Assembly: GCA_016208495.1 (NCBI GenBank)
Contig: JACQXX010000019.1
Location: 1-64,000 of the forward strand
Source: Acidobacteriota bacterium
GTDB taxonomy: Bacteria > Acidobacteriota > Blastocatellia > Chloracidobacteriales > Chloracidobacteriaceae
Length of the DNA: 64,000 nt
Reading direction: 5' to 3'
This document shows, piece by piece, positions 1 through 64,000 of this stretch (positions are counted from its first letter, which is position 1; every line of letters begins with the position of its first letter). The translations under genes and the position numbers were made by a program. The notes beneath the pieces were generated by a model. It was not told the origin of the DNA and did not search any database. It saw only the letters and a program-made list of their open reading frames with translations.

Positions 1-41
1 TTTCCCTGACAAAAGCTCAGACCCCATTGAAGTCTTTGGAT

Positions 42-74
42 TTCTTTTTCGTGTTTTTCGTGTATTTCGTGGTT
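42..74. repeat. T-rich TTTTTCGTG repeat remnant
   Basis: A short run of TTTTTCGTG-like units ending in CGTGGTT. It is the same motif, in the opposite sense, as the core of the RE elements at 41219, 49641 and 49878, but I see no terminal inverted repeats, so it is at most a remnant. The left edge (1-143) holds nothing else I can support. Confidence 0.4.
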
Positions 75-143
75 GCCTGTTCTGAAATTGGATCTCTCCG
101 GGTGACTTTCGATAAAAACGGGAAGTTGTATTTTTACAGTCTC

Positions 144-806
144 TTAGCTGGAACAAAGCTCGTGTTTGTGGGTGAGGACAAATTTCAGAAGGGGATTGGG
201 ACCATGAAGGTTGAGCTTCTGGCAAATGTGAGCCCGATGATTGTCAACGGTACGAGGACTAATAAACAACAAATCGGCAATTTCCTTTGAGGTTTTGTCT
301 TCGGCAATCAGCCGCAGCACCCGTCGCTCAGTGGGTGTCAGATCTTGAATCGTTGGTTTGTGCTCCTGGGGCGAGTCCGCAGGACGGCTCCGGTTGACCA
401 GGAACGGAGACAACGCAGAACTAATGAAGATCTGTCCACTGGCGACCACTTTGATACTATTGATGATATCGGTCACAGCACTGTCTTTAAGCAAATACCC
501 ATGGATACCCAGATCAAGGGCCCCATTGAAGAGCGCTTCGTCAGAGTGCATGGTCAGAAAAATAATCTTGGGTACAGAAGGCAAGGTTTGAACTTCGCAG
601 ACCACGTCAAAACCGTTTTTGTCCGGCATATCAATGTCAAGCACCGCCACATCAGGTTGAGTCGTGCGGATGATGGAAACAGCTTCCGTCCCGCCAGAGG
701 CTTCTCCAACAACTTTGAGTGTTGGGTCAGAAGAAATTACCATGTGAAGCCCGCGACGAAAAACGGGATGGTCATCAGCAATGACAATGCGAATTTCTGG
801 CGACAT
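144..806 (-). CDS. NarL/LuxR-type response regulator (copy 1)
   Basis: A 220-residue two-component response regulator. It has a receiver domain at residues 5-120 with acidic pair D11/D12, phosphoacceptor D57 in VLDIDMP and a conserved Lys in LLKDS. A LuxR-type helix-turn-helix follows at about 153-215 (LTPTERRVLRLIAEDKTSKE). It should be phosphorylated by the kinase encoded 85 bp upstream and act as a DNA-binding transcription factor. The ATG at 806 was chosen because the paralogue at 5673-6335 starts at the same residue (M-x-PEIR) and AGGAC lies 7 nt upstream. A longer GTG start at 899 would overlap the kinase stop codon, but its 31 extra residues have no counterpart in the paralogue. Family assignment is firm; target genes are unknown. 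Confidence 0.93.
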   Translation of the reverse strand: MSPEIRIVIADDHPVFRRGLHMVISSDPTLKVVGEASGGTEAVSIIRTTQPDVAVLDIDMPDKNGFDVVCEVQTLPSVPKIIFLTMHSDEALFNGALDLGIHGYLLKDSAVTDIINSIKVVASGQIFISSALSPFLVNRSRPADSPQEHKPTIQDLTPTERRVLRLIAEDKTSKEIADLLFISPRTVDNHRAHICQKLNLHGPNPLLKFVLTHKHELCSS

Positions 807-891
807 AACTTTTGTCCTGACAGAGCGAGGAATGAATGAGTAGGTGCTGATTATGAATGATGCGTGGGAGAAGATCAAAGGGGATAGAGTT

Positions 892-3800
892 TCAAGCACC
901 AGCCCCCCTCTTCAGAGATTCCCGACGAAATCGAATGGTCACGCTTGTCCCCTGACTTGGAACTGAATGCAAAGTCAGTTCACCACCAAGCATTTGCACT
1001 CGCTCAACCAGACCAGTCAACCCAAATCCAGAAGAACGATTGACTCTGGAGCCGACTTCAAACCCGCATCCGTCATCAGTGATGGCAAGGCACAAGTCAT
1101 CACTCTCAAATTTGATCAACACGGTGGCTGAACTCGCACGAGAATGTTTGACTATGTTATTGAGGCACTCCTGTACAATCCGATAGAAGATGATTTCCTG
1201 ACCGGTGGGGAACCAGCCGTTCACGTCGTCCAGTTCGCTAGTTATGTAAATTCCAGAGGACTGCGCAATCTGCTTGATCAAAAACTTGAGTGTTTTGGTT
1301 AAACCAATTTTATCGAGCTGATGAGGGCGCAGGTCATAGACAATCTGACGAACTTCATTGATGGCGGTGGTGGCGGCTCCTGAAATCTCGTTGAGTTGAT
1401 CCCGATTGGGGACATCGGTCGGTGAAAGCGCCAGTCCCAAAACTGCCCAGTTCTTGATCACCAGCAAATGTTGTCCCAGACTGTCGTGCATTTCAGCCGC
1501 AATCCGCTTGCGCTCGGCTTCTTGAGATTCGATCAACTGTCGAGAGAACGCAATCTGGGCCTCCTGCTGCTTTTTTAATTTGACAACCCGGGCCCTGAAG
1601 AACAGCAAAGCCATTCCGGTGACACTCAGACCACACAGCAACCAAAACCATCCTTTTCGCCAGAACGGTGCCAGAACCCGGATTTGGATCCGGTCGCCTT
1701 CCAGATTCCAGGTGCCGTCACTGTTGGCGGCAATCACCCGAAAGGTATAGGTCCCCGGTGGGATGTAGGTGTAATAGGCTGTGCGTCGGGTGCCGGCGTC
1801 CACCCAATCTTCGTCCTTCCCTTCCAGCCTGTATTTGAACTTGACCTGTTCAGACTTGATAAAACTGAGCCCGGTGTAGCTGATTTCCAGGTCATCCTGC
1901 CCTGGCACAATGGTGATTCCGTTTTGAAAAGCCACAGTTTCCCGTTCCAGAACAACCGATTCAATCAGCACCGGCGGCGGCAACGGGTTACTGACAACGG
2001 ATTCTGGATCAACGACGGCCACGCCATCCTGGGTCGGAAACCATAATTTGCCATCATTTGTCTTGGTCCCAGCAGGCTGTGTCCCACCATTGCACTCGGT
2101 ATTGCGCATTCCATCCTGCCGGTTATAGGCAACGCAATCAATTCCTGTCACACGACCTTCGGCAAAGTCGTTAAGTTGCTGGCGACTGAGGCGGTAAATC
2201 CCCCGGTTGCAACTGATCCAAAACCACCCTCGATGGTCTTCGAGAATACAAAACACACCGGAGTCACACAGTCCATGCTCAACCCGGTAATTAAAAAATT
2301 GCCCGTGCCGCAAGCGACTCAAGCCGCTGTCATAGGTTCCAATCCAGAGCGTACCATCGCTGTCTTCATACAGAGCGCGCACGCGATTGCTGACGAGCCC
2401 GTTGGTTTCAGTATATGACTCAAATTTTCCATTCGTCAGGCGCGCCAATCCGCCATACGTTCCAATCCACAATGTACCGGCACGGTCTTTGTGAATGACC
2501 TTGATATCATTGCTGGGAAGCCCATCTTTCGTCGTGTACTGGGCAATTAACCGCTCTCCCTGGAATTGTAATAATCCTTTATTGGTGCCAACCCAGATTT
2601 TTCCAGAATGGTCGGAATAGATGGCTGCCGGGGTACAAAAAGGTGGGAGATCGGTCACCAATCTGAACTGGCCGTTGACCCAATGAAACAAATGGTCAAT
2701 CGCCCCAACCCACAACGATTGGCTGTCGTCTTCCCACAAAGCAGTGATTGGACTTTCATATTCACCCACTTCAATCGGAAAATCCGTGAATTTTGTGCCT
2801 CGAATCTGGGCCAACCCGCGATTTGAGCCAATGTAGATATCACCGGTGCGGGTTTGGAAAATCGGATAGACTTCACGGTACCTGCCCCCACCCTCAGGAG
2901 GGAAAGGCTTGACGACCTGATGTCGCAACCGATTTAAGCCCCGATTGGTGGTCAGCCAAATGGTACCTTCTCGATCCTTAAACACTGACAAAATTCGATC
3001 ACTGGAAAGTCCGACCTCCATCCCCCAGGCGGTAAAATGATTATTTTTATACCGCATGAGCCCAACCCCTGAAAAATCGCTGTTGCCGGTGGCAAACCAG
3101 AGGCTGCCGTCGGGTTCTTCCCAAAACGAATGAAAAAGCGTGCGAGAGGGAATACCATCATCCTCGCCATGGAAACTCACGGCGCCATCGCGCAGGCAGT
3201 ACAAACCTGACAGGTCGCCCAGCCATAAATTCCCGTGCTGATCTTCATATACATTGTCGTAATCCTGTATGTTGGGAAGTTGGGCCGTCGGGTTAAGGCC
3301 AGGAAGGTTAATCTCCAGGGAATAGGTCGTCAGGTGCCCGTCTTTTGAGGCGTACACGGCATGTTCGGTAACCGTCCATTGGGTTCCGGAAGGTCCAAAG
3401 TAGATTTTGTGCTGTTTATTCGGATCTGCCGCCTCCACAAAGATGAACTCCTGGCCGCGCAGTTGATACCAGCCGGTGGCGGACAAGATCAAAACTTCAC
3501 CGTGTGGGCCGGGTTTGAATTCGAAGATATGCGTACCGCCGAGTCCTTTCGGAAGACCATCGGCCTGGGTGTAAGAAGTAAACTGGCCCTGGCGATAGAT
3601 TGTCAGCGACTGATCTTCGGTTGCCGCCCACAGAGTGCCTTCTTTGTCCACATACAAATTGGTAAAGCGATTGCTGTGGATTCCCTTGGAATTGCTCCGG
3701 TTAAAGATCGTAAATCGAACCCCGTCAAAGCGAACGAGCCCGTCAAAGGTTGTGAACCACAAATACCCGTCCGGGGTTTGGACAATCGTCCGCAACCCGT

Positions 3801-3957
3801 TTTGAGGCAACCCGTTGTCGGTGGTCCACGAGTCAAAATGATACTGGGCCACAGCGATTGAAGGTGAGAGGACAATCACCAAAACCAGCTTTAGAATCAT
3901 CGAACGGACTGGGCTCCACCGTCCGAACCAGGTTATCAGCAACAGCATTTGTCGCAT
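892..3957 (-). CDS. Two-component sensor kinase with double seven-bladed propeller (copy 1)
   Basis: A 1021-residue membrane histidine kinase of the one-piece Reg_prop/Y_Y_Y type. An N-terminal signal segment (about 1-37, ending AVAQ) is followed by some 600 residues of repeated GxLWxGTxxGL blades (two propellers, periplasmic), a Y_Y_Y immunoglobulin-like domain at about 690-755, one membrane helix at 769-787, then a HisKA_3 dimerisation domain with H824 (EMHDSLGQHL). The C-terminal HATPase has N-box NIVKH and G-boxes DDGCGFE and GFGLTGL. It should sense an extracellular ligand, often poly- or oligosaccharide in related kinases, and phosphorylate the NarL-type regulator just downstream. It is a close paralogue of the kinase at 6755-9805. 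The ATG at 3957 gives the same N-terminus in both copies. The ligand cannot be read from the sequence. Confidence 0.93.
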   Translation of the reverse strand: MRQMLLLITWFGRWSPVRSMILKLVLVIVLSPSIAVAQYHFDSWTTDNGLPQNGLRTIVQTPDGYLWFTTFDGLVRFDGVRFTIFNRSNSKGIHSNRFTNLYVDKEGTLWAATEDQSLTIYRQGQFTSYTQADGLPKGLGGTHIFEFKPGPHGEVLILSATGWYQLRGQEFIFVEAADPNKQHKIYFGPSGTQWTVTEHAVYASKDGHLTTYSLEINLPGLNPTAQLPNIQDYDNVYEDQHGNLWLGDLSGLYCLRDGAVSFHGEDDGIPSRTLFHSFWEEPDGSLWFATGNSDFSGVGLMRYKNNHFTAWGMEVGLSSDRILSVFKDREGTIWLTTNRGLNRLRHQVVKPFPPEGGGRYREVYPIFQTRTGDIYIGSNRGLAQIRGTKFTDFPIEVGEYESPITALWEDDSQSLWVGAIDHLFHWVNGQFRLVTDLPPFCTPAAIYSDHSGKIWVGTNKGLLQFQGERLIAQYTTKDGLPSNDIKVIHKDRAGTLWIGTYGGLARLTNGKFESYTETNGLVSNRVRALYEDSDGTLWIGTYDSGLSRLRHGQFFNYRVEHGLCDSGVFCILEDHRGWFWISCNRGIYRLSRQQLNDFAEGRVTGIDCVAYNRQDGMRNTECNGGTQPAGTKTNDGKLWFPTQDGVAVVDPESVVSNPLPPPVLIESVVLERETVAFQNGITIVPGQDDLEISYTGLSFIKSEQVKFKYRLEGKDEDWVDAGTRRTAYYTYIPPGTYTFRVIAANSDGTWNLEGDRIQIRVLAPFWRKGWFWLLCGLSVTGMALLFFRARVVKLKKQQEAQIAFSRQLIESQEAERKRIAAEMHDSLGQHLLVIKNWAVLGLALSPTDVPNRDQLNEISGAATTAINEVRQIVYDLRPHQLDKIGLTKTLKFLIKQIAQSSGIYITSELDDVNGWFPTGQEIIFYRIVQECLNNIVKHSRASSATVLIKFESDDLCLAITDDGCGFEVGSRVNRSSGFGLTGLVERVQMLGGELTLHSVPSQGTSVTIRFRRESLKRGAGA

Positions 3958-4080
3958 ATCCAGCAGTGATCGGCTTGAACAAAATGAGAGACCAGCACCA
4001 TATCAGAGGATTCATAGAACAGGAAACCAGGGATTTTCAAAAAGATAAAGTTATACCAATTTGGGGTCAGGGTATCGGGG

Positions 4081-4237
4081 CATACGCGCCAAGATAAGGA
4101 TCGGAGTCCCGCAGGGACGGCATCGGGTAGCCGGGGTGCACGAGCCCCCGGTTCCGGTCAGGTCGAGACCCAAGCCCTGCAAGGGCGACATAAAAAACAA
4201 GCGGATCGTTCAAATTTTCCTTATCCTGGCGCTTATG
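4081..4237 (+). mobile_element. RA element copy 1 (157 bp, terminal inverted repeats)
   Basis: Begins CATACGCGCCAAGATAAGGA and ends with the near-perfect inverted copy TCCTTATCCTGGCGCTTATG. Inside are short palindromes (GTCCCGCAGGGAC, CGGGGTGCACGAGCCCCCG, GCCCTGCAAGGGC). It is non-coding. RA2 at 6399 carries the same interior in opposite orientation, so this is a dispersed MITE-like family. Confidence 0.75.
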
Positions 4238-4321
4238 GGGTATCGGGGTCAGGGATCAGGGAAATCCAATTTTTTCAATGGCTTAGCTGTCCCATAATAC
4301 GACGTATTCATTCCAAAATGG

Positions 4322-4416
4322 TATAATACCAACTTGCAATGAAATGCTCGTATCAGGAAATGGTCAAATAGTTCAATCAAATAAACTTAGTGAACTACTG
4401 ACTACAAACTGGTATA
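4322..4416 (+). repeat. RF element copy 1
   Basis: An approximately 95-bp repeat sharing a core (GTCAAATAGTTCAATCAAAT followed by AAACTTAGTGAACTACTGAC) with 5374-5479. The ends are imperfectly inverted: ATACCAACTTG at the left and CAAACTGGTAT at the right. Confidence 0.65.
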
Positions 4417-4517
4417 CTGCGATGTGGGAGTTGGGATTGGAAAAGGCGAGAAAAACAGAACGGACAAAGGGATTTTTCATCATTTATCCCTTCAAATCCC
4501 CTGAACCCGAACTGGGA

Positions 4518-5111
4518 TTACTTTTCCGACAGTTTTGCAACCTGCCTCACAGTGACCGGATCCCATTCCAGGAAATAGAGGGTACACACCGTACACCTTT
4601 CCCCAGTTGGAGAATCAAATTGATTCTCTTCGCACTTCACCAGTGCTTTATCATTTAAATCGGCTCTTTCAATCGGGTTAGGATTGATAACTATCCGTGG
4701 ATTTCTCTGCTTGAAAGTGATGACTTGAATCTTATAAGCACACGGATACTCTCGTTGCCGGTCTCTTTTCGGTGTGGATCCTTCAAACAAAGGAAAGGCG
4801 TTGAGTTCAATACCCCTCCGTTCCTTCAATTCCATGACCTGATCTTTTCTCCAGGCCACAATATGAAAAGTAATGACTGTCGCCTGTTTGCCGTGAAAAG
4901 CGGTATCTTCCCATCGCAGGTAATCGTCTTTACCCCGGATATCGCCCTCCAATGGGTCAGGGTTGAGACTGAATTGTTTGCTTCCGTCTTGAAAGATGAC
5001 CACCTGCATTTGAAAGACAAGCGGGAATTCAGCTCCAGCCTGGGTTTGATTAGTAGGGATACCAATCAACAGAATCGTGCTCAATACCAGCAGCAAAGTA
5101 AGTGGTTTCAT
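4518..5111 (-). CDS. Small secreted protein with internal duplication
   Basis: A 197-residue protein of unknown family. A Sec signal peptide (about 1-25, MKPLTLLLVLSTILLIGIPT, then TQAGA) predicts export. The mature part is two related halves of about 65 residues: each has a QVxxF start, then NPxPxE, then K-x6-E-x3-F, then T-x-x-T and W/EW-x4-V (roughly residues 33-100 and 112-185). The second half carries a CxxC-like Cys pair (ERCTVCT) and another Cys absent from the first half. It lies between the two kinase/regulator pairs on the same strand, so it could be secreted under their control, but that is inference. Its stop codon sits at the edge of C-rich repeat DNA (TAATCCCAGTTC), the same junction sequence seen after the kinase ending at 6755. 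Confidence 0.8.
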   Translation of the reverse strand: MKPLTLLLVLSTILLIGIPTNQTQAGAEFPLVFQMQVVIFQDGSKQFSLNPDPLEGDIRGKDDYLRWEDTAFHGKQATVITFHIVAWRKDQVMELKERRGIELNAFPLFEGSTPKRDRQREYPCAYKIQVITFKQRNPRIVINPNPIERADLNDKALVKCEENQFDSPTGERCTVCTLYFLEWDPVTVRQVAKLSEK

Positions 5112-5672
5112 TTCAGGATCCGGGTCCGAGGAGGTTCAAAGGTTTCAACAATTTGGCGAACCAGGAAAGCAAACCATGACGAGATCGCCGGCCCTCTGTG
5201 CTTTCCTGGAAGCAATCGAAAAGCATTGTGAGACCTGGAAAGGAAATCCGGAATCCGGGGCACTACTCATTTTTCGTGAGTAGCGCTACTTATTTTGGGA
5301 GTGATAGGGTGACAAAGTGACAGGGGACAGGTGACAAGGTTTTCAGCCCGAAGCCTGAACCCGAAAAGGATATTATACCAATTTGTAGTGAAGTCCTCGT
5401 ATTAGAAAATAGTCAAATAGTTCAATCAAATAAACTTAGTGAACTACTGACTACTGACTACTGACTACAAACTGGTATTAGGTTCTGTTGACATTTTGGG
5501 TCGTGTATTGAGCCGCATAGCGGAGGGGGTGAGTTTAGACCGGCCTTTCAAGGCCGGGAAACGAAAATGGCAATCAGGTGGCGGCGATGGATCCAAAAAT
5601 TGACCTTTCCCGGCGCTGAAGCACCGGTCTCAATTCAACCACCGCTACGCGGCGAAGAAATGTCAACAGAAC
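5112..5672. other. Intergenic region with nested repeats
   Basis: No gene seen. 5112-5373 carries no feature I recognise apart from CCTGAACCCGAAAAGG near 5355. An RF element (5374-5479) is immediately followed by the RM inverted-repeat element (5479-5675), so the two are nested end to end. Confidence 0.55.
5374..5479 (+). repeat. RF element copy 2 with (CTGACTA) heptamers
   Basis: Begins TATACCAATTTGTAGTG and ends with the inverted form CTACAAACTGGTATTA. The core matches 4322-4416. It differs by three tandem CTGACTA heptamers (about 5446-5466) where copy 1 has one, so the size difference is a 7-bp slippage event. Confidence 0.7.
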
Positions 5673-5675
5673 CTA
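5479..5675. mobile_element. RM element: 197-bp MITE-like insertion
   Basis: Bounded by a perfect 18-bp inverted repeat, TAGGTTCTGTTGACATTT at 5479-5496 and its reverse complement at 5658-5675. If the outermost TA is read as a target duplication, it is a TA-flanked element with 16-bp ends, a pattern known for IS630/Tc1- and some IS5-group MITEs. It encodes no protein. The inner right part (CAATTCAACCACCGCTACGCGG) matches the RB repeats. The last three bases on the minus strand (TAG, 5673-5675) are the stop codon of the response regulator. Confidence 0.8.
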
Positions 5676-6335
5676 GCCTGAGCATAACTCTTGTTTGTGG
5701 GCGAGGGTAAACTTGAGGAGGGCGTTGGTGCCATGAAGATTGAGTTTCTGGCAAATATGGGCGCGGTGATTCTCAACGGTCCGCAGGCTGATACACAGCA
5801 TATCGGCAATTTCCTTCGAGGTTTTGTCTTCAGCGATCAGTCGCAGGACGCGCCGCTCAGCCATAGTGAGGTCTTCAATCGTTGGTTTACGCTCCAGCAG
5901 TGAAACACCACGTCGGCTTCGATTGACCAGGAAGGTTGATAACGAAGGGCTGATGAAATGCTCTCCGGCAGCCACCGCCTTGATGCTCTTGATAATATCG
6001 GTCACAGCACTGTCTTTGAGCAGATACCCCTGCACCCCGAGGTCAAAGGCGCCGTTGAAGAGCGCTTCATCCTGGTGCATTGTCAGAAAAACGATCTTTG
6101 GAACGGACGGCAGTATTTGCACACTGCGAACCACATCAAAGCCATTTTTGTCAGGCATATCAATATCAAGCACGGCCACGTCGGGATGGAGGGTCTGGAT
6201 GATGGAGACGGCTTCGTCACCGCCTGAGGCTTCTCCGACCACGTTGAGCATCGGGTCAGAAGCAATCACCATCTGCAGGCCACGGCGAAAAACTGGATGA
6301 TCGTCGGCAATGATAACGCGAATTTCTGGCGGCAT
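5673..6335 (-). CDS. NarL/LuxR-type response regulator (copy 2)
   Basis: A 220-residue response regulator, paralogous along its whole length to the one at 144-806. The receiver domain has D11/D12 and phosphoacceptor D57 (VLDIDMP). The LuxR-type helix-turn-helix is at about 153-215 (MAERRVLRLIAEDKTSKE). The partner should be the kinase at 6755-9805. In copy 1 the kinase-regulator gap is 85 bp; here it is 419 bp because repeats have entered it, so co-transcription is uncertain. The TAG stop coincides with the end of the RM element; copy 1 ends at the same residue with TAA, so the insertion left protein length unchanged. Confidence 0.93.
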   Translation of the reverse strand: MPPEIRVIIADDHPVFRRGLQMVIASDPMLNVVGEASGGDEAVSIIQTLHPDVAVLDIDMPDKNGFDVVRSVQILPSVPKIVFLTMHQDEALFNGAFDLGVQGYLLKDSAVTDIIKSIKAVAAGEHFISPSLSTFLVNRSRRGVSLLERKPTIEDLTMAERRVLRLIAEDKTSKEIADMLCISLRTVENHRAHICQKLNLHGTNALLKFTLAHKQELCSG

Positions 6336-6352
6336 AAGTTGATACCATTGAA

Positions 6353-6398
6353 GGGGTTAGGAGTTAGGGGTTAGGGGTTAGGGGTCAGGGGTCAGGGG
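6353..6398. repeat. GGGGTTAG/GGGGTCAG octamer array
   Basis: About six tandem 8-bp units, G-rich on the plus strand and so C-rich on the coding strand just upstream of the minus-strand regulator start. It abuts RA2 directly. Confidence 0.8.
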
Positions 6399-6554
6399 CA
6401 TAAGCGCCAAGATAAGGAAAATTTGAACGATCCGCTTGCTTTTTATGTCGCCCTTGCAGGGCTTGGGTCTCGACCTGACCGGAACCGGGGGCTGCGCACC
6501 CCGGCTATTGAATGCCGTCCCTGCGGGACTCCGATCCTTATCTTGGCGCTTATG
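6399..6554 (-). mobile_element. RA element copy 2 (156 bp, inverted)
   Basis: Begins CATAAGCGCCAAGATAAGGA and ends TCCTTATCTTGGCGCTTATG, a near-perfect terminal inverted repeat. The interior is the reverse complement of RA1. GGGGTCAG units flank it on both sides. Confidence 0.8.
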
Positions 6555-6754
6555 GGGGTCAGGGGTCAGGGGTTTCGAAACAGGTGTGGTTCAAGACAAC
6601 TATACTTTACAAGATCTGGTTGGTTTTCCTTTTGTCCTTTTCGTCCTTTTTGTCCCTTTGGTTTTACACCATTTTGGAATCACACCCTCTATTTACCAGG
6701 AGGCTAAACTATTGAAACAATTGTATTTCTCTGAACCCTGAACCCTGAATGGGA

Positions 6755-9700
6755 TTACTCTCGAAATCGAATGGTAACGGCGGTTCCCTGTCCCGGCGCC
6801 GAGTGCAGAGTCAGTTCACCATTGAGCATTTGCACGCGCTCAGCCAACCCGGTCAACCCAAACCCGGTCGGTCGGTCGGTCAGGGAACCAGATTCAAACC
6901 CACGTCCATTGTCGCGAATGAAAAACATCAATCCATCGCGCTGGTGTTGAATCAACAGGTTGGCCGACTCGGCATCCGAATGCTTCACGATATTGTTGAG
7001 GCATTCCTGCACGATGCGGTAGAAAATGATTTCCTGATCTGAGGTAAACCAGCCGTCCAGGTCGTCCAGCTCACTGGTGATGTCAATTCCAGAGGAATCC
7101 GCGATCTGTTCAACCATAAAGCGGAGGGTTTTGGTTAATCCGATTTTGTCGAGTTGATATGGACGCAGGTCATACACAATCTGGCGAACTTCGTTGATGG
7201 CCGTGGTGGCGGTCTCTGAAATTTCATCCAGTTGGCCCCGGTTCGGGGCATCAGGTGGAGAAAGGGCCAGGCCAAGCACCGCCCAGTTTTTGATCACGAG
7301 TAAATGCTGGCCCAGGCTGTCGTGCATTTCAGCGGCAATCCGCTTGCGCTCGGTTTCCTGCGATTCGATCAACTGTCGAGAGAAGGCAATCTGGGCCGCC
7401 TGCCGCTTTTTTAATTCCACGACGCGGGCTCTGAAGAGGAGAAAGGCAACTCCGGTAACACTCAAGCTGCACATGAGCCAAAACCACCCCCGTTGCCAGA
7501 ACGGCGCCAGAACTCGGATTTGGATCCGGTCGCCTTCCAGATTCCAGGTGCCGTCGCTGTTGGCGGCAATCACCCGAAACGTATAGGTTCCTGGGGGGAT
7601 GTAGGTGTAATAGGCCGTGCGCCGGATACCGGCATCCACCCAGTCTTCGTCTTTACCTTCCAGCCGGTACTTAAACTTGACCTGTTCGGACTTAATAAAA
7701 CTGAGCCCGGTGTAGCTGATTTCCAGATCGTCCTGCCCTGGCACAATGGTGATTCCGTTTTGGAAATCAACCGCTTCCCGCTCCAGCATAACGGACTCAA
7801 CCCGCACTGGCGGTGGCAGCGGGTTATCAACGACAGCCTCGGGATCAACCACCGCCACGCCATCCTGGGTCGGAAACCATAATTTGCCATCATTGGTTTT
7901 GATCCCGGCAGGCTGTCGCCCGCCATTACATTCGATACTGCGCATTCCATCCTGCCGGTTATAGGCAACGCAATGCACTTTGGTCAGGCGGCCAGCGGCA
8001 AAATCGTTGAGTTGGTGTTGACTGACCCGATAAATCCCCCGGTTACAACTGATCCAGAACCACCCTCGATGGTCTTCAAGAATACAAAACACGCCTGTGT
8101 CAAACAGTCCATGTTCAGTTCGATACGTAAAAAACCGTCCGTCCCGCAACCGGCTTAACCCTTTATCGTAGGTTCCAATCCAGAGCGTTCCCTCATCGTC
8201 TTCGTGAATCGAACGCACGCGGTTCCCAGCCAACCCGCTGGTTTCGGTATATACCACAAACTTTCCATTAACCAGATGGACCAATCCACCATAGGTCCCG
8301 ATCCACAAGGTGCCGGCGCGATCTTTATGGATAACCCTGATATCATTGCTGGGAAGGCCGTCGCTGGTGGTGTAGCGAGCAACCAGAGTTTCACCCCGAA
8401 ATTGAAATAATCCGCCATTGGAACCATCGGTACCAACCCAAACATTCCCTGAGCGGTCCGAACGCACCACTGTCGGTGTTATTAACAAAGCAGGGAAGGT
8501 CACCACGGGTTTCGGCTTTCCGTTCACCCACCGAAACAGGCGGTTCAAGGTGCCGACCCACAAAAATCCGTCAGCGTCTTCCCACAACGCGGTAACGGCA
8601 AAGTCAAAATTTGGTGTCCCAAGCGAATAATTCGTAAATTTGGTGCCTCGAATCTGAGTCAATCCACCAATTGAGCCAACCCAGATGTCCCCATTGCGGG
8701 TTTGTAAGATCGGATAGGTTTCAGGGTGTACGAGCCCGCTTTCGGTCGAGTAAGTCTTGATCGGCTGGTGTCGCAACCGATTCAACCCGCGATTGGTAGC
8801 CAGCCAGGTGTTGCCTTCCCTATCTTGAAAAACTGATAACACCCGATTATCGGAAAGTCCCGCCGCTTTCCCCCAGACGGTAAACCGGTTGTTCTTAAAC
8901 TGCACCAGCCCAATCCCTGGATAATCAATATCACCAGTGGCAAACCAGAGACTGCCATCGGGTACCTCCCAAAATGAATGGATTGAAATGTTGGGTGGAA
9001 TACCATCGTCGTCACCATAAAAGGTAATCTTCCCTTCCCGTAAACAGTACAATCCCGACAGGTCGCCCAGCCACAAATTTCCGTGGCGGTCTTCATAGAC
9101 ATTGTTTTGATCCTGCAAATTTGGGAGCCTGGTCGTCAGGTGTAAATCGGGAAAGTTGATGTCGAGTGGATATGTCGTCTGATGCCCATCCTTCAAGGCG
9201 TAAACCGCATGCTCGGTAATGGTCCACTGGGTTCCGGACGCACTCACGTAGGTTTTCCGCTGTTTATTCTGGTCCGCTTCCTCCACAAAAATGAATTTCC
9301 GGTCACACAGTTGGTACCATCCTTTGGCAGTCAAAATAAGGACGTCACCACGCGAATTGGACTTGAATTCGAAAACGTGAATACCTCTCAGCCCTTCAGG
9401 GAGACCATTGGCCTGGGTATAGGAGGTAAATTGGTGCTCGCGATAGGTCGTCAGCCCCTGGTCGGCGGTTGCCGCCCACAGCGTGCCTTGTGGATCCACG
9501 TACAAATTGCAAAACAGATTGCTCTGGATGCCCTTGGAATTGCTCACGTTGAAGATGGTAAACCGAACACCGTCAAAGCGGACGAGCCCATCAAACGTTG
9601 TAACCCACACATATCCATCTGGAGTTTGTGCAATTGACCGCACGCCGTTTTGAGGCAGACCTTCGTTGGTTGTCCACAAATCAAAATGGTATTGAGCACA

Positions 9701-9805
9701 AATGGGGAGCGGCAAAAAAAATATCAAAAAGACCAGTCCCGGAAAAACTGGCCACCCCAATTTCCGCGTTCCAAACCAAATCATGAACAGCAGCACAGGT
9801 CGCAT
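6755..9805 (-). CDS. Two-component sensor kinase with double seven-bladed propeller (copy 2)
   Basis: A 1016-residue paralogue of the kinase at 892-3957 with the same order: signal segment (ending PICAQ), two periplasmic propellers of GxLWxGT blades, a Y_Y_Y domain, one membrane helix (WFWLMCSLSVTGVAFLLF), HisKA_3 with H828 (EMHDSLGQHL) and HATPase (NIVKH, DNGRGFE, GFGLTGL). The ATG at 9805 is chosen because its N-terminus (MRPVLLFMIWFG) aligns with copy 1 (MRQMLLLITWFG) and the DNA upstream is conserved between copies. A longer frame from 9958 overlaps the carbonic anhydrase stop (TAATG) but crosses a large hairpin and encodes residues absent from copy 1. The C-terminus is about nine residues shorter than copy 1, ending at a TAA that abuts repeat DNA (TCCCATTCAGGGTTCAGGG). 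Confidence 0.92.
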   Translation of the reverse strand: MRPVLLFMIWFGTRKLGWPVFPGLVFLIFFLPLPICAQYHFDLWTTNEGLPQNGVRSIAQTPDGYVWVTTFDGLVRFDGVRFTIFNVSNSKGIQSNLFCNLYVDPQGTLWAATADQGLTTYREHQFTSYTQANGLPEGLRGIHVFEFKSNSRGDVLILTAKGWYQLCDRKFIFVEEADQNKQRKTYVSASGTQWTITEHAVYALKDGHQTTYPLDINFPDLHLTTRLPNLQDQNNVYEDRHGNLWLGDLSGLYCLREGKITFYGDDDGIPPNISIHSFWEVPDGSLWFATGDIDYPGIGLVQFKNNRFTVWGKAAGLSDNRVLSVFQDREGNTWLATNRGLNRLRHQPIKTYSTESGLVHPETYPILQTRNGDIWVGSIGGLTQIRGTKFTNYSLGTPNFDFAVTALWEDADGFLWVGTLNRLFRWVNGKPKPVVTFPALLITPTVVRSDRSGNVWVGTDGSNGGLFQFRGETLVARYTTSDGLPSNDIRVIHKDRAGTLWIGTYGGLVHLVNGKFVVYTETSGLAGNRVRSIHEDDEGTLWIGTYDKGLSRLRDGRFFTYRTEHGLFDTGVFCILEDHRGWFWISCNRGIYRVSQHQLNDFAAGRLTKVHCVAYNRQDGMRSIECNGGRQPAGIKTNDGKLWFPTQDGVAVVDPEAVVDNPLPPPVRVESVMLEREAVDFQNGITIVPGQDDLEISYTGLSFIKSEQVKFKYRLEGKDEDWVDAGIRRTAYYTYIPPGTYTFRVIAANSDGTWNLEGDRIQIRVLAPFWQRGWFWLMCSLSVTGVAFLLFRARVVELKKRQAAQIAFSRQLIESQETERKRIAAEMHDSLGQHLLVIKNWAVLGLALSPPDAPNRGQLDEISETATTAINEVRQIVYDLRPYQLDKIGLTKTLRFMVEQIADSSGIDITSELDDLDGWFTSDQEIIFYRIVQECLNNIVKHSDAESANLLIQHQRDGLMFFIRDNGRGFESGSLTDRPTGFGLTGLAERVQMLNGELTLHSAPGQGTAVTIRFRE

Positions 9806-9875
9806 ATCCGGCAGCAATCGGCTTTGACAAAATGAGAGACTGACAAAATAACAGAATACCTGGCTCACAGAAAGC

Positions 9876-9935
9876 CACCGGCAGGAGGATAAGGAATTTT
9901 GGGCTGAAAATTCATTATCCTCACTACTGCCGGTG
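9876..9935 (-). terminator. Large hairpin between carbonic anhydrase and kinase genes
   Basis: CACCGGCAG-GAGGATAAGGAATTTT at 9876-9900 pairs with AAAATTCATTATCCTC-actaCTGCCGGTG at 9907-9935, with a 6-nt loop, one mismatch and a 4-nt bulge. It directly follows the carbonic anhydrase gene on its strand. It lacks a clean trailing U-run, so it may be a processing or attenuation structure rather than a canonical terminator. Confidence 0.5.
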
Positions 9936-9957
9936 TCATTCAGAGCCGCACGCAGCA

Positions 9958-10767
9958 TTATCGAGACTCACGCACGGTGCGACCGTTGAGTGGTTGAACC
10001 GGTCGGAAGTTATTCCCCAGAATCGAGTTAAACATCTCGAGCTGTGCTTCGGACATCGTCGCTCGCTTTTTGAGCACAATCCAATTCACAATCGGTGAGC
10101 AGGGAGGTGTCGTCAACGAACCAAGATAGGTGAAATACCCTGGTCCATCCTTGAATGCTTCTTCCACATTGATCTTTGTCTCAGAGGTGTTGTGTTCACC
10201 TTCATGCCGGGGCAACATCTGTTCAAATGCCTTCAGGAACTCATTTTCTTTCCCCAGCTTATAGATCTGCCCGATGACGGCGAGATTGCCGGTTTCCTGA
10301 TTCCTGAAAACCGCATGGAGTTCCATCTCACCTCGTTTTCCATCAATGGCATGTTCGGACAATGTATGGAAATGAAATTGGAGCAGTTCATACACCACCC
10401 CCTCAAACATAAGCGTGCTTCCCGGTTCATACTCTTGCTCAATTGTATGCCCGTTATTGATCAAGTTGATTTCGGTTTCATGGAGATTGAGCGCCAGCGG
10501 CCCCAGGTTCGCATCGGGCGTAGACTGCTCAATGTTGATCGGGGATTGGCGTGCATTCCCTTCGCAATCTTCCCAGGCTGGGTCGAGTTCACCCCAATAC
10601 CCTGGCCCTTTGCCGCCCGAGTACGAAAACTCGGTTGATCGCGCGGCGGCGTCCTGAGCCACCGGGCCGGTGGCCTGTGCGATAGTTCCGGCAGTTACCA
10701 ACCCACTTATAACCACAACGGCGATTCCAAGACGTCCCCATACTTTCAATGTAGTGTTGCTCTTCAT
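9958..10767 (-). CDS. Periplasmic alpha-carbonic anhydrase
   Basis: A 269-residue alpha-class carbonic anhydrase catalysing CO2 + H2O to bicarbonate + H+. A signal peptide (about 1-32, ending IAQA) sends it to the periplasm. Diagnostic motifs are YWGELDPAW, QSPINI, the zinc ligands H132 and H134 in FHFHTLSEH and H151 in MELHAVF, the proton-relay Glu in SEH, and the substrate-pocket loop GSLTTPPCSP. Cys68 and the Cys in TTPPC are placed for the usual disulphide. The ATG at 10767 is preferred because GGAGG lies 4 nt upstream; an in-frame ATG at 10788 lacks such a site. Neighbours do not suggest a dedicated pathway; a role in CO2/pH balance is the usual inference. Confidence 0.95.
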   Translation of the reverse strand: MKSNTTLKVWGRLGIAVVVISGLVTAGTIAQATGPVAQDAAARSTEFSYSGGKGPGYWGELDPAWEDCEGNARQSPINIEQSTPDANLGPLALNLHETEINLINNGHTIEQEYEPGSTLMFEGVVYELLQFHFHTLSEHAIDGKRGEMELHAVFRNQETGNLAVIGQIYKLGKENEFLKAFEQMLPRHEGEHNTSETKINVEEAFKDGPGYFTYLGSLTTPPCSPIVNWIVLKKRATMSEAQLEMFNSILGNNFRPVQPLNGRTVRESR

Positions 10768-11141
10768 AGTTCCTCCAGTGACATTCATTACGATTTATAA
10801 AAAGCTAACCTCTTACTATCAGACAAGATAGCTCTTTATTTTTTGGTTATTTCATTACAAAATGGTTAGATTTACACTGTTATCAGGTAGCCTGACCAGC
10901 GTGTCTGATGCTGCTTATTTTCGAGTTCGATCCAATCGGATTGATACCAGTTTTCAATCAGGAACCAGATGTCAATAATTTGCCAAACTCATCTTCTCGA
11001 ATCATTGAGCGATCAACGAATGCGGGTGACGATATAAATCTGGTATCACTTGCCTGGAATCAATACACCGGCATTGTGGCGAATGAGAATGTATTTTGGA
11101 ATCCGGGGAGATACTCATTTTTTGTGAGTAGTAGTACTCAT

Positions 11142-11500
11142 CTTTGGTTCTTAACCTACGAAGTAGGTGACGGCTCGTAGCCCAGGGCGAGTCTTCGAGC
11201 CCCATATGCATCAAGCTAAGGAAAATGGGACGAAATAAATTGAGCATCGGATTGAGCATCCTGAAAGGCTGCCGTTCGGATAGCCGGTCAGTTGCGAAGC
11301 TTTGTGAGCTACCACCGGAAAAGGTTTGCTCACCCAACCTTCCCCCGCATTGCCCGCGCCCCGCCGGGGCGCGGGCAATGCGGGGGGAGAAAAGAGGTGG
11401 TGGCCTGGGAGTCCGGTGGTAGGCCCAAAGCGGCCAACCGACCTCCCTATCCGAACGGCAACGCGTCGCGGTGCAAAACCAAAAACCTGAACGTAAAAGG
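11142..11500 (+). repeat. RC element copy 1
   Basis: Starts with TTGGTTCTTAACCTACGAAG, continues through GTAGCCCAGGGCGAGTCTTC, and contains the 11342-11386 hairpin followed by a conserved GGTGGT...CCAAAGCGGCCAACC tail. It ends near a GGTGCAAAACCAAAAACCTG sequence that recurs in reverse at about 36132-36155. It is related to 19297-19505, 36130-36500 and 59190-59480. Confidence 0.65.
11342..11386. repeat. Perfect 21-bp stem, 3-nt loop hairpin (RC1)
   Basis: CCCCCGCATTGCCCGCGCCC plus C pairs without mismatch with its inverted copy across the loop GCC (11363-11365). It is embedded in RC1. The stem sequence is unrelated to those of RC2 and RC3. Confidence 0.85.
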
Positions 11501-11636
11501 GTGACCGCGCTCCCAGGAACTTATTTTTTAACGCTCACGAAGGGTGCGGGTCTGTGCCTGATGAAATCAGATCAAAGGACTTAAAGGACAAAAAAACAGA
11601 AGTCAACCCACCGCAGTAAAGCAGCAGTCGTGAAGT

Positions 11637-11683
11637 TCTCAATTCTCAATTCTCAATTCGCAATTCTTCATTCTTCATTCCGA
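11637..11683. repeat. Heptamer array (TCTCAAT/TCTTCAT)
   Basis: Tandem 7-bp units: three TCTCAAT, one TCGCAAT, then two TCTTCAT. The stop codon of the TPR-CHAT gene (minus-strand TGA, 11675-11677) lies inside the array. Confidence 0.8.
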
Positions 11684-14600
11684 CAGCGGTTTCCACTCGC
11701 CGGATTGGATAAATGACGCCCAGTAAAACGGATGTTTCCAGCGGGGATTTTTGAGCATCCACAGTTGCGTGTTTTGGAGCGCATCACTACGGCCCTCGCT
11801 GGCTTTCAGACGGCGGTAATATTCGGTCATCAAAACCTGCGTCCCTTGATCGGAAACTGGCCACAGACTCATCATTTGCGATTCGCTCCCGGCCAGGACG
11901 AGCGCCCGCCGGAGTCCATACACGCCTTCGCCGGTTTTGACATCGCCCACGCCGGTGTCACAGGCCGAGAGTACGACCAGTCTGGTGCCCCACAAATTGA
12001 GGTTGGCGGCTTCCAGGGCGGTCAAGGTGCCGTCATTGTCACTGGTGCTGGGGGCGTTGGCACCGGCAAAAAACAGGTAAGACCGCAACAGCGAATGAGT
12101 GTTCCGTACCTGGTCCATATCCAAACCTGACCCAACCGGCGTCAAATTTCGTTGGGATTCAGGTTCGACGGTCGGTGGGGCCACATCGCTCAAAAATGAA
12201 CCATGCGTGGCAATATGCAGGAGCAACGGACGATCCACCGCTTTGAGTGCCTGTTCAGTCGCGTCAGTTCCTGATTTAAGCTGGGTGTTTTTAAAATACT
12301 GCTGGACCCGTTTGCCTTCGCGGGCAGTTCCTGGGAGACGAACCAGCGGCGGATAGGTTACTCCGAGCAATTGCGGCCCTGGACCGTGGGCATAATCCGG
12401 ATCAACCACCAGTAATGGCGGCGTTTGAGATGGAACTTTGATCTTGAGATGCAACAAATCACGACCACTCGTTAGATAGGTCAATTTAAACTGCTCAACC
12501 ACATACTTTTGGCGATGGTTCATCAGCGCGGCAAAGGGCAATACATTTAACATTCCGTCTGGTGACAGAAAGAACCGTTGCGGCTGACCGGCCAGCTTTA
12601 CGACTGGATTGAAAACCATCTGGTACAGCTTCTGCGAAAGCGGGACAAACCGGGCAATTCCTTTTTGGCTGCGGTCACTCAGTGCGCTGCGAAACTTCAT
12701 CACCAGTTCATCAATGACAGCAGCGTCCCCGAGATCCACCCATTTCGGATCGCCTTTCGGTGTCAGAATATAGGCAATATAGCGTGCAGGCTCGTACTCT
12801 CTGAGTTTGAGATTGGCTGGACGGTAGGTGAGAAACTCGACCAGAACCGCCTCTTTCGGAAGTGCGGCCTGAACAGCCTCGATAGTAATTGGTTCAAACT
12901 GGGCGCGAAATTCAAAACTCAGAAGGCTCACCTGGGCTTCGAGTTGGTCAATCTGGTCTGCAAGTTCTTTGAGCTTCGCCCGATGAACATCATTGCCCTC
13001 TTTTCCAGGCCCTTTTAAGGCCAAATTGGACAATTGCGTTTTGGCGGCAATCAACTGATCCAATAAGTGCTGGTCAGCCGGAGTGGCGCGGGCCCGGAGG
13101 TGCTCTCTACTCAAGGTCATCGCATCCAGAACCCGTCCCTTGCGTCTTAACACTGCCAGCATCGCGGCCCGGAGCGCTGGCAGGTGCTGTGGTAGTGATT
13201 GTACTTGCAGGTCAATCAGTCGCTCAAAATGGACCAGTGTCTTGTTTACATAGAGTAATTTCTGGCGCTCAGAACCACTGAGCAGGTTCCGTCGCCAGTC
13301 AAGTTCGATGATCTCATGGGTTCGAATCTTGTAGCTGAGTACCTGATTGAGATTGTTTGTTGCCTGGGAAACTCTGGAAAGGTCCTCAAGTGTATCCATG
13401 AGTTGTGGATGCGTCGGCCCTAAGCTTTTCTCCTGCATTCCCAGTGCCTGTTGATAATAGTTTTCCGCCTGCTTCAGATCACCTTTGTCTTTATACAAAC
13501 GCCCAAGATGGTAATAACTTTGGGCAATATCAGGATGATCAGCCTCAAAGACCTTTTCTCGAATACTTAATGCACGGCGAAGGAACATCTCAGCTTTGTC
13601 ATAAAGTCCTTGCTGATCATACACCACAGCGAGACTGGCCAGAACCCAGGCCACATCCGGATGGTCAGGGCCTAATCCTTTTTCACGGGCAGCCAGAATA
13701 CGCAGGTACAGCGCTTCAGCCTGATCATATTTTTTCTGATTCAGGGACGCTGATGCCAGATTGTTGAGGGTATTCAGCACAAACGGATGGTCAACACCAT
13801 AGACTTTTTCTTCAATCACCAGAGTCTGGTGAAAGAGTTCCTCAGCCTTGCCATAATCAGTTCGGTCATGGGCAAGCCCACCCAGGTTACCCAAAATGAG
13901 TGCCACACCTGGATGATCTGGTCCAAATGCTTTTTCACGAATGGTGAGCGCCCGCCGGTACAAAACTTCAGCCTGGGTATATTCGCCGAGGTGGGCATAG
14001 GTCAATCCGAGATTGTTGAGTGCCAGCGCTACCGAAGGATGATTTGGCCCCAGTGCTTTTTCATTCAGTTCAAGAACCCGTTTTTGCAAGAGCTCAGCCT
14101 GACGATAGCTGGCCGTTTGCTGATAGACCAGGGCTAGTTCGTTCATCGTGAGTGCGGCTTCACGGTGCTCCTTTCCAAAAAAGCGCTCTTTCATTGCCAA
14201 CGCCCGCAATAAAATTGCTTCCGCTTTGGGGTAATCGCCCCAGGCTCGGTACAAAATACCGAAGTTGTGCAGCGACACCGCTACCAGTGGATGGTCAGCC
14301 CCAAACAGTTTTTCCTTGATGGCCAGTGATTTTTGATACAGCGGTTCTGATTTGGGGTACTCACCGATTTTGTAAGAGACCAGCGCCAGATTCGATAAAC
14401 TTTCAGCCACCTGTTCTGATTCAGGCCCAGTCAGCTTTTCCCGAATGGTCAATGCTCGCTGGTACAAGGCTTCGGCTTTGGGAAACTCATTTTTCCGATA
14501 CGCAAACACCCCCAGGTAATTCACGGCTTCGGCCACCAGGAGATGTTCCGGGCCAAATGCGGCTTCGGCTTGGGTCAATGCCCTGGTAGCCAGGGCGATA

Positions 14601-15136
14601 GCTTCGTCGTACTTCCCGGCTTGATTGGCGGTGCTGACTTTTTGGAGAAGCGCTTCCACCTCGTGGGTTTGCACATCCAGCGTGGAGGCCGGCCCAAGCG
14701 AAAGAATTTTCAGCTCATAGGTTCCAGCCGGCGTATCTTTGGTCGGGGAAACAATCTTGAGTTGATACACACCCGCCGTCGCACTCACCCAGGACAGACG
14801 TTCCGGCCCCTGCGTGCCATTGGGGCTGTCAATCTGGCGCACCACAGCACCATCTGGACCAAGCAGAATAACTTCGACATCAATCCCTTTTTGTTCGACG
14901 ACCAGTTTCAGGTAGTGCCCGACAGGGAGTTCAAGCGGGTACGAGTGGGTTTCGCCACCTCGCATCTGTTTTTCAACTCTGAAACCGGCTTGTAAGGCTT
15001 CAGGAACCGGGTCAGGGAATGACTGGGCCAGCACCACCGGCAGTCTTGCGAAAGAGATCACAAACAAGATCCCAACCAGTCGAAGTATCACTTGATGCTC
15101 ACAAGCGAATGGCAGAGAGGAACGCCGATTCATCAT
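11675..15136 (-). CDS. Secreted TPR-CHAT protein
   Basis: A 1153-residue protein. It has an N-terminal signal segment (IVLRLVGILFVISFARLP region, about 15-40), a PPC-like beta-sandwich at about 55-140 (GHYLKLVVEQKGIDVEVILL), and roughly eleven 42-residue TPR_10/12-type repeats (EALYQRALTIREKxxGPDHPxVA) over about 150-620. A helical linker leads to a C-terminal CHAT caspase-like domain with catalytic His in HIATHGSFL and C1059 in LSACDTGVGD. CHAT domains are cysteine endopeptidases of the caspase/separase fold; TPRs supply partner binding. The ATG at 15136 (second ATG adjacent) is preceded by AGGGGGT; the longer frame to 15313 runs into the Nudix gene. A paralogue is cut by the right window edge at 63711. 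Export of a CHAT protease is plausible from the signal, but its target is unknown. Confidence 0.88.
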   Translation of the reverse strand: MMNRRSSLPFACEHQVILRLVGILFVISFARLPVVLAQSFPDPVPEALQAGFRVEKQMRGGETHSYPLELPVGHYLKLVVEQKGIDVEVILLGPDGAVVRQIDSPNGTQGPERLSWVSATAGVYQLKIVSPTKDTPAGTYELKILSLGPASTLDVQTHEVEALLQKVSTANQAGKYDEAIALATRALTQAEAAFGPEHLLVAEAVNYLGVFAYRKNEFPKAEALYQRALTIREKLTGPESEQVAESLSNLALVSYKIGEYPKSEPLYQKSLAIKEKLFGADHPLVAVSLHNFGILYRAWGDYPKAEAILLRALAMKERFFGKEHREAALTMNELALVYQQTASYRQAELLQKRVLELNEKALGPNHPSVALALNNLGLTYAHLGEYTQAEVLYRRALTIREKAFGPDHPGVALILGNLGGLAHDRTDYGKAEELFHQTLVIEEKVYGVDHPFVLNTLNNLASASLNQKKYDQAEALYLRILAAREKGLGPDHPDVAWVLASLAVVYDQQGLYDKAEMFLRRALSIREKVFEADHPDIAQSYYHLGRLYKDKGDLKQAENYYQQALGMQEKSLGPTHPQLMDTLEDLSRVSQATNNLNQVLSYKIRTHEIIELDWRRNLLSGSERQKLLYVNKTLVHFERLIDLQVQSLPQHLPALRAAMLAVLRRKGRVLDAMTLSREHLRARATPADQHLLDQLIAAKTQLSNLALKGPGKEGNDVHRAKLKELADQIDQLEAQVSLLSFEFRAQFEPITIEAVQAALPKEAVLVEFLTYRPANLKLREYEPARYIAYILTPKGDPKWVDLGDAAVIDELVMKFRSALSDRSQKGIARFVPLSQKLYQMVFNPVVKLAGQPQRFFLSPDGMLNVLPFAALMNHRQKYVVEQFKLTYLTSGRDLLHLKIKVPSQTPPLLVVDPDYAHGPGPQLLGVTYPPLVRLPGTAREGKRVQQYFKNTQLKSGTDATEQALKAVDRPLLLHIATHGSFLSDVAPPTVEPESQRNLTPVGSGLDMDQVRNTHSLLRSYLFFAGANAPSTSDNDGTLTALEAANLNLWGTRLVVLSACDTGVGDVKTGEGVYGLRRALVLAGSESQMMSLWPVSDQGTQVLMTEYYRRLKASEGRSDALQNTQLWMLKNPRWKHPFYWASFIQSGEWKPLSE

Positions 15137-15186
15137 AGACACCCCCTGACCGCAATGGACCCTGCGGTCATTGAAAAACGATCTCT

Positions 15187-15639
15187 TCACGCCGGTTGAA
15201 GAGGGACTTGATTTACCCAAATCCGATAGTGCCGGAGATTTTCGCGAGTGATGAGCGAGAGTTCTGATTCTGAGGGAAACTGATCCAGGGCAAACCAGCC
15301 GATTTCGCTGCATTTACCCGGCTCACAGATGCGTGGCTCGCCGGCAACAATTTGGCAAATGTAGGTCGGCGAAACCCAGTGTTGGCCTTCGTCCGCCAAC
15401 AGATGGTCCACCACATCGAGCAATGGCCCAACGGCGAGTTCGATGCCGAACTCCTCGCGCATTTCGCGCACCAGGGCATCAGTGAGACGTTCACCGAATT
15501 CGACCGAGCCGCCGGGGAATTCCCAGCAACCACGTTCGTTTTTGGCGAGTGGACCGCGCCGCGCCAGAAAAACCTGGCCATCGTGATTGACGATCACGGC
15601 CCCGACGCCGACGCCGATGTAATCAATTCCCTGTTTCAT
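15187..15639 (-). CDS. Nudix hydrolase
   Basis: A 150-residue Nudix (MutT-like) pyrophosphohydrolase. The complete Nudix box is present at about residues 41-63 (GGSVEFGERLTDALV followed by REMREEFGI), matching GX5EX7REUXEEXGU with all metal-binding glutamates. Family members hydrolyse nucleoside diphosphates linked to another moiety, such as oxidised or non-canonical dNTPs; the substrate cannot be told from the box. The ATG at 15639 overlaps the end of the upstream gene by 17 bp, indicating co-transcription and likely translational coupling. Confidence 0.92.
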   Translation of the reverse strand: MKQGIDYIGVGVGAVIVNHDGQVFLARRGPLAKNERGCWEFPGGSVEFGERLTDALVREMREEFGIELAVGPLLDVVDHLLADEGQHWVSPTYICQIVAGEPRICEPGKCSEIGWFALDQFPSESELSLITRENLRHYRIWVNQVPLQPA

Positions 15640-16429
15640 TTGCCGGTTCTTCCATTGGATCTGGTGCTTCAGACTTGATTGATTTTTCTTTCACCGCGTT
15701 GGCCTGTGCGCGCGTCTGTTTGGCGGACTCACGGGCAGCCTGTTTGGCCTGCTGTTCGCCGCGCTGCATCAATTCCTCAGCGGTTTCAAGAGCTTCCGAA
15801 AGCGCGCCCACCACCTGGGCCGAAGCAATCCGGCTGTACAGTGTTTTGGTGATCGGATGGTTGGGGGCGGCATAATTCAACATTTTGTAGAGCAACCGGG
15901 CAATGTCGAGTTGATTCGTCTCGGTGTAATACAACCCCATCAAACCGTTGAACAAAACAAACTCCGAGATATGAAATAGTTTGCGTTTGGGGTACAACAA
16001 CTGGAGATCAAATTTGTTGTCAAAGACTTCGGCAAACTTTTCAAGCTCTTTGTTTTCAAGCAGGATATGTCCATAAGCCAGCCGGGCATACAGGTAATCG
16101 GGGAATTTCCGGTACATCTCCAGCACGATTTCTTCGGCCTTGCCTTTTTTCCCAAGTTGGCTGTAGGCCCCATAGAGGAAATTCCAAAATACCGGCACAT
16201 TTGGGTAACTGGCCATCAGTTGCTGGAGTTCTTCAACCGTATCTTTGGGCTTTGTAGCCAGTGTCTGTTCCAGTTTACGGACACGGGCTTTGACGGCAGC
16301 CGGCAAAAACCGCATGCTTTCGTGCTCAATCGCCCGGTAGGTCACTGAGTACGAAGAGGTTTGAGCCGGTTTGAAATCAGGCAATTTGTTAATCACCGGA
16401 ATTGATTCAGATGGATTATTTGGTTTCAC
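15623..16429 (-). CDS. TPR-like helical protein with basic coiled-coil tail
   Basis: A 268-residue cytoplasmic protein of unknown function. The central region (about 60-190) resembles TPR/SEL1-like helical hairpins (VFWNFLYGAYSQLGKKGKAE, LYARLAYGHILLENKELEKF, FNGLMGLYYTETNQLDIARL). The C-terminal 60 residues are charged, Ala/Gln/Lys-rich and probably coiled coil (EQQAKQAARESAKQTRAQAN). No signal peptide is seen. The start is GTG at 16429 with AGGAAG 9 nt upstream; no in-frame ATG is better placed. It overlaps the Nudix gene by 17 bp, so the two form an operon. The name rests on repeat-like helices only. Confidence 0.72.
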   Translation of the reverse strand: MKPNNPSESIPVINKLPDFKPAQTSSYSVTYRAIEHESMRFLPAAVKARVRKLEQTLATKPKDTVEELQQLMASYPNVPVFWNFLYGAYSQLGKKGKAEEIVLEMYRKFPDYLYARLAYGHILLENKELEKFAEVFDNKFDLQLLYPKRKLFHISEFVLFNGLMGLYYTETNQLDIARLLYKMLNYAAPNHPITKTLYSRIASAQVVGALSEALETAEELMQRGEQQAKQAARESAKQTRAQANAVKEKSIKSEAPDPMEEPANETGN

Positions 16430-16454
16430 AATGATGACTTCCTGATAGAGTAGG

Positions 16455-16484
16455 TATGAATTATGAATTATGAATTATGAATTA
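16455..16484. repeat. Heptamer array (TATGAAT)4
   Basis: Four tandem TATGAAT units, just upstream of the GTG start of the minus-strand TPR-like gene. Confidence 0.85.
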
Positions 16485-16606
16485 GCTAAATACTTGTGCT
16501 TCAATTAAATAGCTATTTCATTATTCATTCCTCACACTGAGTATAAAACAAAAATGGAGTGGCCGACTATGGCTCCTGAGTTTGGCGCAAGGTGCAACCT
16601 TTTAGG

Positions 16607-16646
16607 GTTCAGGGTTCAGGGTTTCAAAACCAGGGTTCAGGGTTTT
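16607..16646 (+). repeat. TTCAGGG heptamer array
   Basis: AGGGTTC units, interrupted once by TTTCAAAACC, ending in CAGGGTTTTCGAATTTTTGT. This CAGGG-TTTTCGAA junction recurs at 22555 and, inverted, at 17394 and 26770. Confidence 0.75.
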
Positions 16647-16706
16647 CGAATTTTTGTCCGTTCTGTCCTTTTTGTCTTTTTCGTCCTTTCAAACCCGGAA
16701 CCCCAA

Positions 16707-16757
16707 TTGCAGGCCGTAAACGACCTGCCTCAATTCAGCCACCGCTACGCGGCGAAA
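16707..16757 (+). repeat. RB repeat copy 1
   Basis: Consists of TTGCAGGCCGTAAACGACCT then GCCTCAATTCAGCCACCGCT then ACGCGGCGAAA. The same sequence is at 17330-17380 and inverted at 26707-26754; the RM element carries the GCTACGCGGCGAA end. Confidence 0.8.
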
Positions 16758-16780
16758 CCCATAACAAAATCAAATTCGAA

Positions 16781-16862
16781 AACCTGGAACCTGGAACCTG
16801 GAACCTGGAACCCGGAACCCGGAACCCGGAACCTTGAACCCTGAACCCTGAACCCTGAACCC
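16781..16862 (+). repeat. C-rich heptamer array (AACCTGG/AACCCGG/AACCCTG)
   Basis: About eleven tandem 7-bp units in three sequence blocks: AACCTGG x4, AACCCGG x3, one AACCTTG, then AACCCTG x3. Blockwise variants show local homogenisation. It ends immediately before TATATTATG, the start of the next gene. Confidence 0.85.
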
Positions 16863-16868
16863 TATATT

Positions 16869-17321
16869 ATGTCTCACCCATCTGTCCCGCTCATCTGGCA
16901 CCCACGAACCATCCCCCTTGCGCCGGTTGGGACTGCTGCCGTTGGTGAAACCGCCTGGCGACTGGCTGAACGACTCCTGGCAGGTGATGATGAGTCACTT
17001 GATTTGCTCGAAGGCGTTGCCGGGCCAGACTGGCTGGTGGTGCTCGGTCCGGAAGCCTCACTGCCCTGGGTGGACGGCGTGATGTATTTGGGGCGTGATC
17101 CGCTCGCCCCGGCGCTCCTGCTGCCGACAGTGCTGTTGCCTTCACTTCCGGTCACACTGGTGGAACAGGCATTTCTGGCACAGTTTCCGGCACTTCAACC
17201 ACCGCTGGCGGTTTTTCCGCAAACCGGAAACGTCATCTCACTTGGCACCGCCCGCCGGGTTGCGCGCACGACACTCCTGAAATGGCTGGAGGGAGTATTT
17301 CCCCAAACCCTGCAACCCTAA
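16869..17321 (+). CDS. bpX5-like protein of a MoxR-associated ternary system
   Basis: A 150-residue protein with no signal peptide. Its central DWLVVLGPEASLPWVDGVMY, LGRDPLAPALLLPT and PLAVFPQTGNVISLGTARR resemble the small bpX5 domain named for MoxR-vWA-beta-propeller ternary systems; this is from memory of the family's look, not a search. In such systems a MoxR AAA+ ATPase, a vWA protein and a propeller protein act together in chaperone-like or conflict-related roles. It is followed by a vWA-like/propeller gene and a bpX6-like gene on the same strand. The ATG at 16869 has no Shine-Dalgarno sequence because a C-rich heptamer array ends 7 bp upstream. The C-terminus (FPQTLQP) runs to the edge of RB2. 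Confidence 0.55.
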   Translation: MSHPSVPLIWHPRTIPLAPVGTAAVGETAWRLAERLLAGDDESLDLLEGVAGPDWLVVLGPEASLPWVDGVMYLGRDPLAPALLLPTVLLPSLPVTLVEQAFLAQFPALQPPLAVFPQTGNVISLGTARRVARTTLLKWLEGVFPQTLQP

Positions 17322-17329
17322 AACCCGAG

Positions 17330-17380
17330 TTGCAGGCCGTAAACGACCTGCCTCAATTCAGCCACCGCTACGCGGCAAAA
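17330..17380 (+). repeat. RB repeat copy 2
   Basis: Nearly identical to RB1 (TTGCAGGCCGTAAACGACCT and CAATTCAGCCACCGCTACGC). It is followed, as at RB1, by CCATAACAAAATCAAATTCG and then a C-rich heptamer array. Confidence 0.8.
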
Positions 17381-17402
17381 CCCATAACAAAATCAAATTC
17401 GA

Positions 17403-17480
17403 AAACCCTGAACCCTGAACCCTGAACCCTGAACCCTGAACCCTGAACCCTGAACCCTGAACCCTGAACCCTGAACCCTG
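17403..17480 (+). repeat. C-rich heptamer array (CCCTGAA)11
   Basis: About eleven near-perfect CCCTGAA units. Every frame acquires a TGA within 21 bp. The array abuts the 5-prime end of the following open frame and appears to have replaced its start region. Confidence 0.9.
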
Positions 17481-17516
17481 ACAACCGCCCTTCAACCCTG
17501 GGCCGAACACCTCGAA

Positions 17517-19253
17517 TTGTTTCCGGCTGAACTCCAATTGAGCCTTGGTCAACTGGTGCGCCGGTTGGATCAACTGATCGGACCCTTGCACGTCAACACC
17601 CATCGGTTGAGCGGTGAACCGGATGGCTTTGACGGCATCGCTCGCCGGGGAAGTTATGAACGGCTGCTGCTATCGGAATGGGTGCTGGCTGATGAGGTGC
17701 CGGACGAATTTATCCGCCGGGCTGCCGTTGGTGAACATTCATTCTTCAACCTTGCCCGCCGCTCTCCCGCCAGCGCCACGGTTTCAGTGGTTTTGTTTGA
17801 TGCCGGCCCCAATCAACTTGGGCAACCACGGCTGGTTCATCTGGCGGCATTGATCGTTTTGGCTCGTCGTGCCGCCCAGGCTCGTAGGCCGTTTCAATGG
17901 GGAATCGTCCAGTCTCCAGAAACACCGCTCCTGACCGGCGTCACTGAAGCCAGTGTCCTGGCGCTGCTCCGGGCACGGAGCCAACGGGAAATGACTGAAC
18001 AGGACCTGGAAACATGGTTTTCAACCCTTGGAATCTCATCCGCGCCTCACGATTTCTGGCTCGTCAGCGGCCCCCGCAGTCGCCAATTTTCGCGACTGGC
18101 GAACGTTTCCAGGCTCGAAGTCAACGATCTGGTCAGCACACCCAACCGGGTTCTGGTCACGATTGCGACTCGCACCCGAACCACGCCGGAAATCGAACTC
18201 GAACTCCCTGATGACCAGGCATCGGTTCGCCTGCTGCGCGACCCATTTCAGGTCTCGCGGCCACTATCCAAACTTGTCCTGGGAAGTCAGTATGTTCCAG
18301 CGTCAAATTTTGTCTTTAGTTTCAATCACACCAAACTCTTTGCCCGCTCAAGACAGGGCGAGTTGATCGCCTATCCAATTCCCAACTCACCGCGCGCTCC
18401 GGTGGGAAAACCACGGCTCTATCACAGCAAATCCAAATTGACGATTGCCGCGGTTGGGCGCATCAAGAAAACAATGTGGGTTATTACCAGCACGGGAAAA
18501 GTAATTTGCTCAGAGTCGCTACGTGCAGGCTGGGACGGCTTTCTGGACACTGATTTTGCGGTGCCGGACTGGGTTGAACCGTTTCAAACACCAGCACTCA
18601 CCGGCCCGCTCCATCAGATTTTTTACCTGACCAGCCCGCACGCTGAACTCCTGACGCTGGACGGGGACGGGCGACTTTTTTCCCTGACGCTCCAGAACGG
18701 TCAGGGACAGGCCGCACTGCACGGGCCGTATGTCAAAGCAATTACTCAACTTGGCTCAAGAATCATTTATATTCGCCAGCTTCAGAAAAAAGGCTGGGGC
18801 GTGGTATCGGTTGAAACCGATCAAAAGTTCACGCACATTGTCGAAGGCGAAGGGGAACAGGCGTTTTTTGGATTTGGCTATGGGGATGGAGATTCGAAAG
18901 TCGGGCTTTTTGCGGTTCACCGGGGCGGCCAGGAATGGGTTGTCATGAACCGCACGGGAGAGCACATTTACCGCCAGCCAACCGGCACGACAGTGATCGG
19001 GGTCATCGGTCCCATTGCCCGGTTGAGCCGTGAAACCCCGGCGCTGGTGGTGCTTGATGACGACCGGCGAACGATTCACCTGCTCGGCAGAAACTGGAGC
19101 CACAGCCTGCCGCGCTTTGCCCATCCAATTGATCAGGTCACTCTTTCGACCACGCACCCAATGATGGCCTATTCAACCGTGGCCGGCGAAGTAGGACTCT
19201 ATTCATTTTTTAATGAGGCAGTGTTTACGTTGCTACGCGGGATTGAAAAATAG
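17517..19253 (+). CDS. vWA-like/beta-propeller protein of bpX-type ternary system; start uncertain
   Basis: A 578-residue protein counted from TTG at 17517. The N-terminal region (about 1-170: LVRRLDQLIGPLHVNTHRLS, GIARRGSYERLLLSEWVLAD, VSVVLFDAGPNQLGQPRLVH) looks like the degenerate vWA domain of MoxR-associated ternary systems, with no clear DxSxS metal site. From about 240 onwards come beta-propeller-like strands. The open frame begins at 17475, right after the last TGA of the heptamer array. The bases between encode a plausible continuation (TTALQPWAEHLELFPAEL) but contain no ATG or GTG; only CTG 17478 and TTG 17517 could initiate and neither has a ribosome site. The array has probably destroyed the native start. 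Family call is inference; the frame itself is solid. Confidence 0.6.
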   Translation: MFPAELQLSLGQLVRRLDQLIGPLHVNTHRLSGEPDGFDGIARRGSYERLLLSEWVLADEVPDEFIRRAAVGEHSFFNLARRSPASATVSVVLFDAGPNQLGQPRLVHLAALIVLARRAAQARRPFQWGIVQSPETPLLTGVTEASVLALLRARSQREMTEQDLETWFSTLGISSAPHDFWLVSGPRSRQFSRLANVSRLEVNDLVSTPNRVLVTIATRTRTTPEIELELPDDQASVRLLRDPFQVSRPLSKLVLGSQYVPASNFVFSFNHTKLFARSRQGELIAYPIPNSPRAPVGKPRLYHSKSKLTIAAVGRIKKTMWVITSTGKVICSESLRAGWDGFLDTDFAVPDWVEPFQTPALTGPLHQIFYLTSPHAELLTLDGDGRLFSLTLQNGQGQAALHGPYVKAITQLGSRIIYIRQLQKKGWGVVSVETDQKFTHIVEGEGEQAFFGFGYGDGDSKVGLFAVHRGGQEWVVMNRTGEHIYRQPTGTTVIGVIGPIARLSRETPALVVLDDDRRTIHLLGRNWSHSLPRFAHPIDQVTLSTTHPMMAYSTVAGEVGLYSFFNEAVFTLLRGIEK

Positions 19254-19296
19254 CAAGGTGAGTCAGTAGTCAATACTGCGAATGAAGGGTTGAAGC

Positions 19297-19505
19297 CGTT
19301 TTGGTTCTTAACCTACGAAGTAGGTGACGGCTCGTAGCCCAGGGCGAGTCTTCGAGCCCTGGGAATCTGGTCATTCTCCACCTTTTTCCCACCCGACCCG
19401 CCGCCGTAGGCGGCGGGTCGGGTGGGGCAATCTGGAACTGACCCGCATCCGGTGGTGGCGCGTCCAAAGCGACGCTGACCACCGGCTAACCTGGCTCCAT
19501 CCCTT
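19297..19505 (+). repeat. RC element copy 2
   Basis: The left part (TTTTGGTTCTTAACCTACGA then AGTAGGTGACGGCTCGTAGC) is identical to RC1 for about 55 bp. It is followed by the CCCAGGGC/GCCCTGGG stem, the 19388-19426 hairpin, and a CCGGTGGTGGCGCGTCCAAA tail similar to RC1. Confidence 0.75.
19388..19426. repeat. Perfect 18-bp stem, 3-nt loop hairpin (RC2)
   Basis: CCCACCCGACCCGCCGCC pairs perfectly with its inverted copy across loop GTA (19406-19408). It lies in the same place within RC as the hairpins at 11342 and 36357 but has a different stem sequence. Confidence 0.88.
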
Positions 19506-19568
19506 CAGGATGAGGACCAACAACCACTTCAACCCTTAGGCATTATTAGCTGCTGACTAAAAACTGGT

Positions 19569-22451
19569 ATGACGAACTCCATTCATCCCCGAAACCTGAT
19601 TCACCGTGGCGTGGTCGAGGCGGCAGGGATCCTGATTCCAATCAATTTGTGTGGTATCACCGAAGCCCAGCGGCGGGTCATTGGCCATTGGGAAGCCGGG
19701 GCACGTGTGTTTCGCGTGGCGGGTGGCTATCTGGTGCAATTTTCAGCTTCTCATCTGATTGATTGCCGTCTGGCAGATGGGTTGCCAGTGGTTGCGCTGG
19801 GAAAAACACTGAGCACCGTTCCACTCACCAGCCAGGAACTCAAAGCCCTCCAACCACAACCCAACTCGCTCGTCACGGCCCAGGGTGGGCAGATTCATAT
19901 CGAATCACTGGCCGAACAAAAATTAGAGACCCTTTCAGCCTGGATTGACCTGAGCAATTTTCAAGTGGTTGAAGTGACATCACTTGGAAGTCCGCCACCG
20001 GCTATCGTTGAAACGGCTCCGGCACTGGTCTTTGACCCTCGACAGCAACTGGATGGCGTCCCGCTGGCCTCGCCACAAATGGCTGAAGTCATTGCGGCAC
20101 TGACGCGACCAGTCAGGGTGCAATCGGCACCGCCTTCCACGTCACAGCGTTCGTCAGAAAACCGGCAGCCAGGGTTTTTCGCACGACTGATATCACAACT
20201 CAAGCTGATGACAGCTTTTCTGCGCAGCCAGGAAGAAACGCAAACCTCAACCACGACCCCGTCACCTCCAGCGAGGAAACCATCCGTCGAACCAGTCCAG
20301 TCGCCTCCTCGACCCTGGTGGCGGCAACTGGTTGATACCATCGGGCAACTGTTTGGAAGCCGGCAACCGGAACCGCCTGATGATCAGCTCCGGGTGTTGC
20401 CACCGTCGCCACAATCAATGTTTGAAAATATGTCCAACTGGGCGCGCCGACTGACCGCCCGCTTTCTGCTCTTTAGTCGGCTGGCCCACCTGATTGGCCA
20501 GCAACAGGCCCGATATCTGAGCAAAATGATGGATATGTTTGAACGTGGAGACTTGCACGAAGCCCTCCGCCACGCGATTCCGCTCAGCAGCCTGCCCGGC
20601 GAAGGAAAATCCGTTCCAGCACTCAGCGTCCCATTCCCGCGCAGCCGGTTGAGTATTTCCCCGTATCAACAGCGGGCAGGTTCTTCGATTGGCATGGGCG
20701 AAGAACTCTTTGCCCAGCTTCGCCAGTTGTATCGGGCGGCGTTTGATCGGCTGAACGCTCAGGGAAAAATCGAGGAAGCCGCCTTTGTCCTGGCCGAACT
20801 CCTGCAGGAAAACGAAGAAGCCGTTGCCTTTCTGGAACGCCACGGCAGACTCAAACTGGCAGCGGAAATGGCCGAAGCCCGGCAACTCGCTGCCGGACTC
20901 GTGGTGCGCCAGTGGTTTCTGGCTGGAAATCGGCGGCGAGCGGTCACACTTGCCCGGCGAACCGGTGCCTTTGCCGATGCCATTGTTCGACTTGAAAAAA
21001 CTGATCCACAGCAGGCAAACACGTTGCGACTGCTCTGGGCCACGACCCAGGCCGAAGCGGGTGAATATCCGGCAGCGGTCAACACGATCTGGCCAGTTTC
21101 CGAAGCCCGCCATATTGCGGCTGACTGGGTCGAACGGGCCATTGCCGGAGGTGGCGTGGTGGCAGGTCAAATGCTGGCCTATAAACTGACGCTCTTCCCA
21201 ACCGATCATGAAGCAATGAGCGGGCCTGTCCTCGACCTGCTGGCTGATGAAGACCCTGAAAAAGCCCCAATGCGGGCGGCATTTCGGCGAACACTGGTGG
21301 CAGATGCCCCCAAAGGCCCGGTGCCACAAATGCTCGCCCGAGCCGCAGTTCGGGCAACGATTCGCGATATGAGTCAGGGACACGTTCAGGCCACCACCAA
21401 TGAACTCACCAATCTGCTGACCTTTGCCGGCGATGCGGCGCTACGCACGGATGTGCCAACCGTGACCAGTCCGCATCTCCCAAAATTGCAAACCATCACC
21501 AAACCTCGGATTTTTACGGCGGACGCCACCGATGCCGGCCTGATGCCGGTGTATGATGCGGCCTACCTGCCGGATGGAAAGTGCCTGGTGGCGCTTGGGG
21601 AATCAGGCATTCGGTTGCTTTCAAGTCAAGGGAAAACACTGACCCACTTTGACAAACCAGCCACGGCACTGGTGCTCTCAGATCAGGGCAATCGGGCGAT
21701 TGGATTGATTCGACGCGGCGAAGTCTGGAAACTGACCAAACTTGATCTCACCACCCGGAGTGCTTCAGACTGGTGCGAAGCCGAACTTTCTGATTTTGCC
21801 CGCGATTTTGATGGACAAGCCTGGGTTGTCAATTCACGGGATGACATTCTGGTGATTGACACGCTTGGGAAACGCTTTGAGGCATTGTGGCGCATTCCCG
21901 AAATTGGCCGAACGTTGACGATCTCTCGTTCGACCAGCCAGTGTTCGTTATTTGTCGTCAATGGCCAGCACAAACAGGTCGAAATCTGGACATATGCGTT
22001 GCCCCAGTTTCGGCTGCAAAGCCGCGAAGCCATTACCTTTACCCCGGATTCGGTGCTTGAACGCACGGTGGCGTTGAATCCAGGTGGATTTTCCCTGAAT
22101 GCCGCCCTCCAAACCGACACGCATCTTGTCCAGGTAACCCGTTGCTGGCAAAAATCATTCTTGAGCAAACAGGAACTGACCACTGCCACGGCACTCTCGC
22201 CAAACCAGCCGGTTCTGACCACAAGCTGGATGGTCATTCCGGTGCGAAATGAAAGCGAAGTTCGGGTCTATGTGCTCGACTGGACCCACACCCAGACGCG
22301 ACTTGAGCTTCTACTGAATGCGACGAGAGAGGTTTCGCTCCGGTTGACAAATGATGATACACTGACGATTTGCGACCATCGGGGTCGCATCTTTGTGTTT
22401 GAACTGACCTATGGCAACCAGCTCCGCAACCTGCGGATGGGAACAACTTAG
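19569..22451 (+). CDS. bpX6-like multidomain protein of a MoxR-associated ternary system
   Basis: A 960-residue cytoplasmic protein. Residues 1-100 (HRGVVEAAGILIPINLCGIT, GHWEAGARVFRVAGGYLVQF) resemble the bpX6 domain by eye. Residues 170-290 are low-complexity Ser/Thr/Pro with two tryptophan-rich helices. About 300-600 is alpha-helical, TPR-like (KIEEAAFVLAELLQENEEAV, EARQLAAGLVVRQWFLAGNR). About 640-960 is a beta-propeller (YLPDGKCLVALGESGIRLLS). In known ternary systems such proteins accompany a vWA protein and MoxR ATPase; no ATPase is in view. The ATG at 19569 lacks a ribosome site and is fused to a repeat end. The TAG stop (22449-22451) is formed by the first bases of a heptamer array. 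The frame is certain; family name is moderate inference. Confidence 0.62.
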   Translation: MTNSIHPRNLIHRGVVEAAGILIPINLCGITEAQRRVIGHWEAGARVFRVAGGYLVQFSASHLIDCRLADGLPVVALGKTLSTVPLTSQELKALQPQPNSLVTAQGGQIHIESLAEQKLETLSAWIDLSNFQVVEVTSLGSPPPAIVETAPALVFDPRQQLDGVPLASPQMAEVIAALTRPVRVQSAPPSTSQRSSENRQPGFFARLISQLKLMTAFLRSQEETQTSTTTPSPPARKPSVEPVQSPPRPWWRQLVDTIGQLFGSRQPEPPDDQLRVLPPSPQSMFENMSNWARRLTARFLLFSRLAHLIGQQQARYLSKMMDMFERGDLHEALRHAIPLSSLPGEGKSVPALSVPFPRSRLSISPYQQRAGSSIGMGEELFAQLRQLYRAAFDRLNAQGKIEEAAFVLAELLQENEEAVAFLERHGRLKLAAEMAEARQLAAGLVVRQWFLAGNRRRAVTLARRTGAFADAIVRLEKTDPQQANTLRLLWATTQAEAGEYPAAVNTIWPVSEARHIAADWVERAIAGGGVVAGQMLAYKLTLFPTDHEAMSGPVLDLLADEDPEKAPMRAAFRRTLVADAPKGPVPQMLARAAVRATIRDMSQGHVQATTNELTNLLTFAGDAALRTDVPTVTSPHLPKLQTITKPRIFTADATDAGLMPVYDAAYLPDGKCLVALGESGIRLLSSQGKTLTHFDKPATALVLSDQGNRAIGLIRRGEVWKLTKLDLTTRSASDWCEAELSDFARDFDGQAWVVNSRDDILVIDTLGKRFEALWRIPEIGRTLTISRSTSQCSLFVVNGQHKQVEIWTYALPQFRLQSREAITFTPDSVLERTVALNPGGFSLNAALQTDTHLVQVTRCWQKSFLSKQELTTATALSPNQPVLTTSWMVIPVRNESEVRVYVLDWTHTQTRLELLLNATREVSLRLTNDDTLTICDHRGRIFVFELTYGNQLRNLRMGTT

Positions 22452-22560
22452 GGTTCAGGGTTCAGGGTTCAGGGTTCAGGGTTCAGGGTTCAGGGTTCAG
22501 GGTTCAGGGTTCAGGGTTCAGGGTTCAGGGTTCAGGGTTCAGGGTTCAGGGTTCAGGGTT
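22450..22560 (+). repeat. G-rich heptamer array (AGGGTTC)16
   Basis: Sixteen near-perfect tandem units (111 bp), equivalent to (TTCAGGG)n, starting at the stop codon of the preceding gene and ending in TTTTCGAATTG. Four or more GGG runs with 4-nt loops satisfy the G-quadruplex pattern on the coding strand. Confidence 0.93.
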
Positions 22561-22626
22561 TTCGAATTGAAGTTTTTGTGTCCGTTGTGTCCGTTCCTCT
22601 AAACCCTGTTTTCACACCCTGAGCAC

Positions 22627-22781
22627 CATAAGCGCCAGGAGAAGGGAAAAATGAACCGTTTTATCATTTTTTTACGACGCCGTTGCAGGGCTTGAACCTC
22701 GATCTGACCGAGACCGTGGGCTTCGCTACAGCTATTACATGACGACCCTTCGGGTCTCAAATCCTTATCCTGGCACCTATG
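22627..22781 (-). mobile_element. RA element copy 3 (155 bp)
   Basis: Starts CATAAGCGCCAGGAGAAGGG and ends ATCCTTATCCTGGCACCTATG. The interior is more diverged than RA1/RA2 (GTGGGCTTCGCTACAGCTATTACATGACG). It sits between the G-rich array (22450) and the C-rich array (22787). Confidence 0.75.
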
Positions 22782-22786
22782 ACCTG

Positions 22787-22840
22787 AACCCTGAACCCTC
22801 AACCCCGAACCCTGAACCCTGAACCCCGAACCCTGAATTA
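22787..22840 (+). repeat. C-rich heptamer array upstream of PP2C gene
   Basis: Seven to eight CCCTGAA/CCCCGAA/CCCTCAA units ending 24 bp before the ATG at 22864. With the array at 22450 they bracket the intergenic region as inverted repeats. Confidence 0.85.
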
Positions 22841-22863
22841 CACCGTGCCCCTTTTCATTTTCT

Positions 22864-24156
22864 ATGTACTCTGCCGATCCATCGCCTGCATTTATTGATT
22901 TTCCAGCCGTTGACACGCTTTCGACGGAGATCAAATTCCAGCTTATTCAGGAAATTACTCACAAAATCAGCACATCGCTCGATATTGACGAAATTCTGAA
23001 CCTGATTATTGATGCCGTGCGCTCGTTTGTCCGTTATGACGCCGCCGCAATCTACATTGTCGAAAGCAAATCCAATGAAAAGCGAATGCAGGCGCTGGTT
23101 CATCGAGCCTATGACGTCTCGCGAACCAACATGCTGCGGCTGAAATTTGGCGAAGGGCTAGTCGGCTGGGTCATCAAAAACAGCCGGGGCGTGATTATCC
23201 CAGATGTTCGCAAAGACAGCCGCTATATCGAAGCCGATCCTCAGACACGCTCTGAAATCGTGGCCCCGATCATTTCAAACGGCAAAGTCATCGGTGCTTT
23301 TAACCTGGAAAGCCACTCGGAAACCACCTACACCGAACGCGACCTGGATATGCTGATGTTTTTTGCCGGAACGGCTGCCATTTCAATTGAAAAAGCCTTT
23401 CTGCACCAGGAACGTCTTGAAAAGAAACGACTTGAAAGCGAGCTTGGGATTGCCCGCCAGGTTCAATTGAGCTTGCTGCCAGATCGGGATCCAGTGATTC
23501 CTGGGTTCGATATTTCTGGCGCCAATTTCCCAACCGAAGAAGTCAGTGGCGACTCATTTGACTTTATCTCATTTCCCAATCAACAACTGGGGATCTGTAT
23601 TGCCGACGTTTCGGGAAAAGGGATTCCAGCCGCCCTGATTATGGCCAGTTTTCGGGCTTCGCTCCGCGCCCAGGTCCGCAATGATTACGCCATTCGGAGT
23701 ATCTTTCGAAAGGTGAACTATCTGCTCTGGGAAAGCGTGACCGGGGCCCAATATGTCACGGCGATTTACGGGGTGCTTGATCCGTTTTCGCATCGGTTTA
23801 CTTACGCCGACGCCGGTCACAACCCGATGATTTTGCTGCGGGCCGACAACACACACCTGGAACTCTCGTGCGGAAACACGGTTCTGGGCATGTTTGAAGA
23901 CATTGACTACCGTGAATGCAACCGCCGACTGAAGCCAGGAGAAATCGTGATTCTCTACACGGACGGTGTCACCGAAGCCGCTCGCGATGGTGTCGAGCTT
24001 GGCCCCCAGGGCTTGATCAACATCGTCAAAGAGTTGCGCCACCTGCCAGCCCGCGAAATAGTTCACCAAATTTATGAAGCCGTTCGCAAATATGCCCAGC
24101 AGTCGGTCCTTGACGACGATTTGACCGTCGTCATTATCAAGGTATTGGAAGAGTAG
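22864..24156 (+). CDS. GAF-PP2C (RsbU/SpoIIE-type) serine phosphatase
   Basis: A 430-residue soluble phosphatase. A GAF sensor domain is at about 30-180 (ITHKISTSLDIDEILNLIID, GEGLVGWVIKNSRGVIIPDV), then a coiled linker (LHQERLEKKRLESELGIARQ). The PP2C/SpoIIE domain at about 205-425 has metal-binding aspartates in SGDSFDF, ADVSGKGIPAAL, DAGHNP, YTDGVTEA and DDDLTVV. Such proteins dephosphorylate anti-anti-sigma factors in partner-switching control of sigma factors, or other phosphoserine targets. No anti-sigma partner is nearby in the window. The start at 22864 lacks a recognisable ribosome site. Confidence 0.92.
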   Translation: MYSADPSPAFIDFPAVDTLSTEIKFQLIQEITHKISTSLDIDEILNLIIDAVRSFVRYDAAAIYIVESKSNEKRMQALVHRAYDVSRTNMLRLKFGEGLVGWVIKNSRGVIIPDVRKDSRYIEADPQTRSEIVAPIISNGKVIGAFNLESHSETTYTERDLDMLMFFAGTAAISIEKAFLHQERLEKKRLESELGIARQVQLSLLPDRDPVIPGFDISGANFPTEEVSGDSFDFISFPNQQLGICIADVSGKGIPAALIMASFRASLRAQVRNDYAIRSIFRKVNYLLWESVTGAQYVTAIYGVLDPFSHRFTYADAGHNPMILLRADNTHLELSCGNTVLGMFEDIDYRECNRRLKPGEIVILYTDGVTEAARDGVELGPQGLINIVKELRHLPAREIVHQIYEAVRKYAQQSVLDDDLTVVIIKVLEE

Positions 24157-24204
24157 GGGCGTCACTGGGCACCGCCCAATCGCGCCAATAATCATGGATT
24201 TTTT

Positions 24205-26607
24205 ATGAAGTTTTACCGATTTTTTTTCATCTTTATCGTCAGTGTAAGCCTCGCGACTGGAATCAATCAGGCAGTTCCACAACTGGAAGTTACTGCGGTT
24301 CAAGCTCATCCTCAAGCAACTGATGGCTCGGATGCGATATTCCCAGCTTCCAATCAAGCCTCCCAAATCAACACACTGGCGTTTCCACGGGCGTTCTTCC
24401 CTGGTGTCAACAACAACCTGATTGTGAGTGATGATGGGACCTTTGGGCTGGTCGGATCATATGAAACTGACTCGGTGTTTACGTTTGACCTGGCCACGGG
24501 TGAACAGCTTGGCGAAGTCACCGTTGGCGATGGTCCAACCCAGGTCATTGTTCAGGGAACGCTGGCGGCGGTATTTAACAACGCCTTTCTTTCGCAGCCG
24601 CAACCGACGATTTCAATTGTGGATGTGAGCAATCCGCGTGTGCCACGCCTGGTTTCAACCTGCGTCTTTCCTGAAAAACGATCCGCCTATTTTACCCAGG
24701 AAACCTTGTCGCTCAGCCGTGACGGACAGGTGGTATTTGGCACAGTGGTTGACAAAAAAGGGCGCGGGACGCTCTTTGCCTTTAACACCCAGACCGGTGA
24801 GGAACTTGGGAATCTGGCGTTGGGAGATTTCCCCGTGCAACTGGCGCTCCGCGAAAAAGACGGCAAGCGCCTGCTCGCGATTACCAGTACACCTGACGGC
24901 CCACACAATCTGTTTCTGGTGGATGCCACCAACCCTCGCGCCCTGCGGCAGCAGGCCGTGTACCGGTTTCCAGATCGCGGCGCCTTGTCACTGAGCAGCA
25001 CGGTCTTGCTCAGTGATACTGAAGATTTCGGCTATATTGCGATTGCCCGTGGACAGTTGCTCGCGTTTAGCACCACCACGGCTGAAATTTTGTCGCGTAC
25101 GACCTTGCCGATTCTTCCAGCCCGGCTAGAGCGACGCGGCAACCGGATGCTGGTTCAGCACGATTCCGAGGCCCTCATCACGGTGCTCGATCTGACTGAA
25201 CCCCTGGCACCGAAACAGGTCTCACAGGTTGAATTTACGGCTGAGCAGCTTTTGTATGGCGCGCCACGCTTTAGCCCCGATGGCACCCGTGGGTATGCCC
25301 TCGTCCCGTTTGAACAGCGGATCGAAGCTTTTGACATCGAAACCGGGGAACATCTTGGTACCTCAAAGGTTTCCGAAGGAATTCCATTTGCTTTCGCGGT
25401 TGGAACCACCTCAGAAAATCCGGTTTGTGCCGTCATGACCACGAGCGAACGACGCGTAGACCTGACGCGCTCTCTCCCAAATGGCTTTGAATCAGTTGGA
25501 AAATTTGAGACGCCAACCGGCGTGGCATTTACCATCAAACAAGTCCCGGTGGTCACCACTGACGGAACCAAAGCCTATATAGCTTCACCGCTAACGGATG
25601 AAGTGCTTGAAATCTCGCTTGAAACCAACACTGTCACTGCCCGGCTGACAACTGATGATACCCCAGAAACCCTGTCAATCTATGAAAATGCAGCCGAACG
25701 CCGACTCGCGGTAGCCACTCGCGGAGGTTCAAGCGTCAACTTATTTCGCTTGAACCAGACTGGTGACTGGGAAACAACCGGAAGTGTGAGCATCAACACC
25801 TCAAATCCCTTTTTGCTTGATTACTCCAACGTGGTTTTCAGCCCCGATGGCAAAACCGGGTTTGTCACCGATGTTGAAACCAGGGTCCTGGCATTTGAAA
25901 CCGATGGCGGTGCGGTTTTGAGTTCACTCGAAGTTGGTCCCTTCCCGGCTCAACTTGGATTTGTTCAAACTCCGGAAGGCAATCAGTTACTGGCCGTGAC
26001 GGCTGGTTCGCTTGGTGAGGACTCAACCATCAGCGTGCTCAATGTCAACGACCCACGCGAAATGCAACCAGTGTCAACCACTCGGGTTGACAAAGAAACC
26101 CAACTGGCGCTCGATAACCGTCCGCTGTTTAGTACCGACGGGAAACAACTCTATCTGGGGGCTTCATTTTCCGGCGAACTGCTGGTGATTGATGTGGCCA
26201 AAGAACAGATTGTCAACCAGCTCAAAGGGATCACTGGTGTCGTCCTCAATCCGTTTCAGAAAAACGGCAAGCCGGCGTTTATCACCGCCAATCTGGATGA
26301 CGGAAAAATCCTGGTTCTTGAGCGCGACCAGACACAGGGGCTTCGCAAAAGCCAGCGCATCAAGCCACCAAAAGACAATTACTTCATCGTCAGTAACTTG
26401 CCAGTGATTTTTGCGGACAATGAAAATGGAGCCATTGCGTCCTATGGGCTGCAATCTCTTCTGTTTTTTAATATCAACCAGGGTCAAACGCTCAATCAGG
26501 TTCAACTTCCTGGCGCACCGGGACGGGTGGCCCTGGTTCCCGGAAGCCAGACATTGCTCACAGTCGAGATCAACGGCAGTGCCAATCGGATCTTCAGAAT
26601 TGACTAG
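24205..26607 (+). CDS. Secreted beta-propeller protein
   Basis: An 800-residue protein with a signal peptide (about 1-22, FYRFFFIFIVSVSLATG). The rest is repeated propeller-like strands related to YVTN/LVIVD repeats: LIVSDDGTFGLVGSYETDSV, FAFNTQTGEELGNLALGDFP, VFSPDGKTGFVTDVETRVLA and VLNVNDPREMQPVSTTRV. I estimate about fourteen blades, so probably two propellers. No catalytic motif is visible. It follows the PP2C gene by 48 bp, so may share its transcript. Role unknown; extracellular binding or scaffold is the likely use of such folds. Confidence 0.8.
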   Translation: MKFYRFFFIFIVSVSLATGINQAVPQLEVTAVQAHPQATDGSDAIFPASNQASQINTLAFPRAFFPGVNNNLIVSDDGTFGLVGSYETDSVFTFDLATGEQLGEVTVGDGPTQVIVQGTLAAVFNNAFLSQPQPTISIVDVSNPRVPRLVSTCVFPEKRSAYFTQETLSLSRDGQVVFGTVVDKKGRGTLFAFNTQTGEELGNLALGDFPVQLALREKDGKRLLAITSTPDGPHNLFLVDATNPRALRQQAVYRFPDRGALSLSSTVLLSDTEDFGYIAIARGQLLAFSTTTAEILSRTTLPILPARLERRGNRMLVQHDSEALITVLDLTEPLAPKQVSQVEFTAEQLLYGAPRFSPDGTRGYALVPFEQRIEAFDIETGEHLGTSKVSEGIPFAFAVGTTSENPVCAVMTTSERRVDLTRSLPNGFESVGKFETPTGVAFTIKQVPVVTTDGTKAYIASPLTDEVLEISLETNTVTARLTTDDTPETLSIYENAAERRLAVATRGGSSVNLFRLNQTGDWETTGSVSINTSNPFLLDYSNVVFSPDGKTGFVTDVETRVLAFETDGGAVLSSLEVGPFPAQLGFVQTPEGNQLLAVTAGSLGEDSTISVLNVNDPREMQPVSTTRVDKETQLALDNRPLFSTDGKQLYLGASFSGELLVIDVAKEQIVNQLKGITGVVLNPFQKNGKPAFITANLDDGKILVLERDQTQGLRKSQRIKPPKDNYFIVSNLPVIFADNENGAIASYGLQSLLFFNINQGQTLNQVQLPGAPGRVALVPGSQTLLTVEINGSANRIFRID

Positions 26608-26612
26608 AAAAC

Positions 26613-26880
26613 TTAGGGTTCAGGGTTCAGGGTTCTTCGAAGGGATGAAGGATGAGGGATGAGGGATGAACGAAACCACCTTTTCACCCTGTCATTGTAT
26701 CCTGGTTTTCGCCGCGTAGCGGTGGCTGAATTGAGGCAGGTCGTTTACGGCCTGTAAATAAAGATCAAAATTCGAAAACCCTGAACCCTGAACCCTGAAC
26801 CCTGAACCCTGAACCCTGAACCCTGAACCCTGAACCCTCTATGTCTTTTAAACCCTGAACCCCGAACCCCGAACCCTCAA
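26613..26880 (+). repeat. Compound intergenic repeat: G-rich array, RB3, C-rich arrays
   Basis: AGGGTTC x3 (26613-26635), a GGATGAG/GGATGAA heptamer array (26643-26668), inverted RB3 (26707-26754), AAATTCGAAAAC, then about nine CCCTGAA units (26777-26838) and a second set with CCCCGAA variants (26851-26880) ending 7 bp before the AsnB start. It fills the whole gap between two plus-strand genes. Confidence 0.85.
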
Positions 26881-26887
26881 ACGTCTT

Positions 26888-28804
26888 ATGTGTGGAATTA
26901 CCGGCGCCATTGGAAAAGTAACCGAAGCGGATTTGATCCGGATGCTGGATGCCATCAAGCATCGTGGACCGGATGACCGTGGAACGTACGTCAAACCGAC
27001 CGGAACTGGCGAAACAGTGGTGCTGGGTCACCAGCGACTGGCGATTCTCGATACGTCACCCGCCGGGCATAACCCCATGCCAAATGCCACCCGCCGTCGG
27101 TGGATGATCTATAACGGCGAAGTCTACAACTTTCGTGAAATCCGGCGGGACCTCGAAGCACTCGGCCATCACTTCAAGTCTGAAAGCGACACCGAAGTCA
27201 TTCTGGCGGCCTATGACGAATGGGGCGTTGACCACCTGCAACGACTCAATGGCATGTTTGCCTATGTCATCTGGGACGAAACAACCGACACGCTGTTTGC
27301 GGCTCGGGACCGGCTGGGCATCAAGCCGTTTTACTACACGACGCACCACGGAGGCTTTGCCTTCGGTTCGGAAATCAAATCACTGCTGCAAGTTCCAGGC
27401 GTCAAAGCCGAACTTGACCTCGAAGCCTTCAACGATTATTTGACCTTTCTCTGGGTGCCAGACCCAAAAACCACGTTTCGCGATATCTTCAAACTTCCGC
27501 CAGGACATTTTCTCTTGTGGCATCGCGGAAAACTGACGATTCGACCCTACTGGGACCTCACTTTTGCTGAAGACAATTCGCTGAGTTTGAAATCCTGGGA
27601 AGCAACCGTCCGCGAAGAACTGACCCTCTCGGTTGAGCGCAACCTGGTGAGCGATGTCCCGCTGGGCACGTTTTTGAGTGGTGGGGTAGATTCGTCAAGC
27701 ATTGTGGGCCTGATGACCCGGATGTTTGAGACGCAAACACCACGGCGCAAAGTGCAGACCTACACCGTCGGCAGCACGCCTGAAGATCTGGCGTATGACG
27801 TGAATGAGGACGATACGGCCTATGCCCGACAGGTTGGGAAGCTCTTTGAGACCGACTATCACGAAAGCATCATTCGTCCGGATGTGATTGATTTGCTGCC
27901 GAAAATGGTCTGGCACATGGACGAACCGGTGGCGGATCCAGCGATTTTGACCAGTTATCTGATTTGCCGCGCGGCGCGTGAAACACTCACCGTGCTGCTG
28001 TCAGGGATGGGCGCCGATGAAATTTTTGCCGGTTATCCACGCCATCTGGCCGCCGTCCGACTGGCCAAAATGTACAACCTCGTCCCGCAAGCCATCAGCC
28101 AGCCGCTGGTGGCAATGTTGCCCGGCGCTGGTGCTGGCAAACTCAGCAAGCTTTCGCGCAATGTCAAAAAACTCGCCAAATCTGCCGCGCTTCCGTTTCA
28201 AGAACGCTATCTTGGGTACGGCACCTATTTCACCGATACTGAGAAACAGGCGCTTTATTCGCCGGAATTGCGCGCGACAGCCAGCACATTTGATGCCTAT
28301 CGGATGCACCGCACCTACCTGGAACGGGTCAAAGATCAGCACCCGGTCAACCAGATGATTTACCTGGATTTAAAGACGTTTCTTCCCTGCCTCAATTTGA
28401 CCTATTCCGACAAAACCAGTATGGCGGCGTCGGTCGAAGTCCGTGTCCCGTTTCTGGATCACAAACTCGTCGAACTCAGCGCCCGTGTGCCGGCGGAGTA
28501 CAAACTCCACGGCACAACGCGAAAGTTCATCCTCAAGCGCTGCCTCGAAGATTTGCTCCCGAAACAGATTTTGTACCGCAAGAAAGCCGGGTTCAGTGCT
28601 CCGGTTCGAGCGTGGTTGCTGCGTGATTTGCGTGAAATGGTGGATGACCTGCTTTCGGCGGAAACGCTGAAAAAACGCGGGTATTTTGACCCGGCGGAAG
28701 TCCAGCGACTGATCCAGCAACACCGCGCCGGGCGCGAAGATAACGCGCTGAAAATCTACCAACTCTTGACCTTTGAGTTGTGGTGTCGGAAATTTATGGA
28801 TTGA
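26888..28804 (+). CDS. asnB: Asparagine synthetase (glutamine-hydrolysing)
   Basis: A 638-residue class II glutamine amidotransferase converting aspartate, glutamine and ATP to asparagine, glutamate, AMP and PPi. Cys2 after Met1 (MCGITGAIG) is the N-terminal nucleophile. The glutaminase domain spans about 2-210 (KHRGPDDRGTY, LGHQRLAILD, YNGEVYN). The synthetase domain follows with the PP-loop SGGVDSS at 264-270, LSGMGADEIFAGYPRH, and a conserved FLPCLNLTYSDKTSMAASVE segment. Length is usual for the bacterial AsnB family. Homologues also occur in polysaccharide and peptide biosynthetic clusters; the methyltransferase and glycosyltransferase nearby permit that reading but do not prove it. The ATG follows a heptamer array without a Shine-Dalgarno sequence. 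Confidence 0.93.
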   Translation: MCGITGAIGKVTEADLIRMLDAIKHRGPDDRGTYVKPTGTGETVVLGHQRLAILDTSPAGHNPMPNATRRRWMIYNGEVYNFREIRRDLEALGHHFKSESDTEVILAAYDEWGVDHLQRLNGMFAYVIWDETTDTLFAARDRLGIKPFYYTTHHGGFAFGSEIKSLLQVPGVKAELDLEAFNDYLTFLWVPDPKTTFRDIFKLPPGHFLLWHRGKLTIRPYWDLTFAEDNSLSLKSWEATVREELTLSVERNLVSDVPLGTFLSGGVDSSSIVGLMTRMFETQTPRRKVQTYTVGSTPEDLAYDVNEDDTAYARQVGKLFETDYHESIIRPDVIDLLPKMVWHMDEPVADPAILTSYLICRAARETLTVLLSGMGADEIFAGYPRHLAAVRLAKMYNLVPQAISQPLVAMLPGAGAGKLSKLSRNVKKLAKSAALPFQERYLGYGTYFTDTEKQALYSPELRATASTFDAYRMHRTYLERVKDQHPVNQMIYLDLKTFLPCLNLTYSDKTSMAASVEVRVPFLDHKLVELSARVPAEYKLHGTTRKFILKRCLEDLLPKQILYRKKAGFSAPVRAWLLRDLREMVDDLLSAETLKKRGYFDPAEVQRLIQQHRAGREDNALKIYQLLTFELWCRKFMD

Positions 28805-28861
28805 ATTCTGACCTGATGACAAAGTGACAATATGTTGAAACCCGGAACCCGGAACCCGACT

Positions 28862-29524
28862 ATGTCTACACCAACTCAAACTCCACTTCAAACCGAGCAC
28901 CTGGTGGTTCTATCCAATGTGACCTGGGCTACCTATAAGCAGTTGAGTGCTGATTTGGGAGACAATCGGGCAACACATCTGGCCTTTCTTCAAGGCAACT
29001 TGGAAATTATGAGCCCATCACGGTTGCACGAACAACTTGCCCAGTTTCTCACTCGAATTGTCATTTTACTGGCGGAAAGCTTCAAGCAACCGATTGAAGC
29101 CTGTGGCGCAATGAGGCTGGAACGAGAGGATGTAGCAATTTCGGCGGAACCAGACGGCTCGTTTTATCTAGCCAATGAACCGCTCATTCGTCGGAAAAAA
29201 GCGTTGGATTTTACGATTGACCCGGCGCCTGATCTCATCATTGAAATTGATATCAGCAGCGGTTCACTGGCCAAGTTTGCCATTTATGAAGCGTTCCGCA
29301 TTCCAGAGATCTGGCGCTATGATGAACGAAAAGGCTTCACGATGTATGTTCTTTCTGAGGCTGGATATGTGCCAACTGAACAAAGCGCAACCTTCACGGA
29401 AATCACACGCAGTGAGATTCAACCACTGATTTCCGAGTGTCAGAAGAATGGCCAAACGGCTGCTATCAAAAAGTTTCAATCCTGGCTCAAACTGAAGAAA
29501 AAACAGAGAAAGAAAACCTCATGA
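28862..29524 (+). CDS. Uma2-family PD-(D/E)XK nuclease-like protein
   Basis: A 220-residue Uma2/DUF820 protein. The restriction-endonuclease fold is signalled by NLEIMSPSRLHEQLAQFL, the acidic core PAPDLIIEIDISSGS (D...E-x-D) and YEAFRIPEIWRYD. The family is greatly expanded in cyanobacteria and some other phyla, and its substrate is unsettled; nuclease activity is predicted. The ATG at 28862 is chosen over 28832 because the extra residues would be encoded by a CCCGGAA repeat. It overlaps the next gene by ATGA, so translation is coupled. Confidence 0.88.
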   Translation: MSTPTQTPLQTEHLVVLSNVTWATYKQLSADLGDNRATHLAFLQGNLEIMSPSRLHEQLAQFLTRIVILLAESFKQPIEACGAMRLEREDVAISAEPDGSFYLANEPLIRRKKALDFTIDPAPDLIIEIDISSGSLAKFAIYEAFRIPEIWRYDERKGFTMYVLSEAGYVPTEQSATFTEITRSEIQPLISECQKNGQTAAIKKFQSWLKLKKKQRKKTS

Positions 29525-29724
29525 GTACGGAAGAACTAGAATGTGAAGAAGCAGAGCTGGTTGCAGCAGGGATACTACGAATGCCAGTCGAATCATTGCC
29601 GCCTGATTTTTGGGATTTTGTTTCTTTAGAAATCTCACCAGAAGACCTGATTCGAGCTATCTCAGAGGATCGCGACGAAGCCGAACATGTCTTTCTTTAC
29701 AACACGAGGAGCCGTTTCGTTTGA
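29521..29724 (+). CDS. Small acidic protein coupled to Uma2 and methyltransferase genes
   Basis: A 67-residue acidic protein whose ATG overlaps the Uma2 stop (ATGA) and whose TGA overlaps the next ATG (TGATG). The pattern EAELVAAGILRMPVESLPPD followed by FWDF resembles small antitoxin-like proteins that precede toxins in many genomes. Here no PIN or other toxin follows. It may be an orphan antitoxin-like gene or act with Uma2. Function is not assigned. Confidence 0.6.
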   Translation: MSTEELECEEAELVAAGILRMPVESLPPDFWDFVSLEISPEDLIRAISEDRDEAEHVFLYNTRSRFV

Positions 29725-30635
29725 TGATTATGCCTGCTCTTTCACCAATGGAAGCCGAACAGCTTAAAGCCCAGGTTCGTGACTTCTGGAATCACAACCC
29801 GTGCGGACTCAAATTTGCCAATGTCGAATTTGGCACCCGCGAATTTTTTGACGCGATTGAAGCCCACCGCTACGCGACCGAAGGCCACATCAAGGAAGTC
29901 GTTGATTTCCCGCGCTGGAAGGACAAAAAAGTCCTTGAAATCGGATGCGGGCTGGGAACGGATGCGCTCCAGTTTGCTCGTGCCGGTGCTGATTACCTTG
30001 GCGTAGATCTCACCGAAACCGCCGCTCAAACCACCGAACGACGTCTGCGGATGTATGGCGTTCCAGGCCGCACCCAGGTTGCCGATGCCGAACGCCTCCC
30101 GTTTGCCGACAACACCTTTGATCTGGTCTATTCCCACGGCGTGCTGCACCACACACCGGATACCGAACAGGCCATCCACGAAGTCCATCGCGTCCTGCGC
30201 CCCGGCGGAACGGCCATGGTGATGCTCTATCACCGCAATTCATATAATTATTATGGCAACATTTTGTTTTTCCGGCGGTTAGGCGCACAACTGTTTCGAT
30301 TTTCCTGGGGACCAAAACTGGCAAACCTGCTCACTGGCGAAGACCTTGACCGGTTAAAAGAGCTGCAACACCGGATGAAACAGGATCCAAAGCGGTTTTT
30401 CTCAACCGAGGAATTCTTAAACCAGAACACCGACGGCGTCGGCAATCCGCTGGCCCGGGTATACAGTCGGGCGGAAGTGCGTCGGATTTTTTCAATGTTT
30501 TCGCAGGTCAAAACCGAGGTCCATTTTCTCAACAAACGCTGGCTTCCGTTGATTGGGCCGTTATTGCCACGCTTTATCGAACTCCCGCTAGCTCACCGCA
30601 TCGGCTGGCATTTGTGGATTATTGGGGAAAAGTGA
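29724..30635 (+). CDS. SAM-dependent class I methyltransferase
   Basis: A 303-residue protein with a Rossmann methyltransferase core: motif I VLEIGCGLGTDAL at residues 70-82, acidic motif DLTE, DAERLPFADNTFDLVYSHGV and the LRPGG loop. N-terminal RDFWNHNPCG is typical of UbiE/COQ5-like enzymes linked to natural-product or glycan methylation. The C-terminal 100 residues are basic and aromatic with a possible amphipathic segment. The start overlaps the small gene's stop (TGATG at 29722-29726); ATG 29730 is an alternative. The substrate is unknown. Confidence 0.88.
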   Translation: MIMPALSPMEAEQLKAQVRDFWNHNPCGLKFANVEFGTREFFDAIEAHRYATEGHIKEVVDFPRWKDKKVLEIGCGLGTDALQFARAGADYLGVDLTETAAQTTERRLRMYGVPGRTQVADAERLPFADNTFDLVYSHGVLHHTPDTEQAIHEVHRVLRPGGTAMVMLYHRNSYNYYGNILFFRRLGAQLFRFSWGPKLANLLTGEDLDRLKELQHRMKQDPKRFFSTEEFLNQNTDGVGNPLARVYSRAEVRRIFSMFSQVKTEVHFLNKRWLPLIGPLLPRFIELPLAHRIGWHLWIIGEK

Positions 30636-30906
30636 GGAGTAGGGGTCAGGGGTCGGGGGTCAGGGGGTCAGGGGTCAGGGGTTTCGAATCAATGATTGGT
30701 TTTGTTTCCGTGGGCTGCGCACCACGGCTATTACACGACGCCCGTGCTGGGCTAAAATCCTTATCCTGGCGCATATGGGGTGACAGGTAACAAAATGACA
30801 GGATAAAAAGGCTGTTTCTTTCATCCCTCATCCCTCATCCCTCATCCCTTCGAAGAACCCGGAACCCGGAACCCGGAACCCGGAACCCGGAACCCGGAAC
30901 CCGAAA
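30636..30906. repeat. Compound intergenic repeat between convergent genes
   Basis: In order: GGGGTCAG-type octamers (30645-30681), TTTCGAA, half an RA element (RA4, 30705-30777, right end TCCTTATCCTGGCGCATATG), a TCATCCC heptamer array (30820-30850), CTTCGAAG, and seven CCCGGAA units (30855-30905) ending at the stop of the minus-strand glycosyltransferase. Both genes converge here and each has G-rich repeats on its own coding strand after its stop. Confidence 0.82.
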
Positions 30907-31968
30907 TCACCGTCCCTGCCCCGAAGGCACTGGCGAGAACAAAAACTTGCTCGTATCAATCCGATTTTCAACCGCTTGCAGGACCGATTCGAGCGGGATG
31001 TTCATACAAATGTGATTGTTACAGGTCCGCCGGTGGCAGTTGAGCCGACAGGGGATGTCGAGGCCAATCGTGCGGTCATTGAGGTTAAAGGGTCCGTTGC
31101 GCTCTGGGGCGGTTGGTCCATAAATGCCGACAATTGGTGTTCGACAGGCAGCAGCCAGATGCAACGGCCCCGTGTCGCTTCCGACAAAGAGTTCGGCCTG
31201 GTGCACCAACGCGACAAATTCCCGCAATGTGGTTGGAAAATACACCGCGTGCCGGGAGGCGGCAGTAATCGTTTCCGCCATTTTTTCTTCGCCGGGGCCG
31301 CAGGTCACAATACTTTTCACCCGAAACCGCTTCCAGATTTCATTCGCCAGCCGGCCATATTCAGCCGCTGGCCAGAGTTTGGTCACCCATCCGCCGCCAG
31401 GATTCAAAATCACAAACTGATCAATATCGTGACGTTCCAACTGAGTGCGAATAGTCGCAGTCTCCTGGTCTAATGCTGGAAATGGAAATTCGTAGCGCAC
31501 AGGCATGTCCGCGCCAATGGCGGTGGCCAGTACCAGATTGTTTTCAATCACGTGGTGGGCATTGTCCACTTCGATCTGGCGCGTATACCCGAAACGGCAG
31601 GCTGGTTCGCGGAGCGCATTTGATGAAAACCCGATGCGTTGTGTGGCGCCGGCCAGAATACCAACCCCTGCCGATTTAAACAGCCCTTGAAAATCAAGTG
31701 CCACATCAACCGGAAACTGACGCAACTCCCTGATTTGCTTTCGGATTGAAGCCCAGGTGTTGCCATCTGAAAGCCGTTTCCGCCAGCCACGGGTATCAAG
31801 CACAATCACTTCGTCCAGCATTGGTGAACCAATCAGAAGCGGCGCCGCAATGCGCTCGACGACCCAGGTCAGGCGCGCCTCGGGAAAACTGGCCCGCAAC
31901 GCTGCGGCTGCCGGCATGGCGTGAACAACATCTCCAATACTGCTGAGTTTGACGATCAAAATGTGCAT
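30907..31968 (-). CDS. Glycosyltransferase family 9 (heptosyltransferase-like)
   Basis: A 353-residue GT9 enzyme, similar to LPS heptosyltransferase I/II that adds ADP-heptose to the inner core. Motifs are N-terminal ILIVKLSSIGDVVHAMPAAA, the middle LDFQGLFKSA, FVILNPGGGWVTKLWPAAEY, and the C-terminal VGSDTGPLHLAAACRTPIVG with IYGPTAPERNGPF. Four cysteines near the C-terminus (CRLNCHRRTCNNHIC) form a cluster that could bind a metal. The ATG at 31968 gives the family-typical start; the longer frame to 32235 runs across the divergent promoter region. It acts at the inner membrane in envelope glycan synthesis. Confidence 0.9.
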   Translation of the reverse strand: MHILIVKLSSIGDVVHAMPAAAALRASFPEARLTWVVERIAAPLLIGSPMLDEVIVLDTRGWRKRLSDGNTWASIRKQIRELRQFPVDVALDFQGLFKSAGVGILAGATQRIGFSSNALREPACRFGYTRQIEVDNAHHVIENNLVLATAIGADMPVRYEFPFPALDQETATIRTQLERHDIDQFVILNPGGGWVTKLWPAAEYGRLANEIWKRFRVKSIVTCGPGEEKMAETITAASRHAVYFPTTLREFVALVHQAELFVGSDTGPLHLAAACRTPIVGIYGPTAPERNGPFNLNDRTIGLDIPCRLNCHRRTCNNHICMNIPLESVLQAVENRIDTSKFLFSPVPSGQGR

Positions 31969-32213
31969 TCGTGAATCGTGGAACGAGGGAAAAAATGAGG
32001 TGGCGGCTGGGAGTTCTCGATTGAAACGCGCAAGCATAGCACACACTTCCGAAATTTGTCCGATTTTGGAGTGCGGTGGCTTGACACCGCTTTGGTAAAA
32101 AGCGGCTTGAGGCTTTAAACTGTTGAAACCTGCAAGACATATTCGACATCCATCCACCAACCTCTCAGGCAGCCTCACGCCGCTGCACTCCACACGCCGC
32201 ACAAAGGATTTGT
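31969..32213. promoter_or_regulatory. Divergent intergenic region with promoter(s)
   Basis: 245 bp between divergent genes must hold both promoters. 32059-32110 contains a short dispersed repeat (TTTGGAGTGCGGTGGCTTGA, then ACCGC/GCGGCTTGAGGC) seen reversed near 40440-40475. I could not pick a convincing -35/-10 pair. Confidence 0.4.
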
Positions 32214-35200
32214 ATGAAACACACTCCCCATTCACTGAAACAAACCTTCCGCTGGCTGTTTGTTGGTCTGGTTGTGGTCGCCCTGTGGCTCACACCGGGC
32301 CTTCAGGCATCTTCAAACCCAGAACCGGTTGTCACCTCCCAGGAAGCCGCACCATCTTGCCCACCAGCCATGCAATCTGACCCGGAGGAACTCCAGCGAG
32401 TCGCCCGGCAACGCGAAGCACAGCGTGCCAGAGTGCTGCTGGTTGGACGAAAGCAGGAACTCACAGCCATTGTGAACCTGCCCGACGCGCTCACGGCTGA
32501 CAAAGGGCAGATTGATACCCTGAGCGAGTGGAACCAAAAGGGCAATCAACCGCTCCAGAACGGGTTTGTGCGCCTGATTCCAGAGATTGTGTCGGTGGAA
32601 ATTGACCGGACGGCGCTCAAAGCCAAAACAGCGGCGGATGAATCAGGAACCATGCTCCGCAAGGTTCAGTCGGATGAACTGGTGACCACGCTGAAATTTC
32701 AGATTGCCGGCGCCTTTCAGATTCGGCCCTGCCTGTCGAACGTCCGGCTGCCCAAAGGCACCACGATCTGGACCTACGCCGAAACTGGCGAACCACAAGG
32801 CCCGGTCGGCATTGATCTGGTAACACCCGATGGCGACCTGTGGTGCCCCACGATTGAAGGTTCAACCGTCTGGATTGAAATTCATATTCCCAAAGCAGCG
32901 TTCAGCAGTTCGGAAACCTTTTCGTTTCAACTCAGCAAAGCGCTGGAAACGTTTCGGCTCAATCGAAAAGGCGTTCCAATATCACTCGAACAGCAACGTG
33001 GGGTCTTTCAACCACTGGACGATTCCTGTCTCCAGGACGTCACCTGTGTGCAACCAACCCAGTTGATCAACAATGCCAGCCGGGGTGTCGGCAGAATGCA
33101 ATTTATCAGCGGCGGGAGCGGCTTTGTGTGTACGGGTGGGTTGCTCAATGACCAGGACACAAGCGGATTTATTCCCTACTTTCTGACCGCCAATCACTGT
33201 CTTTCAACTCAAAGCGAAGTCTCGTCACTTGAAGTCTGGTGGGATTACAAAACTTCGACCTGCAACGGGACACCGCCGTCATCCAATTCATTACAAAAGA
33301 GTTTTGGCGGAACGCTGCTCGCAACCAGTGCCGGCAGCGATTTTACTTTTATCCGCCTGCAAAGCGTTCCCGCCAACCGAATTTTTCTGGGCTGGAATGC
33401 CGGCACCCTTGGCTCAGGCGTCCAGCTTTTCCGGGTGCACAACCCTGGCGGCGACGTGCAGCACTATTCCGAACACCGCACCGTTAGCCCAACCAGCACC
33501 TGTCAATCGCTCCCACCGAGCGCGTTTCTCTATTCTGAAGACCTTGTTGCGGCCACGGCTGGCGGGAGTTCGGGTTCGCCAGTTTTGAACAGTTCAGAAC
33601 AGGTCGTTGGTCAGTTGTTTGGCTCATGTGGCCCGAATCCGGAAGATAACTGTGACCGCCGCAATCGAACCGTGGACGGACGCTTTAGCACGACGTTTTC
33701 TCAAATTCGCCAGTTTCTCGAAGGGTCCAGCAGTGGGGGTGATTGCACGCCGACAGCGATTTCAGGCAATACTTTTTCCACAACTGCATCAATTACAAAT
33801 TCTTCCTGTACTGTAAATTTTGGCACCTATACGTTACCTGATACCGGCGAAGCACTTGGGACCAACCGGTTAAGCAACCTGTATTCATTTAGCGGGTCAA
33901 GCGGTGAAAAAGTCACGATTGGTATGGGTTCATCCGCGCTGGATTGTGCGCTGGTGCTCACGATTGTTCAGGGCGAATCCAACACAATTGTGGCCGGAGA
34001 CGATGATTCCGGTCCAGGGACTGATTCACAAATCTCTTTTACACTCAATACTTCCGGCACATATCGCATTTATGCCACATCGGTCGGTACAACCCAGACC
34101 GGCTCATATTCGATCACTTTTTCAAAACAGGCGGCTGGAGGCGATTGCACTCCGACAGCAATTTCAGGCAACAGTTTTTCAACCACAGGTTCAATCACAT
34201 CGTCATCCTGTGTCGTGAATTTTGGCAGTTATGCACTGCCCGATTCCGGTGAAACGCTCGGGACTAACCGGCTCAGTGTGTTGTATTCATTGAGCGGCGC
34301 CAGCGGCGAGAAAGTCACGATTGGCATGGACTCGTCAGCGTTGGATTGCGCGCTGGTGCTCACAATTGTTCAGGGCGAATCCAACACAATTGTGGCCGGA
34401 GACGACGATTCCGGCCCAGGTACGGATGCTCAAATTACATTCACGCTGACCACGACTGGAACCTATCGAATTTATGCGACGTCAGTCGGTTCAACTCAAA
34501 CGGGTTCATTCACGTTCAGCTTTTCCAAACAACCAGCCAGCGGCGGATGCACGCCGACGGCGATTTCCGGCAATAGTTTTTCGACCACGGGAACCATCAA
34601 TTCCTCGTCGTGTGCGGTCAATTTTGGCAGCTACACCTTGCCGGATTCCGGCGAACCACTTGGCACGAACCGCTTGAGCAACGTGTATTCGTTCAGCGGC
34701 GCCTCGGGCGACCGAGTGACAATTACAATGGGTTCGGCCACGCTTGATTGTGCGCTGGTGCTCACAATGGTGACTGCCGATTCGAACACAATTGTGGCCG
34801 GTGACGATGATTCCGGTCCAAGCGTTGATTCCCAGATTACATTTACCCTGAATACGGCTGGAAATTACCAGATTTATGCGGCTTCGGTGGGTTCCACTCA
34901 GACAGGGTCGTACTCCTTCAGCTTTTCAAGGCAAACTTCGGGCGGCACCTGTACTTACAGCCTGTCACCTGCCAGCCGTGAATTTTCAGCCAGCGGCGGC
35001 AGCGGGCAGGTTTCGGTGACGGTCACGGCAGGCACGAACTGTACCTGGACGGCTCAGAGCAATGATTCGTGGATTGTACTTTCAAACACGGGCGGCACAG
35101 GCAGCGGAGCGGTCAACTACACGGTTCAAACAAACACGTCTGCCAGCTCGCGAACGGGCACCATTACAATTGCCAATCAGACCCACACCGTGACTCAAAG

Positions 35201-36104
35201 CGGGGCGGCTGGATGCGCCTTCTCAATTTCACCGTCAAGCCGGCAGTTTGCGCAGGCTGGCGGGTCAGGGTCGGTCTCAATCACGGTGACGGCTGGGACA
35301 AACTGTAACTGGACCGCCCAAACCAACGACTCCTGGATTGTACTTTCAAACACCGGCGGAACTGGGAATGGAACGGTCAATTACACAGTTCAGGCCAATT
35401 CAACTGGAAATAACCGAACTGGAACAATTTTTGTCGCCGGACAAACCCACACCGTCTCACAAACCGGAGGCGACACGACACCGCCGACAGTCAACGTCGT
35501 CTTCCCACGCACCGGAGACACCATCACAGCCAGCACCATTTTGACGATTGGCTGGGTTTCAACCGACAACATCGGCGTCACCAGCCAGGGCATTGACCTT
35601 TCGACCAATGGCGGTTCAAGTTTTGGCATTACAGTGGCCACCGGCTTGAGCGGAGCAGTCACGTCATTTGATTTCAGCGTGCCGTCAACCCTGACGACCA
35701 CTTCGGCACTGGTCCGGGTCACGGCTCGCGACGCAGCCGGGAACCAGGGCAGTGGGACGTCAGGAATTTTCACCATTGCGCAACCGGTTGATACCACGCC
35801 GCCTACGGTCACAGTGACAGCACCCACCGGCAAGAAAATTTTCCGAGGCACCAGCTTCCTGACAGCGTGGGTGTCACAGGACACGGGTTCAGGTCTCGCC
35901 AGTCACGACATTCAACTCTCACTCGACGCCGGAGCGACCTTCCCGTTTACGCTGGCAACTGGTCTCAGTGGCTCAACCCAGTCTATCAACCTCACGGTGC
36001 CGACTTCGGTGCCAAAATCGAAGACTTCCCGCATCCGGGTCATTGCCCGCGACGTTGCCGGTAACGTCGGCCAGGGAGATTCAATTGTATTGAAGCTGAA
36101 ATAA
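32214..36104 (+). CDS. Secreted trypsin-like protease with PPC and BACON repeats
   Basis: A 1296-residue exported serine endopeptidase resembling lysyl endopeptidases. Signal peptide about 1-35. A propeptide-like region runs to about 270, then a trypsin-fold domain with H328 (LTANHCLS), D376 (GSDFTFIRL) and S453 (GGSSGSPV). Next are three about 125-residue pre-peptidase C-terminal-type repeats (CTPTAISGNxFSTTxxI ... GDDDSGPGTDSQI) at about 512-905, two BACON domains at about 908-1082 (CTYSLSPASREFSASGGSGQ, SNDSWIVLSNTGGTG), and two Ig-like repeats at about 1085-1290 (TPPTVNVVFPRTGDTI). The trailing domains probably bind the surface or glycans. Repeats 1 and 2 are nearly identical in DNA over long tracts. 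Confidence 0.88.
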   Translation: MKHTPHSLKQTFRWLFVGLVVVALWLTPGLQASSNPEPVVTSQEAAPSCPPAMQSDPEELQRVARQREAQRARVLLVGRKQELTAIVNLPDALTADKGQIDTLSEWNQKGNQPLQNGFVRLIPEIVSVEIDRTALKAKTAADESGTMLRKVQSDELVTTLKFQIAGAFQIRPCLSNVRLPKGTTIWTYAETGEPQGPVGIDLVTPDGDLWCPTIEGSTVWIEIHIPKAAFSSSETFSFQLSKALETFRLNRKGVPISLEQQRGVFQPLDDSCLQDVTCVQPTQLINNASRGVGRMQFISGGSGFVCTGGLLNDQDTSGFIPYFLTANHCLSTQSEVSSLEVWWDYKTSTCNGTPPSSNSLQKSFGGTLLATSAGSDFTFIRLQSVPANRIFLGWNAGTLGSGVQLFRVHNPGGDVQHYSEHRTVSPTSTCQSLPPSAFLYSEDLVAATAGGSSGSPVLNSSEQVVGQLFGSCGPNPEDNCDRRNRTVDGRFSTTFSQIRQFLEGSSSGGDCTPTAISGNTFSTTASITNSSCTVNFGTYTLPDTGEALGTNRLSNLYSFSGSSGEKVTIGMGSSALDCALVLTIVQGESNTIVAGDDDSGPGTDSQISFTLNTSGTYRIYATSVGTTQTGSYSITFSKQAAGGDCTPTAISGNSFSTTGSITSSSCVVNFGSYALPDSGETLGTNRLSVLYSLSGASGEKVTIGMDSSALDCALVLTIVQGESNTIVAGDDDSGPGTDAQITFTLTTTGTYRIYATSVGSTQTGSFTFSFSKQPASGGCTPTAISGNSFSTTGTINSSSCAVNFGSYTLPDSGEPLGTNRLSNVYSFSGASGDRVTITMGSATLDCALVLTMVTADSNTIVAGDDDSGPSVDSQITFTLNTAGNYQIYAASVGSTQTGSYSFSFSRQTSGGTCTYSLSPASREFSASGGSGQVSVTVTAGTNCTWTAQSNDSWIVLSNTGGTGSGAVNYTVQTNTSASSRTGTITIANQTHTVTQSGAAGCAFSISPSSRQFAQAGGSGSVSITVTAGTNCNWTAQTNDSWIVLSNTGGTGNGTVNYTVQANSTGNNRTGTIFVAGQTHTVSQTGGDTTPPTVNVVFPRTGDTITASTILTIGWVSTDNIGVTSQGIDLSTNGGSSFGITVATGLSGAVTSFDFSVPSTLTTTSALVRVTARDAAGNQGSGTSGIFTIAQPVDTTPPTVTVTAPTGKKIFRGTSFLTAWVSQDTGSGLASHDIQLSLDAGATFPFTLATGLSGSTQSINLTVPTSVPKSKTSRIRVIARDVAGNVGQGDSIVLKLK

Positions 36105-36129
36105 GGCAGTTCGGAGTTCTGCTTCCAGG

Positions 36130-36500
36130 CGCAGATTTTTGGTTTTGCACCGCGGAGCGTTGCCGTTCGGAATGCTCAATCAAACTCACACAATGTCTCG
36201 TCCCACTGGAAGGCAATCAAAAGAACCTACCTGTGAAGGATTCGGGGCTTAATACGACAACGAGGTTTTAATAAAAAGCCGGGTTTTGAGCCCAGGAACT
36301 CCCGCGTAGGCACGCTCGCCCAGGGTGCAAACCCTGGGACCAACAGCCCGCTCTCCCTCCCGCCCCGTCGGCAACCGCCGTAGGCGGTTGCCGACGGGGC
36401 GGGAGAAATTGGGGATGACCGTCAACCCAGGGTTTCGAAGACTCCACCCTGGGCTACGAGCCTGCCACCCGCTTCGCAGGTTAAAACCGAAAGCTCGTTG
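36130..36500 (-). repeat. RC element copy 3 (inverted)
   Basis: The reverse-oriented relative of RC1/RC2: GTTTTAACC-TGCGAAGCGGGTG, GGCTCGTAGCCCAGGGT and TCTTCGAAACCCTGGG when read on the minus strand. It contains a CCCAGGGTGCAAACCCTGGG stem (36319-36338) and the 36357-36405 hairpin. Confidence 0.65.
36357..36405. repeat. Perfect 23-bp stem, 3-nt loop hairpin (RC3)
   Basis: The left arm begins CTCCCGCCCCGTCGGCAACC and pairs perfectly over 23 bp with the right arm across loop GTA (36380-36382), the same loop as RC2. The stem sequence is unrelated to RC1 and RC2 except for the GCCGTAGGC tip shared with RC2. Confidence 0.88.
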
Positions 36501-36555
36501 TAGTATTAAGAACATACAAACATTTCGGTTCTGGTGAAATGTTGCAAGCAAAACC

Positions 36556-36584
36556 TTGAACTCTGAACCTCCGTCCTTTTGTAA
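36556..36584 (+). promoter_or_regulatory. Possible sigma70-like promoter, EACC1/CHAT module 1
   Basis: TTGAAC (36556-36561), 17-bp spacer, TTGTAA (36579-36584). The same boxes and spacing are conserved upstream of module 2 (63643-63615, minus). The -10 match is weak; conservation in the duplicate is the main support. Confidence 0.35.
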
Positions 36585-36679
36585 TGAAGGTTGGTGTGCT
36601 AACTTTGTGCTGTTGTCATTCCACAGTAACCAGGTTTCATTCATCACCAACATTTCAGAACATCGTTTCGGAGAGTTTT

Positions 36680-37024
36680 ATGCCCGTTATCCGCTTGATC
36701 GTTGAAGGTGAACATGCCGTCGAAGCTTCGCGCAATCTCCAGGAAATTGAAGGACTTACGGCTACGGTCGAACCCATTGTCGAAGAAGACAAAGAACTCA
36801 CCCTGGCCGCAGTTGCCTCAATTGTCGCGATTACTGGAGGAACCGTCACCGTTGCCAACAACCTCATCGTCTGGTATCGCGACTGGAAAAAAGGCAAAGA
36901 CGAAAAACGAATCGAAAAAGTCATCATCGAAGGCCCCGACGGAACGCGGGTGTTGATGGAAAACGCCAAACCCGAAGACGTCGCCGCCATCCTGGCCGCT
37001 GTGCCCAACCAGTTGCCGGAGTGA
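36680..37024 (+). CDS. EACC1-like small membrane protein (module 1)
   Basis: A 114-residue protein. N-terminal beta-type segment MPVIRLIVEGEHAVEASRNL, an acidic linker, one hydrophobic helix at about 41-66 (LTLAAVASIVAITGGTVTVA), a basic stretch DWKKGKDEKR and a C-terminal KVIIEGPDGTRVLMENA domain. This order matches effector-associated constant component 1 (EACC1), the invariant partner of variable effectors in NTP-dependent conflict systems; the match is by eye. The ATG at 36680 has CGGAGAG upstream and aligns with the second copy at 63519. The partner is the CHAT-STAND-TPR gene 234 bp downstream. It likely holds the effector at the membrane; that is inference. Confidence 0.6.
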   Translation: MPVIRLIVEGEHAVEASRNLQEIEGLTATVEPIVEEDKELTLAAVASIVAITGGTVTVANNLIVWYRDWKKGKDEKRIEKVIIEGPDGTRVLMENAKPEDVAAILAAVPNQLPE

Positions 37025-37044
37025 CTGGCAAAAAACAGAGGCAT

Positions 37045-37207
37045 CAGGATGAAGGATTTTAGCCCGGCACGGGCGTCGTTCAATAGCCGTGGTGCGCTAG
37101 CCCACGGTCACGGTTGAATTTATCGAAGTTCAAGCCCCGCAGGAGGCGTCGTATTCAGCCCGTGGGCTTCGCACCACGGCTATTGCACAACGACCCTCCG
37201 GGCCTAA
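37045..37207 (+). repeat. RA-type composite repeat copy 5
   Basis: Two RA half-interiors: AGGATTTTAGCCCGGCACGG with AATAGCCGTGGTGCG, then CCCGTGGGCTTCGCACCACG with GCACAACGACCCTCCGGGCC. The terminal inverted repeats are decayed. It fills the gap between the EACC1-like and CHAT genes of module 1. Confidence 0.65.
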
Positions 37208-37258
37208 ATCTACGTGACACCAATGTCCCCAAACCCCTGATTGGCATTGAGGTGCCCT

Positions 37259-40200
37259 ATGTCGTCAGAAATCTTCCTTCATATCAAACTGATTGAACTG
37301 GGCAATGGATTGGCTGAACTGCGGTATTTTTTCAACAATCCAAACGCTTACCAGTCCCGTCAGCTCAAACTGGCTGCACTTGAACCGCTCATCACGACGG
37401 CGGAAACGGATTACTACACCGTGCGCCCCGCCGATTTGGAGCAGACGGGTCAGAAGCTCTTCAACTGGCTTGACGAAGCTGACCGATTTTTGGCCAGAGC
37501 GATTGCCAAAACACCGGTGAACCAGTTGCTGGTGCTGGCGATTTCGACCACGGGAAAACTCGGTCATCTGCCGTGGGAGACGCTCCACGATGGCAAGAGC
37601 TTTCTGGTCGAAAGCCAAAGCCCGCGCATTGTGCCGGTTCGCTGGACTGACAAAACCGCAACGGGCTATGCGCCAGCCAATCGGCCCTTGCGGGTCTTGT
37701 TTATGGCAACTTCGCCGCAGGACAGCACGTCGCCGCTTGATTTCGAACGCGAAGAAGCCCTCATCCTCGACGCCACCAGCAAAAAGCCGTTGATTCTGAC
37801 GGTTGAAGAAAGCGGCAACCTTGGTGAACTTCACGAAACAATGACGGCTTTTCCCGCTGACGAGTTGGACGTCTTTCACCTCACTGGACACGCAACGCAC
37901 ACCAAAGACGGTCCACAATTCCTGATGGAATCAGACATTGGCACGACCGAACTTGCAACCGGCGCGAAGATTGCCCAGGCACTCCACCACAAACCCAAAC
38001 TGGTCTTTCTTTCTGGCTGCAAGACGGGACAGGCGATGAAAGCCGGAGACGTGCCGTCAATGGCCGAAACTCTGCTCAATCACGGGTTTACGGCGGTGCT
38101 CGGCTGGGGGCGTTCGGTACTTGAAACCGATGCCAGCCAGGCCGCCGCCGCGCTCTATCACGAACTCTCCGCCGGAGAAAGTCCAACCCACGCTGTGTCA
38201 GCCACTTACAAAAAGCTGATTGAAGAAAAAGCGCGTGACTGGCATTTGCTCCGGCTGTATGTGGTTGGTGGCATTCCCCAGCCACTCGTGACGCCGCTCA
38301 AAACCAAAGGCCGAAAAGCAGCCGTGCCAGCGTCCGTCGCCACCCGGTTTCTGGATGCCGACCACAAAATCAAAGTTCCAAAGCGCGAAGACTTCGTTGG
38401 CCGACGGCGCGTGCTGCAACGCTGTTTGAAAGTGCTCAAGTATGAAACCGATAAGCGGGGTGTGGTGCTTCACGGAACGAACGGTTTGGGCAAAAGCAGT
38501 CTCGCCGCCCGGATGTGCGACCGATTGCACGAAGAGTTCACCCTCGTGGCCTGGTTTGGAAAAATTGACCAACGCTCCCTGGTCAACAAACTCTCTGAAC
38601 ACATTCAAAATAAAGGGCTTCGCGATACACTGCTTGATCAAGGAACCGAACTGAAGTTCAAGCTGTGGCCGGTTTTTGAACAAATCGAAAAACCGTTTTT
38701 GCTGGTGCTGGATGATTTTGAGCAGAATTTTGAAATGACCAATGGAACCTTGAACTGGCGTGACGGGTTGCCGGTGCTCTCGGTTGATGCGGTTGATATC
38801 TTGAAAGCCCTTGCCTTTGCGATTGACAAAACCAACGGACGTCACCGTGTGATTGTCACCAGTCGCTATGAATTTGCGATTGAAGAAGCCTCCCAGTTTC
38901 ACGTTGAACCAGCTCTGGATGGCCTGCGCGATGCCGACTGGCGGAAAAAGATTCGCCGTCTGGAAGCTGGAAAAACCATTCCGGATGCGCTCAAAGGCGC
39001 TCGCGACCACGCCATCTGTGTGGCTGATGGCAATCCGCGCCTGCTCGAATGGCTCTTCAAATTGCTGACTACGCCGGGGCCTGACCTGACAGCCATCCTG
39101 GCCGAGATGGATAAAAAAGAAGCTGAGTTCCGGGAAAGTATTCTGGCAGCGGAACTTCTCAAACAACAATCACCAGTGCTTCGGCAGGTTCTGGCACGAG
39201 CCGTGGTTTTTGACCATCCCGTTCCATCAGCAGCGATTACCGCCATCTGTGATGATCTTTCCACCGTTGACCAGCACCTGGAGCGCGCCGCCGCTCTGGG
39301 ATTGATTGAAATCACGCTATTTCCGGGTGATGAGCCTTTCTACCGCGTGCCACGTATTTTGTTGCCGCTGCTGAAACCGGAACAACCCGCCGACCAGAAA
39401 GACCTCTGCCAGAAAGCCACAGCAGCACTGTATCAGTTTTGGTGGAAATCCGACAAAGGAGTGACAGAGCCACAAGCCCTGGAAATTCACCGGCTGGCCA
39501 TTGCAGGTCAGGAAAAGGAAATTGCGGTTAAGTTAGCTATCAGTCTTTCCCGGAATTGGGTCAACGCCAGCCGGTTTCAAGAAGCCGTCAGCTTATGTGA
39601 AACCACCCTCAACCTTGTTCCAGATGCGTTTCCGATTCTCCACAGTCTTGCTCGGGCCGAGGCAACACTGGGCAATGTCGAAGAAGCCCTCACCCACTAC
39701 CAAACTGCGTTGAGAAATTGTCCGGCGGAAGAATTCAAAGAAAAATCTGCCATTCTCCACAATTCAGCTAACCTGGAACGAACTCAAGGTCGGATCGAAG
39801 AGGCCCTCGCCTTCAACCATCAGTCATTGGAATTCAACGAACGCAGCGGCAATGTTTTGGGCAAAGCCGCCACCCTGCACCAGATGGCCGGCCTCTTCGC
39901 CCAGCAAGGTCGGGTCGCCGAGGCCCTTGACCTCTACCACCAGTCATTGGAACTCCAAGAACGTATCAAGGACGTCTTGGGTCAGGCCGCCACGCTGCAC
40001 CAGATGGCTGGCCTCTTCGCCCAGCAAGGTCGGGTCGAGGAGGCCCTCGCCCTCTACCACCAGTCGTTGAAACTCAAAGAACGCATCGACGACGTCCAGG
40101 GCAAGGCCATTACGATGGCGATGATGGCTCAACTCCTGGCACAAAAAGGGGAATTTCAAACGGCTATTGTTTATTTGCAGGAATCACAGGCCATTCTGAG

Positions 40201-40360
40201 ACAGATCAAATCCCCAGATGCCGAGCAAGTAGGCCGGACATTGATGCGGATTGTTTGGAAGCGATTGAAACCCTGCACGGTGAAGAGAAAGTGCGGGAAT
40301 TTATCGCGGCCCTGGAATCGGGTGATGGTGAAACGATCCAGACGATATTTAACCTGGTGA
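37259..40360 (+). CDS. CHAT-STAND (NB-ARC)-TPR protein, module 1; C-terminal frameshift
   Basis: 1033 residues as read. CHAT caspase-like protease at about 1-360 with H211 (HLTGHATH) and C254 (LSGCKTG). A STAND NTPase of NB-ARC type at about 370-700 has a VGRR entry motif, Walker A GTNGLGKSS with K412, Walker B LLVLDDFEQN and sensor IVTSRYE. A helical arm follows, then four 40-residue TPR units (about 840-1000), units 2 and 3 nearly identical in DNA. Such proteins stay inactive until the repeats sense a trigger, then oligomerise with ATP and activate the protease. The ATG at 37259 has GAGGTG upstream. Near 40254-40256 one T is missing relative to the paralogue; restoring it changes the tail to IVLEAIETLHGEE... 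ending at 40377 and matching module 2. Either a recent frameshift or a sequencing error. Confidence 0.88.
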   Translation: MSSEIFLHIKLIELGNGLAELRYFFNNPNAYQSRQLKLAALEPLITTAETDYYTVRPADLEQTGQKLFNWLDEADRFLARAIAKTPVNQLLVLAISTTGKLGHLPWETLHDGKSFLVESQSPRIVPVRWTDKTATGYAPANRPLRVLFMATSPQDSTSPLDFEREEALILDATSKKPLILTVEESGNLGELHETMTAFPADELDVFHLTGHATHTKDGPQFLMESDIGTTELATGAKIAQALHHKPKLVFLSGCKTGQAMKAGDVPSMAETLLNHGFTAVLGWGRSVLETDASQAAAALYHELSAGESPTHAVSATYKKLIEEKARDWHLLRLYVVGGIPQPLVTPLKTKGRKAAVPASVATRFLDADHKIKVPKREDFVGRRRVLQRCLKVLKYETDKRGVVLHGTNGLGKSSLAARMCDRLHEEFTLVAWFGKIDQRSLVNKLSEHIQNKGLRDTLLDQGTELKFKLWPVFEQIEKPFLLVLDDFEQNFEMTNGTLNWRDGLPVLSVDAVDILKALAFAIDKTNGRHRVIVTSRYEFAIEEASQFHVEPALDGLRDADWRKKIRRLEAGKTIPDALKGARDHAICVADGNPRLLEWLFKLLTTPGPDLTAILAEMDKKEAEFRESILAAELLKQQSPVLRQVLARAVVFDHPVPSAAITAICDDLSTVDQHLERAAALGLIEITLFPGDEPFYRVPRILLPLLKPEQPADQKDLCQKATAALYQFWWKSDKGVTEPQALEIHRLAIAGQEKEIAVKLAISLSRNWVNASRFQEAVSLCETTLNLVPDAFPILHSLARAEATLGNVEEALTHYQTALRNCPAEEFKEKSAILHNSANLERTQGRIEEALAFNHQSLEFNERSGNVLGKAATLHQMAGLFAQQGRVAEALDLYHQSLELQERIKDVLGQAATLHQMAGLFAQQGRVEEALALYHQSLKLKERIDDVQGKAITMAMMAQLLAQKGEFQTAIVYLQESQAILRQIKSPDAEQVGRTLMRIVWKRLKPCTVKRKCGNLSRPWNRVMVKRSRRYLTW

Positions 40361-40576
40361 TGAATCCAGAGCCGTGAGGCCGCAAAACACAGAAGAAAGA
40401 AGGTTTTCTTTCGTGTGTTTCGTGGGTTCAATGCCTGAAAAGCGGCGTCACGCCACCGCACTCCAAATCGCCGGGCGTGGTATAATAATCTGTGTAAATC
40501 AGCTATTTCGCTGAAAACATTGTATTTCCCTAAACCCTGAACCCTAAACTGAATCAGTCCAATGACAGGAGCACGC
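40361..40576. other. Short intergenic region
   Basis: Contains the displaced end of the CHAT gene (to 40377), a TTTTCTTTCGTGTGTTTCGT tract like the RE core (40402-40421), a short GCGTCACGCCACCGCACTCC repeat (about 40444-40466) and three CCCTGAA/CCCTAAA heptamers (40533-40553) before the next gene. Confidence 0.5.
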
Positions 40577-40798
40577 ATGATGGCAACCCAACTCAAAGAC
40601 CTGTTACCAGCTTTAACCGAACTGGATCGAGTTGATAAATTTCGGGCAATGCAATTCCTGATTTCAGAACTTGCCAAAGAAGAGGCGTTCCAATCAGGTT
40701 CGGATTTGAACTATCCGATTTGGTCGCCTTTTGATTCATTTCAGGCGGCTCAAACATTGCTTGATGCACTTCAAGCCGACGTGAGGACCAATGAGTAG
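40577..40798 (+). CDS. Small helical partner of retropepsin-like protease
   Basis: A 73-residue protein, helical and acidic: LLPALTELDRVDKFRAMQFL then ISELAKEE, ending near YPIWSPFDSFQAAQTLLDAL. Similar small proteins commonly precede aspartyl-protease-like genes in cyanobacteria and related repeat-rich genomes. The ATG at 40577 (next codon also ATG) has AGGAG 5-6 nt upstream. It overlaps the following gene by 8 bp, so they are co-translated. It may be a chaperone or antitoxin-like antidote; not established. Confidence 0.65.
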   Translation: MMATQLKDLLPALTELDRVDKFRAMQFLISELAKEEAFQSGSDLNYPIWSPFDSFQAAQTLLDALQADVRTNE

Positions 40799-41207
40799 TG
40801 TGACGCAATATCTCTTTTCCCAGGGTAATCCAAATTTTGGTACTGCGGGATTGCTTCCACTTCTTCCACTTGAGTTGGACTTTCAATCTCAATCGGTGTC
40901 AACAGTAGGGTTGCTTGATACAGGTGCGACGGTCAATGTTCTTCCTTTTAAAGTAGGGCAGCAACTTGGGGCAATTTGGGAGCCAAAATTAGCCACCATC
41001 CAATTGGGTGGAAACCTGGCCCAATATGCAGCGCTTCCCCTCATTATATTTGCAAAGGTTGCTCAGTTTGCACCTGTACGGCTGGCATTTGCCTGGACGC
41101 AGGCCGAGGATGTGCCAGTCATTTTAGGTCAGGTCAATTTTTTTCTGGAATTTGATGTGTGCTTCTATCGTTCACGGCAGATTTTTGAAATCCAACCCAA
41201 AAAGTAA
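40791..41207 (+). CDS. Retropepsin-like aspartyl protease
   Basis: A 138-residue single-domain protein with the aspartic protease signature LLDTGATVNVLP (catalytic Asp in DTG) near residue 43. The second hydrophobic-hydrophobic-Gly element ILGQVNFFLEF is near residue 115. The size equals a retropepsin monomer, so it would work as a dimer. No signal peptide. It forms a two-gene unit with the small protein upstream (ATGAGTAG overlap). Confidence 0.75.
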   Translation: MSSVTQYLFSQGNPNFGTAGLLPLLPLELDFQSQSVSTVGLLDTGATVNVLPFKVGQQLGAIWEPKLATIQLGGNLAQYAALPLIIFAKVAQFAPVRLAFAWTQAEDVPVILGQVNFFLEFDVCFYRSRQIFEIQPKK

Positions 41208-41218
41208 GTCTTTCCATA

Positions 41219-41330
41219 AGCACCTTACCGGAAATTCCAGGACATTCTTAACCACGAAAAACACGAAAAACACGAAAAAAATCAGATACTTGCCAAATTC
41301 AACCTCTCAGTAAATAGAGAATGAAGTGCT
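41219..41330 (+). mobile_element. RE element copy 1 (112-bp TA-flanked MITE)
   Basis: Begins AGCACCTTACCGG and ends GAATGAAGTGCT, flanked by TA on both sides (41217-41218 and 41331-41332). The core has CACGAAAAA 9-mers. It is homologous to 49641-49751 and 49878-49980. Confidence 0.8.
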
Positions 41331-41343
41331 TATAAATCCAATA

Positions 41344-41396
41344 TGGCGACAAGTCGCCAGGAATGAAAGCGCCGACAAGTCGGCGCACTCCAAAAG
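41344..41396 (+). repeat. RD repeat copy 1 (tandem small hairpins)
   Basis: TGGCGACAAGTCGCCA (41344-41359) and GCGCCGACAAGTCGGCGC (41369-41386) are two hairpins with the same ACAAGT tip, followed by ACTCCAAA. A second copy is at 51401-51451. Confidence 0.8.
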
Positions 41397-41724
41397 ATCG
41401 CAAACTGACTTTTTCTAACACGATTATGTGCGAGAATTTTCCAACCCGGTGTGGAAATTCACTCTTCCGGCCTTGAAATGATGGCCTTCCAGACGCTAAC
41501 TGTTCTCTTTTGGTGTGGCATACGACTTGCACTGAGTTACCTGAGAACTGATTCACCTTCCGCAAGCCCTTCCTCTTCTCCAGTGTAGAAAACCTCCTCA
41601 AATCCGGTTTATTTGTTTTTTTCCGCAAAAAATTCACCGTCGCATCTGACGCCCGATTTCCTCCCCTGGGCCTGAACTGATGCCTGCAACCAGTTTGTAC
41701 TTCTTATGACAAAGGGAGGAAAAG

Positions 41725-44700
41725 ATGAGAAAACAAAGTGTATTCATCTTTTTGCTTGGCGGACTGCTTCTGCTGGGGAGTTCAGTCTGGCAAACCTCTG
41801 GGAATAGATATGTTCCCTCCTCTGAGGCAGCCACATTGACGAACCTGAATGTCCCGGTCAAAGCGTTCGTAACCACTTTTCCTTCACCAACCAAACAAGA
41901 CCTGCCACAGTCTGAAGACGCTCTCTGGCAAGACGTTGATGTGGCAATCACCCGTGCAGTCCAGCTACAGGAACCGAACTGGATCAAACCATTGGAATAT
42001 CGCTCGGTTGCGCTCAATGAAGGCGCGCTGGCTGGAATTTTGAATCGAGCCCCGCTGGAATTCAGCCCTGAATCCCTCACCAACCGGGTCATCCTGACGT
42101 TTCCAATGCCGGATGGCTCTTCTCAGCGGTTTGCGATTGTCGAATCGCCAGTCATGGGGCCAGAACTGGCCGCTGCCTGGACACACATTCGCACCTATGC
42201 CGGTCAGGGAATTGACGACCCGACGGCAACCGTTCGGTTTGACGTGTCGCCGGTCGGTCTGCGCGCCATGATCCTTTCTGCCGACGAGACCGTGTTTATT
42301 GACCCGGCCAAACGCGGCGGGACCAATCTTTATTTGAGCTATTTCAAACGCAACTACCTGAATGCGGAGAAAGACGCCTTTGAATGCCAGATGACGTCGC
42401 CGGAACTCAGCAATCTGGATCAAGGTAATTACAAATTGAGTGTGACGCCGCAGGCACTTCCCTCTGAAAACCCAATCCGGCTGCGAACCTATCGCCTCGT
42501 GGTGTGCGCCAATGCCGAATATGGCAATGCTGCCGGAGGTGGTGTTCTGGCCACGGCCCAGGCGGCGGTCGTCACCACCGTGAATCGGGTCACGGGTCTC
42601 TATGAACGAGATTTAGCCGTTCGCCTGAGCCTGGTGAATGCCTATGTCTTTGTAGGCACGACGACGGCTGACCCATTTACCGATGGCGCCAACACCAATG
42701 CCGGTACAGCCTGGGTTGAAAATACTGCTTACATCAACACCAACTGGGGCGACGCGAATTACGATATCGGTCATTTCTTTTCAACCGGCGCGGGCGGCGC
42801 AGGTGATATCGGTCAGGTCTGTGTTGCTGGACGCAAAGCCAACGGTGCGACCGGGCAAGGTTCACCGACCGGCGACGCCTATGATATTGACTATGTCGCT
42901 CACGAAATAGGTCACCAGTTTGGTGGTCGTCATACCTTTAACTCAGGCGGCCCTGGTGGATGTGCGGCTGGAACACGTGACACCACTGGTCCGTTGCCAA
43001 ATACAGTTGAACCCGGCAGCGGGACCACCATCATGGCCTATGCCGGAATTTGCGGGAATCAGGACCTGCAACTGGTCGGTCAGGGTGAAGGCCCGAACGG
43101 TGAAGTTTTGACCGGCGCCAGCGATGATTATTTCCATTCAACCAGCATTGAGCGAATCAATGACAACATCACGACCGGCACCAGCACGTGCGGCGCCCAA
43201 ACCGTCACCGCCAACAACCGGCCAGCGGTGGATGCCGGCGCCAATTTCACGATTCCGGTCAGTACTCCATTCACGTTGACCGCTGCCAGCGGGAGCGACC
43301 CGGATAGCAACCCAATTACCTATTGCTGGGAAGAAATGGACCAGGGAACGGCGATTACCTCGGGGAGCGTTCCAAACCCGGATCTGGGCGACAATGCAAT
43401 TTTCCGCTCGTGGCAGCCAGCCGTCAGTCCATCCCGGACATTCCCTGAACTTTCAGTCATTTTGAATGATCCGACCAAAGAAACCCGGCCTGGGCGCTAT
43501 GCCAAATCGCTGATTGGCGAAGTCTTGCCCACGACCTCGCGCACGATGACCTTCCGCTGTACGGTGCGCGATAACCAGTCCGGCGGCGGCGGGGTGAACT
43601 GGGATTCAATGACGGTCACCTCCAGCGCCGGCGCCGGGCCATTTGTGGTCACGGCCCCAGCCACCGATGTTTGCTGGTCAAACACCCTGGCGCAGACCGT
43701 TACCTGGAACGTGGCCAACACCAGCAACGCGCCGGTTTCGTGTAGCAATGTGAAAATTACGCTGTCAACTGATGGCGGCGTGACCTTTCCAACCGTGCTG
43801 GCCGCAAGTACCGCCAACGACGGTAGCGAAGCGGTAACTATTCCAGCGGGGGTAACTTCAAGTCAGGCACGAATCAAAGTTGAAGCCGTTGGGAATATCT
43901 TCTTTGACATTTCCGCGAAATTCTCACTCAACCAGCCTCCAACGATCACCGCGACGCCAGTCACGGTTGACGCCGGTGAATCAGTCCTGGATGTGCAAAT
44001 TGCCACGGTGAGCGACCTGGAAGATGCCGCCAGCACACTCACCGTCACCACGGTTGGAATGCTGCCAGCCGGAGTGACCCTTACTGACATTCAGAACACA
44101 AACGGCACGATTTCTGCCGATGTGGCAGCGGATTGCACCGCGACGGCGGGAGCCAAAAACATTACCTTGCGCGTGACGGATTCCTGCAGTGGAACGGCTG
44201 ATGCCACGCTGGTGGTGACCGTTCGCAAGTCACCGCCGACGATTACGGCTGCCGCCCCCATCAGTCGGCAACAAGGCACGCTCGCGACGGTACCGGTGAC
44301 CATTGCCACGATTGGTGATATTGAAACGCCGATTGCATCGCTTACCTTTACAGTGACGCAACCGATGGGAATCCAAATCACGAATGTTGCCATCAATCCA
44401 GGGACGGGCGTGGTCCAGGCCGAAATCCTGGCTGCCTGTACGGCAACCCTGGGTGACAACCTGGTCACGCTTGAAGTTCAAGACGGCTGTGCCCAGACGG
44501 CGACGGCGACGTTGACAGTGAACGTCACCGCCAATGTGCCGCCAACGCTTGGGAATTATCTCAACACAACCGTCATCTGGGAGGGCAATGTTGTGGTCAC
44601 ACCAGATGCCGCCCCCAGCGATAATGGCCAGACCGCGCTCGTCACCATTACCGCCACGCCAGTAGCACCGACGCCGTATGCGTTCACCGGGGTCTTGATG

Positions 44701-45717
44701 GTTGATCAAACCACGGGTGTGGTCACAATTACCAATGCCGGACTTCCAGGCGTCTACCTTGTAACCATCACGGCAACTGATAATTGCGGCGATTCTTCTC
44801 AAGCGACATTCCTGCTCAATGTCATTTCAGTCGAACTCAGAAACCTGTACGTTCCCGATACCATGAACAACCGCGTCCAGCGGTTTGACGGCGTGACCTG
44901 GTCAACGTTGGGTACCGGAACAGTTGGGTCAGGCAATGGCCAGTTTCATTCGCCTGAAGCCGTGACAACTGACTTCCTTGAGCAAGTGATTTATGTCGCC
45001 GATACCGGAAACAACCGAATTCAGTGGTTTGTGACAGGAACTGGATGGTCCAATTTTGCCATGACCGGAAGCAGCCTGAATCAGGTTCGGGCGCCGCAAG
45101 GTGTCGCCATGGATCAAACCGGGAATCTCTATGTTTCCGATACCGGAAATGGACGAGTGCTGAGGTTTAATGGCGGAAATCCTGGAAACGCCGTGGTTCT
45201 GGCCACGACGGGGAGTGGATCCGGGCAGGTTCGCAGCCCACGCGGACTGGCCATTGATTTAAACTTTAACCTGTATGTGGTTGACCAGCTCAACCAGCGA
45301 ATCTTGAAAATTTCGGGTGCCGATGTGGTAACGGCTGCCAATACCGGCACGACGCTGGTCACGATGGGCACGGGCCCAAGTCAGGTCCGGTCCCCCGAAG
45401 GCATCACGGTTGATAATAACGGGCACGTGTACGTGGCGGACACGGCCAATAACCGGGTGGTGCAATATGCCAATGGAAATCCCGCTACTCCAACGGTTTG
45501 GTGCCAGATTGGCGCCAGTCCGGGTCAGGTCCGTGGACCAGAAGGCGTCGCAGTGACCCGATTTCTCATTGGCCCAATGATTGGCCACGCGTTGAGCATC
45601 GGAGACACGATGAATAATCGAGTCCAGTCACGACTCCTGGCCGGCGCTGCCTGGACAGTCTGGGGAAACAGCGGCAGTGCGTTGGGTCAGTTCAGAGCCC
45701 CCGGCAGATTGCGTTAG
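41725..45717 (+). CDS. Secreted reprolysin-type metalloprotease with NHL C-terminus
   Basis: A 1330-residue exported zinc protease. Signal peptide about 1-26 (FIFLLGGLLLLGSSVWQTSG). The metzincin motif HEIGHQFGGRH (H393, E394, H397, H403) lies within a reprolysin-like domain at about 240-500. Next are Ig/fibronectin-like domains and cadherin-like repeats (PPTITATPVTVDAGES, PPTITAAAPISRQQGT, PPTLGNYLNTTVIWEG) at about 500-1035. The final about 295 residues are a six-bladed NHL propeller (LYVSDTGNGRVLRF, VYVADTANNRVVQY). The NHL cassette is homologous to the C-terminus of the 2419-residue protein at 51695-58954. AAAGGGAGG precedes the ATG. Confidence 0.88.
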   Translation: MRKQSVFIFLLGGLLLLGSSVWQTSGNRYVPSSEAATLTNLNVPVKAFVTTFPSPTKQDLPQSEDALWQDVDVAITRAVQLQEPNWIKPLEYRSVALNEGALAGILNRAPLEFSPESLTNRVILTFPMPDGSSQRFAIVESPVMGPELAAAWTHIRTYAGQGIDDPTATVRFDVSPVGLRAMILSADETVFIDPAKRGGTNLYLSYFKRNYLNAEKDAFECQMTSPELSNLDQGNYKLSVTPQALPSENPIRLRTYRLVVCANAEYGNAAGGGVLATAQAAVVTTVNRVTGLYERDLAVRLSLVNAYVFVGTTTADPFTDGANTNAGTAWVENTAYINTNWGDANYDIGHFFSTGAGGAGDIGQVCVAGRKANGATGQGSPTGDAYDIDYVAHEIGHQFGGRHTFNSGGPGGCAAGTRDTTGPLPNTVEPGSGTTIMAYAGICGNQDLQLVGQGEGPNGEVLTGASDDYFHSTSIERINDNITTGTSTCGAQTVTANNRPAVDAGANFTIPVSTPFTLTAASGSDPDSNPITYCWEEMDQGTAITSGSVPNPDLGDNAIFRSWQPAVSPSRTFPELSVILNDPTKETRPGRYAKSLIGEVLPTTSRTMTFRCTVRDNQSGGGGVNWDSMTVTSSAGAGPFVVTAPATDVCWSNTLAQTVTWNVANTSNAPVSCSNVKITLSTDGGVTFPTVLAASTANDGSEAVTIPAGVTSSQARIKVEAVGNIFFDISAKFSLNQPPTITATPVTVDAGESVLDVQIATVSDLEDAASTLTVTTVGMLPAGVTLTDIQNTNGTISADVAADCTATAGAKNITLRVTDSCSGTADATLVVTVRKSPPTITAAAPISRQQGTLATVPVTIATIGDIETPIASLTFTVTQPMGIQITNVAINPGTGVVQAEILAACTATLGDNLVTLEVQDGCAQTATATLTVNVTANVPPTLGNYLNTTVIWEGNVVVTPDAAPSDNGQTALVTITATPVAPTPYAFTGVLMVDQTTGVVTITNAGLPGVYLVTITATDNCGDSSQATFLLNVISVELRNLYVPDTMNNRVQRFDGVTWSTLGTGTVGSGNGQFHSPEAVTTDFLEQVIYVADTGNNRIQWFVTGTGWSNFAMTGSSLNQVRAPQGVAMDQTGNLYVSDTGNGRVLRFNGGNPGNAVVLATTGSGSGQVRSPRGLAIDLNFNLYVVDQLNQRILKISGADVVTAANTGTTLVTMGTGPSQVRSPEGITVDNNGHVYVADTANNRVVQYANGNPATPTVWCQIGASPGQVRGPEGVAVTRFLIGPMIGHALSIGDTMNNRVQSRLLAGAAWTVWGNSGSALGQFRAPGRLR

Positions 45718-45750
45718 CGTTGTTTCTATCGGGTGAAAACCTACCTCCGA

Positions 45751-45773
45751 AGGCAGGCCCAACCGGCCTGCCT
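45751..45773. terminator. Hairpin after metalloprotease gene
   Basis: AGGCAGGCC and GGCCTGCCT (9-bp perfect stem, loop CAACC), 34 bp after the stop codon. No U-run follows, because RA6 starts at the next base. Confidence 0.4.
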
Positions 45774-45930
45774 CATAAGCGCCAGGATAAGGATTTTAGG
45801 CCCGAAGGGTCGTCGTGTAATAGCGGTGGTGCAAAGCCCACGGTCACGGCCAGGACGAGACCCAATCCCGACAAGAGCATTATTCAATGCCAACGGAAAG
45901 GACACGGGTTTTCTTATCCTGGCGCTCATA
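45774..45930 (+). mobile_element. RA element copy 6 (157 bp)
   Basis: Begins CATAAGCGCCAGGATAAGGA and ends TTCTTATCCTGGCGCTCATA. The interior holds GTAATAGCGGTGGTGCAAAG-CCCACGGTCACGG. The same length as RA1. Confidence 0.8.
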
Positions 45931-45980
45931 CCGGCCAGCCTTCCGGTTTGTTAAATCAGGCTTGAATCCAAACCTGGTCG

Positions 45981-46029
45981 AACCCGTGGGCTTCGCACCA
46001 CGGCTATTGCACAACGACCCTCCGGGCCT
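45981..46029 (+). repeat. RA fragment copy 7
   Basis: The right-half interior only (CCGTGGGCTTCGCACCACGG then CTATTGCACAACGACCCTCC), matching 37165-37205. No terminal repeats. Confidence 0.65.
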
Positions 46030-46033
46030 CAAC

Positions 46034-46072
46034 CCCCTATCCCCTATCCTCCATCCTCCATCCTCCATCCTC
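46034..46072. repeat. Heptamer array (TATCCCC/CATCCTC)
   Basis: Tandem 7-bp units CCCTATC x2 then CTCCATC-type x3-4. Another 7-bp period with a sequence unlike TTCAGGG. Confidence 0.8.
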
Positions 46073-46237
46073 TTGTTCCTTCACCTCTGGGCGTGGTGTA
46101 ATGCCTCAGGCGAACCAACCATCCACACGATAGAATCATTCTCCTCCGTCAGGTACTTTTCACTCCTGGCGGCTGCACACGAACTCAGATCTTTATCAAA
46201 CACTTTATTACAACCAGATTATAAGGAGCGCATTTTT

Positions 46238-48316
46238 ATGATGAATAATAAACACCAATTTTCACAATGGGTTACCCTTATTGCAGCAATTGGAATGTGT
46301 GTCTTTCAGCCTGGATTTGGCAGGTGGATCGCAAGTGGAAAACCGCTCCTGAAACAATCTCCGAATGTCGCCCAAACGACGTTTTCAACCTATCTTGGTG
46401 GAAACAGCAGCGAATCTATTGTGACGACGCTGGCTGATGCGGGAGGAAACAGCTATGTCATTGGGTCAACCAGTTCGACTGATTTTCCAACCCTGAATGC
46501 ATTTCAATCCACGCTGACACTCCCGACCGTGCCGGGGGCAACGGTGACGAAATTTGATCAAACCGGAAGACTTGTTTATTCGACCTACATTGCCGGACGC
46601 GAACTCCTGACGATCCACGACGCCAGAGTTGATGCCGGAGGCTCGCTCCATTTGGTTGGATCAACCACGGCGAAAAACCTGCCCACGGCCAAAGCCTTCC
46701 AGCCAGAAAATGGCGGACGCCGTGATTTGTTTGTCGCCAAGCTAGACCCGTTCGGAGGGCTCGTGTTTTTGACCTATCTCGGAGGCCGCTCCAACGAAGA
46801 ATTCAAAGCCTTTGAACTCGACTTTGCCGGCAATCTGTTTATTGCCGGCACAACGCTTTCGGCCAACTTCCCACAAAAGCGCGCCTTCCAGAAAAAAACG
46901 GATGATCCAAACCGTGACGGAGAGATTGATGTGTTTGTGACCAAGCTTGATCAAGCCGGGAAGTTGGTGTTTTCGACGCCGCTTGGCGGAACGGGAAACA
47001 ACACCGAAGCCCTCGTGGCCATGAAAGTTGATCGTTCGGGAAATGTCGTCCTGGCTGGCACAACCGATTCCAGTTCATTTCCGACCAAAAAAGCCTTCCA
47101 GCCAAAACGCCGGGGCACAACTGATGTCTTTGTAACGAAGCTCGATGCGCGTGGAAAAGCGATTTATTCAACCTACCTTGGCGGCGGTGCTCCCGATCTG
47201 GTCCACGGTATTGCCCTTGATCAATCAGACAATGTAGTGGTTTTCGGGATTACCAACGCGGTTGATTATCCAACCGTCAATGCGTTTCAAACCGCTTATA
47301 GCGGGGCAGAAGATATTTTTCTGACGAAGTTGAATGTCATCGGCGGTGTGGTTTTTTCGACGCTTCTGGGTGGCAGCAGCAACGAACACATTGGATTACC
47401 GGCGACCTACACCAACGGATTAAGCATTGATGCAGCAGGGTTTATCTACGTGAATGGCTACACGCTTTCCACTGACTTTGGCACACGCAACGCTGCCCAG
47501 CCAGTCAGCACTGGCGGTGGAGACCACTTTGCGGCTCGACTTTCACCAACGGGAGAGATGATCTTTTGTACCTATCTGGGCGGACGTGCCCGTGAAGAAC
47601 TCGGGCGTGGGTTTATTGATTCCGGTCAGAATTTGTATGTCATCGGTACAACCTGGTCGGGAAATTATCCGGTGGCCAATGCCTTCCAGCCCGAACATGG
47701 CGGCGCGGCTGATGTGGAAGTAACAAAATTGAACCCGCAAGGTGAACTTGTCTTTTCGACCTACCTTGGCGGAAGCAGCCTGGATCTGATTACCAATGCC
47801 GTTGAAGCCCCGGACGGTTCGTTTGTCGTGACCGGAGAAACAACTTCAAGTGATATTCCACTGGTGAACCCATTTCGGAGCACACAAGCCGACCTCTTTG
47901 TGTTGCGTATTTCGCCGAGCGGCACGGTTGTTTACTCGACATACATTGGTGGGAATGGAACAGATAAACTTTTGGCAGGAAATGGATTAACCGTTGATCA
48001 GTCAGGAAATGCGTACCTTTTTGGTGAGACCAATTCGACTGATTTCCCACTGGTCAACGGAGGCAGCAAACAACCTCAATCAACCTCTGACCTCGACTTT
48101 TTTATCACGCGGCTTGGTGCCCAGGGCACAGTTTCCTTTTCAACCTGTGTAGGTGGAACATCGCTTGAACTCAACGGCTTTCCATTACTTTCCGCAACTG
48201 GGCGAGTGGTGTTTTTCGGCCAGACCCGATCCTCCAATTTTCCGTTGACGAATGCTATCCAATCAAACCTCAATGGCGAACAGGATTTGTTTGTCACTGC
48301 GATTGAAACTCAATAA
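46238..48316 (+). CDS. Secreted SBBP beta-propeller protein
   Basis: A 692-residue exported protein built of SBBP repeats. Signal segment about 1-32 (WVTLIAAIGMCVFQPGFG). About eleven repeats follow of pattern FSTYLGG-x(5-12)-DxxGNxYVxGxTxSxDFPxxNAFQ-x-DxFVTKLxxxG (for example TYLGGNSSESIVTTLADAGG). The region forms one or two seven-bladed propellers. The ATG at 46238 (second ATG adjacent) has AAGGAG 10 nt upstream and directly precedes the signal segment. No enzymatic motif is visible; surface adhesion or binding is likely. Confidence 0.85.
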   Translation: MMNNKHQFSQWVTLIAAIGMCVFQPGFGRWIASGKPLLKQSPNVAQTTFSTYLGGNSSESIVTTLADAGGNSYVIGSTSSTDFPTLNAFQSTLTLPTVPGATVTKFDQTGRLVYSTYIAGRELLTIHDARVDAGGSLHLVGSTTAKNLPTAKAFQPENGGRRDLFVAKLDPFGGLVFLTYLGGRSNEEFKAFELDFAGNLFIAGTTLSANFPQKRAFQKKTDDPNRDGEIDVFVTKLDQAGKLVFSTPLGGTGNNTEALVAMKVDRSGNVVLAGTTDSSSFPTKKAFQPKRRGTTDVFVTKLDARGKAIYSTYLGGGAPDLVHGIALDQSDNVVVFGITNAVDYPTVNAFQTAYSGAEDIFLTKLNVIGGVVFSTLLGGSSNEHIGLPATYTNGLSIDAAGFIYVNGYTLSTDFGTRNAAQPVSTGGGDHFAARLSPTGEMIFCTYLGGRAREELGRGFIDSGQNLYVIGTTWSGNYPVANAFQPEHGGAADVEVTKLNPQGELVFSTYLGGSSLDLITNAVEAPDGSFVVTGETTSSDIPLVNPFRSTQADLFVLRISPSGTVVYSTYIGGNGTDKLLAGNGLTVDQSGNAYLFGETNSTDFPLVNGGSKQPQSTSDLDFFITRLGAQGTVSFSTCVGGTSLELNGFPLLSATGRVVFFGQTRSSNFPLTNAIQSNLNGEQDLFVTAIETQ

Positions 48317-48366
48317 TACCGGAGAGGGATAAGAAACGAGTCACTGTAATGACAAAACAGTCCCCT

Positions 48367-49805
48367 TTACTTCCCACGTTTTAACTGTTCGTTTTGCCGT
48401 TTGAGATTTTCCAATGTTTCCTGGATTGAAGGAACATTCAGTTGGGCTCGTTCCTGGTCAGTTACAGCCTTTTGGTCAAAGGGTTCAACCGTCCACTGAT
48501 TGTTTTCCATTTTTGACTGGGTACCGTAAATTTGAGGCTTCCCAACCGACCATAAATAGCGATCCCAGGTCGCGGCTGAAAGCCATTTGGCCTGCTCGAC
48601 GTTTGGATCCAGTTCAAGTGCTTTTTTGCAGAACTGATGAGCCATCAAATAATCTTCGGATTTCAAGCTATGTTGGAAAATCATGGCGGCATGATAATAA
48701 TCGTGTCCTGTTTTCAGACGACCTGCTTTGATGAATTGCTTGACTTTGGCGCGTCGTTGCTCATCGTGCCTGGATACCACCTTCCAATTTATTTCTTCCG
48801 GGATCCGTTCAGCCTGGTCTTCTTTGTACATTGTAAACAATTCAGGATCATAGAGATGAGCATTCTTTTTCAGCATCTCGTCCCAGTTCTTTTTCAACCG
48901 CTTCTCCAGTTTTGACCATTCCTTTGATTGTCGTAATCGGGTTAAATCTGGATCGAAGCGTGCGTGCGGCCAGCTTGAGTACCCTTTATCCAGAGCTTTT
49001 GAAAGTGCGGCCAGAGCTTTGGACCTTTGGTTCAGAAGTTCATAGTCGCAGGCCAGATCATAGTTCATGATGGCATCATCTTCGCCGCGTTTTGTGGCCT
49101 CGTGAATATAAGCGATTGCCTCTTGATAATTTTTAGATTTGTAAGCCTGGCGACTAAAATAAAAGAGTAATCCTGATTCCTCTGCCGTCCGCCAATTTCC
49201 CTCATCGTTTCTGAACCAGTCTCGTCCCCCCTGCTCAGTGATGCAAAGGACTTCGGTGCGATCTGGAGTTGTCCAAAAAGTACCATTGGCTAAGTCTTTC
49301 ATATGTTGAAGGGCAGTTTCTTTTCTTTGATCAATCTTGCCCAATTTAGCAGTAAGCAGTTTTTCAAGCTCTTTTGGATCTGTTTCTGGCTTAATTCCTA
49401 AGGCCAATAAATTTGACCGCAAAAATCGGCTGGTAAAATATGATAAATAGTGCTCGCCTACTTTGCCTGCATTTAACAACGAGGATTGGTGCGCTAAAAA
49501 GGCTTTAATTTCAGTAATTTGCTGATCTGACGCAGAGAGCAGCCCTGGAAGCGGAGGCTGTTGCGGGGTGACGGCAGATTGGGTTAACTGGCTGGCATAA
49601 GTTTTCTTACTTATGGAACTGCTCCAGGTATAAAATCCTAAGTACCTTACCGAAAATTTCCAGACATTTTAACCACGAAACACACGAACGACACGAAAAG
49701 AATCAAACACTTACCCAATCCAATATCTCAGGAAACTTATGACAAGGTACTTATAAGCAGTAGGATCATTAATGTAAATTGTTTGAGCATTAGTTGCTTT
49801 TTCAT
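48367..49805 (-). pseudogene. TPR-containing exported protein gene split by an RE element
   Basis: The 3-prime part (48367-49640) encodes about 420 residues with a TPR-like region (YKSKNYQEAIAYIHEATKRG, EDYLMAHQFCKKALELDPNV). It has no usable ATG; the open frame runs back into RE2. Beyond RE2, ATG 49805 begins MKKQLMLKQFTLMILLLI, a signal/anchor peptide, and stops inside RE2. Removing 49641-49753 (element plus one TA) joins ...LLLI to GFYTWSSSISK... in frame, giving one continuous protein of about 441 residues. GGGG lies 7 nt before ATG 49805. As it stands, only a truncated protein from an internal TTG (49479) could be made. The family is not recognised beyond TPR-like helices. Confidence 0.82.
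49641..49751 (-). mobile_element. RE element copy 2 (111-bp TA-flanked MITE) inside a gene
   Basis: Begins AGTACCTTACCGAAAATTTC and ends GAAACTTATGACAAGGTACT, an imperfect inverted repeat of about 21 bp, with TA target duplications at 49639-49640 and 49752-49753. It breaks the gene annotated at 48367-49805. Confidence 0.88.
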
Positions 49806-50221
49806 AAGTATCCCCATTGTACCAGGATAAAACCTCAGAAGGCTGAAACACATTTGTGCATGATTGGAAGTCAATTAAGTACCTTACCGAAAATTTCCAG
49901 ACATTTTAACCACGGAAAACACGGAAAAAAATCAAGCACTTCCCAAATCCAATATCTCAGGAAACTTATGACACGGTACTTACAACATCAGTTCCTTGAA
50001 TGAATCAACCCATTTCGCTCTCGTTGATTCCAAACAAAGGTTTTTTGCAACCAGGAAGCCCTGCCACGCCGAATTGCTGGCCCAAAATGGACTGTACTGG
50101 AATCTCTGGACCTCATCCAGCACGATGGATTTTGAGAATTAGGGTTCCGGGTTCCAGGGTTTCGAATTTTTGTCCTTTTTGTTTTTTCGAAAACCCGGAA
50201 GCGCGGAACCCGGAAGCTCGC
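49806..50221. other. Intergenic region with RE3 and heptamers
   Basis: 49806-49877 is upstream of the broken gene and should hold its promoter. RE3 follows (49878-49980). 50139-50218 carries GGGTTCC/AGGGTTT units, TTTCGAA, a TTTTTGTCC tract, GAAAACCCGGAA and CGGAACCCGGAA up to the stop at 50222. No gene seen. Confidence 0.6.
49878..49980 (+). mobile_element. RE element copy 3 (103-bp TA-flanked MITE)
   Basis: Begins AGTACCTTACCGAAAATTTC and ends GAAACTTATGACACGGTACT, flanked by TA (49876-49877 and 49981-49982). It is very close to RE2 in sequence, lying 126 bp away, which suggests local hopping. Confidence 0.85.
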
Positions 50222-51286
50222 TCACCCCAACTGCCCACTGATAATCGCCCACGCGGTCAATGCACTGTTGAAACTGACGTAAAACCCATAGGCATTGTAC
50301 AAAGCGCTTCCCCAGTTGCTCTGTACATCAACGGGCAGCGCGGCATTTGACACCGGGTCCGAAAGGGTTCGCACAAACCCAAAGGCCATGCCCTGGGTGC
50401 AACAGGCCAGCCCCACAATGGCGTCATCCATCTCAATACAGGCAAAATCAGCAAAGTTCCCTTCCGTGTTTCCAACAATAAAAGTAGCCGTCGTCAACAA
50501 CGAAGTCCCCTCGGGTGTCATGTTGTAAATCAACGGAATCGGGTCCCCCATATCAAGATTGTCAGGGTCGAAATCACTCAGCGTATAGTCCGTGCTGTAA
50601 TACTGATTAAACTGCTGAGTAATTGATTCCAGGTCCGATTCAGTCGTCGGCACCGGAAACAGCAAATAGTCAAAATTTGGGGCTTCCAGAACTGACCAGT
50701 TGGCAAGCCAGTCATTGCGATAGGTCGGCCAATCTGGCTGCGGAACATCCGGAAGGTGAAGTGTCGCGGCCTGAACTACCCGCACTGTTCCGGTGTGATC
50801 GTACACCTGGGCTCCGCCAGCCGTTCCGGTTGAGAGCACCAGGGATGGCTTCACCGCTGCAATCAGATTGGTAACCATTTGCTCCAGATAGGTCGGCCCC
50901 GGCCAGGGATAATGCGTGTTTGATTTAAACAGCAGGACATTCCGCCCCTGGATTTGAACCAGCCGGTAATATCCCCAATAAAGCCAGGGATCTGACCCTG
51001 AATAGGGCGGCATACCCCAGTTGTATATCTGCCAGCCGCTCCAGTAGGCGGTGTTTTGTTCTGAATAAGGCATCGTGCTGTTGCTGTTGCAGAAAACCTG
51101 CTCCAGGGCCGCCCATTCGGTTGGCGACCAGGTTATGAGAATCACGTCGGCCTGGGGGAGCGCTCCGGCGGGCGTGTCGAGTAAAACCGGAGCTTGCTGA
51201 CCAATCAAACTCCAGTCAATCGAAGGCAGCGGCGGCGTGTTTTGAATCACGGGCACAAAATAGGTGTCTTGTTGAACTTGTCGCAT
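50222..51286 (-). CDS. Nucleoside phosphorylase-like protein
   Basis: A 354-residue soluble protein whose middle and end resemble the purine nucleoside phosphorylase/MTA-SAH nucleosidase fold: PQADVILITWSPTEWAALEQ at the start of the domain, VKPSLVLSTGTAGGAQ (the GTAG phosphate/ribose loop), FADFACIEMDDAIVGLACCT (the ExExxA-like ligand region, here EMDDA) and FGFVRTLSDPV (catalytic SD motif, Ser-Asp). An unusual insertion rich in Trp/Tyr (NTAYWSGWQIYNWGMPPYSG) lies at about 75-110. Family enzymes split N-glycosidic bonds; phosphorylase-fold domains also occur as effectors in bacterial conflict systems. The ATG at 51286 has AGGAG 8 nt upstream. No operon partner is seen; substrate unknown. Confidence 0.72.
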   Translation of the reverse strand: MRQVQQDTYFVPVIQNTPPLPSIDWSLIGQQAPVLLDTPAGALPQADVILITWSPTEWAALEQVFCNSNSTMPYSEQNTAYWSGWQIYNWGMPPYSGSDPWLYWGYYRLVQIQGRNVLLFKSNTHYPWPGPTYLEQMVTNLIAAVKPSLVLSTGTAGGAQVYDHTGTVRVVQAATLHLPDVPQPDWPTYRNDWLANWSVLEAPNFDYLLFPVPTTESDLESITQQFNQYYSTDYTLSDFDPDNLDMGDPIPLIYNMTPEGTSLLTTATFIVGNTEGNFADFACIEMDDAIVGLACCTQGMAFGFVRTLSDPVSNAALPVDVQSNWGSALYNAYGFYVSFNSALTAWAIISGQLG

Positions 51287-51694
51287 GGGTTCGGCTCCTG
51301 TGGTGAAGTTGTGTTTTTGGCAATCGCGATGGTTTCTCAAACAAATCTTTCAAACAATTACTGTTGATCAAGTCAAAATCAAGGACAAATCTGGCTGGAC
51401 TGGCGATAAGTTGCCAAATATGAAAGCGCCGACAAGTCGGCCCACTCCAAAGAGATTTCCTGTCTTCAAATTTGCGGGTAATCGGCATATGATGACGCCG
51501 CTCCACTCAAAAAACTCAACTCTCTTTTTCCTTTATCCAGGTTCCACAACATCGCAGTTACTTGACGCTGAACTCAATCAGGGTAGGGTTTGCCGCGCCG
51601 GCCCCTGGTTGCTTCATGTCTTCCTCCTCAACCGATACTGGTCAGGTTCTTCTCCCCCGGAAGACTGGCCAGGTTTGCCCTGGAGCCAAATCGT
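51287..51694. other. Divergent intergenic region
   Basis: 408 bp between divergent genes. RD2 lies at 51401-51451. The remainder is unrecognised; two overlapping open frames on the plus strand here have no ribosome site or family features and are not called. Confidence 0.5.
51401..51451 (+). repeat. RD repeat copy 2
   Basis: TGGCGATAAGTTGCCA keeps the hairpin of RD1 through compensating changes (GCGAC/GTCGC to GCGAT/GTTGC with G-T pairing). It is followed by GCGCCGACAAGTCGGC and CACTCCAAA. Confidence 0.75.
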
Positions 51695-54600
51695 ATGCCC
51701 TCCCCTCAAAGCCAGAGCCGTCCTGCTTCCCGACATTTGTTTCAGCCTGCCATTGGATTTGTTCTCAGTCTGAGTTGCTGTTTGCTGCTCGGATGGCACG
51801 GGTTCCCGGTCAATAAACCTGCCGCCGCTTCATTTTCTCAAGCTCCAAAATATTCTGAAGCCTCCCCTATTTCGCTCTTTGCGGCTGGGCATGGGAACCC
51901 CTATGTCAATGTGACGGATGGCCGCCCGCTGAGTGGCGAATTGACGCTGACGGCTGAAAATACTTCGACGGCTCGACTGGCACCGCTCGCACTGACGGCT
52001 GGAGATTTTACCGGGGATGGATGGCCAGATCTCATCAGTACATACACCGATGGCTTTCAAGGAATCGTGCGCCTGCATCCTGGAAATATGGATGCACGCT
52101 ACCCGACATCACCAGCGGCACAGGCTCACAAACAGGCTGGAACGTTTTCAGATGAGCCATTCCTATCGGCAAGGACGGAAGTTTTGATCCCACAGCCAGC
52201 CCACTTCGTTGGAACGGGAGATTTTAACGTTGATGGTCGGCTCGATCTCGTAACGGCGGCCCAGGGCGGAACGGCGCTGTTCTGGCTCGCGGGCAATGGT
52301 CAGGGTGGATTTGAAGCGCCACTCATGATTGAGGTAAATGGACTGATTACGGCCTTTGCGAGCGGCGAAATCAACCAGCCGGATGGGGCACAGGATATCG
52401 TGGTTGGAATCACTCGCCAGGACCAGGCCCTGGCACTTGTCTTTGAATCAACCGCTCGCGGATTGTTTGGCACACCGAAAACCATTGCACTTCCCTTCCC
52501 GGCAACAAGTCTGGCACTGGGACGTGTCAATGATGATTCCTGGTCAGATCTGGTCGTGGCGGCTGGCACCGAGTTGCAAGTCATCCAAGGCCGGGATCGC
52601 CTTTCGGTTCTGAATGAACCGTCGTTTGACGCCGCACTCAAAGCCCGACGAGTTTTTTCTGAACCGGTTGTCAGTGTGGCGACTGGCCGTTTTACCAGCA
52701 CCACCCACGATGACATTGCCCTCTCAACCCAAAGTGGAGAAGTTCTGGTACTCGATGATGTTGACCAACGACGGCGCGAACTGTCGGAATCGGACGAATC
52801 TTCATCGGAAACCCGCCGTCCAGTGGCCCTGCCAGCACAAATCCCACTGGAACAATGGCAATCACATCAGCTTGGACAGATCATCCCTCAGGCCAGACTT
52901 GTGGTCACCAAAACATCGAGTCTTCCGACGGATGACCTGATGGTGGTTGGTGCCGGAAGCCAGCTTCGATTGCTGACAGCCGTTGGAAAAGTGGATTCCA
53001 CATATTCTGGATTGGATTCGGAACTGGTTGAATTTTCAGCTTTTACGCCACCAGTTGCGGCACTTCCGATGCGCTTGAACGGTGATGGCCTGGATGATCT
53101 GGTAATTTTGAGCGACACCGAACAGCCGCTCTCCAAACTTGTCACTGAACCGCTGGCGACGTTTGTGGTGACCAATACCGGCGATAACGGCGGCGTCAAC
53201 CCGGCGGCGGGTGCCGGAACCGGGACGCTTCGACAGGCAATTGTGGATGCCAATGCCACCGTAGCGGCAGATATGATCTCGTTCAACATTGCGGGCGCCG
53301 GCGTCCAAACCATCACCCTGGCGGCAACATTGCCGAACATTACCCGCCCGGTCACGATTGACGGCACCACCCAACCTGGTGCGAGCACAGGCACCTGGCC
53401 ACCAACCTTGTTGATTGAACTCAACGGCACCAGCGCAGGTGCCGTTAATGGACTCAATTTCACTGGCGCCAACAGCAACAACAGCGTGGTCAAAGGGTTG
53501 ATTGTCAACCGGTTTAATGCCGCCAGCCCGAGCGGGATCGGTATTCGTGCTGCCGGCCCAACCAACATCACCATTCAATATAACCTGATTGGGACAGATT
53601 CAACCGGAAACGTGGCTTCGGCCAATCGGATTGGCATTTCCATCAGCAACACCAGCGCATCATGCGTGATCGGCGGCACGACCGTCGGTGAGCGAAACCT
53701 GGTCAGTGGAAATTCAGTTGATGGGATCAATGTCTCAAGTGATACGGCGGATGGAGCGACGATTCGCGGCAACATCGTCGGCCTGAATGCTGCCGGAGCG
53801 GCTGATCTCGGCAACACCGTTGATGGCATCGGGCTGGCCAATAGTGTAGACAATGTGACCATCGGCGGCAGTACCGCCAGCGACCGCAACATCATTTCCG
53901 GCAATGACGGAGACGGCATTGAAGTCAACAACCTGGACATCAGCGGAACGCTCATCCAGGGAAATTTCATCGGTACTGACCTCACCGGCGCCAGTGACCT
54001 GGGGAATACAGGCCGGGGAATTTTTAATAATACAACGCCGGGAACCGCTATTGGCGGAAGTACGGCGACGCCGGGAACCGCTCCAGGAAATGTCATTTCC
54101 GGCAACAATGACCAGGGAGTTGAAATTCTCAATGACACTGCCGATGGCGTGACGATTCGTGGCAACATCATTGGTCTGAATGCCGCTGGCAATGCCGATT
54201 TGGGCAACACACTCAATGGCGTCCGGGTCGCGACCAGTGCTGACAACACTGCTATCGGAGGCACCGCCGCAACTGACCGCAACGTGATTTCCGGCAATGA
54301 TGAAGACGGCGTGGAAATTACCGATGCGGCAACGCCAGTGATTGCAGGAACAATGATTCAGGGAAATTTCATCGGCACCGACCTCACTGGCGCGGTGGAT
54401 CTCGGCAATACCGTGAACGGCGTTTCGATTACGAATGCCCCTGGAACAGCCATTGGTGGCACGACGACGACCCCAGGAACGGCGCCGGGCAATGTGATTT
54501 CCGGAAATAACGGTCAAGGAATTGACGTGAGAAATGACCCGGCTGACGGCACCACGATTCAAGGCAATATCGTCGGCCTGACTGCGGCGGGAACAGCAGA

Positions 54601-57600
54601 TCTTGGCAATACCCAGGATGGAATCCGCATTGCCAACAGCGCCGACACCACCGCGATTGGTGGAATGACCGCCACGGTCCGCAATGTGATTTCCGGCAAT
54701 GACGACGACGGAATTGACGTCAACGACAATGCGATTACTGGAACCGTCATTCAGGGCAATTTCATTGGAACTGACCTGACCGGCGCCGTTGATTTGGGAA
54801 ATACCGATGACGGCATTGTCAACACCAGTGCCCCAGGAACCACCATCGGTGGGAGCACCACGACACCTGGAACCGCCCCCGGCAACGTCATTTCAGGCAA
54901 CAATAGCGATGGCGTTGAAATCGTTAACGATGCCGCTGACGGAACGACCTTCCGAGGCAACATCATTGGGTTAACGGCGGCGGGAACTTCCAACCTGGGC
55001 AACGGAGCCAATGGAATCCTGGTCGGCACCAGTTCCGACAATACCGTGATTGGCGGCAGCACGGCCAACGACCGCAACATCATTTCTGGAAACACAGCCA
55101 ACGGCATTGATGCCAGCAGCACGGCTTCGACCGGCACGATGATTCAGGGCAACTATATTGGAACAGATATCAATGGAACGGCTGACCTCGGCAACGGTCA
55201 GGACGGCATCACCACCAGCAACCCGGCCTGTCAGATTGGTGGAAGCACCACGACGCCGGGAACGGCACCCGGCAATGTCATTTCCGGCAATGACAGCGAT
55301 GGGGTCTCGATTTCCAACGATGCGGCGGACGGATGCACCATCAACGGCAACATCATCGGCCTGAGCGCCAATGGTACGGCTGATCTTGGCAATTCATTCA
55401 ATGGCGTTCAGATTTCCGGTAGTGCTGACAACACGCTGATTGGTGGAACGACTGCCAACGACCGCAACATTCTCTCTGGCAACGATACCAGCGGCATGTT
55501 GCTCACCAGCACGGCCAGTACCGGAAGCACCATCCAGGGAAATTTCATCGGAACGGACATCACGGGGACGCTTGATGTGGGCAATACCCAGGATGGGATC
55601 AATGTTGACAACACACCGGGCGCCCAAATTGGCGGCATGACAACGACACCGGGCACCGCTCCTGGCAATGTTATTTCCGGTAATAACAGCGATGGGATTG
55701 AAATCACTGGCGACACGGCTGACACCAGCGCCATTCGTGGCAATATTATTGGATTGAATGCCACCGGCGCCGCTGCGGTTGGAAACGGAGTGAATGGTGT
55801 TTTGATCACCAATAGCGCCGACACCGCCACGGTTGGCGGCACCACGGCCAATGAACGCAACGTCATCTCCGGCAACGGTCAGGACGGCGTCAGAATTACT
55901 GCCACTGATACAACCGGCCATATCGTCAGCGGCAATTTCATTGGAACGGATATCAACGGCACGGCTGATTTGGGGAATTCCCTGATTGGGGTTGAAATCA
56001 TCAGCAGCTCGGGGAATACCATCGGAGGCACAACGGCGGGTGCACGCAATATCATTTCGGGCAATACCCAGGATGGCGTCTCAATGAACACTGTCCCCGC
56101 CACCAATAATCTGGTCATCGGCAATTTCATTGGCACGGACGTCAACGGCACCACGGCATTAGGAAATTCATTTTCCGGAGTGCGCATCAACGGCTGCTCA
56201 AACAACACGGTCGGCGGCACCACGGCTGGCACCGGCAACCTTCTGTCAGGCAATGCGGGTGATGGCGTTGCGATTTTGGGTGCGGCGGCAACTGGAAATC
56301 AAGTCATCGGCAATTTCATAGGGACAGATATCAACGGCACGGCTGATTTGGGCAATTTGCTCAATGGCGTCGAAATCATTGGAAGTTCTGGCAATACCGT
56401 CGGCGGCACGACGGTGAGCGCACGAAACATCATTTCTGGAAACACCCAGGATGGCGTTTCAATCAACACCGCACCAGCGGCGAATAATCTGGTCATCGGC
56501 AATTTCATTGGAACAAACGTCACCGGTACGTCAGCGCTGGGGAATTCCTTTTCCGGTGTGCGCATCAATGGTTGTTCAAACAACAGGGTTGGGGGCACAA
56601 CAGCGGGTGAACGCAATATCCTTTCAGCAAACACCGGCGACGGTGTGGCAATTTTGGGAGCAGCGACCGGAAACCAGATTGTGGGCAACTCCATCGGCAC
56701 CACCGTCAACGGCACTGGAGATTTAGGCAATCTTCTGGCTGGAATCGAACTCCTGACTGGCAGTAGCAGCACTGAGGTTCGTGGGAATGTGATTTCCTGT
56801 AACCACCGCCAGGGAGGCACCATTACGGCGCTCAATGCCAACATCTATATCACTGGTTCAAACAGCAACACGATTGCCGGGAATATCATTGGACTCCAGG
56901 CAAACGGCAGCACCTTTGCCCCCAATGGCGGGCCACGGGGGGTGTTTCTGGCCAATGGTTCAAGCAGCAATCAGGTTGGCGGCACCACGGTCGCAGACCG
57001 GAACGTGATTTCCGGCCATCAACACAACGGCGTTGAAATCTTCAACACCGCGACCGCAAATCAAATCCAGGGGAATTTCATCGGCGTGGCCAGTGATGGG
57101 ACAACCGCCCGAAGCAATGGGAACAATGGTGTTGGAATTGGCGCCGCCAGTAATAACCTGATCGGCGGAACCGGCGCCGGTGAAGCCAATCTGATTACAG
57201 CCAATGGACGCAATGGTGTCAGCATCTCCAGCGGCACCGGCAATCAAGTTTTGAGCAATGTGATTTTTGCCAACACGCTGCTTGGAATTGATCTTGGTGA
57301 CGATGGCGTCGTCCAGGCCAACGACACAGGTGACGGAGACAGCGGCGGCAACAACCTGCAAAACTTCCCGGTTCTGTCAGCCGCCTACTTTACCGGCACC
57401 ACAACCCAGATTCAGGGAACACTCAACAGCACGGCGGGTCGGACGTTCCGGATTGAATTTTTTACCAATCCGACATGTGATAGCTCAGGCAATGGCGAAG
57501 GCCAGGTGTTGCTCAGTTCAATGGTGATGACGACCAATGGCAGCGGCAACGCCACCATCAACGTCACTCTGGCCATGGCGACAACACTCGGGGAAACCAT

Positions 57601-58954
57601 CACCGCCACGGCGACTGATCAAACCAGCCAAGACACTTCAGAGTTTTCAGCCTGCCGCACCGTCACACTTGCGCCGCCAACACTGACCAAGTCATTTACG
57701 CCAGACACGATTCTGGTTGGTCAGACGTCAGTTTTGACCTTCACGATCACCAACCCAAACAGCAACAGTGGATTGTCTGGAATTTCCTTTACCGATCCAC
57801 TGCCGGGCGGTGTCCTGATCGCCAATCCAAATGGCCTCGTCAATGGATGCGGAGGAACAGTGACCGCGACATCCGGAACGGGCACTATTACTTATGGGAG
57901 TGGCAACCTTGCTGCGAACGGAAGCTGTACCTTTAGCGTGACGGTCCTTGGAGCGACAACCGGCACCAAGGTCAACACCACCAACCCGATTTCCGCAATG
58001 GAAAGCGGCTCAGGAGGCACGGCCACCGCCACCCTTGTGGTTGGCGAAACAGTTGAATTTGCCGTGCTGTATGTTGCCGACACAACCAATAACCGCATTC
58101 AACGCTTTGACGGAACGACGTGGTCACTCGTCGGTACCGGTGTGGTTGGCTCAGGGAACGGTCAATTCCGGGCGCCGGAAGCGGTGACCGCCAATCCATC
58201 CGGGCTCGTGATCTATGTCGCCGATACCAATAACAACCGCATCCAGTGGTCAACCGACGGCGGAGCAAACTGGAGTAATTTCGCCACCGTCGGTTCAGCG
58301 CCAAATCAGGTTCGGTCACCGCAAGGAGTAGCACTTGATCGGGACGGCAATCTCTATGTCTCAGATACCGGAAACGGACGGGTGATGCGCTTTACGGGTG
58401 GTCTTCCTGGCGCTGGCGTCATCATTGCCACCAATGGTGCCGCGAGCGGTCAGGTGAGTGGTCCACGCGGGCTCGCCATCAACAGTGCCTTTGAGCTTTT
58501 TGTGACGGATGAAACCAATAGCCGGATTCTCAGGATTAACAACGCCAACACGGTGCTCACCGGCACGTCCGGCACCATCGTCGCCACCGCCGGGTCAGCG
58601 CTCAACAAAGTCCAGAATCCTCAGGGAATTGCAGTTGATAACACCGGCAATATGTATGTTGCCGACACGGGAAATTCCCGCATTCTGCGCTGGACCAATT
58701 CCAATCCAAATAATTCAACCTCTTTGGCATTGGTTGGCAGTCAACTCGGCCAGGTGAATCGGGCTGAAGGTGTTACCATCTGCCAGTTTGCCGCAGGCCC
58801 CTTCGCTGGACAGTCGTCGCTGGTGGTTGGCGACACCCTCAACAACCGCATTCAAGGTCGGTTGCTGGCGAGCGGCCCCTGGGCATTGATCGGCGCACCA
58901 AATGGCATCGGTAGCGGGGTTGGGCAATTCCGGGCACCGTCCAAAATTCGGTGA
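51695..58954 (+). CDS. Giant secreted beta-helix repeat protein with FG-GAP, DUF11-like and NHL domains
   Basis: A 2419-residue surface protein. Signal peptide about residues 15-45 (AIGFVLSLSCCLLLGWHGFP). FG-GAP/VCBS-type repeats at about 60-470 (GDFTGDGWPDLIS, GDFNVDGRLDLVT). A CSLR-like entry (TLRQAIVDANATVAADMISF) leads to about 1380 residues of right-handed parallel beta-helix, some 30 units of NVISGN...DGI/ IQGNFIGTDLTGxxDLGN / IGGSTTTPGTAPGNVISGNN. A DUF11-like Ig domain follows at about 1990-2115 (LTKSFTPDTILVGQTSVLTF) and a six-bladed NHL propeller at about 2120-2419. The ATG at 51695 (GGAG 9 nt upstream) directly precedes the signal. A surface adhesin or glycan-binding role is inferred. 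The repeat units are similar in DNA, so copy number is probably unstable. Confidence 0.88.
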   Translation: MPSPQSQSRPASRHLFQPAIGFVLSLSCCLLLGWHGFPVNKPAAASFSQAPKYSEASPISLFAAGHGNPYVNVTDGRPLSGELTLTAENTSTARLAPLALTAGDFTGDGWPDLISTYTDGFQGIVRLHPGNMDARYPTSPAAQAHKQAGTFSDEPFLSARTEVLIPQPAHFVGTGDFNVDGRLDLVTAAQGGTALFWLAGNGQGGFEAPLMIEVNGLITAFASGEINQPDGAQDIVVGITRQDQALALVFESTARGLFGTPKTIALPFPATSLALGRVNDDSWSDLVVAAGTELQVIQGRDRLSVLNEPSFDAALKARRVFSEPVVSVATGRFTSTTHDDIALSTQSGEVLVLDDVDQRRRELSESDESSSETRRPVALPAQIPLEQWQSHQLGQIIPQARLVVTKTSSLPTDDLMVVGAGSQLRLLTAVGKVDSTYSGLDSELVEFSAFTPPVAALPMRLNGDGLDDLVILSDTEQPLSKLVTEPLATFVVTNTGDNGGVNPAAGAGTGTLRQAIVDANATVAADMISFNIAGAGVQTITLAATLPNITRPVTIDGTTQPGASTGTWPPTLLIELNGTSAGAVNGLNFTGANSNNSVVKGLIVNRFNAASPSGIGIRAAGPTNITIQYNLIGTDSTGNVASANRIGISISNTSASCVIGGTTVGERNLVSGNSVDGINVSSDTADGATIRGNIVGLNAAGAADLGNTVDGIGLANSVDNVTIGGSTASDRNIISGNDGDGIEVNNLDISGTLIQGNFIGTDLTGASDLGNTGRGIFNNTTPGTAIGGSTATPGTAPGNVISGNNDQGVEILNDTADGVTIRGNIIGLNAAGNADLGNTLNGVRVATSADNTAIGGTAATDRNVISGNDEDGVEITDAATPVIAGTMIQGNFIGTDLTGAVDLGNTVNGVSITNAPGTAIGGTTTTPGTAPGNVISGNNGQGIDVRNDPADGTTIQGNIVGLTAAGTADLGNTQDGIRIANSADTTAIGGMTATVRNVISGNDDDGIDVNDNAITGTVIQGNFIGTDLTGAVDLGNTDDGIVNTSAPGTTIGGSTTTPGTAPGNVISGNNSDGVEIVNDAADGTTFRGNIIGLTAAGTSNLGNGANGILVGTSSDNTVIGGSTANDRNIISGNTANGIDASSTASTGTMIQGNYIGTDINGTADLGNGQDGITTSNPACQIGGSTTTPGTAPGNVISGNDSDGVSISNDAADGCTINGNIIGLSANGTADLGNSFNGVQISGSADNTLIGGTTANDRNILSGNDTSGMLLTSTASTGSTIQGNFIGTDITGTLDVGNTQDGINVDNTPGAQIGGMTTTPGTAPGNVISGNNSDGIEITGDTADTSAIRGNIIGLNATGAAAVGNGVNGVLITNSADTATVGGTTANERNVISGNGQDGVRITATDTTGHIVSGNFIGTDINGTADLGNSLIGVEIISSSGNTIGGTTAGARNIISGNTQDGVSMNTVPATNNLVIGNFIGTDVNGTTALGNSFSGVRINGCSNNTVGGTTAGTGNLLSGNAGDGVAILGAAATGNQVIGNFIGTDINGTADLGNLLNGVEIIGSSGNTVGGTTVSARNIISGNTQDGVSINTAPAANNLVIGNFIGTNVTGTSALGNSFSGVRINGCSNNRVGGTTAGERNILSANTGDGVAILGAATGNQIVGNSIGTTVNGTGDLGNLLAGIELLTGSSSTEVRGNVISCNHRQGGTITALNANIYITGSNSNTIAGNIIGLQANGSTFAPNGGPRGVFLANGSSSNQVGGTTVADRNVISGHQHNGVEIFNTATANQIQGNFIGVASDGTTARSNGNNGVGIGAASNNLIGGTGAGEANLITANGRNGVSISSGTGNQVLSNVIFANTLLGIDLGDDGVVQANDTGDGDSGGNNLQNFPVLSAAYFTGTTTQIQGTLNSTAGRTFRIEFFTNPTCDSSGNGEGQVLLSSMVMTTNGSGNATINVTLAMATTLGETITATATDQTSQDTSEFSACRTVTLAPPTLTKSFTPDTILVGQTSVLTFTITNPNSNSGLSGISFTDPLPGGVLIANPNGLVNGCGGTVTATSGTGTITYGSGNLAANGSCTFSVTVLGATTGTKVNTTNPISAMESGSGGTATATLVVGETVEFAVLYVADTTNNRIQRFDGTTWSLVGTGVVGSGNGQFRAPEAVTANPSGLVIYVADTNNNRIQWSTDGGANWSNFATVGSAPNQVRSPQGVALDRDGNLYVSDTGNGRVMRFTGGLPGAGVIIATNGAASGQVSGPRGLAINSAFELFVTDETNSRILRINNANTVLTGTSGTIVATAGSALNKVQNPQGIAVDNTGNMYVADTGNSRILRWTNSNPNNSTSLALVGSQLGQVNRAEGVTICQFAAGPFAGQSSLVVGDTLNNRIQGRLLASGPWALIGAPNGIGSGVGQFRAPSKIR

Positions 58955-58986
58955 GACGGCACCTCGAAGAGGTAGCGATAAGGTAG

Positions 58987-59010
58987 CCTGGGGTGGCTTT
59001 ATACCCCAGG
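58987..59010. terminator. Hairpin after the giant gene
   Basis: CCTGGGGT pairs perfectly with ACCCCAGG across an 8-nt loop, 33 bp after the stop codon. There is no U-run, so it may act as an mRNA 3-prime stabiliser. Confidence 0.4.
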
Positions 59011-59020
59011 GTCCAGTGCC

Positions 59021-59162
59021 CATAAGCGCCAGGATAAGGATCGGAGTCCTGCAGGGACGGCATTGAATAGCCGGGGTGCGTCAGCCCCCGGTCCCGGTCA
59101 GATCAAGGCCAAAGCCCTGCAGGGGCGACATAAAACACAAGCAGATGGTTCAAATTTTCCCC
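59021..59162 (+). mobile_element. RA element copy 8 (right end missing)
   Basis: Begins CATAAGCGCCAGGATAAGGA and shares the RA1 interior (GCAGGGACGGCAT, AGCCGGGGTGCG, GCCCTGCAGGGGCGACATAA, GGTTCAAATTTTCC) but lacks the right terminal repeat. Confidence 0.75.
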
Positions 59163-59189
59163 TTCTGTAAATTTTTCCGTGATGGGCTC

Positions 59190-59480
59190 AGAATTCAGGT
59201 TTCAGCCTGCGAAGCAAGTGGGAGAAAGTAGCCCCCGGTGCAACCGGGGGATCGGTCGGTTGTTCCTCTCAGCCTGCGCAGCCTAGATTTTGTGCAAACA
59301 GGATAGGTCGCCAACGTGACAGAACGGAGCATCGCTTGCTCATCAAAATCCAGCTATTTAAGTTATTTTTCCGGTTTTGTCTATTGAGGCTCAGCAACTT
59401 CAACCACCTGGATCAAATTCACCGGGGGCTATTGTCTGTCACCTGCTTCGCAGGTTAAAATCAAAACCTCGCTGTAGTAC
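59190..59480 (-). repeat. RC element copy 4 (diverged)
   Basis: Carries CCTGCGAAGCAAGTGG, a CCCCCGGT-GCA-ACCGGGGG hairpin (59232-59250, 3-nt loop) and the ACCTGCTTCGCAGGTTAAAA end shared with RC3. It ends GCTGTAGTACTAAATGC, where the CTA (59480-59482) is the TAG stop of the CHAT-STAND gene. Confidence 0.55.
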
Positions 59481-62400
59481 TAAATGCTATCAACCATCGC
59501 CTGTGCCTTTTCATGATCGTCCGATTCCAGGGCCGCCATAAATTCCTGCAGGGTTTCCTCACCGTGCAGGGTTTCAATCGCCATAAAAATAACCCGCATC
59601 AATGTCCGTCCCACTTGCTCGGCAATTGGGGATTTGATCTTTTCCAGGATAACTTGTGATTCCTGCAAATAGGCAATAGCCGTTCGGAACTCTCCCTTTT
59701 GTGCCAGGAGTTGAGCCATCATCCCCATCGTTATGGCCTTGCCCTGGACGTCGCCGATGCGTTCGGTGAGTTCCAACGACTGGTGGGAGAGGTCGAGGGC
59801 CTCCGTGACCCAACCTTGCTGGGTGAAAATGTTGGCCAATTCATGCAAGGTGAGGGCTTTGCCTTTAATGTCTTGAATATCTTCTTTAAGCCTTAAAGAT
59901 TCTTTGTAAAGAGCAATAGCTTTTTCTGTCTGACCTTGTTGCGCGAAGAGTCTGGCAAGCTCATGTAGTGTGGCAGCTTTGCCCTGTACATATCCAATGC
60001 GTTCAAAGAGTTCTAATGATTCCTGGAAAATGGCAAAAGCTTCATCTATTTTGCCTTGCTTGGTATAGAGAATGGCTATTGCGTGTCGTGAAGAGGCTTG
60101 GCCTTGAATATGCCCAATATCCTCAAAGTGCTTCACTGCTTGCTGATAAAGAGTGAAAGCATCGCCTATCTTTCCTTGTTGGGCGTGGAGAGTCGCTATT
60201 TGGAGCAAAGTAGCAGCTCCACCTTGAATATGCCCAATGCTTCCATTGAGTTCTAACGCTTGCTGGTAAAAAGTAAGTGCTTCTGCAACTTGGCCCTGCT
60301 GGGAGAGTAGATTAGCAAGGTGGTAAAGTGTAGCGGCTCTGCCTTGAATATTCCCAATTTGTTCATTGATTTCTAAGGACTGATTGAACAGCGCAACGGC
60401 TTCACCAACTCGGCCTTCGGAAGCAAGGATAATAGCAAGAGCATGAAGCGAAGCAGCTTTGCCTTTAACATCACCAAGACGTTCGTCAATCGCTAATGCT
60501 TGGTAAAGAAAGGCGAGCGCTTCGTCTTTTTTTCCCTGAGTTAGATAAAGACTAGCTGAATTATGAAGAATGTTTGCTCTTTCTATCATCTCTTCCACTG
60601 GGCAATGAAATAATGCAGATTGGAAATAAGCCTGCGCTTCTTCGATATTACCTAGTGCTTGTTTGGCCTGAGCTAGATTTTGGAGAATCAAAAAATCGTT
60701 AGGTGAGATTTCCAATGTCATTTCACACAACTTGGTCGCTTCATGAAATCGGCTAGTGTTGACCCAATGCCGGGAAAGTCGGCCTCCTAATTCAATCGCA
60801 ATTTCCTTTGCTTGGCCTAAGATGGCTAACCGGTGAATTTCCAGAACTTGTGGTTCAATGACTCCATCGTCGGGTTTCCACCAAAACTGATACAGCACTG
60901 ATGTGGCTTTCTGGCAGAGGGCTTTCTGGTCGGCGGGTTGTTCTGATTTCAGGAGCGGCAGCAGAATGCGTGGCACTCGGTAATGGCTCACATCACCAGG
61001 AAGTACTGTGATTTCAATCAGTCCCAGGGTAGCGGCGCGCTCCAGGTGATGGTCAACGCCGGAAATATCGTCGCAGATGGCTTCAATCGCGGCTTTGGGC
61101 ACCGGGTGGTCAAAAACCAGGGTTCGTGCCAGTACCTGCCGAAGCACTGGTGATTGTTGTTTGAGAAGTTCCGCTGCCAGAATGCTTTCCCGGAAGGCAG
61201 CTTCTTTTTTGTCCATCTCGGCCAGGATGGTCATCAGGTCAAGCCCCGGCGTGGTGAGCAATTTGAAGAGCCATTCGAGCAACCGTGGATTGCCATCAGC
61301 CACACGGATAGCATGTTCGCGGGCGTCTTTGAGGTCAGTTGGAATGGTCTTTCCAGCTTCGAGACGGCGAATCTTTTTCCGCCAGTCGGCATCGCGCAAA
61401 CCATCGAGGGCGGGTTCAACGTGAAACTGGGAGGCTTCTTCAATCGCAAATTCATAGCGGCTGGTGACAATCACGCGATGGCGACCATTGGTTTGGGAAA
61501 TCGCAAAGGCGAGGGCTTTCAAGACGTCAACGGCATCAACCGAGAGCACCGGCAATCCGTCACGCCAGTTCAACGCGCCACCGTTTGTTTCAAAATTTTG
61601 CTCAAAGTCATCCAGCACCAGCAGGAACGGCTTTTCAACCTGTTCAAAAACCGGCCAGAGCTTGAATTTGAGTTCGGTATGCGGATCAAGCAGTGTGTCA
61701 CGAAGTTCTTTATTTTGAATATGTTCAGCAAGTTTGTTGACCAGCGAAGGCTCGTCAATTCTCCCAAACCAGGCCACGAGGGTGAACTCTTCGTGCAATC
61801 GGTCACACATCCGGGCGGCGAGACTGCTTTTGCCCAGACCTCCCATCCCGTGGAGCACCACGCCTAGCCGGTCAGATTCATACCGGAGCACTTTCAAACA
61901 GCGTTGCAGCACCCGCCGTCGGCCAACGAAGTCTTCCCGTTTGGGAACTTTGATTTTGTGGTCAGCATCGAGAAACCGGGGGGTGACGGATGCTGGCACC
62001 GCTGGTTTTCGGCCTTTGGTTTTGAGTGGCGTCACGAGCGGTTGAGGGATACCGCCAATCACATACAGCCGGAGCAAATGCCAGTCACGCGCTTTTTCTT
62101 CAATCAACTTTTCATAAGTGGCTGCCAGTGCGTGGGTTGGGCTTTCTCCGGAGGAAAGCTCGTGATAGAGCGCCGCTGCGGCCTGGCTGGCATCGGTTTC
62201 AAGCACCGAACGCCCCCATCCGAGCACCGCCGTAAACCCATGCTGGAGCAAGGTTTCCGCCATTGACGGCACATCCCCCGCTTTCATCGCCTGTCCGGTC
62301 TTACACCCCGAAAGGAAAACCAGTTTGGGTTTGTGGTGGAGTGCTTTGGCAATTTCCTCACCGGTTGCCAGTTCTTTTGTGCCGATGTCAGATTCCATCA

Positions 62401-63058
62401 GGAATTGTGGACCGTCGTCGGTGTGTGTGGCATGTCCAGTCAGGTGAAAGACATCCAGTTCATCATAATTGGTGATTGTTTCGTGGAGTTCCTTCAGGTT
62501 GCCGCTTTCTTCAACCGTCAGGGTCAACGGCTTTTTGCTGGTGGCATCGAGGATGAGGGCTTCTTCGCGTTCGAAATCAAGTGGTGACGTGCTGTCCTGC
62601 GGAGACGTCGCCATAAACAAGACCCGCAAGGGCCGATTGGCTGGCGCATAGCCCGTTGCGGTTTTGTCAGTCCAGCGAACCGGCACAATGCGCGGGCTTC
62701 GGCTCTCGACCAGAAAGCTCTTTCCATCGTGGAGCGTCTCCCACGGCAGATGACCGAGTTTTCCGGTGGTCGAAATCGCCAGCACCAGCAACCGATCCAC
62801 CGGAGTGTCACCAATAGCCGTCGCCAGAAATCGGTCGGCCTGGTCAAGCCAGTTGAAGAGCTTCTGACCGTTCTGCACCAGATCTTTGGGAAGTACCGTG
62901 TAGTAATCCGTTTCCGCCGCCGTGATGAGCGGTTCGATGGCTTTGACTTCGAGTTTGCGCGACGTGTAGTCATTCGGGTTGTCGAAATAGTAGCGCAATT
63001 CAGCCAATCCATTGCCCAGTTCAATCAGTTTGATATGGAGGACGGTTTCTGACGACAT
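59480..63058 (-). CDS. CHAT-STAND (NB-ARC)-TPR protein, module 2
   Basis: A 1192-residue paralogue of the protein at 37259-40360, very similar through the CHAT domain (H209 in HLTGHATH, C252 in LSGCKTG) and the STAND NTPase (Walker A GMGGLGKSS with K410, Walker B LLVLDDFEQN, sensor IVTSRYE). The C-terminal sensor has eight 40-residue TPR units (pattern QGKAATLHELARLFAQQGQT, EKAIALYKESLRLKEDIQDI) against four in module 1, which accounts for the length difference. The tail (MAIETLHGEETLQEFMAALE) is intact. Predicted ATP-dependent switch that triggers a caspase-like protease when the TPRs sense a cue. The ATG at 63058 has GAGGTG upstream, as in module 1. It follows the EACC1-like gene by 116 bp. 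The TAG stop lies at the edge of RC4. Confidence 0.9.
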   Translation of the reverse strand: MSSETVLHIKLIELGNGLAELRYYFDNPNDYTSRKLEVKAIEPLITAAETDYYTVLPKDLVQNGQKLFNWLDQADRFLATAIGDTPVDRLLVLAISTTGKLGHLPWETLHDGKSFLVESRSPRIVPVRWTDKTATGYAPANRPLRVLFMATSPQDSTSPLDFEREEALILDATSKKPLTLTVEESGNLKELHETITNYDELDVFHLTGHATHTDDGPQFLMESDIGTKELATGEEIAKALHHKPKLVFLSGCKTGQAMKAGDVPSMAETLLQHGFTAVLGWGRSVLETDASQAAAALYHELSSGESPTHALAATYEKLIEEKARDWHLLRLYVIGGIPQPLVTPLKTKGRKPAVPASVTPRFLDADHKIKVPKREDFVGRRRVLQRCLKVLRYESDRLGVVLHGMGGLGKSSLAARMCDRLHEEFTLVAWFGRIDEPSLVNKLAEHIQNKELRDTLLDPHTELKFKLWPVFEQVEKPFLLVLDDFEQNFETNGGALNWRDGLPVLSVDAVDVLKALAFAISQTNGRHRVIVTSRYEFAIEEASQFHVEPALDGLRDADWRKKIRRLEAGKTIPTDLKDAREHAIRVADGNPRLLEWLFKLLTTPGLDLMTILAEMDKKEAAFRESILAAELLKQQSPVLRQVLARTLVFDHPVPKAAIEAICDDISGVDHHLERAATLGLIEITVLPGDVSHYRVPRILLPLLKSEQPADQKALCQKATSVLYQFWWKPDDGVIEPQVLEIHRLAILGQAKEIAIELGGRLSRHWVNTSRFHEATKLCEMTLEISPNDFLILQNLAQAKQALGNIEEAQAYFQSALFHCPVEEMIERANILHNSASLYLTQGKKDEALAFLYQALAIDERLGDVKGKAASLHALAIILASEGRVGEAVALFNQSLEINEQIGNIQGRAATLYHLANLLSQQGQVAEALTFYQQALELNGSIGHIQGGAATLLQIATLHAQQGKIGDAFTLYQQAVKHFEDIGHIQGQASSRHAIAILYTKQGKIDEAFAIFQESLELFERIGYVQGKAATLHELARLFAQQGQTEKAIALYKESLRLKEDIQDIKGKALTLHELANIFTQQGWVTEALDLSHQSLELTERIGDVQGKAITMGMMAQLLAQKGEFRTAIAYLQESQVILEKIKSPIAEQVGRTLMRVIFMAIETLHGEETLQEFMAALESDDHEKAQAMVDSI

Positions 63059-63091
63059 CAAACACCTCACAGAGCCAGGGTTCAGTTCAAG

Positions 63092-63164
63092 ATGGGAGCG
63101 CGGGCATCTTGCCCGCCTGAACTACATTCCCAACCCGTTGCGGGCGAGACGCCCGCGCTCCCAT
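63092..63164. repeat. RG inverted-repeat element
   Basis: ATGGGAGCGCGGGC (63092-63105) and its reverse complement GCCCGCGCTCCCAT (63151-63164) bound a 73-bp palindrome-rich unit with inner GGGCATCTTGCCCGCC and TTGCGGGCGAGACGCCC. It occupies the gap between the EACC1-like and CHAT genes of module 2, where module 1 carries an RA-type repeat. Confidence 0.8.
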
Positions 63165-63174
63165 GTGAAGACAT

Positions 63175-63519
63175 TCATTCCGGCAACTGATTGGGCACAG
63201 CGGCCAGGATGGCGGCGACGTCTTCGGGTTTGGCATTTTCCATCAACACCCGCGTTCCGTCGGGGCCTTCGATGATGACTTTTTCGATTCGTTTTTCGTC
63301 TTTGCCTTTTTTCCAGTCGCGATACCAGATGATAAGTTTGTCTGCAACGGTGACAGCGCCGGCGGTCATCGCGACAATTGACACAATGGTGGCCAGAGCA
63401 ATTTCCTTATGTTCTTCGACGATTGGTTCAACCGTAGCCGTAAGTTCTTGAATTTCTTGAAGATTTCGCGATGCGTCAACGGCGTGCTCACCTTCGACAA
63501 TCAAGCGGATCGCTGGCAT
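63175..63519 (-). CDS. EACC1-like small membrane protein (module 2)
   Basis: A 114-residue paralogue of the protein at 36680-37024. Same layout: MPAIRLIVEGEHAVDASRNL, one hydrophobic helix at about 41-66 (IALATIVSIVAMTAGAVTVA), DWKKGKDEKR, and a C-terminal half identical to copy 1 from about residue 66 (WYRDWKKGKDEKRIEKVIIE onward). Differences cluster in the linker and membrane helix. The ATG at 63519 has GGAGGGG upstream. Partner of the CHAT-STAND-TPR gene downstream. Confidence 0.6.
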   Translation of the reverse strand: MPAIRLIVEGEHAVDASRNLQEIQELTATVEPIVEEHKEIALATIVSIVAMTAGAVTVADKLIIWYRDWKKGKDEKRIEKVIIEGPDGTRVLMENAKPEDVAAILAAVPNQLPE

Positions 63520-63614
63520 AAACCCCTCCGAAACAATGTCCTGAATTGTTGGTGTTGAATGAAAACTGGTTGCTGTGGAAATACAACAACACGACGTTAG
63601 CACATCCACCTTCG

Positions 63615-63643
63615 TTACAAAAGGACGGAGATTCAGCGTTCAA
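63615..63643 (-). promoter_or_regulatory. Possible sigma70-like promoter, module 2
   Basis: On the minus strand TTGAAC (63643-63638), 17-bp spacer, TTGTAA (63620-63615), identical to the boxes upstream of module 1. The spacers are also alike (CTGAA-CTCCGTCCTT). Confidence 0.35.
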
Positions 63644-63710
63644 GCGATTGTTTGCACGATTTCACGCTCAGCCCAAAGTTGAGTCAATGAATGTATGTCC
63701 CAGAATCCGA

Positions 63711-64000
63711 TCACTTGCCTGTCAGGCTGATCCACTCACCCGACAAAATGAAACTGGCCCAGTAAAACGGGTGTTGCCGCTTCGGATTTTTGAGCAGGTC
63801 CAATCGGACCTCACGCAAGGCAGCGCTTCTTCCCTGGCCCAACTTGAGCCGTTTGTAATAATCGGTCATCAAATCCTGCGTTCCCGCATCTGACACCGGC
63901 CACAAGCTCATCATCTGGCTTTCGGCACCGGCGAGCACAAACGCCCGTCGCAGGCCATACACTCCGTCACCGGTCTTCACGTCCCCAACACCGGTGTCAC
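63711..64000 (-). CDS. TPR-CHAT protein, C-terminal fragment at window edge
   Basis: The last about 96 residues of a gene continuing beyond 64000. The readable part begins inside the CHAT active-site loop (DTGVGDVKTGDGVYGLRRAF, just after the catalytic Cys) and runs through ESQMMSLWPVSDAGTQDLMT and HPFYWASFILSGEW. It is closely similar to the end of the protein at 11675-15136, so a second secreted TPR-CHAT gene is likely. Same strand as module 2, about 190 bp upstream of it. Confidence 0.85.
   Translation of the reverse strand, partial: DTGVGDVKTGDGVYGLRRAFVLAGAESQMMSLWPVSDAGTQDLMTDYYKRLKLGQGRSAALREVRLDLLKNPKRQHPFYWASFILSGEWISLTGK

What the first reader, a model, noticed from the sequence alone, without database searches (positions are those of the whole stretch)
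16869..22451. bpX-like ternary set without a MoxR ATPase
Three consecutive plus-strand proteins look like bpX5, vWA-like/propeller and bpX6 proteins of MoxR-vWA-beta-propeller systems. The expected AAA+ MoxR gene is not adjacent and not in the window; both sides are unrelated genes. The set may work with a MoxR encoded elsewhere or be a reduced variant.
Basis: partly seen in the sequence, partly recalled or inferred. Interest (0 to 1): 0.62.

Follow-up and report, generated by a model that had tools for sequence, protein, structure and literature searches.

The report
Split MoxR–vWA–propeller gene set
A known kind of four-gene bacterial system, thought to respond to invaders, is complete in this genome, but its motor gene sits far from the other three, whereas in every relative that could be checked the four lie side by side.

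Summary
The three genes are real. Gene 1 is bpX5 (Pfam E 8e-26). Gene 3 carries bpX6 at its N-terminus (E 1e-30), followed by a helical repeat region and a β-propeller. Gene 2 matches no Pfam model, but it is the divergent vWA-like/β-propeller partner found between bpX5 and bpX6 in relatives. In 16 of 18 other loci a bpMoxR lies directly upstream of the set; in the other two the contig starts too late to tell. So this is a complete MoxR–vWA–β-propeller ternary system in two pieces, not a reduced one. All four proteins keep the conserved residues, so MoxR most likely acts in trans. On C111, MoxR sits 152 bp from nine iteron-like repeats and a TrfA-like initiator gene; relatives of that initiator lie on the second contig of three two-contig genomes. 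The C19 junctions contain heptamer arrays, one reaching the likely CTG start of the vWA gene. Misassembly is not supported but not excluded. The system is known; the split arrangement is a modest variant.

The parts
16869..17321 (+). bpX5 protein, 150 aa
   Evidence: PF19921 E 7.9e-26; 47-51% identical to the bpX5 of three relatives
17478..19253 (+). vWA-like + beta-propeller protein, 591 aa; start most likely CTG 17478 (TTG 17517 is the first common start codon)
   Evidence: No Pfam hit; 40-44% identical to the gene between bpX5 and bpX6 in three relatives; model pLDDT 83 with beta/alpha domain about 100-255 and propeller about 270-591
19569..22451 (+). bpX6 protein, 960 aa: bpX6 domain at 19590-20093, Pro-rich linker, helical repeat region, C-terminal beta-propeller
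   Evidence: PF19922 E 1.3e-30, 1.1e-31; model secondary structure and fold matches
16781..16863 (.). heptamer array (AACCTGG / AACCCGG / GAACCCT) ending just before the bpX5 ATG
   Evidence: Tandem Repeats Finder
17404..17481 (.). heptamer array (AACCCTG)x11 that reaches the likely CTG start of the vWA gene
   Evidence: Tandem Repeats Finder; sequence
22450..22560 (.). heptamer array (AGGGTTC)x16 directly behind the bpX6 stop
   Evidence: Tandem Repeats Finder

Best explanation
This is a MoxR-vWA-beta-propeller ternary system whose four-gene operon (MoxR, bpX5, vWA/propeller, bpX6/repeats/propeller) has been separated into two loci. Three genes are in the window on C19; the AAA+ MoxR is a single gene on C111 (C111:34103-35275). 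Inferred mechanism: the MoxR ATPase still works in trans with the vWA-like protein, as MoxR-vWA pairs do, using ATP to remodel or load a complex. The two propellers scaffold vWA on the bpX6 protein, whose N-terminal domain is the candidate effector (Kaur et al. 2020 propose the propeller contact and the effector role). Shown here: presence, homology, domain order, the split, and retention of conserved residues. Inferred: interaction in trans, ATP-driven remodelling, a role in conflict. The break probably followed general shuffling and spacer expansion in a repeat-rich genome.
For: One PF20030 match stands out at 284.8 bits; the next best in the genome has 56.6. It is 65-67% identical to the MoxR directly upstream of bpX5-vWA-bpX6 in G051 and G312. 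Linkage survey: MoxR is immediately upstream in 16 of 18 other loci and undeterminable in 2. Co-occurrence in 14 genomes: all 4 with bpX6 have a strong bpMoxR; 9 of 10 without bpX6 have none. Of the columns invariant in the other rows, this genome's proteins break 3 of 45 (bpX5), 0 of 24 (vWA), 0 of 18 (bpX6) and 4 of 106 (MoxR); other rows break 6-11, 0-2, 0-3 and 1-8. P-loop GPPGTAKS fits the GXXXTAKS form given for these systems. C111 and C19 share composition (TETRA r 0.87) and heptamer units.
Against: No expression or interaction data. The MoxR gene has lower GC3 (0.486 against 0.575-0.596) and does not group with its Blastocatellia relatives with support in the MoxR tree (22%), so a separate origin is not excluded. 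Flanking genes are not syntenic enough to show which locus is ancestral. The assembly is a draft of 177 contigs, and no reads were seen.
Confidence: 0.8

Rival explanations
1. Assembly or binning artefact: MoxR really lies before bpX5 and the contigs were misjoined, or C111 belongs to another organism.
For: Draft of 177 contigs; repeat arrays lie near both junctions.
Against: The longest exact word shared by the 439 bp upstream of bpX5 and the 674 bp downstream of MoxR is 10 bp, in either orientation, so no shared repeat explains a misjoin. Both junctions lie well inside contigs (about 34 kb into a 72 kb contig and 17 kb into a 180 kb contig). Reported contamination is 0. C111 shares composition and heptamer units with C19.
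Confidence: 0.1
2. The C19 set lost its own MoxR; the C111 MoxR arrived independently, perhaps with the neighbouring plasmid-type replication region, and serves in its place or serves something else.
For: The MoxR stop is 152 bp from iteron-like repeats and a TrfA-like initiator gene; lower GC3; unresolved place in the MoxR tree.
Against: It is the only strong bpMoxR in the genome; no bpX5, vWA-like or bpX6 gene was found on the 69.9 kb of C111 that were scanned; and its best matches are operonic MoxRs of the same class.
Confidence: 0.12
3. A decaying remnant: the set is no longer used and its parts are scattering.
For: Expanded spacers (156 and 315 bp) full of repeats, and loss of a standard start codon at the conserved N-terminus of the vWA gene.
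Against: All four frames are intact, and conserved residues are kept as well as in linked systems. Two relatives (G051, G297) also have spacers of about 100-200 bp and keep the operon.
Confidence: 0.1

Closest known systems
MoxR-vWA-beta-propeller ternary systems (Kaur et al. 2020, PMC7159879, section 22 read in full; Pfam PF20030, PF19921, PF19922)
   Same: bpMoxR with GXXXTAKS-type P-loop, bpX5, vWA-like protein with C-terminal propeller, bpX6 protein with helical repeats and propeller
   Different: MoxR is unlinked here; spacers are long and repeat-filled. [quoted passage not shown] the loci found here are also in records labelled Acidobacteria, Armatimonadota and Actinomycetota groups
Linked MoxR-bpX5-vWA-bpX6 operons of Blastocatellia bacterium SSF51 (JAIBAN010000023.1), UBA7656 (DLHY01000058.1) and the WN_Acidobacteria bin29 (JAAFHI010000128.1)
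   Same: Same four genes, same order and strand; 37-67% protein identity
   Different: MoxR adjacent in all three (cut by the contig end in the third)

Membership tests
MoxR-vWA-beta-propeller ternary system | bpMoxR AAA+ ATPase present | tested here: met
   PF20030 E 9.6e-85 at C111:34151-34720, elsewhere in the genome
MoxR-vWA-beta-propeller ternary system | P-loop of the form GXXXTAKS in MoxR (often, per the paper) | tested here: met
   GPPGTAKS; form quoted from section 22
MoxR-vWA-beta-propeller ternary system | bpX5 and bpX6 domains | tested here: met
   PF19921 and PF19922 far over cut-off
[quoted passage not shown]
   Model residues 270-591, VIA-align Z up to 15.8, rmsd 4.3 over 274 residues; Foldseek matches to propellers
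MoxR-vWA-beta-propeller ternary system | vWA component: the (divergent) vWA domain itself | tested here: inconclusive
   No Pfam vWA hit in 17 of 17 members, no vWA among PDB sequence hits. Order of elements b-a-b-a-a-b-a-b at residues 103-217 and an Asp (D108) invariant in 17 of 17 suit a divergent vWA; the fold search was filled by the propeller
MoxR-vWA-beta-propeller ternary system | Third component with TPR-like and propeller regions | tested here: met
   Model: helices 378-628, strands 647-956; propeller matches; bpX6 in 13 of 15 members, TPR_GEMI5 in 4 of 15, best E 0.0011
MoxR-vWA-beta-propeller ternary system | Membrane-spanning segment in the third component | not tested
   No membrane-span predictor was run
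MoxR-vWA-beta-propeller ternary system | All genes in one neighbourhood (usual organisation; taken here as customary, not defining) | tested here: not met
   MoxR on C111, the rest on C19; met in 16 of 18 other loci, 2 undeterminable
MoxR-vWA-beta-propeller ternary system | Role in biological conflict | not testable with these tools
   Needs experiments

The most novel reading that the evidence does not exclude
The split is selected: the MoxR ATPase has been placed beside the origin of a second, plasmid-type replicon, so that the system is complete only while both replicons are kept, or its ATPase dose follows replicon copy number. The system would then watch over replicon retention.
Probability: 0.05. 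Interest if true: 0.65.

Novelty: new variant of a known kind. Interest (0 to 1): 0.3.

Why it matters
Scans that look only at neighbours would call this set incomplete, although the genome carries all four genes. It is also a natural case for testing whether the MoxR-vWA pair needs co-expression from one operon, and it adds records labelled Acidobacteria, Armatimonadota and Actinomycetota groups to the range named in the 2020 description. Beyond that it is ordinary.

Tried and rejected
Ordinary MoxRs as partner: the other PF20030 hits score 56.6 bits or less. The next best, on C16, sits in a neighbourhood whose ORFs over 200 aa show no bpX-like protein by eye; rejected as partner.

A defence label: no PADLOC hit for any of the three, and NCBIfam gave only two weak hits below cut-off. 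Absence from those libraries says little.

bpX1 and bpX2 in the genome: no match at E <= 0.01, but the controls did not ring either, so absence is not shown. bpX0, bpX3 and bpX4 were not searched in the genome.

Synteny to find the ancestral site: five genes flanking the operon in G051 were sought in G000. One (coiled-coil gene, 54%) is on C111 at 23593, 10.5 kb from MoxR; none is on C19. Tex is on C110, the guanylyltransferase on C161. A weak hint for C111 only. Genes flanking both G000 loci are scattered in G051, G312, G297 and G086.

G025 has a bpMoxR-like gene (46%, partial) without bpX5 or bpX6 nearby, and only a weak match to the vWA N-terminal profile (2e-7): probably another subtype.

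Trees for vWA, bpX6 and MoxR are too weakly supported to test common history.

PDB sequence searches: vWA profile hits are almost all propeller proteins; bpX6 profile hits are Tako8/Ika8, diisopropyl-fluorophosphatase and YfgL. The vWA N-terminal profile found nothing meaningful; VIA-align listed no vWA fold because the propeller filled the list.

Literature: 'MoxR, vWA, bpX' gave 1 paper (RavA-ViaA; listing only). led to the 2020 paper (outline, passages, section 22 read). 'bpMoxR, bpX6, bpX5' gave listings that look mostly unrelated; PMC9677677 (Pseudomonas syringae genomes) holds bpX5 and bpX6, listing only. None of these listings mentions a split system; no other search was made for that.
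Full report
What is there. The window holds three plus-strand genes: bpX5 (16869-17321), a 591-residue protein (17478-19253) and a 960-residue protein with bpX6 at its N-terminus (19569-22451). Both Pfam matches are far over cut-off, and each is the only match in the genome. The middle protein has no Pfam match, alone or in any of 17 homologues, apart from one chance-level hit in one member. Its alignment shows a conserved N-terminal half with 23 invariant positions in 17 sequences, including the Asp of a D-x-GP motif. Its model (pLDDT 83) has helices, a β/α domain at about residues 100-255 and a propeller from about 270 to 591, matched by solved propellers. That the β/α domain is a divergent vWA rests on the order of its elements, the invariant Asp and the description of such domains in PMC7159879 (passages and section 22); it was not shown by a database match. 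The bpX6 protein's model shows the N-terminal domain, a poorly predicted linker, helical repeats and a propeller.

The missing MoxR is elsewhere. A search of the window's own genome (8.38 Mb, 177 contigs, 99.16% complete, 0 contamination) with PF20030 gave 43 matches at E <= 10. One stands out: C111:34151-34720, 284.8 bits; the next best has 56.6 bits, and none lies in the window. The gene (C111:34103-35275, L011:12104-13276, 390 aa) carries GPPGTAKS. Upstream is an M28 peptidase gene on the other strand. Downstream, 152 bp after the stop, begin repeats of TTGGTGTACCCGTGACCA: nine copies with at most one mismatch, all within 35428-35928 of C111 and none elsewhere in the genome; the reversed control gave none. 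Behind them is a gene whose protein has no Pfam match. It is 23-24% identical to proteins annotated as the plasmid replication initiator TrfA in two Rubrobacter plasmids (E 1e-4 and 2e-3; a third weak hit in Priestia is unannotated). Relatives of this initiator are on the second contig of three two-contig 3.7 Mb genomes of the family (G086, G114, G157), and eight contigs of G000 including C111 carry a match. That C111 is a second replicon is therefore only a possibility. It also carries genes that look like succinate dehydrogenase subunits and an ammonium transporter (read by eye), so it is not a small plasmid.

In relatives the four genes are together. G051, G312 and G297 carry MoxR-bpX5-vWA-bpX6 on one strand. 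They are the same contigs as L043, L038 and L037 of the named collection (equal contig lengths). A scan of named genome contigs gave 16 loci. Profiles built from the four Blastocatellia sets, or three for MoxR, found MoxR directly upstream in 14 of 16 (in L037 cut by the contig end). In L039 and L040 the contig starts inside bpX5 or just before the vWA gene, so they cannot be judged. Two further loci from the plasmid collection (Embleya, Methylobacterium) also have MoxR upstream; in the second no bpX5 was detected. Together: 16 of 18 linked, 2 of 18 undeterminable, none unlinked. In several loci the MoxR stop and the start of the bpX5 match are within a few bases or overlap (L041, L044, L045, L049, L051, L052), so the split also removes what is often a tight gene junction. 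The system is rare in the phylum: bpX6 in 2 of 297 sampled genomes and a bpX6-protein match in 4 of 39 relatives; both counts include G000 itself.

Is the split set still constrained? Leave-one-out counts of conserved columns show no excess of changes in any of the four proteins. In 14 genomes, bpX6 and a strong bpMoxR (E <= 3e-22) occur together in 4 of 4 (G000 among them); among the 10 without bpX6, 9 lack a strong bpMoxR and G025 has a more distant one. This supports a working pair in trans. Against a simple common history: MoxR GC3 is 0.486 while the other three have 0.575-0.596, and the MoxR tree leaves G000 unplaced.

Artefact check. The regions next to the two break points share no exact word longer than 10 bp. 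The break points lie inside contigs. C111 and C19 have similar composition (GC 0.513 and 0.527; tetranucleotide r 0.87, against 0.78 for another piece of C19 and 0.46-0.62 for relatives; r also depends on the length compared, and 2 kb of C111 was not held) and share heptamer units absent or nearly so in the stretches of four other genomes. Misassembly or a foreign contig is thus unlikely, not excluded.

Heptamer arrays. About 36 arrays of period 7, 14 or 21 per 100 kb occur in 170 kb of G000 held here (this count includes the iterons, period 21), 32 per 100 kb in 19 kb of G051, 52 in 7.7 kb of G297, 6 in 16 kb of G312, 0 in 20 kb of G025, and 7 in 138 kb of seven unrelated loci, where nearly all have period 21. 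They lie in front of bpX5, between bpX5 and the vWA gene, and behind bpX6. The array before the vWA gene ends in ...CCCTGACAACC; every reading frame of the array meets TGA within 21 bp, and the only start-like codon in frame before TTG 17517 is the CTG of the last unit. The homologues' N-termini align from about that CTG. Similar intergenic heptamer repeats close to start codons are described in Beggiatoaceae, and the same repeat in Cyanobacteria and Bacteroidetes (PMC4679880, abstract).

Mechanism and verdict. The most likely reading is a complete MoxR-vWA-β-propeller system, split by rearrangement, with the ATPase acting in trans on the vWA-like protein and the two propeller proteins forming the scaffold. 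Presence, homology, order in relatives and conservation are shown; interaction, ATP-driven action and a role in conflict are inferred from the family. The system is known; the split is a variant of arrangement with modest interest.

Noticed in passing
window 16781-16863, 17404-17481, 22450-22560, 22783-22837, 26777-26838, 30855-30903: Many heptamer tandem arrays (AACCCTG, AACCCGG and others), dense in this genome and in two members of its family; one array supplies the likely CTG start codon of the vWA gene.
   Followed up: partly
L011:13429-15757 (C111:35428-37756): Nine iteron-like repeats and a TrfA-like initiator gene; initiator matches on eight contigs of this genome, and on the second contig of three two-contig relatives.
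   Followed up: partly
window 16709-16782 and 17332-17405: A dispersed repeat (GCAGGCCGTAAACGACCTGCC...) stands beside the heptamer arrays on both sides of bpX5 (read).
   Followed up: no
window 11675-15313: Large TPR-CHAT protein (caspase-like peptidase domain) three genes before bpX5 on the other strand; a TPR-rich gene with a similar C-terminal part (read by eye) also lies near the operon in G051.
   Followed up: no
L011:5254-6561: Caspase-domain (Peptidase_C14) protein on the MoxR contig, about 6 kb from MoxR.
   Followed up: no

What the first reader, a model, noticed from the sequence alone, without database searches (positions are those of the whole stretch)
49639..49805. A MITE insertion breaks a gene and can be excised in silico to restore the frame
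Deleting 49641-49753 (RE2 plus one TA) on the minus strand joins MKKQLMLKQFTLMILLLI to GFYTWSSSISKK with no frameshift, giving a signal peptide and a ribosome site to an otherwise start-less gene. This proves the boundaries and TA target of the RE family and the recency of the insertion.
Basis: seen in the sequence. Interest (0 to 1): 0.75.

Follow-up and report, generated by a model that had tools for sequence, protein, structure and literature searches.

The report
TA-targeting MITE breaking a secreted-protein gene
A 111-base parasitic DNA element, one of about a hundred closely similar copies in this bacterium, has jumped into the start of a gene for an exported protein and cut off its start codon and export signal; it is a clear but ordinary case of gene breakage by a MITE (a small mobile element with no genes of its own).

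Summary
At 49641-49751 lies a 111-bp MITE flanked by TA on both sides. Deleting 113 bp (unit plus one TA) opens a 441-codon minus-strand frame; deleting 111 or 115 bp does not. The joined N-terminus has an SD-like GGGG, an ATG and a signal peptide. A start this gene-like occurs in about 0.2-0.4% of random joins from the same genome, and a 408-aa paralogue (42% identical) starts the same way.

The family is real: 98 paired copies, 90 of them 111-112 bp, TA on the left of 96 and on the right of 93. The ends are absent from 161 other genomes of the class. Other copies interrupt recognisable genes; in three, the same excision rule makes or completes a Pfam domain across the junction.

'Proves' is too strong for one site: boundaries and TA duplication rest on the family. 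Recency is supported (1 difference in 111 from two copies elsewhere) but not dated. No close relative with the empty site was found, and no transposase with matching ends. An IS630/Tc1-mariner-type enzyme acting in trans is the likeliest mover. MITE-made pseudogenes are well documented: a new member of a known kind, of low interest.

The parts
49639..49640 (.). TA, one copy of the target-site duplication
   Evidence: TA at this position in 96 of 98 copies
49641..49751 (+). MITE, 111 bp, no coding capacity; ends AGTACCTTACCG and GACAAGGTACT
   Evidence: 1 difference from copies L002 and L003 at other places
49641..49670 (+). left terminal inverted repeat (imperfect)
   Evidence: 32-nt arms with the TA, 75% complementary
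49722..49751 (-). right terminal inverted repeat (imperfect)
   Evidence: one strand folds at -28.9 kcal/mol, z -4.1
49671..49699 (+). interior tract AACCACGAAACACACGAACGACACGAAAA, about three degenerate CACGAA units; similar tracts occur in other genomes of the class without these ends
49752..49753 (.). TA, second copy of the target-site duplication
   Evidence: TA at this position in 93 of 98 copies
49754..49805 (-). severed 5' end of the gene: ATG at 49805-49803, MKKQLMLKQFTLMILLLI (last codon shared with the TA)
49812..49815 (-). SD-like GGGG, six bases before the ATG
48367..49638 (-). remaining 423 codons of the gene plus stop (TPR motifs, weak DUF6624 match), frame open, without ATG/GTG/TTG until 49479
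49878..49980 (+). second, older copy of the same family (103 bp, another subfamily, internal deletion), flanked by TA (49876-49877 and 49981-49982), about 70 bp upstream of the start codon
   Evidence: nearest copy 10 differences away

Best explanation
A non-autonomous MITE of a lineage-specific family inserted at a TA within codons 18-19 of a gene for an exported TPR/DUF6624-like protein, duplicated the TA, and split the signal-peptide start from the body of the gene. Shown: the element's boundaries, TA on both sides, about a hundred related copies, restoration of the frame by deleting unit plus TA but not unit alone or unit plus both TAs, and a paralogue with the same N-terminal architecture. 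Inferred: that an IS630/Tc1-mariner-type transposase moved it in trans, that the insertion is young, and that the gene is now a pseudogene or at best makes a truncated, unexported protein.
For: TA-flanked units of 111-112 bp in 90 of 98 copies. 105 left-end and 108 right-end hits in the genome, with backwards-pattern controls of 0 and 2. Only the 113-bp deletion, of 111, 113 and 115, opens the frame. Signal-peptide start present in about 0.2-0.4% of random joins. The 408-aa paralogue L093:2965-4191(-) is 42% identical over 284 residues and begins MKLKFLFSMLICVFCLTMPVLA; the 303-aa homologue in the family genome G001 also begins with a hydrophobic signal-like stretch. The same excision rule creates or completes domains in three other interrupted genes: TPR_10 across the junction 46.5 bits (the 31-aa piece before the junction scores nothing), PPC 25.1 to 31.5 bits, Y1_Tnp 76.2 to 88.4 bits with the profile now covered to its end. 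The copy differs by 1 of 111 from two copies elsewhere.
Against: No genome with the empty site of this gene was found. No transposase gene was found between these ends in the assembly. The paralogue aligns poorly over the first ~130 residues, so it supports the architecture, not the letters. Long spanning frames also arise at wrong deletion lengths.
Confidence: 0.93

Rival explanations
1. The gene never extended upstream: it begins downstream of the element and the joined signal peptide is a coincidence of frame.
For: No orthologue with the empty site is at hand; long spanning frames by themselves are common whatever length is deleted.
Against: A start with K/R, hydrophobic core and SD-like motif in the joined frame occurs in about 0.2-0.4% of random joins. 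The paralogue and the G001 homologue begin with signal-like stretches. The first ATG/GTG/TTG after the element is a TTG 53 codons in.
Confidence: 0.04
2. The gene is split by the MITE but still has a use: a truncated or unexported form is made from an internal start such as TTG 49479, or the element is at times excised precisely, restoring the gene in part of the population.
For: The 423-codon remainder has no stops; other copies are nearly or fully identical, so the family may still be active.
Against: The export signal is lost in every reading of the present sequence. Precise excision of this family was not observed, no matching transposase was found, and Tc1/mariner-type excision is often imprecise (general knowledge of the superfamily). 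An open frame is also what a recent insertion predicts.
Confidence: 0.08
3. The repeats are not transposable elements but a REP/ERIC-like extragenic palindrome or another structural repeat.
For: Hairpin-forming, short, and mostly not within long frames.
Against: TA flanks in 93-96 of 98 copies with unrelated sequence beyond; several copies lie within genes and domains are rebuilt by excision; subfamilies contain identical copies at unrelated places.
Confidence: 0.02

Closest known systems
MITEs that split ORFs in Anabaena sp. 90 (147 MITEs, 15 within disrupted ORFs; PMC3542288, passages read)
   Same: Many short copies, most between genes, some in ORFs making pseudogenes; no IS with matching ends in the genome (called type II there).
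   Different: Another organism; the sequences were not compared. The family here is not found outside its own genome.
Chunjie of Geobacter uraniireducens, MITEAba12 and other gene-inactivating bacterial MITEs (review PMC10969869, passages read)
   Same: Short, terminal inverted repeats, many copies, insertional inactivation of genes.
   Different: Sequences were not compared directly; sizes differ (Chunjie 178-235 bp, 38 copies).
IS630/Tc1-mariner elements such as ISY100 (PMC2170065, passages read)
   Same: Insertion almost exclusively at TA with duplication of TA; imperfect terminal inverted repeats (24 bp in ISY100).
   Different: The present element carries no transposase, and no IS630 copy with its ends was found.
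Minisatellite-bearing MITE of Porphyromonas gingivalis (PMC4596501, title and abstract only)
   Same: A short tandem tract inside a MITE.
   Different: Here only about three degenerate units; unrelated host.

Membership tests
MITE (non-autonomous DNA transposon) | Short (under about 600 bp), no coding capacity | tested here: met
   90 of 98 copies are 111-112 bp
MITE (non-autonomous DNA transposon) | Terminal inverted repeats | tested here: met
   32-nt arms including the TA, 75% complementary, outermost ten bases perfect
MITE (non-autonomous DNA transposon) | Many dispersed copies with sharp, shared ends | tested here: met
   105 left and 108 right ends; ends conserved, flanks near random
MITE (non-autonomous DNA transposon) | Target-site duplication | tested here: met
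   TA left 96/98, right 93/98; frame and domain restoration with unit + 2
IS630/Tc1-mariner-mobilised MITE | TA target and TA duplication | tested here: met
IS630/Tc1-mariner-mobilised MITE | Autonomous relative with the same ends in the genome | tested here: inconclusive
   IS630-type transposases at C85 and, truncated by a contig end, C61, without these ends around them; the assembly has 177 contigs and may miss a multicopy IS
IS630/Tc1-mariner-mobilised MITE | Transposase acts on these ends | not testable with these tools
   needs a transposition assay
Recent insertion into this gene | Orthologue with the empty site | tested here: inconclusive
   no relative of the same genus held; 21-base junction absent from genome contigs

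The most novel reading that the evidence does not exclude
The family is still active and its insertions come and go precisely, so that this and other secreted-protein genes (a second insertion sits in an apparent signal peptide of another gene, L024) are switched on and off in the population by a transposase of a kind not recognised here.
Probability: 0.04. Interest if true: 0.5.

Novelty: new member of a known kind. Interest (0 to 1): 0.17.

Why it matters
It defines the exact ends and target of an apparently undescribed, lineage-specific MITE family and warns that gene calls in this genome will miss or truncate the genes it splits. It adds an example of genome-shaping by very short elements, but no new principle.

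Tried and rejected
Empty-site search for this gene in genome contigs (nothing, uninformative without a close relative). Search for an autonomous partner through DDE_3, IS630, DDE_Tnp_1 and DDE_Tnp_1_2 families: no transposase found between these ends. The transposase gene at C23 (resembling ISAzo13) is next to a copy but has its own ends (GGGAGTCGGAAG), so it is not the partner. Longer 'elements' of 240-517 bp are copies that hold unrelated inserted DNA, not coding relatives. Counting long spanning frames as proof of the boundary was tried and dropped, because wrong deletion lengths do as well. In-genome sites used as unfilled stand-ins were mostly too diverged or tandem-repeated to be clean. 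A first Pfam call failed on a wrong frame.

Full report
Observation. The stretch 49639-49753 reads TA-[111 bp]-TA. The unit, 49641-49751, has imperfect terminal inverted repeats and no coding capacity, and one strand folds far better than its shuffles (z -4.1). Removing the unit plus one TA (113 bp) joins the upstream ATG frame to the downstream frame for 441 codons; removing 111 or 115 bp gives a stop at codon 19 or 28.

Is the joined start real? The joined N-terminus has an SD-like GGGG, ATG, two lysines and a hydrophobic core that reaches the junction. In 20,000 random joins from the same genome such a start occurs in 0.36% of cases, or 0.22% with an SD-like motif; the criteria were set after seeing the case, so this is a rough guide. 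A paralogue on contig C109, 42% identical over 284 residues and 408 aa long, begins with a signal peptide at the matching place, and the shorter homologue in another genome of the family also begins with a signal-like stretch. The first 130 or so residues of the paralogue align poorly, so it supports the architecture only. The protein has TPR motifs and a weak match to DUF6624.

The family. The genome holds 105 places matching the left end and 108 matching the right end within 3 mismatches; the backwards control patterns gave 0 and 2. In the fetched loci 98 copies have both ends, 90 of them 111 or 112 bp; TA flanks 96 on the left and 93 on the right, and beyond it the sequence is near random, with a mild symmetric preference (T at -5, A at +5, A at -8, T at +8). 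The ends occur in none of 161 other genomes of the class and in only two unrelated contigs of genome contigs, about what chance gives by my estimate. The interior CACGAA tract, in contrast, matches short stretches in other genomes of the class, which make up most of the 14 genomes with a match.

Independent evidence for boundary and target. One site cannot tell a TA duplication from other two-base bookkeeping, and long spanning frames are no proof: deletions of the wrong length give as many. But copies in other genes can be read by domain. Excising unit plus TA creates a TPR_10 repeat across the junction in an NB-ARC/TPR gene (46.5 bits; the 31-aa piece before the junction scores nothing), raises a PPC domain from 25.1 to 31.5 bits, over its cut-off, and completes an IS200-like transposase domain from 76.2 to 88.4 bits, now covering the profile to its end. 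Another copy sits in a second apparent signal peptide (L024) and one in a PD40 beta-propeller gene (L017).

Age. The gene-breaking copy differs at 1 of 111 positions from two copies at other places; 32 of 94 aligned copies have an identical twin, which points to recent amplification. The second copy in the window (49878-49980) belongs to another subfamily, has an internal deletion and is at least 10 changes from any other copy, so it looks older and is a separate event. No absolute date can be given.

Mechanism. TA duplication and terminal inverted repeats are the signature of IS630/Tc1-mariner transposition, shown in vitro for ISY100 (PMC2170065). The genome has one near-complete IS630-type gene (C85) and one truncated at a contig end (C61), neither bounded by these ends; a DDE_Tnp_1 search gave two others without these ends nearby and DDE_Tnp_1_2 none. 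Since the assembly is in 177 contigs, a multicopy partner could be missing. The mover is therefore inferred. What follows for the gene is also inferred: without ATG, ribosome site and signal peptide on the same frame as the body, it is most likely a pseudogene.

Comparison and verdict. Bacterial MITEs that inactivate genes are well known (review PMC10969869); in Anabaena sp. 90, 15 of 147 MITEs lie in disrupted ORFs and no IS there shares their ends (PMC3542288), a close parallel. The finding is correct, slightly overclaimed, and ordinary.

Noticed in passing
L102:2493, L115, L020:1502, L017, L024:1502 (all in the window's genome): Other copies of the same family interrupt an NB-ARC/TPR gene, a PPC-domain gene, an IS200-like transposase gene, a PD40 beta-propeller gene and another apparent signal-peptide gene.
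   Followed up: partly
window 49671-49699 and loci of other genomes listed: The interior CCACGAAnnACACGAAnnACACGAA tract also occurs, without these MITE ends, in other genomes of the class; its origin and role are unexplained.
   Followed up: partly
L095:386-905, L082:3022-3320, L079:2725-3050, L085:2956-3200: Copies of 240-517 bp contain unrelated inserted or captured DNA, some with its own inverted repeats, so other repeats seem to have nested in the element.
   Followed up: partly
L075:455-2010: A transposase gene resembling ISAzo13, with ends GGGAGTCGGAAGAAAATA, sits directly at the end of a MITE copy; another copy (L046) abuts a similar end.
   Followed up: no
L094:3026-3254; L004; L005: Pairs of copies lie within about 100-250 bp of each other, as in the window (49641 and 49878), in direct or opposite orientation.
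   Followed up: no
L085:1150-1304, L076, L084, L088, L099: 7-bp tandem arrays (GTGGTTA) and a dispersed intergenic repeat (CCATTTTGGAATGAAG...GACTACAAACTGGTA) are common near insertion sites.
   Followed up: no
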